DNA of 32,579 nucleotides, from contig JAEOTP010000031.1 in assembly GCA_016839765.1 (NCBI GenBank), forward strand, positions 1-32,579. The letters are read 5' to 3'. The translations under genes were made by a program, and so were the position numbers. This DNA is from Promethearchaeota archaeon (lineage in GTDB: Archaea; Asgardarchaeota; Lokiarchaeia; Sigyniarchaeales; SOKP01). Shown piece after piece: positions 1 through 32,579 of the stretch. The stretch's first letter is position 1, and every line of letters starts with the position of its first letter. Below the pieces are notes generated by a model. That model saw nothing but the letters and a program-made list of their open reading frames with translations, made no database searches and was not told where the DNA came from.

Positions 1-366
1 ATTGAAGCTGAGTTTTTCTCATTTGGAACCAATGATTTAACCCAAATGACGTATGGATTCAGTAGAGATGATGCTGAAGGTAAATTTTTACCAATCTACT
101 TGAATAAAGAAATCTTAGATACGAATCCATTTGAAGTATTGGACCAAGATGGTGTTGGGAAGCTTATGAAAATGGCTTTAAAGCTTGGAAAGCAAACTAG
201 GCCAGATTTAAAATGTGGAATTTGTGGGGAACATGGCGGGGAACCACGATCTATTAAATTTGCTAATTCTATAGGCATTAATTACGTTTCCTGTTCTCCT
301 TTTAGAATCCCAGTAGCAAGATTAGCAGCTGCACAAGCAGCTATTGAACAAAAGAAAAAAATGTAA
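1..366 (+). CDS. ppdK: Pyruvate, phosphate dikinase, C-terminal part (5' end outside window)
   Basis: This is the last 121 residues of the PEP/pyruvate-binding TIM barrel of pyruvate phosphate dikinase, which interconverts pyruvate + ATP + Pi and PEP + AMP + PPi in central carbon metabolism. The frame is open from base 1, so the gene starts upstream of the window; the first ATG at 46 is internal. Visible family motifs are SFGTNDLTQ (residues 7-15 of the visible part) and [11 protein letters not shown], whose second Cys is the family's catalytic acid/base residue. The tail [19 protein letters not shown] is the usual end of the enzyme, where PEP synthase and enzyme I differ. The following gene starts about 100 bases downstream after an AT-rich gap, so it is probably transcribed separately. 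The assignment is secure; the direction of the reaction in vivo cannot be read from sequence. Confidence 0.93.
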
Positions 367-465
367 ATACAAATATAAAATTCATATTTTAAAATTCTTT
401 TTAATCCATAAAGATTTTATCATAAAATATATTTAGTATTTTAAAACAACTTATTCACTAGTAAG

Positions 466-1578
466 ATGACATTAACTTTAGACGAAAAAATTGCATTATT
501 GCAGGAAGTCGGTGAAGAAATAATAAATCTTGATGAATTAAGGGAAATGGTCAAATGGAAAAACGATCATAACCAAGAGATTTATGCTTATGATGGTTTT
601 GAGCCTAGTGGTAATATTCATATAGCTCAAGGTTTATTAAGAGCAATAAATGTAAATAAGATAACTAAAGCAGGAGTCAAGTTTAAGTTTCTCGTTGCTG
701 ATTGGCATGCTGCTGCTAATCATAAATTTGATGGAGATTTGGAAGTTATTAAAGAGGTTGGTGACTTTTTCATTGAAGTATGGAAAGTATGTGGAATGGA
801 TTTAAGTAATGTAGAATTTATTTATGCTTCTGATATTGTAAAAGATCCAGCTTATTGGGAATTAGTTTTAAAAATTGCTATCAATAGTTCATTAAATCGA
901 GTTAAAAGATGTATCCAAATAATGGGAAGAAGCGAATCTGAAAAACTTACAGCATCCCAAATATTATATCCCTTAATGCAAGCAGCTGATATTTTTTATC
1001 TTCCAGCAGATATATGTCAATTAGGATTAGATCAAAGAAAAGTGAATATGCTTGCTAGAGAGGTTGCTACCAAATTGAATAGACCTAAACCAGTTGCTGT
1101 TCACCATCATATGATAATGGGTTTAAATAAACCTCCAGATACAAATCTAACGGGTGTTGACAGAGTAATAAAGCTTAAAATGTCAAAATCAGATCCAGAT
1201 ACTGCAATATTTATGCTAGACTCTCCTGATGATATTAAACGTAAGATAAATAAGGCTTATTGTCCTCCAAAGCAAATAACTGAAAATCCTATATTGGAAT
1301 ATTGCAAATATATCATTTTTGAATTAAGAGACAAATTTAAAGTGGATAGACCTCAGGAATATGGAGGAGACATAGAATATAGCTCATTTAAAGAGTTAGA
1401 AAATGATTATGGAAAAGGAAAGTTGTCTCCTCCTGATTTAAAACTAGCAGTAATAAAATATTTGAATCAACTACTACAACCGATAAGAGAACATTTTGAT
1501 AAGGATAAAAAAGCGAAAAAATTATATTTATTTGTTAAACAAGCTGATGAAAAAGATAAAAATAGGAAGAAGAAATAA
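466..1578 (+). CDS. tyrS: Tyrosyl-tRNA synthetase (archaeal/eukaryal type)
   Basis: Charges tRNA-Tyr with tyrosine in the cytoplasm. It is a class I synthetase: the HIGH-like motif is in PSGNIHIAQG (residues 47-56) and the second signature is KMSKS at residues 238-242. Other family blocks are the YDGFEPSG tyrosine-pocket segment (42-49), ADWHAAANHK, and QAADIFYLPADICQLGLDQRK, which lines the amino-acid site. At 370 residues it has archaeal/eukaryal length and lacks the bacterial S4 C-terminal domain. The last 15 residues are a lysine-rich tail. The start has no clear Shine-Dalgarno sequence, so translation may be leaderless or depend on a weak site. The stop is only 17 bases before the Vps29-like phosphoesterase, so the two are probably one transcript. 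Identification is firm. Confidence 0.95.
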   Translation: MTLTLDEKIALLQEVGEEIINLDELREMVKWKNDHNQEIYAYDGFEPSGNIHIAQGLLRAINVNKITKAGVKFKFLVADWHAAANHKFDGDLEVIKEVGDFFIEVWKVCGMDLSNVEFIYASDIVKDPAYWELVLKIAINSSLNRVKRCIQIMGRSESEKLTASQILYPLMQAADIFYLPADICQLGLDQRKVNMLAREVATKLNRPKPVAVHHHMIMGLNKPPDTNLTGVDRVIKLKMSKSDPDTAIFMLDSPDDIKRKINKAYCPPKQITENPILEYCKYIIFELRDKFKVDRPQEYGGDIEYSSFKELENDYGKGKLSPPDLKLAVIKYLNQLLQPIREHFDKDKKAKKLYLFVKQADEKDKNRKKK

Positions 1579-1595
1579 CTTTTTATGAATAATTT

Positions 1596-2225
1596 ATGGT
1601 AAAATTTCTTTTAATTGGAGATAGCCACGTTCCAAAAAGGGCATCAGGTATTCCTAAGCAGATTCAGATTAAATTAGAAGAATTAACAAAATCAGAATTA
1701 TTTGAATATACTTTTTTTACGGGGGATGAGATAAATTACCCTGAATTTATGGAATTTTTAAATTTAATTACTAAAAGAGATGTATTTAGAGTCATTGGGA
1801 ATATGGATTATTATTATGGAAATAAAGATGCTCCAATTTATCAAGAATTAAAAATTGACTTTTATGATAAGGAAAATAAGAAAATTGGACTAACTCATGG
1901 AGTCCAAATCCAACCAAGAGGAGATCGAACTCAGTTAGAACAATTTGCTATTGAAAAAAATAATAATATTCTAATTTCAGGACATACACATAAGGAAGAA
2001 ATTTTTCTTACCAAAACTGGGATTTTATTGTTAAATCCAGGAAGTGTCACAGGAGCATGGTCTTTTGTTGCCAGTAGAATCCCATCATTTATTGTGTTAG
2101 ATATAGATAAAGAAACTAAAGATATAGAAATATCTCTATTTCAATTGGATAAAAAATCAGAAAAAGTAAATGAAATCAAATCCTTTTTCAATTTTGAGAG
2201 AAACAAAATAAATTATAAATATTAA
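1596..2225 (+). CDS. Vps29-like calcineurin-type metallophosphoesterase
   Basis: A 209-residue metallophosphoesterase of the MJ0936/YfcE/Vps29 family. All usual metal-site motifs are present: GDSH (D9, H11), GDE (D44), GNMD (N69, D71), THG (H101), GHTH (H130, H132), then NPGS (147-150). Several stretches between these motifs match eukaryotic Vps29, the retromer subunit, better than a generic phosphodiesterase: GDSHVPKRASGIP, HGVQIQPRGD, LISGHTHK, and NPGSVTGAW followed by IPSFIVLDI. The C-terminus continues with an EISLFQL strand comparable to Vps29's VTYVYQL. Unlike human Vps29, where some catalytic positions are altered, this protein keeps the Asp and Asn of an active site. It follows tyrS by 17 bases and converges on a methyltransferase 6 bases away. 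Family membership is certain; a trafficking role is inference, and a housekeeping phosphodiesterase is the main alternative. Confidence 0.85.
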   Translation: MVKFLLIGDSHVPKRASGIPKQIQIKLEELTKSELFEYTFFTGDEINYPEFMEFLNLITKRDVFRVIGNMDYYYGNKDAPIYQELKIDFYDKENKKIGLTHGVQIQPRGDRTQLEQFAIEKNNNILISGHTHKEEIFLTKTGILLLNPGSVTGAWSFVASRIPSFIVLDIDKETKDIEISLFQLDKKSEKVNEIKSFFNFERNKINYKY

Positions 2226-2231
2226 ATAGAT

Positions 2232-3194
2232 CTAATTCAGGATTTTTAATTTTTTTAATATATTTTTAAATTTTTTCTTAATATTTTGTGGATTTAGAGT
2301 TTTTTTTCTAAATATTAATGGTATATAATAAAATACTCTTTTTCTTTGCTGATTAGTAGATATATATTTTATCTTCTTTTTCTCTTTATTCTTAGGAGTC
2401 TTAATGCCAATTATATCAAGTTTCCATCCAGGTGCATTTTTAGAAATTTGAAATGCTGTTTTTAAATAAATTATATTTAAACCAGATACTTTAAACAAGT
2501 TGTATATACTCTCCTCTGAAAAAAAATTGATATGTCTAAAAGGGGTATCTAAGGATTTCCATTCATTTAAACAGCCTAAGGGAACTTGAACATAAATGAT
2601 CCCATTTTCATATAAATTTAGAATAAGATCCTTAATAACTTTTTTTGGATCATTAACATGTTCTAATACCCGAATTGAAAATATAACATTAAATTTTAGT
2701 TTTCCATTCAAATCATCTGTATTCCTTCCTAAATATCGAGTACCTTTAGGTAAGGCATATTTTTTATAGTCCATGAGGTAACAATCATATTTTTTGAGAA
2801 ATGGATATAATAGATATCCTGACGCTCCACCATAATCTAATATTTTTGGTTTATAAGGTAATTTATGTCTAAAATATTTAGAAATAAGTTTATATCCTCG
2901 AATAGCTCTAACAAAATATTGTTCTACATCAATTTTTTTATTGATAACTTCTGTTTTAAATATTATTTTATAGTCTTCTTCAGAAAATCTCGGATTTAAA
3001 AAAATAAATCCACATCTCTGACAATGATTTATGTAAAATTTAAATTCATTCTTAATCATTAATGATTCATTAGACATCGACTGAAGCGAGAGAGTAGAGA
3101 GATAATTGATAATATTTTGTTCTCTAAAAATATATTGTTTTAACCGTTTTAATTTTTCAGAATCACAAATTGGACAATTATTTAGTAACCTCAT
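2232..3194 (-). CDS. SAM-dependent methyltransferase with N-terminal zinc motif
   Basis: Class I methyltransferase of 320 residues. The N-terminus carries two CxxC pairs (C7/C10 and C58/C61, the second in CQRCGFIFLNPRF). This layout is found in methyltransferases acting on sugars or small molecules, with the four Cys binding zinc. The Rossmann SAM site is KILDYGGASGYLL (117-129), the acidic residue after strand 2 lies in YLMDYKK, and the post-motif SIRVLEHVNDPKKVI is typical of the Methyltransf_23/13 group. About the last 60 residues are strongly basic and low in complexity, an unusual tail that could bind nucleic acid or membrane. It converges on the Vps29-like gene with 6 bases between stops and has no Shine-Dalgarno site. 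The substrate is unknown; a nucleotide-sugar or glycan is a reasonable guess given the glycan genes further along. Confidence 0.8.
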   Translation of the reverse strand: MRLLNNCPICDSEKLKRLKQYIFREQNIINYLSTLSLQSMSNESLMIKNEFKFYINHCQRCGFIFLNPRFSEEDYKIIFKTEVINKKIDVEQYFVRAIRGYKLISKYFRHKLPYKPKILDYGGASGYLLYPFLKKYDCYLMDYKKYALPKGTRYLGRNTDDLNGKLKFNVIFSIRVLEHVNDPKKVIKDLILNLYENGIIYVQVPLGCLNEWKSLDTPFRHINFFSEESIYNLFKVSGLNIIYLKTAFQISKNAPGWKLDIIGIKTPKNKEKKKIKYISTNQQRKRVFYYIPLIFRKKTLNPQNIKKKFKNILKKLKILN

Positions 3195-3338
3195 TTTAAA
3201 TCTTAATTTAAATTAATGTTATTAGTTTATTCCAGAAGAAAGAATTATACGTAAGATAAAAAGTTAATTTTCATTTAAATGTTTTAATCATTTAAATAGT
3301 AAGATATTACTTATTTTAAAAAAAAGGAAAAATAAATA

Positions 3339-3764
3339 TTATTTTAGATGTTTTACTTTATCTAAAACTAAAATTTTTGGTAGTTTCAATAATATTCCTA
3401 GATATCCTTTCCCTGTATTTCCTTTTTTATATCTTAATTTTTTAAAACCAAATTTATTCTTCTTAAACATCATATGAAGAGTCGAATATTCTCCACTAGA
3501 AAAATACATTAAATCTTCAGGATCTGCTATAATTTCTAAATCATATTCATCTAATTCTCCCTTACCCAAAGCATAATTACCATCATTCGCAATAAGATTT
3601 ATCCAAAAAATATAATCTTCGTGAATATGAAGTCCTAAATTGATTTTTGCGTTAAATTTTTTAAGATTTTTTAAATTTTTAGGGTTTTTTCGCTTATCAT
3701 CAATTATACACTCTATAACTCCTTTGTATGTAATAAACAGATTTTCCTTTTCAAATTCTTCCAT
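3339..3764 (-). CDS. Small protein of unknown function, possible SCP2-fold domain
   Basis: A 141-residue soluble protein I do not recognise with certainty. The middle (about residues 45-130) has the rhythm of the SCP2/sterol-carrier fold: LGLHIHEDYIFWINLIANDG reads as paired strands, ADPEDLMYFSSGEYSTLHMM resembles the segment where SCP2 proteins have 'tsedll.l.tGk', and the tail GYLGILLKLPKIL resembles their closing hydrophobic helix. If this is right it may bind a lipid or another hydrophobic ligand. There is no signal peptide or membrane segment. Translation is well supported: AGGGTG lies 7 bases before the ATG. It sits alone on the minus strand, 144 bases from the methyltransferase, and is divergent from the alcohol dehydrogenase. 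That it is a real gene is likely; the fold is tentative. Confidence 0.6.
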   Translation of the reverse strand: MEEFEKENLFITYKGVIECIIDDKRKNPKNLKNLKKFNAKINLGLHIHEDYIFWINLIANDGNYALGKGELDEYDLEIIADPEDLMYFSSGEYSTLHMMFKKNKFGFKKLRYKKGNTGKGYLGILLKLPKILVLDKVKHLK

Positions 3765-3846
3765 TTTAATACACCCTAATAATAGAAATTTCTTATAACT
3801 AAGGTTGCAATTAATAATTTATTTAATTTAATAAAGATTAAAGTAT

Positions 3847-3874
3847 AATTAGTATCCAATTAGCATAAAATTAG
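3847..3874. repeat. Three AATTAG direct repeats at exact 11-bp spacing upstream of the alcohol dehydrogenase
   Basis: AATTAG occurs at 3847-3852, 3858-3863 and 3869-3874, each copy one helical turn from the next and all in the gap between the divergent SCP2-like gene and the alcohol dehydrogenase. The first two copies extend to AATTAGyAT. Same-face spacing is what a cooperatively binding regulator would need, but the DNA is AT-rich and chance is possible. Confidence 0.3.
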
Positions 3875-3890
3875 ATAAAAATGTAAAGAA

Positions 3891-3896
3891 AGGTGA
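3891..3896 (+). promoter_or_regulatory. Shine-Dalgarno site that decides the alcohol dehydrogenase start
   Basis: AGGTGA lies directly against the ATG at 3897 (no spacer) but nine bases before the ATG at 3906. Only the second spacing is workable, so 3906 is the better start for the alcohol dehydrogenase. Confidence 0.5.
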
Positions 3897-3905
3897 ATGA
3901 AGAAA

Positions 3906-5102
3906 ATGTGGTATTTTTTTAGTCCAAATATCATTTATGGAGAAGATGCTTTAGACTTCTTAGAAAATATTCCTGGTGAAAAATGTTTTATTATAACAGA
4001 TAAAATTTTAGAAGATTTGGGATATTTAAAAATATTAACTGACAAACTTGAAAAATTTGGGAGAACTTTTGAAGTGTTTAATGATGTAAAACCAGATCCT
4101 CATGAAGAAGATGTGTTAAAAGCTAAAGAATTATGCATTTCTTATGCTCCAAATATAATCATTGGATTAGGGGGAGGTTCTGTCATGGATACCGCAAAAG
4201 CAGTATGGGCATTATATGAATATCCTGACTTTGTTGTTGACGATTTACATCCATTTAATATTAAATTGTATGACTTAGGAAGAAAGGCTAAGATGATAGC
4301 TATTCCAACAACATCCGGAACAGGGGCAGAGACAACTTGGGCAACAGTTATTTCTAGATATGAAGAAAATGTATGGAAAAAACTGGAACAAGCCCATAAA
4401 GGTTTAATTCCTATGTATGCTATTGTAGATCCAATATTTCCAACTGGAATGCCTCAAGAGTTAACCATTAATACAGCATTCGATGCATTAGCACACTCCG
4501 TTGAAGGTTTGATTTCCTTATGGAGGAATGAATTTAGTGAAGCCTTATTACTAAAAGCTATAGAGCTAATTTTTAAATATTTACCAATTGTGTACAAAGA
4601 TGGAAAAAATAAAGAAGCTCGAGATTATATGCATCAAGCAGCTACGATGGCAGGGTTAGGTTTTGGCAATGGTCAGTGCCATATTGGTCATTCTATGGGT
4701 CATAGCTGGGGAGCTATTTTTGATACTCAACACGGAAGAGCTGTTGGTCTTTTTCTCCCCTATGTTACGCAATTTTGCATGAATAACCCTGATGAGAAGG
4801 ATCAATCTATTGAAATTTTAGGTAAAATTGTTAAACAATTAGGATGGGTGGATTGGAAGGAAAACCAGAAAAAAGCGGCTAACGTAATGATTCAAAAAAT
4901 AAAACAATTACAAAAAGAAGTAAACTTTCCATCTAAACTTAAGGATTTAGTATCTAAAGAAGATTTGGAAAGTAATTTAGATATGTTAATTAATTTATGT
5001 TTTCAAAGTTCTAGCAGCGTCATGAGTTCAAGATCCGCTAATGCTGAAGATTTAAAGAACCTTTTTATATATGCTTTTGAAGGAAAGGATATTGATTTTT
5101 AA
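3906..5102 (+). CDS. Iron-containing (group III) alcohol dehydrogenase
   Basis: NAD(P)-dependent alcohol dehydrogenase of the iron-activated family, interconverting an alcohol and its aldehyde or ketone. The N-terminal nucleotide-binding half carries GLGGGSVMDTAKA and the conserved IPTTSGTGAETTW. The C-terminal half has the four metal ligands with the family's spacing: D193, H197, H262 and H276 (numbered from the chosen start). Length is 398 residues, normal for the family. I chose the ATG at 3906 (MWYFFSPNIIYG), the usual family N-terminus, because the Shine-Dalgarno site fits it; the upstream ATG at 3897 would add three residues. Aldehyde formed or consumed here could be shared with the aldehyde:ferredoxin oxidoreductase two genes downstream, which is inference from proximity. 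Substrate and direction are unknown. The family is certain. Confidence 0.92.
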   Translation: MWYFFSPNIIYGEDALDFLENIPGEKCFIITDKILEDLGYLKILTDKLEKFGRTFEVFNDVKPDPHEEDVLKAKELCISYAPNIIIGLGGGSVMDTAKAVWALYEYPDFVVDDLHPFNIKLYDLGRKAKMIAIPTTSGTGAETTWATVISRYEENVWKKLEQAHKGLIPMYAIVDPIFPTGMPQELTINTAFDALAHSVEGLISLWRNEFSEALLLKAIELIFKYLPIVYKDGKNKEARDYMHQAATMAGLGFGNGQCHIGHSMGHSWGAIFDTQHGRAVGLFLPYVTQFCMNNPDEKDQSIEILGKIVKQLGWVDWKENQKKAANVMIQKIKQLQKEVNFPSKLKDLVSKEDLESNLDMLINLCFQSSSSVMSSRSANAEDLKNLFIYAFEGKDIDF

Positions 5103-5148
5103 AATCAAATTTTACTAAATTTTCTTCTTTTTATAATTTATAATATTA

Positions 5149-5214
5149 ATTTTTTTGCCAAAACATTTTTACAAAATGTTAAACATAAATATAACATTTT
5201 TATATTATTTTTTT
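5149..5214 (+). terminator. T-tracts and a perfect 8-bp hairpin between the alcohol dehydrogenase and the LRR gene
   Basis: After the alcohol dehydrogenase stop there is a T7 run (5149-5155), a perfect inverted repeat AACATTTT-TAC-AAAATGTT (5162-5180), another copy of the half-site AACATTTT (5193-5200), and a second T7 run (5208-5214). T-runs are the known archaeal termination signal. The palindrome plus extra half-site could equally be an operator for the LRR gene, whose start is at 5270. Confidence 0.4.
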
Positions 5215-5269
5215 AGGTGCTGAGAAAGTTAAATAATCAACCTATTAAATTATAATTAAGGATCATCGC

Positions 5270-7000
5270 ATGGCTATTTCAGAAACAGAGCAGAGATACT
5301 TAAAACGCTTAGAATTATTAATAGGATTTCCAATTCCTAGAGTATCAGATTTACATAGCTATGCAATAGGCTATACTTTACAAAATGACCACATTTCTGG
5401 ATTAGGTCTTTTTTCCAGTGGGTTAAAAGTTATTCCTGAAAAAATTAACGTCCTATCTCAATTAAAACAGCTTCTTTTGAGAGGTAATAGATTAAAAGTT
5501 ATACCTGAAGATTTATCGTTTGTTTATTCATTGGATAGCTTAGATTTAAGCGAAAATAAACTAATTAAACTACCAAAAGCGATATTTTCGTTAAATAATT
5601 TAAAACAATTATTTATTGAATCAAATAAATTAACTTCTTTACCACCAGCTATAAGTACATTAACCTCTCTTGAAATATTAGATTTAAGTGGTAATACTTT
5701 GACAACCATACCAGAATCATTATGTGCGTTATCTAACTTAAAAACTCTAGACTTAAGCAGAAATGAAATTTATGAACTCCCTAAAGCGATTGGAAATTTA
5801 ACATCTTTAGAAATATTGTATCTTGGTAATAATAATTTAACTAGTCTTCCAGATTCTATTAACTCCTTGAAATCCTTAAAAAGATTAAATTTAAGAACGA
5901 ATAAACTAGAACATCTTCCAGATTCTATTGGGGATTTATCGTCATTGACTTCCTTATTCTTAAAGGGCAATAATTTAATCTCTGTCCCAGATTCAATTGG
6001 TAAATTAATTAATCTTAAATATTTAGGACTTTCATCTAATAAATTATCCAGTTTACCTGAATCCATTGGTTCATTAAACTCGTTAGAAAACTTAAGTTTG
6101 GCTTCAAATTTTTTAACTGATATTCCTAAATCAATTGGATTTCTTAATTCCTTGTTGAGATTAGAACTTACTAATAATAAATTAACAATTTTACCCGACT
6201 TTAACAAATTAGGTTCTCTTAAAGTATTAAGATTAGATCGAAATAATCTAAAGAAACTTCCAGAATCAATTGGAAATTTAACAGCATTAGAAATTTTAAA
6301 TTTAGATCGAAATGAAATTGATAGTCTACCAGCAACCATCAGTAATCTTTCTTTATTAAAAGAATTAGATTTATTTGATAACCAGTTAAATGAACTTCCA
6401 GAGCTTTTTGGAAATTTAAAAGCGTTAGAAATTTTAGATTTAAGTAACAACCGATTAAAAACATTACCTGAAGCTATTGGTTCAATTTCCTCATTAAAAG
6501 AGTTAGATCTTTCTAATAATAAATTAGAACTATTACCAACTTCCATAGGTTCTTTAGTCTTGTTAAAAAATCTTATTTTAGGATTTAATCGTTTAAAATT
6601 GATTCCAGAATCAATTGGATTATTAAAAAACCTAGAGACTCTAGATATGGGAAAGAATAATTTAAAAGTAATAACTAATTCAATTGGTTCATTAAAATCG
6701 CTTAAAAGACTATATTTATACTATAATGAAATAGAAGATATTCCAGAGTCTATAGGAGAACTTGAATCACTAAAATATTTATATTTAGGAAATAATAAAT
6801 TATCTAAGCTTCCAGATTCTTTAGGTAAACTTAAATCTCTTAAATACTTATTTTTAAGAACAAATAATATTACCGAATTACCAATAACTATTGAATCCTT
6901 GACTTCCCTTAAATATTTAAATATTGAAAGAAACAATTTACTTAAATTTCCTTATTTATTAGATAGATTAGAAGACCAAGACGTAAAAGTTATTAAATAA
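5270..7000 (+). CDS. Leucine-rich-repeat protein with 22 repeats
   Basis: A 576-residue protein made almost wholly of leucine-rich repeats. I count 22 consecutive units of the form LxxLxLxxNxLxxLPxSIGxLxS, preceded by one degenerate unit. All are 23 residues except the eleventh (LLRLELTNNKLTILPDFNKLGS), which is 22. This is the Ras-associated/Shoc2-like LRR class that builds a solenoid for protein-protein contact. Residues 1 to about 45 form a non-repeat cap (MAISETEQRYLKRLELLIGF) that looks like a helical cap. No signal peptide, membrane segment, GTPase or kinase domain is attached. The start is supported by AAGG at 5258-5261, eight bases before ATG. LRR proteins of this style are abundant in Lokiarchaeal genomes, where some are fused to small GTPases. 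The partner is unknown; repeats this regular suggest recent expansion. Confidence 0.9.
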   Translation: MAISETEQRYLKRLELLIGFPIPRVSDLHSYAIGYTLQNDHISGLGLFSSGLKVIPEKINVLSQLKQLLLRGNRLKVIPEDLSFVYSLDSLDLSENKLIKLPKAIFSLNNLKQLFIESNKLTSLPPAISTLTSLEILDLSGNTLTTIPESLCALSNLKTLDLSRNEIYELPKAIGNLTSLEILYLGNNNLTSLPDSINSLKSLKRLNLRTNKLEHLPDSIGDLSSLTSLFLKGNNLISVPDSIGKLINLKYLGLSSNKLSSLPESIGSLNSLENLSLASNFLTDIPKSIGFLNSLLRLELTNNKLTILPDFNKLGSLKVLRLDRNNLKKLPESIGNLTALEILNLDRNEIDSLPATISNLSLLKELDLFDNQLNELPELFGNLKALEILDLSNNRLKTLPEAIGSISSLKELDLSNNKLELLPTSIGSLVLLKNLILGFNRLKLIPESIGLLKNLETLDMGKNNLKVITNSIGSLKSLKRLYLYYNEIEDIPESIGELESLKYLYLGNNKLSKLPDSLGKLKSLKYLFLRTNNITELPITIESLTSLKYLNIERNNLLKFPYLLDRLEDQDVKVIK

Positions 7001-7140
7001 ATTTTAAAATAAAATTAAGTTTAATATTAAGAAGAATAACTTTTCTTCTCTGAAATATTTATAGTATCTTAATCTTAAATAGTAAAACTAAAAAGATTAA
7101 AACTTAAAAGATTTAATTAAGTATATAATCAAGATTTTTA

Positions 7141-7145
7141 GAGGG
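7141..7145 (+). promoter_or_regulatory. Shine-Dalgarno site of the aldehyde oxidoreductase gene
   Basis: GAGGG ends seven bases before the ATG at 7153, a good spacing that confirms the start of the AOR gene. Confidence 0.5.
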
Positions 7146-7152
7146 TAAAAAT

Positions 7153-8991
7153 ATGAAAGGATTTATTGGAAAATTATTAAGGGTTAATCTGAGTAATAAG
7201 GAAATTTCTGAAGAACCACTTGATGAAGAAATCGCTAAACTTTTTTTAGGGGCTACAGGTTATTGTGTAAGATATCTATACGATAAAATTGATAAAGTAA
7301 CAGATGCACTATCGCCTGAAAATATTTTAATGGTAATGACTGGACCTTTTTGTGGATCAAATGTCCCAACCAGTGGAAGATTTTCAATATGTTCTAAATC
7401 CCCTTATACTGGAATTTGGGGAGAAGCAATTTGTGGTGGTTTTTTCGGACCAGAGTTAAGAAAAGCTGGTTATGATGGAATTATAATCGAAGGTGCATCA
7501 GAATCCCCTGTTTATTTAGATATTACTGATGGGAAAGCTGAAATTAAAGATGCGTTATCCTTATGGGGAAAAGGTGTATTTGAAACTTCAAGACTATTAA
7601 AAGAAAAATCTGGGTCTGATTTAACTAGAATTGCTTGTATTGGGCAAGCAGGTGAGAAATTAGTAAAATACGCCACAATTGCTTCTGAAGAAAAAGCTGC
7701 AGGGAGAACAGGAATGGGTGCAGTTATGGGTTCAAAAAAGTTAAAAGCTATCTCTATTAGGGCTTCAAAAAGAAGTTACGAACCAGCAAAACCAGATGAA
7801 TTTAAAGAAGCTGTTAAGAAAGTTACTGAGGATGTAATGGCTTCTTTTGCTTCACAAATGCTTGGAATATTAGGAACTTCTGGTGTGGTAGATAAGTATA
7901 ACTCTGAAGGAGAATTACCAATCAAATATTGGACTCTTGGGACGTGGGATGGTGCTTTTGATATTTCTGGAGCAACTGCTTCAGAAAAAGTGTTTTCAGG
8001 AAATTACCCTTGTTTTTCATGTCCCATAGGATGTGCTAAAAAAGCCATGATTAAGGAAGGAGAATACAAAACTGAACATGAAATTGAAGCTGCCGAGTAT
8101 GAAACTGTTGTAAGTTTTGGTTCTTTAATATTAAATAATGATCTTGAATCTATACAAAGAGCTAATTATTTGTGCAACGATTATGGAATTGACACTATTA
8201 GTGGAGGTAGTGCTATAGCTTTCATCTATTACCTGTTTAATACAGGGAAAATACAAACTTCTGATATTGATGGTTTAGAGCCAAAATGGGGAGATATTAA
8301 ACCAGCTTTAGATATGATAGAAAAGATTGGACTTAGACAAGGAATAGGAGATATTCTAGCGGAAGGTTCAGATACAGTAGGGAAAAAATTTAATATTCCT
8401 CAAGATGAGATTGCTACCGCATATGGAATGGAGATTCCTTATCATGACTTAAGGCGTTGTTATGGAATGGCAATTGCATATGGTATAGGTACGACAAGGG
8501 GACCATGCCATATGGCTTGTGATGCTTATTATGTACTATTAGGAGTTCCTCTTGAAGAATTTGGAGTTGATTTAGGAGTCGATTGGTATTCAGATGGTGA
8601 AGATATGGTTGAAGTTGTTGCTAAGATTCAAAATTATCGATCAATATATAATTCTTTAGTATTATGTAGTTTTGCGAATCCCCCTCCATCGATGATTATT
8701 GATATGTTAAATTATGCAACAGGACTCGATTTTGGCATGGAAAAGTTTAAGCTATTAGGAGAAAGAATATATATGATGAAAAGATTGTTCAATCTTAAAA
8801 TGGGCATAACACCCGCAGATGACAAGTTACCAAAAATAGTTCTAAATCCAATTAATGAAGGGGGTTCAGCGGGGAAGAGCCCAGATTTTCAGAAATTAAA
8901 AGAAGCATATTACAAATATCGAACATTTGATACTCAAACAGGTTATCCCAGCAAAGAAAAATTACAAAGTTTAGGTTTAGATAACTTGTAA
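7153..8991 (+). CDS. Tungsten-dependent aldehyde:ferredoxin oxidoreductase
   Basis: Oxidises aldehydes to carboxylic acids and reduces ferredoxin, using a tungsten bis-pterin cofactor and one [4Fe-4S] cluster in the cytoplasm. The 612-residue protein is full length. The N-terminal AOR domain starts MKGFIGKLLRVNLS and contains TSGRFSICSKSPYTG for pterin contact. Cluster ligands follow the family pattern at C287, C290, C294 (CFSCPIGC) and C505; these nearly match the 288/291/295/494 positions of the Pyrococcus enzyme. NDYGIDTISGG is the conserved DxxGxDTIS-type motif, and HDLRRCYGMAIAYGIGTTRG corresponds to the family's DPRG-like pterin motif, with DLRR in place of DPRG. The neighbours are the LRR gene before it and hutU after it. 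It probably has its own transcript, since a T-rich tract follows the stop. Aldehyde specificity cannot be read from sequence. Confidence 0.93.
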   Translation: MKGFIGKLLRVNLSNKEISEEPLDEEIAKLFLGATGYCVRYLYDKIDKVTDALSPENILMVMTGPFCGSNVPTSGRFSICSKSPYTGIWGEAICGGFFGPELRKAGYDGIIIEGASESPVYLDITDGKAEIKDALSLWGKGVFETSRLLKEKSGSDLTRIACIGQAGEKLVKYATIASEEKAAGRTGMGAVMGSKKLKAISIRASKRSYEPAKPDEFKEAVKKVTEDVMASFASQMLGILGTSGVVDKYNSEGELPIKYWTLGTWDGAFDISGATASEKVFSGNYPCFSCPIGCAKKAMIKEGEYKTEHEIEAAEYETVVSFGSLILNNDLESIQRANYLCNDYGIDTISGGSAIAFIYYLFNTGKIQTSDIDGLEPKWGDIKPALDMIEKIGLRQGIGDILAEGSDTVGKKFNIPQDEIATAYGMEIPYHDLRRCYGMAIAYGIGTTRGPCHMACDAYYVLLGVPLEEFGVDLGVDWYSDGEDMVEVVAKIQNYRSIYNSLVLCSFANPPPSMIIDMLNYATGLDFGMEKFKLLGERIYMMKRLFNLKMGITPADDKLPKIVLNPINEGGSAGKSPDFQKLKEAYYKYRTFDTQTGYPSKEKLQSLGLDNL

Positions 8992-8994
8992 AAC

Positions 8995-9022
8995 TTCTTT
9001 TTTTCTTTTTATATTACTTTTT
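8995..9022 (+). terminator. T-rich terminator after the AOR gene
   Basis: Four bases after the AOR stop codon comes a tract containing T7, T5 and T5 runs separated by single or few other bases. Oligo-T tracts on the coding strand are sufficient for termination by archaeal RNA polymerase. This would separate AOR from the hut genes. Confidence 0.45.
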
Positions 9023-9095
9023 CTATTTGATGTTTTCTTAATTCACAGATCTGTTTTATTTAAAGTTTAAATATTAGAGGGAGTTAGATAACAAT

Positions 9096-11108
9096 ATGGA
9101 TATCTCAAAAGCTACCAAAATAAAATTACCTGATGAGTTACCACCTGATCCAATTTTTAAGGAAGGTATTCGGAGAGCTCCAAATCGCGGATATGCTTTA
9201 TCCAAAAAAGAAACAGAACTAGCATTGAAAAATGCTTTAAGATATATTCCTGAAAAGCTACAAAAGATTTTAGCTCCAGAATTTTTAAATGAACTAGTTA
9301 CTAAAGGAAGAATTTATGGATATCGATATAGGTCCACTGACACAATAAAAGCTAAGCCTATAACGGAATATCAAGGAATTCTGGAAGCCAGGGCCATCCA
9401 ATTAATGATTGATAATAATTTAGATTTTGAAGTAGCACTATACCCTTATGAATTGGTCACTTATGGTGAAAGTGGGCAAGTATGTCAGAATTGGATGCAA
9501 TATCAGTTGATAAAGAAATATCTTGAAATAATGAATGAAAATCAGACTCTTGTTGTGATGTCAGGGCATCCTTTAGGTCTTTTTCCTAGCAAACGAGAAG
9601 CACCTAGAGTGATTATGACAAACGGTTTAGTGATAGGAATGTTTGATACATCACAAGATTTTCAACGATTAACAGCTCTAGGTGTTGCTAATTATGGTCA
9701 AATGACTGCAGGAGGATGGATGTATATAGGTCCTCAAGGTATTGTGCACGGAACTTATATAACTCTACTAAATGCTGGTAGATTATATTTAAATATTTCT
9801 CCAAAAGAAGGACTTAAAGGAATTTTGTATCTCAGCTCAGGTTTGGGTGGTATGAGCGGTGCTCAAGCGAAAGCAGTTGAAATAGCAGGGGGAATAGGAG
9901 TAATAGCAGAAGTTGATAATTCTAGGATTCAAACACGCTATAAACAAGGATGGGTAAGCAAAACATCAGATAATCTCGAGGAAATTTTTAATTGGGTTGA
10001 TGATTACAAGAAAAAAGGTGAAGCAATATCAATTGCTTATCATGGAAATATAATAGATGTATGGGAATATGTTGTAAATAATAATGTTGGTGTCGAACTT
10101 GCTTCTGATCAGACCTCTTGTCATGCAGCTTATGAAGGGGGCTATACTCCAATGGGAATGAGTTTTGAAGAAGGTAGAGAACTTTTAAAAACTGATCGCG
10201 AGAAATTTGTGAATAAAGTAAACGAATCTCTTAAGAAGCATTATGAATTAATTAAGAAAATGTCTCAGAGAGGGACAAAGTTTTGGGATTATGGAAATTC
10301 ATTTCTCAAAGCAGTTTACGACGCAGGAGCAACTGATATAGCAATTATGGGGGATCCTAAGAATGGCTTTATTTTTCCATCTTACGTTCAAGATATAATG
10401 GGGCCAATATGTTTTGATTTTGGATATGGTCCCTTTCGTTGGGTTTGTTTAAGTTTAAAGCATTCTGATTTAATTAAAACTGATGAAGCAGCTCTTTCAT
10501 GTATAGATCCCAATAGAAGAGCTCAAGATCGTGATAATTGGTATTGGATAAAAAATGCTGAAGAGAATAACTTAGTCGTTGGATCTCAAGCTCGTATATT
10601 GTATGCAGATAGAGAGACTCGAGTAAAAATAGCCTTAAAATTCAATGAAATGATAAGAAATGGAGATATAGGGCCTATTATGTTGGGAAGAGATCATCAT
10701 GATACGGGAGGTACAGATTCACCGTTTAGAGAAACTTCTAATATTAAAGATGGGAGCAATATAATGGCAGAAATGGCTCATCATTGTTGGGCGGGAAATA
10801 TTGCAAGAGGAATGACAATGTGCGTTCTTTCTAATGGGGGCGGAGTTGGTACAGGGAAAGCGATAAATGGTGGATTTGGATTAGTTATGGATGGTTCGCA
10901 AAGAGTTAATGAAATTATTAAAAGTGCTATTGACTGGGATGTCTCATGTGGTGTAGCTCGAAGGGCATGGGCTAGAAATGAAAATGCTCTTGAAGTAGCC
11001 AAAATTTGGAATATGGAGCATAAAGATGGTCATATTACAATTCCTTTTTTAGCCGATAATGATTTAATAAATGATGTGATAAATGAATACTTTAAAAGTT
11101 CAAAATAA
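9096..11108 (+). CDS. hutU: Urocanate hydratase, long (animal-like) form
   Basis: Second step of histidine degradation: converts urocanate to 4-imidazolone-5-propionate using bound NAD+ as an electrophile. At 670 residues it is about 110 longer than the well-studied bacterial enzymes and close to animal urocanase. Conserved blocks include YGESGQVCQNWMQY (about residues 124-137), SSGLGGMSGAQAKA for NAD binding, FGYGPFRWVCLS (C451), RDHHDTGGTDSPFRETSN and SNGGGVGTGKAINGGFG. The short-form signature FQGLPxRICW corresponds here to VVGSQARILY (494-503), so its Cys is Leu at position 502. GAGGGAG at 9077-9083 serves as a ribosome-binding site with a rather long 12-base spacer. The gene leads a tight cluster, with hutH starting 18 bases after its stop. 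Identification is secure. Confidence 0.94.
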   Translation: MDISKATKIKLPDELPPDPIFKEGIRRAPNRGYALSKKETELALKNALRYIPEKLQKILAPEFLNELVTKGRIYGYRYRSTDTIKAKPITEYQGILEARAIQLMIDNNLDFEVALYPYELVTYGESGQVCQNWMQYQLIKKYLEIMNENQTLVVMSGHPLGLFPSKREAPRVIMTNGLVIGMFDTSQDFQRLTALGVANYGQMTAGGWMYIGPQGIVHGTYITLLNAGRLYLNISPKEGLKGILYLSSGLGGMSGAQAKAVEIAGGIGVIAEVDNSRIQTRYKQGWVSKTSDNLEEIFNWVDDYKKKGEAISIAYHGNIIDVWEYVVNNNVGVELASDQTSCHAAYEGGYTPMGMSFEEGRELLKTDREKFVNKVNESLKKHYELIKKMSQRGTKFWDYGNSFLKAVYDAGATDIAIMGDPKNGFIFPSYVQDIMGPICFDFGYGPFRWVCLSLKHSDLIKTDEAALSCIDPNRRAQDRDNWYWIKNAEENNLVVGSQARILYADRETRVKIALKFNEMIRNGDIGPIMLGRDHHDTGGTDSPFRETSNIKDGSNIMAEMAHHCWAGNIARGMTMCVLSNGGGVGTGKAINGGFGLVMDGSQRVNEIIKSAIDWDVSCGVARRAWARNENALEVAKIWNMEHKDGHITIPFLADNDLINDVINEYFKSSK

Positions 11109-11126
11109 ATTAAATATTTTAAAAAA

Positions 11127-12650
11127 ATGATTAAAATGGTAGAATTATTCAAATATGGTCAAGATCAATTAACTGCTGAATTAGCTTTAAAAATAGCAAG
11201 AGGAGAATTAAAAGCTGTACTTACTGAACAATCTGAAACAAAAGTCAATACAAGTTTCAAAGCCGTACAAACAATTGCTAAAGGAGAGAAATTAGTTTAT
11301 AGTATTAATACTGGATTTGGTTCTTTATGTACAACAAGAATTTCTAAAGAAGAAACAAGGAAATTACAGGAAAATCTCCTTAAAAGTCACAGTGTTGGAT
11401 TAGGAGCTTCTATTGATCAAGAAATTGCTAAATTAATGCTGATTCTAAAAGTTCATACACTATGTAAAGGCTATTCGGGATGTTCTCTAGAATTAATTAA
11501 ACGTATAATTTGGCATATTGAAAATGATTATATTTCCTTAGTACCTAAGCAAGGTTCTGTTGGCGCATCTGGAGATCTTGCTCCTTTAGCCCATCTATTT
11601 TTACCTTTAATAGGACTGGGCTATTTATCAAAGGATGGAATAAATTATAAACCATCTATAGAAATTTTAGATAAAAATAACTTAAAACCGTTAATACTTC
11701 ATGCAAAGGAAGGTGTAGCTTTGATTAATGGCACACAATTTATGTCTGCTTATGCTATTAAAATAACTGAAAGATTCTCTAACTGCCTTGAGCATGCAGA
11801 TATAATTGGAGCCCTCACACTTGAAGCATATTTAGGCTCACCCCAACCATTTGATGAAAGACTAATAAATCTAAGACCACATCAAGGAGCTAAAATCGTC
11901 GCCAAAAACTTTAGACGGTTTTTAAAAGCATCTCAGTTTATTGAGTCTCATAAGGATTGTGGAAGGGTTCAAGACCCTTATTCTATTCGCTGCATCCCAC
12001 AAGTTCATGGAGCTTCTAGAGATGCGTTATTTCACTTAATTGAAAAGTTGGATTGTGAATTAAATTCAGTTACAGACAATCCTATAATATTTAATGAAGA
12101 AGATACAATTAGTGGAGGAAACTTTCATGGTCAACCATTGGCTTTACCTTTAGATTATGTGGGTTTAGCTGCCTCTGAACTAGGAAATATCTCTGATCGC
12201 CGAATATATCTCCTTTTAGAAGGAAAATGGGGAATTCCTGAGTATTTAATTAAAGAATCTGGTCTAAATTCAGGATTTATGATTACTCAGTATACTTCCG
12301 CAGCATTGGTAAGCGAAAATAAATCAATGTGTTTTCCAGCAAGTGCAGACAGTATTCCTACTTCAATGGGTCAAGAAGACCATGTAAGTATGGGATCTAT
12401 TAGTGCTAGAAAAACTTTAAAAATTATAGAAAATCTTGAAAAGGTGTTAGCAATTGAGCTTTTATGCGCTTCCCAAGCATTTGATTTCAGAAGACCATTG
12501 AGATCAAGCAAAATTTTAGAATCTTGCCATTCATATATACGTCAAGTGATTCCTCATGTTAATAATGATGTTATACTTTCTGAATATATTGAGAAAAGTT
12601 TGGAAATTATAAGAAGTAAGGAATTATTAGAGTTAATTAAACAAGTATAG
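11127..12650 (+). CDS. hutH: Histidine ammonia-lyase
   Basis: First step of histidine degradation: removes ammonia from L-histidine to give urocanate. The electrophilic MIO group forms autocatalytically from A147-S148-G149 in GSVGASGDLAPLAHL, matching the Ala142-Ser143-Gly144 position of the Pseudomonas enzyme. YSINTGFGSL (about 54-63) carries the active-site Tyr loop, and NGTQFMSAYA, RVQDPYSIRC, TDNPI and GNFHGQPLA are the other substrate and helix-core blocks of the family. The 507-residue length is normal. Two in-frame ATGs compete (11127 and 11136); neither has a clear Shine-Dalgarno site, and I keep the first. It lies 18 bases after hutU and 11 before hutI, so the three are co-transcribed. 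Specificity for His over Phe or Tyr is supported by the hut neighbours. Confidence 0.95.
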   Translation: MIKMVELFKYGQDQLTAELALKIARGELKAVLTEQSETKVNTSFKAVQTIAKGEKLVYSINTGFGSLCTTRISKEETRKLQENLLKSHSVGLGASIDQEIAKLMLILKVHTLCKGYSGCSLELIKRIIWHIENDYISLVPKQGSVGASGDLAPLAHLFLPLIGLGYLSKDGINYKPSIEILDKNNLKPLILHAKEGVALINGTQFMSAYAIKITERFSNCLEHADIIGALTLEAYLGSPQPFDERLINLRPHQGAKIVAKNFRRFLKASQFIESHKDCGRVQDPYSIRCIPQVHGASRDALFHLIEKLDCELNSVTDNPIIFNEEDTISGGNFHGQPLALPLDYVGLAASELGNISDRRIYLLLEGKWGIPEYLIKESGLNSGFMITQYTSAALVSENKSMCFPASADSIPTSMGQEDHVSMGSISARKTLKIIENLEKVLAIELLCASQAFDFRRPLRSSKILESCHSYIRQVIPHVNNDVILSEYIEKSLEIIRSKELLELIKQV

Positions 12651-12661
12651 ATGTTCTAAAA

Positions 12662-14005
12662 ATGTCGGTTACTTCTACGGTTTCTTTAAAAAAAACCAAA
12701 AAAAAGAAAGAGTCTTTAACATCAATTATTGCAAAAGAACAATCTCCAGATTTGATAATTATTCATGCAAATCAACTGGTAACTTTAGATTCGAAATATG
12801 GAGTCCCAAGAATAGGTGATGAAATGCAAAATCTTGCAATTATTGAGGATGGAGCTCTTGCTGTTATTGATAATAGAATTGAATTTGTAGGCACTACCGA
12901 AGAATTATTTTCTTTTTACACGATTAACCAAGATGTACTTGTGATTGATGCCAGTAACGAGCTTGTAACTCCTGGATTTGTTGATCCTCATACACATATA
13001 ATTTTTGATGGTTCAAGAGAAAATGAGCTAGAAATGAAATTAAAAGGAATGTCTTATCTTGAAATATTGAATGCAGGTGGAGGGATTCTAAAAACTGTAA
13101 AAGCAACAAGAAAAGCATCTATAGAAAAATTAGTGGAAAATGGGAAAAAGATTCTTGATCGTATGATGAAATTTGGCACAACTACAGTTGAGACAAAATC
13201 GGGATACGGGCTTGATGTTGAAAGTGAAATTAAATCATTGAGAGCAGCAAAAATTTTAAATAATAAGCATCCAATTGATCTGATTTCAACTTTTTTAGGA
13301 GCTCATGCGATCCCTCCAGAATATAAGAATAAGAAAGAAGATTATATTAACTTGATAATTTCAGAAATGATTCCTAAAATTGCTAGTGAAGAATTAGCTG
13401 AATTTTGCGATGTTTTTTGTGAGGAGGGGATATTTTCTATTGAAGAGACGAAAAAAATATTGAGTATTGCTAAACATTTTGGTTTGAAACCTCAAATTCA
13501 TATTGATGAGATAGTAGATACGAATGGAGCATTATTAGCAGCTGAAATGAATGTTGTACAGACTGGACACTTATTAAAATCGAATGATGAGGGTTTAAAA
13601 GCAATGGCTAAAATGGGTGTAATTGCCACACTTTTACCCGGAACACCATTCTCGCTGATGTTAAAAGACTATGCTCCAGCTAGAAAGATGATAGATCTTG
13701 GAATTCCAATAGCCCTAGCAACAGATTTGAACCCAAACTGTTGGACGGAGTCGATGCAGATGATTATAGCTCTAGCATGTTATAAAATGAAAATGACCCC
13801 CGCTGAAGCTTTAACTGCAGCTACCATTAATGGAGCCTGTGCACTCCAAAAGCAGGATCAAATTGGAAGCATCGAAATAGGTAAAAAAGCAGATATTTTA
13901 ATATTTGAGGTACCAAATTATAACTTTCTACCTTATCAATTCGGTGTTAATTTAATAGATAAAGTTATTAAAAATGGAAAAATAGTTTTTGAAAATATTT
14001 TTTAA
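12662..14005 (+). CDS. hutI: Imidazolonepropionase
   Basis: Third step of histidine degradation: opens 4-imidazolone-5-propionate to N-formimino-L-glutamate. It is an amidohydrolase-superfamily metalloenzyme. Metal and catalytic residues appear in order: H110-x-H112 (GFVDPHTHIIFDGSRENE), HAIPPEY, QIHIDEI, QTGHLL, and the Asp in ATDLNPNC. LKGMSYLEILNAGGGILKTV is the family-specific substrate block. The 447-residue protein is longer than typical, with an N-terminal extension of about 28 residues containing the basic run KKTKKKK before the usual DLIIIHANQLVTL start. No better in-frame ATG exists between the extension and the core, and the ATG at 12662 sits 11 bases after hutH, so I keep it. It ends 10 bases from the convergent ftcD stop. 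Confidence 0.94.
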   Translation: MSVTSTVSLKKTKKKKESLTSIIAKEQSPDLIIIHANQLVTLDSKYGVPRIGDEMQNLAIIEDGALAVIDNRIEFVGTTEELFSFYTINQDVLVIDASNELVTPGFVDPHTHIIFDGSRENELEMKLKGMSYLEILNAGGGILKTVKATRKASIEKLVENGKKILDRMMKFGTTTVETKSGYGLDVESEIKSLRAAKILNNKHPIDLISTFLGAHAIPPEYKNKKEDYINLIISEMIPKIASEELAEFCDVFCEEGIFSIEETKKILSIAKHFGLKPQIHIDEIVDTNGALLAAEMNVVQTGHLLKSNDEGLKAMAKMGVIATLLPGTPFSLMLKDYAPARKMIDLGIPIALATDLNPNCWTESMQMIIALACYKMKMTPAEALTAATINGACALQKQDQIGSIEIGKKADILIFEVPNYNFLPYQFGVNLIDKVIKNGKIVFENIF

Positions 14006-14015
14006 TAGTTCTCTC

Positions 14016-14933
14016 TTAAAAATCAAAGTAATATTCTAACAAATGCTTTTCATCAAGTTTTTCTGGATTTGATAGCTGTAAATAATATTCTAAAGAGTTA
14101 AGAACAGCACCCAAAGGTAAAACTCCGATCAATTCAGTACCAATAATATTTACTCCAAATCGTCTTGCTTCTATTCTTACAAGCTCCATCTGTCTATAAA
14201 GTGGTGTTTTTTTATAGTTAATGTTACTAATTCCGACTTGTACATAATTTCTCCCCTCTAAAAACGTTCCCATAGCTTTGATATTGATTAATCCACCAGA
14301 ACGTAGGTGAATGGCTTTAGCTACCTTTTTAGCAATATTCAGATCTTTAGTCCCAAGATTAATATTAAAACTAATTAATGGTTGTCTAGCACCAGTAATT
14401 AAAGCTCCTGCTGTTGGATGTAATTCCTCAGGGCCATAATCAGGTTTACGTTCAGGATCTGTTTTAATTGCTTCTCTAAGCCCTTCATATTCTCCAACTC
14501 TTATATTATCTATATTAATTCTATCTAGTTTACGGGCAGATTCTTCATATAAATATACCGGAATTCCTTCGTTTGCCATACCTTCTGCAAATTTCACTGA
14601 TAAGTCTATACACTCTTCAATGGAAACATTTTGAGCAGGTACAAATGGTACTACATCTACAGCACCAATTCTGGGGTGTTGTCCTTTATGATTGTTCATA
14701 TCAATTAATTCAACGGCTCTTTTCGCAGCAGCAATATTTGCTTTTAATACTGCTTCTGGAGTTCCTACAAAAGTAATGACGGCTCGATTATAATTTGTAT
14801 CATATTGAACATCTACAATTCTCGTATCTGATGTATTCTTAATTTCATTCACTATTTTCTCAATTTTATTACTATCCTTCCCTTCGCTATAATTAGGTAC
14901 AGATTCCACTATTTTCTTTTTTTTATTTTCCAT
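14016..14933 (-). CDS. ftcD: Glutamate formiminotransferase (stand-alone, no cyclodeaminase)
   Basis: Transfers the formimino group from N-formimino-L-glutamate to a tetrahydrofolate-type carrier, releasing glutamate; this completes histidine breakdown started by hutH, hutU and hutI. The 305-residue protein contains only the two formiminotransferase subdomains. The N-terminal one begins VESVPNYSEG (9-18) and holds the catalytic-region motif GQHPRIGAVDVVPF (H86). The C-terminal one includes ISFNINLGTKDLNIAK and NYVQVGISNI. The cyclodeaminase half of the mammalian bifunctional enzyme is absent, and I see no separate cyclodeaminase gene here. AGAGGT upstream gives a good ribosome-binding site. 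It faces hutI, so it is regulated from its own promoter. Whether the carrier is folate or methanopterin is not visible. Confidence 0.92.
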   Translation of the reverse strand: MENKKKKIVESVPNYSEGKDSNKIEKIVNEIKNTSDTRIVDVQYDTNYNRAVITFVGTPEAVLKANIAAAKRAVELIDMNNHKGQHPRIGAVDVVPFVPAQNVSIEECIDLSVKFAEGMANEGIPVYLYEESARKLDRINIDNIRVGEYEGLREAIKTDPERKPDYGPEELHPTAGALITGARQPLISFNINLGTKDLNIAKKVAKAIHLRSGGLINIKAMGTFLEGRNYVQVGISNINYKKTPLYRQMELVRIEARRFGVNIIGTELIGVLPLGAVLNSLEYYLQLSNPEKLDEKHLLEYYFDF

Positions 14934-15029
14934 ATTAAGTACCTCTTATATTTTAAACACATTCTAAATTTTTAATATTTAAACTAATAAAATTGGTAAC
15001 TCACTAATTATTCAAAATAAATTTAATAA

Positions 15030-16292
15030 TTATAAAGAATACACCTTTCGCTTATAGGTTTTATCAGTAAAAATATAAACTTTATCTTTTCCATTCCCTA
15101 TAGCAGGTTCTTTAATCTTTAACTCTATCAAGATTTTATTATCCTTAGTACCTCTTGGTGATTTATTAACCTTTCTACCTTCATATTGAAGGTCTTGTGC
15201 TTTTTGATGAATATAGGTGTCTGTTTCTTTACCCATGATAATTAGGTCATCACCTTGAGAAATAAAACCATTATTTAATGAAATTCGGGCAAATCTTGTT
15301 TGTTGATTGAAACTATCAATACGGCCAACCCTAATATATCGATAATGTGAAAGATTGTACGGATAGTTATGCTGATGATCAACTTCCGTCATTCTTTTAA
15401 AATAAAAACCCGAAGTAAATCCTCTATTATATACTCTTTTCAATTCAGATACCCAACGCCCTACTTTTTTTTTTGTGAAATTTCCTTCATAATACGCTTC
15501 AATTGCTTCTCTATATACTTTACTAACAATTTCTACATAATGAGGATGTCTCATACGCCCTTCTATTTTAAATGCATCAATTTTTGCTTCAATTAAATCT
15601 GGAACATAAGCAATTGTGCATAAATCTCTTGAATTCATAAATCTTATTCCATCATAGATATATTCTGCTCCGGATTCTTCTCGAACCCACCACCTCCTTC
15701 TACAGGGTTGAATACAATTACCTCTATTTGCAGATTTTTCTTCAGTTCCGCATATATCTTGAGAAAAATAACACCTTCCACTTATAGAAGTACACATTGC
15801 TCCATGAATAAACACTTCTACTTCCGTTTTGGTTAAGTTTCTTTTAATTTCTTTTATTTTTCCTAGTGACAATTCTCTGGCTAATATTAAACGTTTCGCA
15901 CCTAAATTTTCATAAAATCTAGCTGATAGAGAATTAGATACATTACATTGAGTAGAAATATGAAAAGGGACTCCAATATCTTTAGCAATCTGAACTGCTG
16001 CTAGGTCATGTACTATTACGGCATCAATTCCTGCTTCTTTCCCCTTTTTAATAATATTTCTTAGTTCTTCTAATTCATTATCATAAACTAAAATATTGGT
16101 TGCTAAGTATGATTTCAAATTGTTATTATGACAGTAATTTATAATCTTAGGTAAATCATCTATAGGAATATTTTCAGTCCTCATTCTCATGTTGAAGCTT
16201 TCAACACCAAAATAAATAGAATCTGCATATTCTGAAGCTGCTTTTATCGCTTTAAAGTTTTTTGCCGGAGCCAATAATTCTACTCTCTTCAT
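15030..16292 (-). CDS. U32 family protein (TrhP/RlhA-like RNA hydroxylase or peptidase)
   Basis: A member of the U32 family, annotated historically as collagenase-like peptidase; several bacterial members (TrhP, RlhA) are now known to hydroxylate tRNA or rRNA bases. The N-terminal barrel starts ELLAPAKNFKAIKAA and includes DAVIVHDLAAV. The conserved Cys set is visible at C167 (FIHGAMC), C174 (GRC), C193/C197 (GNCIQPC) and C225 (SRDLC), which would hold an iron-sulfur cluster. The C-terminal domain (about 330-420) is a small beta-rich module present in TrhP-type members. At 420 residues it is close to TrhP length. No signal peptide is present, favouring an intracellular RNA-modifying role over secreted protease. 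It stands alone between ftcD and the glycan genes. Family certain, function inferred. Confidence 0.85.
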   Translation of the reverse strand: MKRVELLAPAKNFKAIKAASEYADSIYFGVESFNMRMRTENIPIDDLPKIINYCHNNNLKSYLATNILVYDNELEELRNIIKKGKEAGIDAVIVHDLAAVQIAKDIGVPFHISTQCNVSNSLSARFYENLGAKRLILARELSLGKIKEIKRNLTKTEVEVFIHGAMCTSISGRCYFSQDICGTEEKSANRGNCIQPCRRRWWVREESGAEYIYDGIRFMNSRDLCTIAYVPDLIEAKIDAFKIEGRMRHPHYVEIVSKVYREAIEAYYEGNFTKKKVGRWVSELKRVYNRGFTSGFYFKRMTEVDHQHNYPYNLSHYRYIRVGRIDSFNQQTRFARISLNNGFISQGDDLIIMGKETDTYIHQKAQDLQYEGRKVNKSPRGTKDNKILIELKIKEPAIGNGKDKVYIFTDKTYKRKVYSL

Positions 16293-16407
16293 AACATTTA
16301 ATTTTACTTATAAGTTTTCCAATATCTCAATATAATAAAAGAATCATGATATTATTTAAAAAAATTGAAAAAATTTAAGATAAAAAGATAATTTTTTCTT
16401 ACAAATT

Positions 16408-17454
16408 ATGAATGAAGATAAAAGCAAAAGAATTTCCAATTGGTTAAAAAGAAGAAAACGGCTTATTATAGGAATTACTACTATTATTTTAATCATTGTT
16501 ATGATTATATTCGTGGATTTTGAAAGTTTTATTCATAAAATAATCATTATTGGACCTTTTGGTTTATTGGCCTTTATTATTACATATACCCTAGCTTTTA
16601 TTTTAAGAGCATACAAATTAAAACTGGTATTTAAGGGTATTAATCAAAAAATTAGTTATTCTACATCATATTTTTCATTAGGTGCTTCCTTTTTCATTAA
16701 TAGTGTGATTCCAGGTAAAGTAGGTGATGTTGCAAAGATATTTATTATAAAAGATCAAGAAAATATTGGATTAGGTGAATCAACAGCTGGTATTGCCGTA
16801 GAAAGAATATTAGATTTGATATTATTGTTTATTATAAGCTGCTTTGCTTTAATTTTTTTATACTTAAGTAATATTGGAGAAGCCAGCGATAGAGAAGTTT
16901 TAGGGTTAAAATTACAATTTTATTTAATTATTGGTGCCGTATTAATAATTGGTATATTAATTCTTATAATTTTATTATTATATAAAACAGAAACCGTAAT
17001 AAAACTAATAGCAAAGATTTCTCCAAAAATTGCATATTATATCGGAAGATTTGTCGTAAATTTTAAAAGAGGTATTAAAGAATTAAAAGAAAACAAAAAA
17101 GTCTTAATATATATCATTCTGTTAGGCGTTCCAGTCTACGTTATTGATGCATTTATTATTGTAATATTCTTTTATGCATTAGGACTCCATCTAAACATTT
17201 TAATATTAATTTTGGCTGTGATCATATCCTTTTTCAGTCAAGTACTTCCTATATTACCAGGAGGTTGGATAATATCAGAAAATATTGGGGCAGTGTTTAT
17301 AGTCTTATTTTATCCTTTCTTAGGGTATGATAATATTTTAGCAATTTTTATAATTGATCACCTAATTAGACAAGTATATGTTTTATTCTTCGGAGGATAT
17401 TCTATTTTCCGTTTTAATTTCAGTTTAAAAGAATTTAAAGATATGAAAGAATAA
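16408..17454 (+). CDS. UPF0104 / lysylphosphatidylglycerol synthase-type membrane protein (flippase-like)
   Basis: A polytopic membrane protein with about eight hydrophobic segments, of the UPF0104 family related to the membrane half of bacterial MprF. The first segment follows a basic N-terminus (KRRKRLIIG...), and the family signature is the IPGKVGDVAKIFIIKDQ...GESTAGIAVERILDL region (about residues 95-140). The second signature, ILPGGWIISENIGAVF, lies near the C-terminus. Related proteins move or modify lipids or lipid-linked glycans. No soluble aminoacyl-transferase domain is fused. It is followed by a GT2 glycosyltransferase after 25 bases, a pairing consistent with making or moving a lipid-linked sugar. 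No Shine-Dalgarno sequence is evident at the start. Family membership is well supported; substrate unknown. Confidence 0.82.
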   Translation: MNEDKSKRISNWLKRRKRLIIGITTIILIIVMIIFVDFESFIHKIIIIGPFGLLAFIITYTLAFILRAYKLKLVFKGINQKISYSTSYFSLGASFFINSVIPGKVGDVAKIFIIKDQENIGLGESTAGIAVERILDLILLFIISCFALIFLYLSNIGEASDREVLGLKLQFYLIIGAVLIIGILILIILLLYKTETVIKLIAKISPKIAYYIGRFVVNFKRGIKELKENKKVLIYIILLGVPVYVIDAFIIVIFFYALGLHLNILILILAVIISFFSQVLPILPGGWIISENIGAVFIVLFYPFLGYDNILAIFIIDHLIRQVYVLFFGGYSIFRFNFSLKEFKDMKE

Positions 17455-17479
17455 TTATGAAAGTATAATTATTATTTGG

Positions 17480-18205
17480 ATGCAAATGTCAAATATTCAG
17501 AGTATAAGTGTTGTTGTCCCTGCATATAATGAGGAAAAAAATCTTCGTAATAGTATTAATATAATCTATAAATATTTAACAAAATTAGTTGGAAATTATT
17601 TTGAAATATTAATTATTGAAAATGGTAGTACTGATAGAACTGCTGATATAGCAAAAGAGTTAGAAATTGAATATACTAATATAAAAGCATTCTTTTTGCC
17701 CACTCCGTCCCTTGGAGAAGCCTATCGATACGGAACTCTTCAAGCAAATTATGATATGGTCACTGTTTATCCAGTGGATCTTGCTTTTAGCTTAAATTTT
17801 ATTGAGCATGCTTATAACCTTATTGATAAATATCCAATCATTCTTGGTGTTCGATTTCATCAAAAAAGTAAAGTTGATCGTCCCCTAATTCGAATTATGA
17901 TCTCCAAAATCCATACAATATTAGTAAATATTCTTTTTAGCACACACTATAATGATGTGGATAGTTTAAAAGCATTTAGGACAGACATATGTAAAAAGCT
18001 GGTTAAACATACTACTGCAAAAGGTCCCTTTATAGAAGTCGAATTAGTTTATCTAATGAATAAGATAGGAATTGAATTTTGTGAAATTCCGGTAAATCAT
18101 ATCGAAAAAGAAATTGCAAGACATCCTTTGTATATAGTCCGGTCGATTTTAATGAATTTCATTAAATTAATTAAGTATAAGTTTCAATCTTTCTTTATAT
18201 CATAA
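17480..18205 (+). CDS. Family 2 glycosyltransferase (dolichol-phosphate mannosyltransferase-like)
   Basis: GT-A fold transferase moving a sugar from a nucleotide donor, likely to a polyprenyl phosphate. SVVVPAYNEEKNL (about 8-20) is the first strand-loop of the family and IIENGSTDRTADIAKEL the second. The metal site normally written DxD appears as YPVDLAFS. There is no C-terminal pair of membrane helices; the protein ends with an amphipathic, basic stretch (MNFIKLIKYKFQSFF) that may attach it to the membrane. Two ATGs compete (17480 and 17486). It lies 25 bases after the flippase-like gene, probably co-transcribed, and its last 22 bases overlap the convergent ATP-grasp gene tail to tail. Family firm; sugar and acceptor unknown. 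Confidence 0.85.
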   Translation: MQMSNIQSISVVVPAYNEEKNLRNSINIIYKYLTKLVGNYFEILIIENGSTDRTADIAKELEIEYTNIKAFFLPTPSLGEAYRYGTLQANYDMVTVYPVDLAFSLNFIEHAYNLIDKYPIILGVRFHQKSKVDRPLIRIMISKIHTILVNILFSTHYNDVDSLKAFRTDICKKLVKHTTAKGPFIEVELVYLMNKIGIEFCEIPVNHIEKEIARHPLYIVRSILMNFIKLIKYKFQSFFIS

Positions 18206-19107
18206 AATATTTCACTCAAAAATCTATTCATTCTAATAAGTTTATAATTATTTATAGGTTTTAACTCGTCATTATTTATTAATTTAACAATACAATCCCC
18301 CATATCTATACCTGCAGCCTTTGTTATTATTGAGGATGCTCCTAGTCTTGGATTAATCTCAATAATGAATTGTTCATTCTCTGGAGTGAGAAATACTTGT
18401 AAATTAATTGGACCATAAAATTTTAAGTTGGAAATTATCTTATTAACGTTTTTAAGAAATATTTCATTATTAACGGTTTCACCTTTATAACATATCCCAA
18501 ATCTTACTTCGATTCTCTTTCTAGGGACCGCATATATTAATTCTCCGTTTTCACCACAAAAACAATCAATAGTATATTCTTGACCAGTGATTTTCTTTTG
18601 AGCAATATATTCTGAAGGAACATTTTCATATTTCAATCCGTCATCGATAATTCCTTTAGTACCAACTCCTCTTCTTAATTTATAAATTACATCATTTCCT
18701 ATATTTTTAGAAACATTCTCTAAACAAGTTATTGGTGTAGGAATATTATTAGATGAAAAAAATTTATAAGTTTCCCATTTGTCATTACATATTTTAACTG
18801 TTTTATATGGTGAGGCAATAAGTTTAGTTTCTAATTTTGTTCTATATTTTGATAATATTTCCACCTCAGTATCATAAATTGGTATGATGGCATCAATTTT
18901 TTCCTTATTGCAGACTTCATTTATTTTTTCAATATAAAAAGAATCTTCGGCACTAGGAACTAAATAAAATTTATCACAAAAATAACTCCCAGCTAAATAA
19001 TAGGCATCTTGACGATCTGTACCTACGATTCTAGTTTTATTTCTATCAAATAATTTAATAGCTGTTATAGCTGGATTAGCCCCAATGCTCGTTATAAGAA
19101 TATTCAT
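18184..19107 (-). CDS. ATP-grasp domain protein (carbamoyl-phosphate-synthase/PylC-like ligase)
   Basis: An ATP-grasp enzyme, which joins a carboxylate to an amine or thiol through an acyl-phosphate. The N-terminal pre-ATP-grasp domain starts MNILITSIGANPAITAIKLF; the central ATP-binding part has KLRRGVGTKGI as the glycine-rich loop; EFIIEINPRLGASS-like text near the C-terminus holds the metal-binding Glu and Asn. I chose the start at 19107 because this sequence is the typical first strand; an in-frame ATG at 19161 would add 18 hydrophobic residues that end in a partial echo of the same start. It overlaps the GT2 gene by 22 bases tail to tail and diverges from the epimerase. Set in a sugar cluster, it may attach an amino acid or similar group to a sugar, which is inference. 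Confidence 0.82.
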   Translation of the reverse strand: MNILITSIGANPAITAIKLFDRNKTRIVGTDRQDAYYLAGSYFCDKFYLVPSAEDSFYIEKINEVCNKEKIDAIIPIYDTEVEILSKYRTKLETKLIASPYKTVKICNDKWETYKFFSSNNIPTPITCLENVSKNIGNDVIYKLRRGVGTKGIIDDGLKYENVPSEYIAQKKITGQEYTIDCFCGENGELIYAVPRKRIEVRFGICYKGETVNNEIFLKNVNKIISNLKFYGPINLQVFLTPENEQFIIEINPRLGASSIITKAAGIDMGDCIVKLINNDELKPINNYKLIRMNRFLSEIFYDIKKD

Positions 19108-19204
19108 TGTTCTAAATATTAAAAAATTTTCAAGTATAATTAAATTAAGTAATATATTCAAAAAAAAAATACCTAAAAATAAAAATTAGAATATATTAAT
19201 GAGA

Positions 19205-19216
19205 ACTATATTATAA
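19205..19216 (+). promoter_or_regulatory. Candidate TATA box for the epimerase operon
   Basis: ACTATATTATAA is centred about 30 bases before the ATG at 19240, where an archaeal TATA box would place the transcription start at or next to the ATG. With no Shine-Dalgarno site, this suggests a leaderless message. The call rests on position and AT composition in an AT-rich genome. Confidence 0.3.
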
Positions 19217-19239
19217 CTACATATAAAAGATTTCTTTAT

Positions 19240-20238
19240 ATGAATCTAAAAGGATTAAACATTTTGGTAACTGGTGGAGCGGGTTTTATTGGGTCGCATA
19301 TTGTTGAAAGTTTAATTAATAATGGGGCAAAAGTAAGAATTATTGATAATTTTAGTACTGGTTCTTTAGAGAATCTTAAAGGAATTATTGAAAAGGTAGA
19401 TATTATAGAAGGAGATATCCTTAACTATAATTTATTATTAAAGGCGTGTAAAGATATAGATGTTATTTCACATCAAGCAGCACAATTGGAAATTATAACC
19501 TGTATGCAAGATCCAATTTTTGATTTAAAAAGCAATACTGAAGCGAGTCTCAATGTTTTTAATGCGGCTGTAAAGTCAAATGTCAAAAAAATAATATATG
19601 CATCATCCGCTTGTATTTATGGCCAAGCAGAATATATTCCTCAGGATGAAGAGCATCCAAATAAACCAAATTGGCCATATGGCGTAAGTAAACTTGCCGT
19701 AGAAAAATATTCTAAAATATATACGGATTACTATAAAATACCGATGATTGGGCTAAGATATGGTATAACTTATGGACCAAGAGAATGGTATGGAAGAGTG
19801 TTAACAATATTTTTAAAGAGAGCTTTAGAGAAAAAATTACCTGTGGTTTGGGGAGGTGAACAATTGAGAGATTTTATTTATGTATCTGATGCTGTTGATC
19901 TTCATAATCTTTGTATTAAAAATAATGATTTAGTCAATGAAATATTTAATGTATCTACTGGAATAGGTACCAGTATTAAAGATTTAGCAGAAATTGTCAT
20001 AAAGACTCTTAATTTAGAAGGGAGTCCCATTTTTGAGGATTTGGATGAAGGAAACATTTCCAAGGAAGTAGAAGGAAGACCAAGATTACCATTAGAATTA
20101 AAAAGAATGGTTTTAGATAATAAAAAAGCAAAAAAGATACTTAAATGGGAGCCAAAAATAAAATTAAAAGAAGGAATCATTAAGGAATTTGAGTGGTTGA
20201 AGAATAATATAACGAAATGGAAAAATATTAGTATATAG
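19240..20238 (+). CDS. NAD-dependent nucleotide-sugar epimerase/dehydratase
   Basis: Extended short-chain dehydrogenase acting on nucleotide sugars, of the UDP-glucose 4-epimerase group. The NAD-binding loop is TGGAGFIGSH (11-20), followed by the acidic residue in IIDNFSTGS, the active-site Ser region YASSACIYG, and the catalytic Tyr-Lys in WPYGVSKLAVEKY. WGGEQLRDFIYVSDAVD is the usual substrate-domain block. Length 332 is typical. No Shine-Dalgarno site lies before the ATG and the message may be leaderless. A methyltransferase follows 9 bases after the stop, so the two are one unit. The exact sugar (4-epimerase versus 4,6-dehydratase) cannot be assigned by eye. Confidence 0.9.
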   Translation: MNLKGLNILVTGGAGFIGSHIVESLINNGAKVRIIDNFSTGSLENLKGIIEKVDIIEGDILNYNLLLKACKDIDVISHQAAQLEIITCMQDPIFDLKSNTEASLNVFNAAVKSNVKKIIYASSACIYGQAEYIPQDEEHPNKPNWPYGVSKLAVEKYSKIYTDYYKIPMIGLRYGITYGPREWYGRVLTIFLKRALEKKLPVVWGGEQLRDFIYVSDAVDLHNLCIKNNDLVNEIFNVSTGIGTSIKDLAEIVIKTLNLEGSPIFEDLDEGNISKEVEGRPRLPLELKRMVLDNKKAKKILKWEPKIKLKEGIIKEFEWLKNNITKWKNISI

Positions 20239-20241
20239 GGG
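20237..20241 (+). promoter_or_regulatory. Shine-Dalgarno-like AGGGG that decides the methyltransferase start
   Basis: AGGGG overlaps the epimerase stop codon and lies six bases before the ATG at 20248. The TTG at 20242 would sit against it with no spacer, so the ATG is preferred. Confidence 0.45.
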
Positions 20242-20247
20242 TTGAAT

Positions 20248-21000
20248 ATGAATAATAATAAGAAAGTAATAGACGAAATTGCTGAGTGGTATGATTCTCC
20301 GGAAGGATTTACAAAGAATTGGTATAATCTTTATAAAAAATTAGTTTTTTTTAGATACAACGCTATAAAACCATTTCTTGAAGGTAATATTATTCTTGAA
20401 GTAGGGATCGCAAATGGAGAAATGACTCAATATCTCTTTCAACATTTTGAAAAAGTAATTGGATTAGAAGGAAGTAGTCATTTTATTGAAGAAATAAAAA
20501 AAAGGTTTCCAGAATATTATAAATCAAATCGATTAGAACTGATACATTCATTATTAGAAGATTATTCTTCTGATATTAAATATGATATTATACTCTTTAG
20601 CCATATTTTAGAACATTTAGATAAACCTGGTGAAATTTTGTTGAAATTAAAAAAATGGATTAAAAAAGATGGCAAAATAATAATTTTAGTACCTAATGCT
20701 AATTCATTACATAGACAGGTTGGGGTCAAAATGGGTTTATTAAATAGGATCGATGATTTAAATGACCTAGACAAAAAATTAGGTCATAAACGAGTATATA
20801 CTTGGGATACGTTAAAAGAGACTTTAATTGACTCAGGATTAAAGATTGTAGAACTAGGAGGTTATTTCCTCAAACCACTCGCAAATTATCAAATTGAGAA
20901 ATGGTTTACAGAGAAAATGATTGATGCTTTTTTTGAATTAGGTAAAAAATATCAAGAAATGGGTGTGGAGATATATGCAATTTGCATTTGCGAAAAATAA
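20248..21000 (+). CDS. Class I SAM-dependent methyltransferase
   Basis: A 250-residue soluble methyltransferase. The SAM site is ILEVGIANGEMTQYL with the acidic motif-II residue in VIGLEGSS; DIILFSHILEHLDKPGEIL is the motif typical of the Methyltransf_11/23 type; WIKKDGKIIILVPNANSLHR closes the core. The C-terminal part (LKETLIDSGLKIVELGGYFLKPL) resembles enzymes acting on sugars or lipids. The ATG at 20248 is chosen over the upstream TTG at 20242. The gene is tightly linked behind the epimerase, so methylation of a sugar intermediate or of the finished glycan is plausible. A long T-run follows. The family is firm and the substrate is unknown. Confidence 0.85.
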   Translation: MNNNKKVIDEIAEWYDSPEGFTKNWYNLYKKLVFFRYNAIKPFLEGNIILEVGIANGEMTQYLFQHFEKVIGLEGSSHFIEEIKKRFPEYYKSNRLELIHSLLEDYSSDIKYDIILFSHILEHLDKPGEILLKLKKWIKKDGKIIILVPNANSLHRQVGVKMGLLNRIDDLNDLDKKLGHKRVYTWDTLKETLIDSGLKIVELGGYFLKPLANYQIEKWFTEKMIDAFFELGKKYQEMGVEIYAICICEK

Positions 21001-21084
21001 ATTAAATTCTGATTTGTTGATTTTGTGAGTAAATTTAATAATGAGATTTCCAGAGATATAGAAATATTGAAAATGTATTATTAA

Positions 21085-21095
21085 TTTTTTTTTTT
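21085..21095 (+). terminator. T11 run in the 199-bp gap after the methyltransferase
   Basis: An uninterrupted run of eleven T lies about 85 bases after the methyltransferase stop, followed at about 21102-21126 by an imperfect inverted repeat (AGTAATAAATTT ... AAATTTACT). The run fits an archaeal terminator separating this unit from the Gfo/Idh-DegT pair. Nothing else was found in the gap. Confidence 0.4.
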
Positions 21096-21199
21096 AGATT
21101 TAGTAGTAATAAATTTAAAAAAAATTTACTTAAAATTAATGATTTTTTAGAATTTTATAAAATTAAATAATCCATATAATCAAATAAGATGAATATGAA

Positions 21200-22090
21200 A
21201 TGAAGATTGGTATAGTTGGTCAAGGTTATTGGGGGAAGATTATCTTAAGAAATTTAGAGAATATGAATTATAAAGAGATTACATTATGTGATATTGCTTC
21301 TTTAAATAAAAAACATAATCAAAATTATGAGATATTTAATAATTATAAGGATTTGAATTGTGATTGTGTTTTTATTACAACGCCAACCAATACTCATTTT
21401 GAAATTAGTAAATACTTTTTAGAAAAAAAAGTTAATGTATTCTGCGAAAAACCTCTCACAACTTCCATAACCGAAGCAGAGGCTTTATACGATATAGCAT
21501 TAAAAAACAACACAATATTATTTACGGATTGGATTTTCACATATAATTCTCACATTGAAACAATAAAAAGAGACTATGAGAGCGGTAAATTAGGCAAAAT
21601 TAGAAGTATTTTTATGAATAGATTAAATTTGGGGCCAGAGAGATTTGACGTAAACGCTCGTTGGGATTTAGCCTCTCATGATATTTCGATCATCCAGTAT
21701 CTTTTTTCGGAAGAACCTGTAAACATAAGATGGACTGATTATAAAAGGAATAAAAATTCAAAGCAAGATGATAGCACTTTAGGTTTTATAGAATACAACG
21801 AATTTTTAGCCTGTATCAATGCTAGTTGGCATTACAGGAAAAAGGTAAGAGAATGTATTTTTGAATTTGATAATTATTTTATCGTTTGGGATGACTATAA
21901 AAGGTTTCTACAATATGAAGATTCAACTAACGTGAGTTTTCCAATATATTCAGGTAATTTAAGTTATCCTTGTAGTTCATATCAAGAACCACTAAAAAAT
22001 GCAATTGAAGTATTTTTTTCATTTAACACTGAATATTTAATTAAACAAAAAAAATTAACACTAGATACATTGAAAATATTGGAGGCGTAG
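21200..22090 (+). CDS. Gfo/Idh/MocA family sugar oxidoreductase
   Basis: NAD(P)-dependent oxidoreductase with an N-terminal Rossmann fold: KIGIVGQGYWGKIILRNL (2-19) binds the nucleotide, FITTPTNTHFEI is strand 4, and FCEKPLTTSITEAEAL holds the family's catalytic Lys. The C-terminal half is the alpha/beta substrate domain, with the ARWDLASHDISII block including a conserved His. At 296 residues it is at the short end for the family. A DegT-type aminotransferase follows after 4 bases, and this order (oxidise a sugar hydroxyl to a ketone, then transaminate it) is well known in amino-sugar pathways such as those for 3-amino sugars. The pairing supports a nucleotide-sugar substrate. Family firm, sugar inferred. 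Confidence 0.87.
   Translation: MKIGIVGQGYWGKIILRNLENMNYKEITLCDIASLNKKHNQNYEIFNNYKDLNCDCVFITTPTNTHFEISKYFLEKKVNVFCEKPLTTSITEAEALYDIALKNNTILFTDWIFTYNSHIETIKRDYESGKLGKIRSIFMNRLNLGPERFDVNARWDLASHDISIIQYLFSEEPVNIRWTDYKRNKNSKQDDSTLGFIEYNEFLACINASWHYRKKVRECIFEFDNYFIVWDDYKRFLQYEDSTNVSFPIYSGNLSYPCSSYQEPLKNAIEVFFSFNTEYLIKQKKLTLDTLKILEA
22081..22085 (+). promoter_or_regulatory. Strong Shine-Dalgarno site for the DegT aminotransferase
   Basis: GGAGG lies inside the last codons of the Gfo/Idh gene and ends nine bases before the ATG at 22095. It is the clearest ribosome-binding site in the window and supports translational coupling of the pair. Confidence 0.6.
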
Positions 22091-22094
22091 TTTT

Positions 22095-23216
22095 ATGGAT
22101 ATAATGTTTAATAATTTATCAAAACAGTGGGATATGATAAAGGAGGATGTTACTCCAAGATTAGAAGCGCTATTTAAAAAGTCTGATTTCATTGGTGGAA
22201 AAGCTATTGGGGAATTTGAAGAAAATTTTGCTCAATATTGCGGAATAAAATACGCTGTAGGCGTTTCAAATGGAACTGATGCGTTAAAACTATCATTAGC
22301 TGCATTTGAAGTTGAATCTCCATGTGGAGTAATTATTCCAGCTAACACTTTTATAGCTACAGCTTTACCGGTTACATATATTAGCGATATAACTTATGAT
22401 TTAATATTAGTTGATTGTGATGAATATTATCAAATCGATGTAGAGCTTTTAGAATTATACTTAAAGAAAAATAGAAACAAATGGAAATCTTGTATAATAA
22501 TTCCAGTTCATCTATATGGCCATCCATCCAATATGAAACGAATCCTTGAAATTGCAGAGGAATTTAATTGCTTTATTTTAGAAGATTCTTCACAAGCTCA
22601 TGGAGCAATGGTTTTAAATAAGAAAGTTGGAGGAATTGGGGATATTTCAGCATTTTCCTTGTATCCCGGTAAAAATCTGGGGGCTGCAGGAGATGCCGGA
22701 GTTATTACTACAAATAACGAGAAATTATATAAAAAGGTTAAATCTTTAAGAAATTATGGATCATCTGAAAAATATCATTATGACTTTAAAGGTTGGAATA
22801 ATAGGTTAGACACTATTCAAGCTATAATAGTAGACGAAAAATTAAAGCATTTAGACAAATGGAACGATATGAGAATTGAGAAAGCAAAAAAATATGATGA
22901 TTTATTTAAAGATAATAACGAAATAATAACACCAAAAACAGCGCCATATATTAATAAACAAGTTTATCATATTTATGCTATTAGAGTGGAAGAAAGAGAT
23001 AAACTTCAAACATATTTAACTAAACACAATATTCCTACTATTATTCATTATCCAATTCCTATTGAAAAAACAAAACCATTTAAGCATCTTGAACATTTTG
23101 ACAATAAAAAGGCAAAACAATATGCGAATGAGTTGCTTAGTTTACCTATGCATCCATTTTTAACAGAGGAGGAAATCGAGTATATTGTAGAAAGGATTAA
23201 AACTTTTACCAAATAA
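22095..23216 (+). CDS. DegT/DnrJ/EryC1/StrS family sugar aminotransferase
   Basis: PLP-dependent transferase that adds an amino group to a keto-nucleotide sugar. The PLP Lys is K193 in SLYPGKNLGAAGDAG; SNGTDALKLSLAA binds the phosphate; EDSSQAHGA carries the Asp contacting the PLP ring nitrogen; RNYGSSEKYHYDFKGWNNRLD is the usual dimer/substrate loop. Length 373 is standard. The start is set by the GGAGG site, nine bases upstream. It is coupled to the Gfo/Idh gene, implying that the ketone made there is aminated here. It most resembles enzymes making 3-amino sugars, but I cannot fix the position of amination or the nucleotide. Confidence 0.9.
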   Translation: MDIMFNNLSKQWDMIKEDVTPRLEALFKKSDFIGGKAIGEFEENFAQYCGIKYAVGVSNGTDALKLSLAAFEVESPCGVIIPANTFIATALPVTYISDITYDLILVDCDEYYQIDVELLELYLKKNRNKWKSCIIIPVHLYGHPSNMKRILEIAEEFNCFILEDSSQAHGAMVLNKKVGGIGDISAFSLYPGKNLGAAGDAGVITTNNEKLYKKVKSLRNYGSSEKYHYDFKGWNNRLDTIQAIIVDEKLKHLDKWNDMRIEKAKKYDDLFKDNNEIITPKTAPYINKQVYHIYAIRVEERDKLQTYLTKHNIPTIIHYPIPIEKTKPFKHLEHFDNKKAKQYANELLSLPMHPFLTEEEIEYIVERIKTFTK

Positions 23217-23363
23217 GTTCCAAGTATAAAAAGTTTTATTAACATATTTCTTAGAAGAATTGAAAAGATAATTAAATTTTTTACTAAAGCTTTAAATTAA
23301 TAATTCTTTAGATTTAATAAAATGTGTTAAGAATAGTACTACTTTAAGTAAGTGAAATAAAAA

Positions 23364-24410
23364 GTGAATAATGAACCTTCTAAAGAGAATCAGTCTTTTT
23401 TAGAAAAAATTTTGAATTATAAAGGAATAATTTTAATTTTTATCGGAATATTAATTAGAATCTTCATGCTTCTTTATTATTATTACACTCACGCAATAGA
23501 TCCATTAAAAAGTTGGGGAGATGTAGATATCAATTTCAGTGGTAGTTATCATTATCCTCCGCTCACTATGTATCTATTAGACTTTTTTAGAGTAGTTTCA
23601 TTTGGAATAGTTGAAATTTTTGCCTTTTGGTCTTTTCTTTTAGAAATATTAAGCGTTTTTTTATTCTACTTTGTCTTAAAAAGCTTTAATATATCTAACA
23701 AAAAATATGTTTATGGATTATTCTTAATAAACCCCTTTTTCTTTTTAAATAATGTATTTAGTTTAGAGAATTGTGGTTACCACATAACTGATTCATTCTT
23801 TTTTATTTTTTTATTTTTAACTTTAATATTTTACCCAAAAAAAGAAGATTGGAGCAAATATTTATTTTATGTATTTCTAGCGTTATCTGCAGTCGCAAAA
23901 ATTTATACTTTGCCAATTATGGGATTTTTCTTTCTTAAGTTTTTAATAGAAAAAGATTGGAATGAGATGAAAAAATTTTTAATTATCACAATCCCCATCG
24001 TTGTTGTTTTCTTAGCTATACCTTTCTTTTATATAGAAAATTATCTTAATCTTTATTTATTATGGAATGAGGCTGGTGAGGATATATTGCCATTATATAT
24101 TAGGCTAATCATCGTAGCAATCATGGGGCTGTTATATATTTTCTTTAGACTTAAAAAAGCTGGAATTATCGAGATGACTTTCTTTTCAATATTAATTATA
24201 GCTGTTCTTTTGTTCTTTAGTAAGCCCTTTATTCGGTATTTTCAACCTTTATTAATTTATGGAATTTTAACTCCTTATGTGTTTTTCTCATTTACGCTTA
24301 ATCTGGGATTTATCAAAAGGAAAATTACTTTTGATAATAATCTTTTAGTATTTTACTCCTCGTTCATTTTAGTCGGTATAGCCTATTTAATAATAATTTT
24401 TCTATTATAA
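23364..24410 (+). CDS. GT-C-type membrane glycosyltransferase (PIG-M/ALG-like)
   Basis: A polytopic membrane protein of 348 residues with about nine hydrophobic segments. After the first segment comes a loop with WGDVDINF followed by HYPPLTMYLLDFF. An acidic DxD-type motif followed by a YxYPPL-like block in the first loop is the layout of GT-C transferases such as the ER mannosyltransferases, which use polyprenyl-phosphate sugars. INPFFFLNNVFSLENCGYHITDSFF resembles the next conserved loop of the ALG/PIG-M group. The start is GTG at 23364; the nearby ATG at 23371 is out of frame, and no Shine-Dalgarno site is obvious, so the start is uncertain. It converges on the LarA-like gene. Placement as a lipid-linked-sugar transferase fits the glycan cluster; the GT-C assignment is by pattern only. 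Confidence 0.62.
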   Translation: MNNEPSKENQSFLEKILNYKGIILIFIGILIRIFMLLYYYYTHAIDPLKSWGDVDINFSGSYHYPPLTMYLLDFFRVVSFGIVEIFAFWSFLLEILSVFLFYFVLKSFNISNKKYVYGLFLINPFFFLNNVFSLENCGYHITDSFFFIFLFLTLIFYPKKEDWSKYLFYVFLALSAVAKIYTLPIMGFFFLKFLIEKDWNEMKKFLIITIPIVVVFLAIPFFYIENYLNLYLLWNEAGEDILPLYIRLIIVAIMGLLYIFFRLKKAGIIEMTFFSILIIAVLLFFSKPFIRYFQPLLIYGILTPYVFFSFTLNLGFIKRKITFDNNLLVFYSSFILVGIAYLIIIFLL

Positions 24411-24428
24411 TAATTCTCTTTCAATTAT

Positions 24429-25667
24429 TTAACCAGTCAATTGAATACTAGTAGGAAATATTGCTGCTTTAGGTTTATTGCCATATTTTTTTTCTAATTT
24501 TTCTACTAATCTATCCCATTCGTTAAATAACACGACTGATTCAGGAAAGAAGTGATTCTTATCAAATTCATTAATATTGGGAGAGAATAAATAAAAATTT
24601 CTTCTTTTAACAAAAGCTTTCCAAAGAATGCTCTCAATTAAGTTTTTATATAATTTTGAGCCTGTCTCAGCTAAAAGACTATGATATCCTCTTCCCTCAT
24701 AAGAAGAAGTCATTATTACTACTGCACCTGTTCTTTCTAACATATTATTTGGTGCTGTCATAAGGAGATTAAAGGCTTTATATTGTGTCTGATTAAGTTC
24801 TGAGTCTTCTGGAAATGAATTAAAGAAACATATCTGATTATTTAAAGTAACCTTTGTTGAATAAAATTGATTAGCAAAGTCCATTGCCTTTCTATGAGCT
24901 TCTATAAAATGACCCGAAAACAATGTAGCTAGTTTCCCTTCTTCATTTAAGATTGCATTAATAGAAAAATCTAATCCTACCTTTTTAACAACTTCTTCGA
25001 TATCTCTTCTTATATCCGTCATTCTTCCGATGCCAGCACCTATTCCCCTCATTCCTGCAGAATGGCTTGCCTCTAATGTACGTATACCACATACTCCAGG
25101 TAGTACAATCTTTGCTCCTCCACCAAAACCAGCTAAAGCATGCGGTATTACACCTCCTATAGCAATTTTTAAATCTGCTTTAAGATATGTTGAATTGACA
25201 TCAATCGGGGTGCCTTTGCTAGAGTTCCCCATATATGTTAAATTCTCATAAGGATGATGATTTTCAATTCTTATTGTATTAACAATCTCTTTTCCAAGTT
25301 TTAATATAAAATCTTGTCTATTCATAGGTCGATGAGCTCCTATAGCCGCAATAATGGTAATTTGATCTTTGTAAATCTCTGCTTTTTCTAATTCTAATAG
25401 AACGTGCGGGAGAATCCTTGAAATCTGAGTAGTTCTTGTCATGTCATCAATTATTATTACTACATTTTCTCTTTCCTTTGCAAGTTGTGATAATTTTGGA
25501 GTTCCTATTGGATTTAAGATAGAAGATTTAATCTTTTCATCAGATAGTTCTTCATGTTGAGCTCCCTTCATTCTACAAGCAACAACATCCCAAGATGCTG
25601 GAAACTTTAAATCAAGAAAATTAGGTTCTCGCCAAGCAGCCCATGGCACTTTTATAATGTTAGACAA
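24429..25667 (-). CDS. LarA-like (DUF2088) nickel-pincer racemase/epimerase homologue
   Basis: A 412-residue member of the lactate racemase LarA family. All residues that hold the nickel-pincer nucleotide and catalyse in LarA are present: R78 (DDMTRTT), H112 (AIGAHRPM), H176 and K186 (GGVIPHALAGFGGGAKIVLPG) and H202 (LEASHSAG). H176, K186 and H202 are each offset by exactly two from the Lactobacillus positions 174, 184 and 200. An active cofactor enzyme is therefore plausible. The family covers many 2-hydroxyacid racemases/epimerases, so lactate need not be the substrate. No larB, larC or larE cofactor genes are in the window. The start is TTG at 25667, backed by AAGGTT seven bases upstream. 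The C-terminal 130 residues are less conserved. Confidence 0.82.
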   Translation of the reverse strand: MSNIIKVPWAAWREPNFLDLKFPASWDVVACRMKGAQHEELSDEKIKSSILNPIGTPKLSQLAKERENVVIIIDDMTRTTQISRILPHVLLELEKAEIYKDQITIIAAIGAHRPMNRQDFILKLGKEIVNTIRIENHHPYENLTYMGNSSKGTPIDVNSTYLKADLKIAIGGVIPHALAGFGGGAKIVLPGVCGIRTLEASHSAGMRGIGAGIGRMTDIRRDIEEVVKKVGLDFSINAILNEEGKLATLFSGHFIEAHRKAMDFANQFYSTKVTLNNQICFFNSFPEDSELNQTQYKAFNLLMTAPNNMLERTGAVVIMTSSYEGRGYHSLLAETGSKLYKNLIESILWKAFVKRRNFYLFSPNINEFDKNHFFPESVVLFNEWDRLVEKLEKKYGNKPKAAIFPTSIQLTG

Positions 25668-25674
25668 TAAATAT

Positions 25675-25680
25675 AACCTT
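25675..25680 (-). promoter_or_regulatory. Shine-Dalgarno site supporting a TTG start for the LarA-like gene
   Basis: On the minus strand AAGGTT is followed by a seven-base spacer and the TTG at 25667. No ATG lies near this position in frame, so this site decides the start. Confidence 0.4.
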
Positions 25681-25759
25681 ACTTTAAGATATTTTTTGTT
25701 TATTAATTAATAACAAAATATTAAATTATTGAAGTAATCTCGAATTTCAAAAGTGGAAT

Positions 25760-26227
25760 ATGAAGATCATGAATGATAAAACCAAGGATAGAATTTCAAA
25801 AGACGCTTATTTTATGAAAATTGCTGAAGTTGTGTCCTTAAGATCTACTTGTATAAAAAGAAAAGTTGGTGCTGTATTAGTAAAAGATTCACATATCCTT
25901 TCTACAGGATATAATGGAGTTCCTTCTGGTTTTAAACATTGTACGCCTGAAACTTGTGTTCGAAAGCACTTAAAAAGCGGAGAAAAACCAGAATTATGTC
26001 GTGGCGTCCATGCTGAAATAAATTGTATCATTCAAGCAGCTATTCATGGAACATCTATAAAGGGTAATACTATATTATATTCTACAACATTTCCTTGTAT
26101 GAATTGCTTAAAACTGATTATAAATGCTGGTATTAAAAAATTATTTTATAAAGAAGGATATAATATGGAGAATAAGGTTAAAGAATCCCTATTCAAAGAA
26201 TCTTCTTTAATTATAGAGCAATTTTAA
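25760..26227 (+). CDS. Deoxycytidylate (dCMP) deaminase
   Basis: Zinc-dependent deaminase converting dCMP to dUMP, a precursor of dTMP. The catalytic motif HAE is at 84-86 and the second zinc motif PCMNC at 112-116. [12 protein letters not shown] (50-61) is the nucleotide-recognition loop shared by dCMP deaminases and ComEB-type proteins, and the extra Cys/His residues between 60 and 80 (HC, C66, H70, C80) fit the insert that can bind a second, structural zinc. Length 155 is standard. Start at 25760 with a GTGGA stretch just upstream; a second ATG lies three codons later. It is divergent from the LarA-like gene. Assignment is strong; cytidine or guanine deaminases lack this loop. Confidence 0.9.
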
Positions 26228-26333
26228 GAAGATAATAAAAGAGTAAATTTATATAAATATTTTAGGAATAAATAAAAGTTATCATAAAAGCTAATAATGT
26301 ACTTTAATAATTTCTTAATTAATTCTTTCAAAA

Positions 26334-27779
26334 ATGGGTGTAATAAATATATTGGTGAATGAAAGAGATAACTTAATTGTAATGAAATTCGGAGGCTCAT
26401 GCTTACAAAATAAGGACTCATTCGACCAAATTCTCAAAATTATAACTCAGCATAAAGAAAAAAATAAATTAGTCGTTGTAACCTCTGCTATAAATGGAAT
26501 TACCGATAAATTAATACATTTCTATAAAGGATCTTGCATAGAGGATGAAAAGTGTACTTTAATCATTAAAGAAATCTATGATTTGCATAAAAGTTTATTG
26601 GATCAATTATTTTCTCAAAGTAAAACAGAATATAGTGAGACTTTAAAATTTATCCAAAGAAACATTGAAGAGTTAAAACAATTGGGTAAAGTAGTAAGAT
26701 TAATTAGACCAAGTTTAGATATTAAAGATTTGATAAGTTCTTACGGAGAAAGACTCAGCACTTTCATTTTATCAAAGTATTTAAAATCAAATAAAATTAA
26801 CGCAGTGTATATATCTTCAGATGAATTGATCCGTACTGATGATAATTTTTCTCGAGCTTTACCTTTATTGGAAGAAACTGAAGAATTAGTTAAGGAAAGG
26901 TTAATTCCTATTATAGAGAATCCCACAAATGAAATAATTTGTGCTCCAGGGTATTACGGCTCGACATTAGATAAAAAAATTACTACTTTAGGAAGAGGTG
27001 GTAGTGATCTTACAGCTGCTGTGATTGCATATTCCTTAAGAAGTAAATATGATTGCAAAGTTATCTATTGGAAAGATGTTAAAGGATTTTTAAACGCTGA
27101 TCCAAAAATAGCAAAAAAGACTGCCCTTCTAAAACAAATTTCGTATATTGAAGCTAAAGAACTTGCTTTTTTCGGTTCAAAAATCTTACACCCACTTTGT
27201 TTGGATATGAATGAGAAAGGAAACATTCCTTCCGAAATAAAAAGCTTTAAAGAACCTGAATCTGAGGAATTTACAACTATTACAAAAGAGATTATAAAAG
27301 ATGATAATGTGGTGAAGGCAGTAACTTCAATATATAAGCTTTCAATGGTTACAGTAGAAAGTGATACTATGGTTCCTTTAACTGGTACGGCTTCAAAATT
27401 GTTTTCTCTTTTAGGTGATAACAATGTAACTACAGTCTTTATTTCCCAGAGTTCATCAGAAAATAATATAACCTTTGGAATTGACTATGAAGATTCTACG
27501 AAAGTTAGCTTTCTGTTAAGAAATTCTGATTTATTTGGTAAAAAATGGTTTAGAATTAAAATTGACAATGATATTTCATTAGTTGCAGTAATAGGAGCTG
27601 GTCTATTATATACTCCTGGTATTGCTGGAAAAGTATTTACAACTTTAGGAGATAATAACATTAATATAAAAGCTATCGCTCAAGGTTCATCAGAAATGAA
27701 TTTTACAGCAATTATTGACAGAGTTGATTGCGATAAAGCTATCAATGTGTTATATGATGCTTTTATCAATCAATATTGA
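26334..27779 (+). CDS. lysC: Aspartate kinase
   Basis: Phosphorylates L-aspartate, the first step to lysine, threonine, methionine and homoserine. The ATP/aspartate domain begins VMKFGGSCL, with SSYGERLSTFILSKYL for the substrate site and TTLGRGGSDLTAAVIA for the nucleotide site. Two ACT domains follow at the C-terminus (about 340-405 and 415-481); each has the LGDNNxx signature (LLGDNNVTTVFIS and TLGDNNINIKAIAQG), where lysine or threonine inhibitors usually bind, so feedback control is likely. Length is 481 residues. The ATG at 26334 puts 16 residues before MKFGG, slightly more than usual; GTG at 26355 or ATG at 26382 are alternative starts. No homoserine dehydrogenase fusion is present. 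Confidence 0.93.
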   Translation: MGVINILVNERDNLIVMKFGGSCLQNKDSFDQILKIITQHKEKNKLVVVTSAINGITDKLIHFYKGSCIEDEKCTLIIKEIYDLHKSLLDQLFSQSKTEYSETLKFIQRNIEELKQLGKVVRLIRPSLDIKDLISSYGERLSTFILSKYLKSNKINAVYISSDELIRTDDNFSRALPLLEETEELVKERLIPIIENPTNEIICAPGYYGSTLDKKITTLGRGGSDLTAAVIAYSLRSKYDCKVIYWKDVKGFLNADPKIAKKTALLKQISYIEAKELAFFGSKILHPLCLDMNEKGNIPSEIKSFKEPESEEFTTITKEIIKDDNVVKAVTSIYKLSMVTVESDTMVPLTGTASKLFSLLGDNNVTTVFISQSSSENNITFGIDYEDSTKVSFLLRNSDLFGKKWFRIKIDNDISLVAVIGAGLLYTPGIAGKVFTTLGDNNINIKAIAQGSSEMNFTAIIDRVDCDKAINVLYDAFINQY

Positions 27780-27794
27780 AATTTCATTAGAAGG

Positions 27795-29030
27795 TTAAAA
27801 AAAGCTTCTAAAAACCTCTTCTGCCTTAATTTTTCTATGATCTCGTCTTTTTTGACTTGAGGTTTTATTTAATAAAGCTTCATTACAAATTTTTTTACCA
27901 ATATTTACTTTTGGATTATTTGCCCAGTTAACATCTAATAGAAGGCAAAGATTATACACAGTACTCTGAATAAAAGCAATTAATTGTCCAATTTTTAAAG
28001 CATTTGGAGTTTCTAATGAAATTTTCGCTGATGGAACACCTTGCTCTATTAAAGCCTGAAAAGTTGCATCTGCTTGATAGCCTACAATTGATTGTGCTGT
28101 TTGTCCATGGATATAATCAATACTAGATTCTAATGTTAAATCTAATAATTCGTTTTCTACAGTCCAAATAATAGGAATTACAATACCCTTTGTTCCACCA
28201 AGAAGATATTCTAATACTGAGTGTTGGCATAAAGGTGCCGATTGATATGCTCCCATTAAACCTCGTTCATTTTTCCCACTACTTTCAGAGATTTCTTGTA
28301 CAAAAAGACCTATAGATCCTTCAAGATTTATAGAGTATGGCATAGAGAATAAAATTCTATATCCCTTATTATATAGTTTGAATAGAAAGGCGGAAAACTC
28401 TGTGCTAGGATTTAAATCATATTTCATGAATAAATCGTAACTTTTTTCTAAGCCTTTTAAAAAGCTATTAATGTCAATACCGGCTAGATATGCAGGGACG
28501 ATAGCAACATTAGATATAGATGCCGCAAATCTTCCTGCTAAATCAGGAACATCAAGAATAGGACAATTAATCTTTTTTAAAATCTTATTCATAGTACCCT
28601 TAGATGATAAACCTAGGAAATTATATCCTTTTTTTATAAATGTCCCAATAGTGGAATTAATATCTAAAGTTTCACCTCCTCGGGATATTGGAATAACTAT
28701 TGAATTTTTTGGTGTTGTACTTTCCAAACATAAATTTAACTCTACTGCTCGAGAGCTAGTTATAGGATATATTTTTTTTTTGGATAAATGCTTTAATGCC
28801 AATAATGTTTGTATAGATCCTCCTGTACCTAAAATGATAACATTTTGAATATTGTCGATATTAAGAGAATCAAGTACTGATTTAATCTTATCCAAGTTAA
28901 TAAAAGTTTTTGTATCTACGAAAAAAGGAGAATCCCAATTCTCTTTTCTTTCAGCAATACTATTGATTATTTCCTCTATTTGTGCATTATTAAGTTTTGG
29001 ATAATACTCTAATTCAATATCTTTACCCAT
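27795..29030 (-). CDS. pgi: Glucose-6-phosphate isomerase (SIS-fold PGI superfamily)
   Basis: Interconverts glucose-6-phosphate and fructose-6-phosphate. It has two SIS subdomains: ILGTGGSIQTLLAL is the first phosphate loop and VIPISRGGETLDINS the second. The PGI-specific catalytic residues can be followed: the Glu in ISESSGKNERG, the His in CQHSVLEYLLGGT, and a Lys near the end in NPKVNIGKK, which replaces the usual QPGVExGK. The last motif is divergent (Pro-Lys-Val-Asn rather than Pro-Gly-Val-Glu) but keeps the Lys. Length 411 is shorter than bacterial PGI (about 550) but normal for compact forms. It is an intracellular enzyme, providing fructose-6-phosphate for glycolysis and amino-sugar precursors. 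Another SIS-fold sugar isomerase is the alternative. Confidence 0.8.
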   Translation of the reverse strand: MGKDIELEYYPKLNNAQIEEIINSIAERKENWDSPFFVDTKTFINLDKIKSVLDSLNIDNIQNVIILGTGGSIQTLLALKHLSKKKIYPITSSRAVELNLCLESTTPKNSIVIPISRGGETLDINSTIGTFIKKGYNFLGLSSKGTMNKILKKINCPILDVPDLAGRFAASISNVAIVPAYLAGIDINSFLKGLEKSYDLFMKYDLNPSTEFSAFLFKLYNKGYRILFSMPYSINLEGSIGLFVQEISESSGKNERGLMGAYQSAPLCQHSVLEYLLGGTKGIVIPIIWTVENELLDLTLESSIDYIHGQTAQSIVGYQADATFQALIEQGVPSAKISLETPNALKIGQLIAFIQSTVYNLCLLLDVNWANNPKVNIGKKICNEALLNKTSSQKRRDHRKIKAEEVFRSFF

Positions 29031-29200
29031 TTTTTAATCACGTTAATTTACTAATCAGATTTTATCTTTAAATATTAAAATTCTTTTCTTCTTTGATTAT
29101 ATTTTCTATTTTTTAAGTTTTGGATAACTAAAAATTGAAAAATTAGAAGTCTATTTTATTTAAAATATGTTTCCTCGTATTTATACCATAATTAATTTCC

Positions 29201-29210
29201 TATATTTAAA
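29201..29210 (+). promoter_or_regulatory. Candidate TATA box for radA
   Basis: TATATTTAAA lies about 35-43 bases before the radA ATG, which would place transcription start roughly 10-15 bases before the coding region. The 213-base gap between the divergent pgi and radA genes holds AT-rich DNA and no other feature I can support. Confidence 0.3.
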
Positions 29211-29243
29211 TTACACTAAATTTTAAACTATAAGTGATATTTT

Positions 29244-30497
29244 ATGGCAAAAGCTAGCGAAATAAAAAATGAGGATAGTATTGAGATTGTTGAAGCTTAT
29301 TATTGCACAGAATGTAAAAGAAATCATACTAAAGGAAAGATTTATAAAGAACATCTTCAATTTGCAAAAATTGAAAACGATGGAGAAGAAATTACTGAAG
29401 ATGATGAATTAGAATTGAATAAAGATGATTACAGTGAACAAGAAGAAATAGATTTGGCAGAAGAAATAGAAGATACAGATTTAGAAGAAGATATAGAATT
29501 TGAGGAAGATGACGATTTTGATATTGGAGAAAAAATTCTTAATGATGATGTTCAAAATTGTGTTGAAGCTGTAAAAAAGCTCCCGGGAGTGGGAGAAGCT
29601 ACACTTAAAAAGCTAATTAAAGCAGGTTTTAATAGTCTTGAATCTATAGCATATACACCTCCTAGTATTATCCAAGAAGAATCTGGATTAGGAGATAAGA
29701 CTACAGTGAGATTAATCAAAGCATCAATGGAAAAATTGAATATTGGATTTAAGTCTGCTGAAGATGTTTGGGAACATAGAAAAAATATTGCTCGAATTTC
29801 AACAGGGAGTCAAGAACTTGACGATTTGTTAGGAGGCGGGCTAGAAACAGGGTGTGTAACAGAATTTTTTGGAGAATTTAGAACTGGGAAAACTCAAATT
29901 ATGCATCAATTATGTGTAAATGTTCAACTATCCAGAGAAAAAGGAGGCCTTGAAGGTAATGCTTTATATATTGATACAGAAGGCACTTTTAGGCCGGAAA
30001 GAATAATTCAAATGTCTGAGGCTCTTGACCTTGATCATAAGAAAGTATTGAAAAATATTGTCTTTGGTCGAGCTTATAATTCAGATCATCAAATTCTTTT
30101 GATTAAAGAAGCTGCAAATCTGATTAAAGAAAGGAATATCAAAGTAATAGTAGTTGATTCTTTAATTGGGCATTTTAGAAGTGAATATATAGGGAGAGGT
30201 ACCCTAGCAAACCGTCAACAATTAATTAATTCACATTTACATGATCTATTAAGATTAGCAGATATTCATCCAGAACTGGGAATAGTTGTTACAAATCAAG
30301 TTCAATCAAAACCAGATGTCTTCTATGGAAATCCCTTACAGGCAACAGGTGGCAATGTGGTGGCACATGGCTCCACTATTAGAATTTATTTAAGGAAGGG
30401 AAAAGGAGAGCAAAGAGTTGCCAAGATGGTTGATGCTCCTCATCTTCCTGAGGGAGAAGCTGTATTTAGTATTACAGAAAATGGTATATCAGATTAA
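29244..30497 (+). CDS. radA: RadA recombinase with an N-terminal CCHH motif and acidic linker
   Basis: Archaeal RecA/Rad51-family recombinase that forms filaments on single-stranded DNA for strand exchange. The classical parts are a helix-hairpin-helix domain (about 105-165: [19 protein letters not shown]), then the ATPase core with Walker [10 protein letters not shown] (210-218), Walker B VIVVDS (301-306), the [20 protein letters not shown] loop 1 and [18 protein letters not shown] near loop 2. Ahead of this is an unusual extension of about 100 residues: C21-x2-C24-x3-H28-x8-H37 ([19 protein letters not shown]), a possible small zinc site, and then a strongly acidic stretch (about 45-98). 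Typical archaeal RadA is near 320-350 residues; this one is 417. It converges on the receptor gene across a T7A9 element. Identity is certain, extension function unknown. Confidence 0.95.
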
Positions 30498-30543
30498 AAT
30501 TCTATAATTTTTAATTTAAGATAAATTAATGTTTTAATTCTAA

Positions 30544-30559
30544 TTTTTTTAAAAAAAAA
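30544..30559. terminator. Bidirectional T7/A9 terminator between radA and the receptor gene
   Basis: T7 (30544-30550) runs directly into A9 (30551-30559) between two convergent genes. Each strand therefore presents an oligo-T run downstream of its own stop codon, which would stop archaeal RNA polymerase from both directions. Confidence 0.5.
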
Positions 30560-30587
30560 GTAATAGAAATAATAAAAATTATTAGGA

Positions 30588-32579
30588 TTATTTCAATTTT
30601 TCATATTCATTTGCTTTGTTAGTTAATCTTTTTACCTCTTTTGTCATATCCGTAACTCCTAATTTAAATATCTCAGATGCAATTTTAGAGGCTTGTTTGT
30701 ATTTCTGAGCCGCTTCGAGATAATTTTTCTTTTTCACTGCAAGTTTAGCTTCATTTTCAAATTGTTTTTTCTTAAGTGTTAGATCTTCTATCTTGGTTTT
30801 ACGAGTTAATTCTTCTAACTGCATAAATTCTTTAGATAACTCCCAGTTTGAAGCGATCAATGCAGCCTCTTGGAAGATTTCAATGGATTTTAGATAATTT
30901 TTCTTACTTTTTGCCTTTTTAGCTCGATTAAATAACTCCTTTATCCCGTTTTTAGCTTCTTTCTTATTGGCTATTTCAACGGTTCCAATTTTTGATTTAA
31001 TAGGAGCAGAAACTATTTTATGGCGCTCAGTAATACTAGAAAGATAAGCTTCTCTTTCAACAGGACCCACTTGTGCCAAATCGTTTACTAACTTTTGTTT
31101 TTCTTCAGATGAGAGCGTAGTTAGTTGTGAAACCTTTTGATTAATTAGGTTTATCTCTTGTTGTGAAATTGGTTGTGCTTCAAGTGCGGAAATTTCAATA
31201 GGAATTAACATCTTCTTATCCCTTAATTCTTTAATTCCCATAAAAATTTCAGCAGTATCTTTATTCGTTCTTTCTGAAGCCTCTTTTAATAATGTGGCTA
31301 TAAAAAAGAATTGCCTATCAGCTTCTTCGCAACAAGAATGAGCTATTTTTAATACCTCTTTCGAATGGGGATTCTTGAGCTCCTTAATACTCGAAAAATC
31401 ATATGATATTTGATGTGGTAAAATTATAGATGTACTTAATAGATCGTCAACTATTTGACCAGAATTTCTAAAGTGAGCCAATTGACCCCTCCAATTAGGT
31501 AAAACATCTTTATATGTCTTTTCAAATACATTAATAAATTCCTTTAAGTTTCTTCGAAGGATTAATGAGGCTTTTTTAGTTAGGACTAATGCAATTCTGA
31601 TATATTCACCATCAGCCAAAAGCAGCATTTTATCTCCATATGAAATTTCATTTAAAGCTTCTTGAGCAACCATTTCTCTACCAAATGAAGAAACAGCCGT
31701 TAAAAATCCACCTATCAATTCTGGGTCAATCTGTTCTGATCCATATGATTTAAAGTATACACAAGTTCCAGTCTCTTTGTATAATACTAAAATGTGTTCT
31801 AAATTGATTGCATCATCAAAAATTGTTTTAACTTCATTTAGAATTCGAGCTTTCTCTCTCTTTTTTGGAGCAATAACGCCTCGATGAATAGCTACAGCTG
31901 CAACAATTCCAATTACTACAATTGCGGCTATTATTATATAGGGTAGTAATTCTTTCAAACTTAGACCAGAAGGCGGTATTATATTAATATCTGAAATTTC
32001 ACGAGAAAATTCTTGATGATTATAGGCACTACTTAATTGAATTGTTAAATTCAATGTACTAGTATCACTATAGGTTGGAATTGTAAATTCTACTTCTCCA
32101 GTGCTATTGGTGGAATAGGGGCCTAAAATTGTGCCTGCTGCGCCATTATAGTATGGAGTTATTGTTATACTTGAACCATTAATTGGTACCCAATCAGAAC
32201 CATTGAAATATTCTGCCTTGATAACAATTGTGAATGGAAGTCCTGCATTTACACTATCGGGCACTACTGCTGTTAAATTAGCTTGATATCTGTCTATTAC
32301 CGTTAGATTAAACATAAAATAAACTTCTTCATAATTCAGTTTGTTAATAGTAATATTTAATTCGTAATTTCCTATTGTTAATGCTGGATTTGAGGTGGTA
32401 ATAGATCCTCTATGATTTTGGGATATGATCTGAAATGAGTTGGCAAGTGTACCATTATCTCCTGTATTAATATTTCTATAGTAGACCGTATAAATATCTG
32501 CCAAAGTTGATACTAATTGATTATTATTCTCCAAATCGGTTATATTGAACTCAACAGTGATATCACTTCCTTCAAAAAT
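30588..32579 (-). CDS. Receptor-like membrane protein: glycosylated beta-rich ectodomain, TM helix, longin/roadblock-like and TPR/MIT-like domains (N-terminus cut off)
   Basis: The reading frame is open to the window edge, so the true start lies beyond 32579; the visible part is 663 residues and the TTG near 32534 is internal. About the first 205 residues look like extracellular beta-sandwich (Ig-like) modules with nine N-x-S/T sequons. One membrane helix follows (about 212-231, LLPYIIIAAIVVIGIVAAVAI), with KKREKAR behind it marking the cytoplasmic side. Next comes a domain of about 130 residues (ILVLYKETGTCVYFKSYG, LIGGFLTAVSSFGREM) with the profile of Asgard longin/roadblock-like sensors, then a helical linker. 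Last are two repeats, RAKKAKSKKNYLKSIEIFQEA and EAKLAVKKKNYLEAAQKYKQA, resembling TPR or MIT hairpins. I see no sequon after the membrane helix. It may link surface binding to an intracellular partner; function is inferred. Confidence 0.7.
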   Translation of the reverse strand: MFEGSDITVEFNITDLENNNQLVSTLADIYTVYYRNINTGDNGTLANSFQIISQNHRGSITTSNPALTIGNYELNITINKLNYEEVYFMFNLTVIDRYQANLTAVVPDSVNAGLPFTIVIKAEYFNGSDWVPINGSSITITPYYNGAAGTILGPYSTNSTGEVEFTIPTYSDTSTLNLTIQLSSAYNHQEFSREISDINIIPPSGLSLKELLPYIIIAAIVVIGIVAAVAIHRGVIAPKKREKARILNEVKTIFDDAINLEHILVLYKETGTCVYFKSYGSEQIDPELIGGFLTAVSSFGREMVAQEALNEISYGDKMLLLADGEYIRIALVLTKKASLILRRNLKEFINVFEKTYKDVLPNWRGQLAHFRNSGQIVDDLLSTSIILPHQISYDFSSIKELKNPHSKEVLKIAHSCCEEADRQFFFIATLLKEASERTNKDTAEIFMGIKELRDKKMLIPIEISALEAQPISQQEINLINQKVSQLTTLSSEEKQKLVNDLAQVGPVEREAYLSSITERHKIVSAPIKSKIGTVEIANKKEAKNGIKELFNRAKKAKSKKNYLKSIEIFQEAALIASNWELSKEFMQLEELTRKTKIEDLTLKKKQFENEAKLAVKKKNYLEAAQKYKQASKIASEIFKLGVTDMTKEVKRLTNKANEYEKLK

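Follow-up and report, generated by a model that had tools for sequence, protein, structure and literature searches.

A frame at the edge of a Lokiarchaeal contig of 32,579 nucleotides (the window, here the whole stretch that was analysed) is best explained as encoding the C-terminal portion of a very large receptor or adhesin that stands on the cell surface and spans the membrane once; its longin domain would most likely dock or regulate small GTPases, a reading to which we give an even chance of being right. A glycosylated array of macroglobulin- and Ig-like beta-sandwich repeats would stand outside the cell, one helix would pass through the membrane, and the 426-residue tail would form a docking platform composed of a longin of the MON1/FUZ type, two C-terminal three-helix units resembling MIT or TPR, and a winged-helix-like segment between them. 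Computation supports the topology, the longin homology, the helical units and the conservation; we infer ligand binding by the ectodomain and GTPase regulation by the longin, and the ectodomain is presumably glycosylated.

The putative receptor gene and its full-length orthologues

The 663-residue frame reads from 32579 down to 30588 on the minus strand, exactly as placed in the first-pass annotation of this DNA, and its 5' end is truncated by the contig end. Since the window is the entire contig C3 of its genome (3.32 Mb, 96 contigs), the 5' part of the gene is irrecoverable from that genome. A TTG start at 32534 was considered and rejected, because the frame continues unbroken as far as the contig edge and the orthologues are far longer. 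Protein searches identified close relatives in many Lokiarchaeia, with apparently complete frames of about 1,550–2,270 aa, and the missing 5' part corresponds to about 900–1,600 codons in these orthologues. The full-length orthologues have a common layout: a lysine-rich and hydrophobic, signal-like N-terminus, 1,100–1,800 aa of sequon-rich sequence, a single helix through the membrane, then a basic stretch and the tail. Counted from the end of the PKK[RK]EK motif, the tail was 425–427 aa long in every untruncated orthologue. It is conserved, whereas the ectodomain varies among orthologues in both sequence and length; mean column identity was 77% in the tail versus 51% in the membrane-proximal ectodomain. 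The features of the window protein are collected in Table 1.

Table 1. Features of the receptor gene and its product in the window
Feature	Residues	Position	Strand	Remarks
C-terminal 663 codons and stop of receptor gene		30588..32579	-	Frame open to contig edge
Extracellular beta-sandwich-like repeat (sequons 12, 42, 75, 91)	1-100	32280..32579	-	Module of about 100 aa
Membrane-proximal macroglobulin-like (MG4) beta-sandwich	109-183	32031..32255	-	Pfam PF17789
Single transmembrane helix	211-231	31887..31949	-	Kyte-Doolittle hydropathy 2.9; sole strong hydrophobic segment
Basic stop-transfer stretch HRGVIAPKKREKAR	232-245	31845..31886	-	PKK[RK]EK in all orthologues covering the region
Longin domain (predicted)	260-382	31434..31802	-	hhalign to Pfam-recognised Loki longins
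Winged-helix-like segment	401-464	31188..31379	-	Helix-helix-helix-strand in model, pLDDT about 68-86
First three-helix TPR/MIT-like unit	539-596	30792..30965	-	Model pLDDT above 90
Second three-helix MIT-like unit, conserved ASEIFKLG	597-663	30591..30791	-	Model pLDDT about 90 or more

Topology

The first-pass annotation had read an outside-in, single-pass topology from nine sequons before the membrane helix, none after it and a basic cluster behind it, and all of these observations were reproduced: sequons lie at residues 12, 42, 75, 91, 101, 126, 134, 158 and 177, none follows the helix, and the basic stretch HRGVIAPKKREKAR stands directly after residues 211-231. Compared with shuffled sequences, the nine ectodomain sequons represent a modest excess (4.7 expected, P about 0.02), and their absence from the tail is by itself not significant (2.4 expected, P 0.075). 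Across 21 orthologues, which being related do not give independent counts, there were 1092 ectodomain sequons versus 479 in shuffles and 44 tail sequons versus 47, so that sequon enrichment was found outside only. As the orthologue tails sit at expectation, the lack of sequons after the helix in the window sequence is partly luck. Taken together, the enrichment confined to the outside, the positive-inside basic stretch and the N-terminal signal support a receptor family that is predicted to be single-pass, with the N-terminus outside and the C-terminus in the cytoplasm.

The ectodomain

When the ectodomain was scanned alone, its membrane-proximal part scored 27.4 bits against the Pfam MG4 model (PF17789, cut-off 24.7), and MG4 matches at E≤0.1 were seen in 9 of 21 orthologues. 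The repeat at residues 1-100 had a weak match to the PKD domain of KIAA0319L (E 0.034). Further copies of this module, about 40% identical, were present in three orthologous loci (L057–L059), and such extra copies partly explain why the ectodomain varies in length.

The predicted longin domain

The domain of about 130 residues behind the membrane helix, which recurs in many paralogues, had been described as longin- or roadblock-like; the first half of that description held and the second did not. With hhalign, 114 columns of the receptor domain aligned to Pfam-recognised Loki longins at a probability of 99% and an E-value of 1e-17, and a profile built from 45 family members gave a probability of 99.6% and an E-value of 1e-24, whereas comparison with 17 roadblock sequences from the same genome gave a probability of 9.7% (E 0.003) over 41 columns. 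The window protein itself matches no Pfam longin family, and only a few divergent relatives match one directly; profile–profile comparison is more sensitive than a single-sequence Pfam scan, and we did not take a direct Pfam match as a defining feature. Two other matches, to the ATP-grasp domain of glutathione synthetase within the longin (19 bits at most) and to CCDC22_N, fell below their cut-offs and were judged to be chance.

Loki genomes contain many proteins of ~140 aa that score above cut-off with the Pfam model of the MON1/FUZ longin (PF19036), a model that found no match in any of 14 control genomes. A profile of these solo longins searched against solved structures matched MON1 at E 9e-8, with weaker matches to SRX of the SRP receptor (0.008) and to AP-1 mu (0.03). 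This intermediate step was needed because the receptor longin profile, run directly on solved structures, returned chance helical matches only. Since the AlphaFold model of the full tail had a pLDDT of about 30 in the longin region, we argue the longin fold from profiles, and on that footing the domain is a predicted longin of the MON1/FUZ kind and not a roadblock. It aligns over its full length with the Loki solo longins, and through these it is connected to the longins of the MON1-CCZ1 and CPLANE Rab exchange factors. The eukaryotic proteins MON1, CCZ1 and FUZ are soluble and contain several longins each; the receptor longin, by comparison, is tethered behind the membrane helix of a predicted surface protein, and any exchange activity it has is putative.

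The winged-helix-like segment that comes next after the longin (Table 1) is common to longin paralogues, and a search of solved structures produced no match in support of it. Its position is one of two points in favour of reading the 130-residue domain as a PAS/GAF-like small-molecule sensor, the protein then acting at the surface as a one-component sensor whose output is the winged helix; the other is that longins share a wider fold with PAS and GAF domains (PMC4917890). We consider this very unlikely, as the profile similarity to MON1/FUZ longins is specific and covers the full length of the domain. Membership of that larger fold family does mean that a longin alone is no proof of trafficking (PMC4917890).

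The C-terminal helical units

The C-terminus had been proposed to carry a duplicated KKNYL...A hairpin resembling TPR or MIT domains. The duplication was borne out, as the two C-terminal units align to each other (hhalign probability 88%) at a spacing of 57 residues. A separate model of residues 529-663 (pLDDT 94.7, pTM 0.84) contained helices at 11-30, 34-50, 54-88, 92-111 and 117-134 in the numbering of the model, one of which, 35 residues long, spans the junction between the units. Because of this junction helix and the spacing of 57, we take the repeating unit to be three helices and not the two-helix, 34-residue TPR, and we are confident that the C-terminus, as modelled, is a bundle of two three-helix units. 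The helical hairpins of the earlier description were thus recovered, 34-residue TPR geometry was not, and the window sequence scored below the Pfam cut-off for both families (MIT PF04212 14.3 bits, cut-off 30; TPR_2 19.4 bits, cut-off 27).

Comparison of the second unit with Asgard Vps4 MIT domains by hhalign gave a probability of 90.5% and an E-value of 1.3e-6 over 36 columns (64 when extended), with a TPR profile of only five sequences as a weak control. In Foldseek the best-ranked natural structure was the tandem MIT of calpain-7 (in calpain-7:IST1; probability 1.00, E 0.03, TM 0.41), alongside which designed repeats and TPRs also scored; this search of the C-terminus gave no match at E 0.001, and TM-scores were below 0.5. 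Pfam matches were about equally frequent for the two families (MIT 12/22, TPR 14/22), and more distant orthologues carry additional TPR-like hairpins. By its modelled geometry the bundle is more likely a tandem of MIT-like units than an array of 34-residue TPRs, but the scores do not separate MIT from TPR. Repeated three-helix units are a feature that the receptor C-terminus shares with the tandem MIT domains of calpain-7 and the Vps4 family, from which it differs in the long shared helix joining its units, in scores below curated cut-offs and in a TM-score of about 0.4.

These results bear on the possibility that the protein is a sorting receptor, the ectodomain of which captures cargo or the ligands of partner cells while the MIT-like pair directly recruits ESCRT-III for budding or vesicle release. 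The three-helix tandem arrangement, the calpain-7:IST1 match and the similarity of the second unit to Vps4 MIT are all consistent with it, as is the presence in the genome of a protein with a Vps4-type MIT and of two ESCRT-III proteins (C33:84174-84659 and C57:49557-50018); Asgard longin proteins have also been tied to ESCRT domains in a 2024 survey (PMC11188069). We nevertheless regard a sorting receptor as unlikely, with scores that fit TPR as well as MIT, no significant fold match, and a gene that is not near ESCRT genes within the window. In the GTPase-docking receptor that we prefer, the C-terminal units would have a second partner, a helical peptide of which they would bind and for which ESCRT-III is one candidate; ESCRT-III binding by the MIT-like pair is possible, given the Vps4-type MIT and ESCRT-III proteins of the genome, but speculative.

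Paralogues, distribution and genomic context

A search of the receptor's own genome returned 16 matches to the window protein at E≤1. At least seven of these ~16 are single-pass with sequon-rich N-terminal parts, namely the window gene itself, three in tandem on contig C83 and single genes on C61, C28 and C95; the others include soluble forms, one polytopic protein and one fusion to an Arf/Roc-like GTPase. The products of the tandem genes (locus L140, C83:9000-19489) are paralogues, longin proteins with a single membrane pass and a length of about 760 aa. Two soluble paralogues, on C25 (460 aa) and at L124 (422 aa), carry the longin, the winged-helix-like segment and the C-terminal units with no ectodomain. 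The polytopic protein (L141:2832-5114, C67) has about ten predicted helices and a C-terminal longin of the same family, and in the fusion (L139:1125-2024, C61) a longin of the receptor's family is joined to an Arf/Roc-like small GTPase.

Across relatives, single-pass longin proteins recur at lengths of 1,300–1,950 aa. Those of the sampled genomes that have the tail at its full 426 aa all belong to the order around the receptor's own genome, more distant matches ending after the winged-helix-like segment. An orthologue is absent from several nearly complete related genomes, some of them of the same genus, so the gene is common but not universal. No relatives were found in the viral contigs searched. 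Some longin proteins elsewhere have other company: the domain set of a 1,023-aa protein at L114:3353-6421 (G052:C250) is coatomer/BBSome-like, with a longin and a zinc ribbon beside FG-GAP/BBS7-like propeller repeats and PCI and UFL1-like winged helices, and longin proteins at L117:620-3466 and L121:1527-3548 have weak matches to BBS1 GAE or coatomer-beta, one of them with a TPR array.

The gene neighbours in the window (RadA, a sugar isomerase and a kinase) give no pointer to trafficking. Where the orthologous loci extend far enough, RadA adjoins the receptor gene and the sugar isomerase comes next; this whole segment is conserved and tells little about function. Seven orthologous loci (L049:9481-9909, L050, L057, L070, L071, L073, L074) have a roadblock gene, absent from the window, between RadA and the sugar isomerase. 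In four loci (L049:184-1281, L052, L053, L073) a roadblock–Ras GTPase fusion precedes the full-length receptor gene by about 1 kb, an observation that does not enter our functional argument, and in several others a P-type-ATPase-like gene takes its place.

That no partner gene is clearly linked to the receptor in the orthologous loci suits a simpler function, in which the protein is an adhesin or envelope organiser and its tail a mere anchor, with the longin and helical units dimerising or attaching to the cytoskeleton and no GTPase being regulated. Longins and roadblocks commonly dimerise (PMC10933270), and the ectodomain is long, built of repeats and variable in length. On the other hand, the tail is more conserved than an anchor would need, copies of it exist as soluble proteins, and the same longin family is found fused to a GTPase, and we judge a pure anchor to be rather improbable, if well worth keeping in mind.

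Discussion

Our preferred reading, a receptor with a GTPase-docking tail, has the longin binding or regulating small GTPases in trans at the membrane beneath the receptor, a role modelled on the longins of MON1-CCZ1, TRAPP and the SRP receptor. We propose GTPase docking because of the homology to MON1 and SRX longins, the longin–GTPase fusion within the same family and the longin–GTPase fusions already published for Loki (PMC4917890, PMC10933270); a GTPase partner is plausible by this guilt by association. Points that weigh against the reading are the low pLDDT of the longin region, the lack of a significant fold match for the C-terminus, Pfam matches divided between MIT and TPR, gene neighbours that do not suggest trafficking, and the absence of the orthologue from several nearly complete related genomes. 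In Lokiarchaeum, 41 longins had been counted by 2016, five of them fused to Arf-like GTPases (PMC4917890). Such fusions, including the one in the receptor's own genome, contain the same longin family as the receptor, which differs in having no GTPase domain, so any GTPase would have to act in trans.

The first-pass annotation suggested that this would be an undescribed design, which is true in part. Asgard multidomain proteins joining longins with Ig-like, TPR and HTH/PCI domains, and tied to ESCRT, appear in the 2024 survey (PMC11188069), where the longin proteins are mainly combined with Vps28-C, adaptin-appendage or Steadiness-box domains; none of these three had a Pfam match in the receptor, and the survey text that we read mentions no surface receptor whose ectodomain is long and rich in sequons. 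Nor did a search limited to open papers turn up a single-pass receptor of this form, its large ectodomain rich in sequons.

Lokiarchaea have dozens of longins, and few internal membranes have been seen in them. With at least seven of the ~16 longin relatives in one genome predicted to sit beneath the membrane in large surface proteins, our results suggest that part of the Lokiarchaeal longin set works at the cell surface, and they offer a testable starting point, namely which small GTPase binds which receptor tail. It is conceivable, though we think the odds are clearly against it, that Lokiarchaea have an expanded family of transmembrane receptors coupling surface recognition to longin-regulated GTPases and, in this member, also to ESCRT-III through a tandem MIT. 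If the C-terminal units do bind ESCRT-III, this would link surface recognition with membrane budding in the closest archaeal relatives of eukaryotes, and if the wider scheme is true, the receptor would be a one-protein forerunner of a receptor-to-trafficking coupling that was later spread over separate proteins in eukaryotes.
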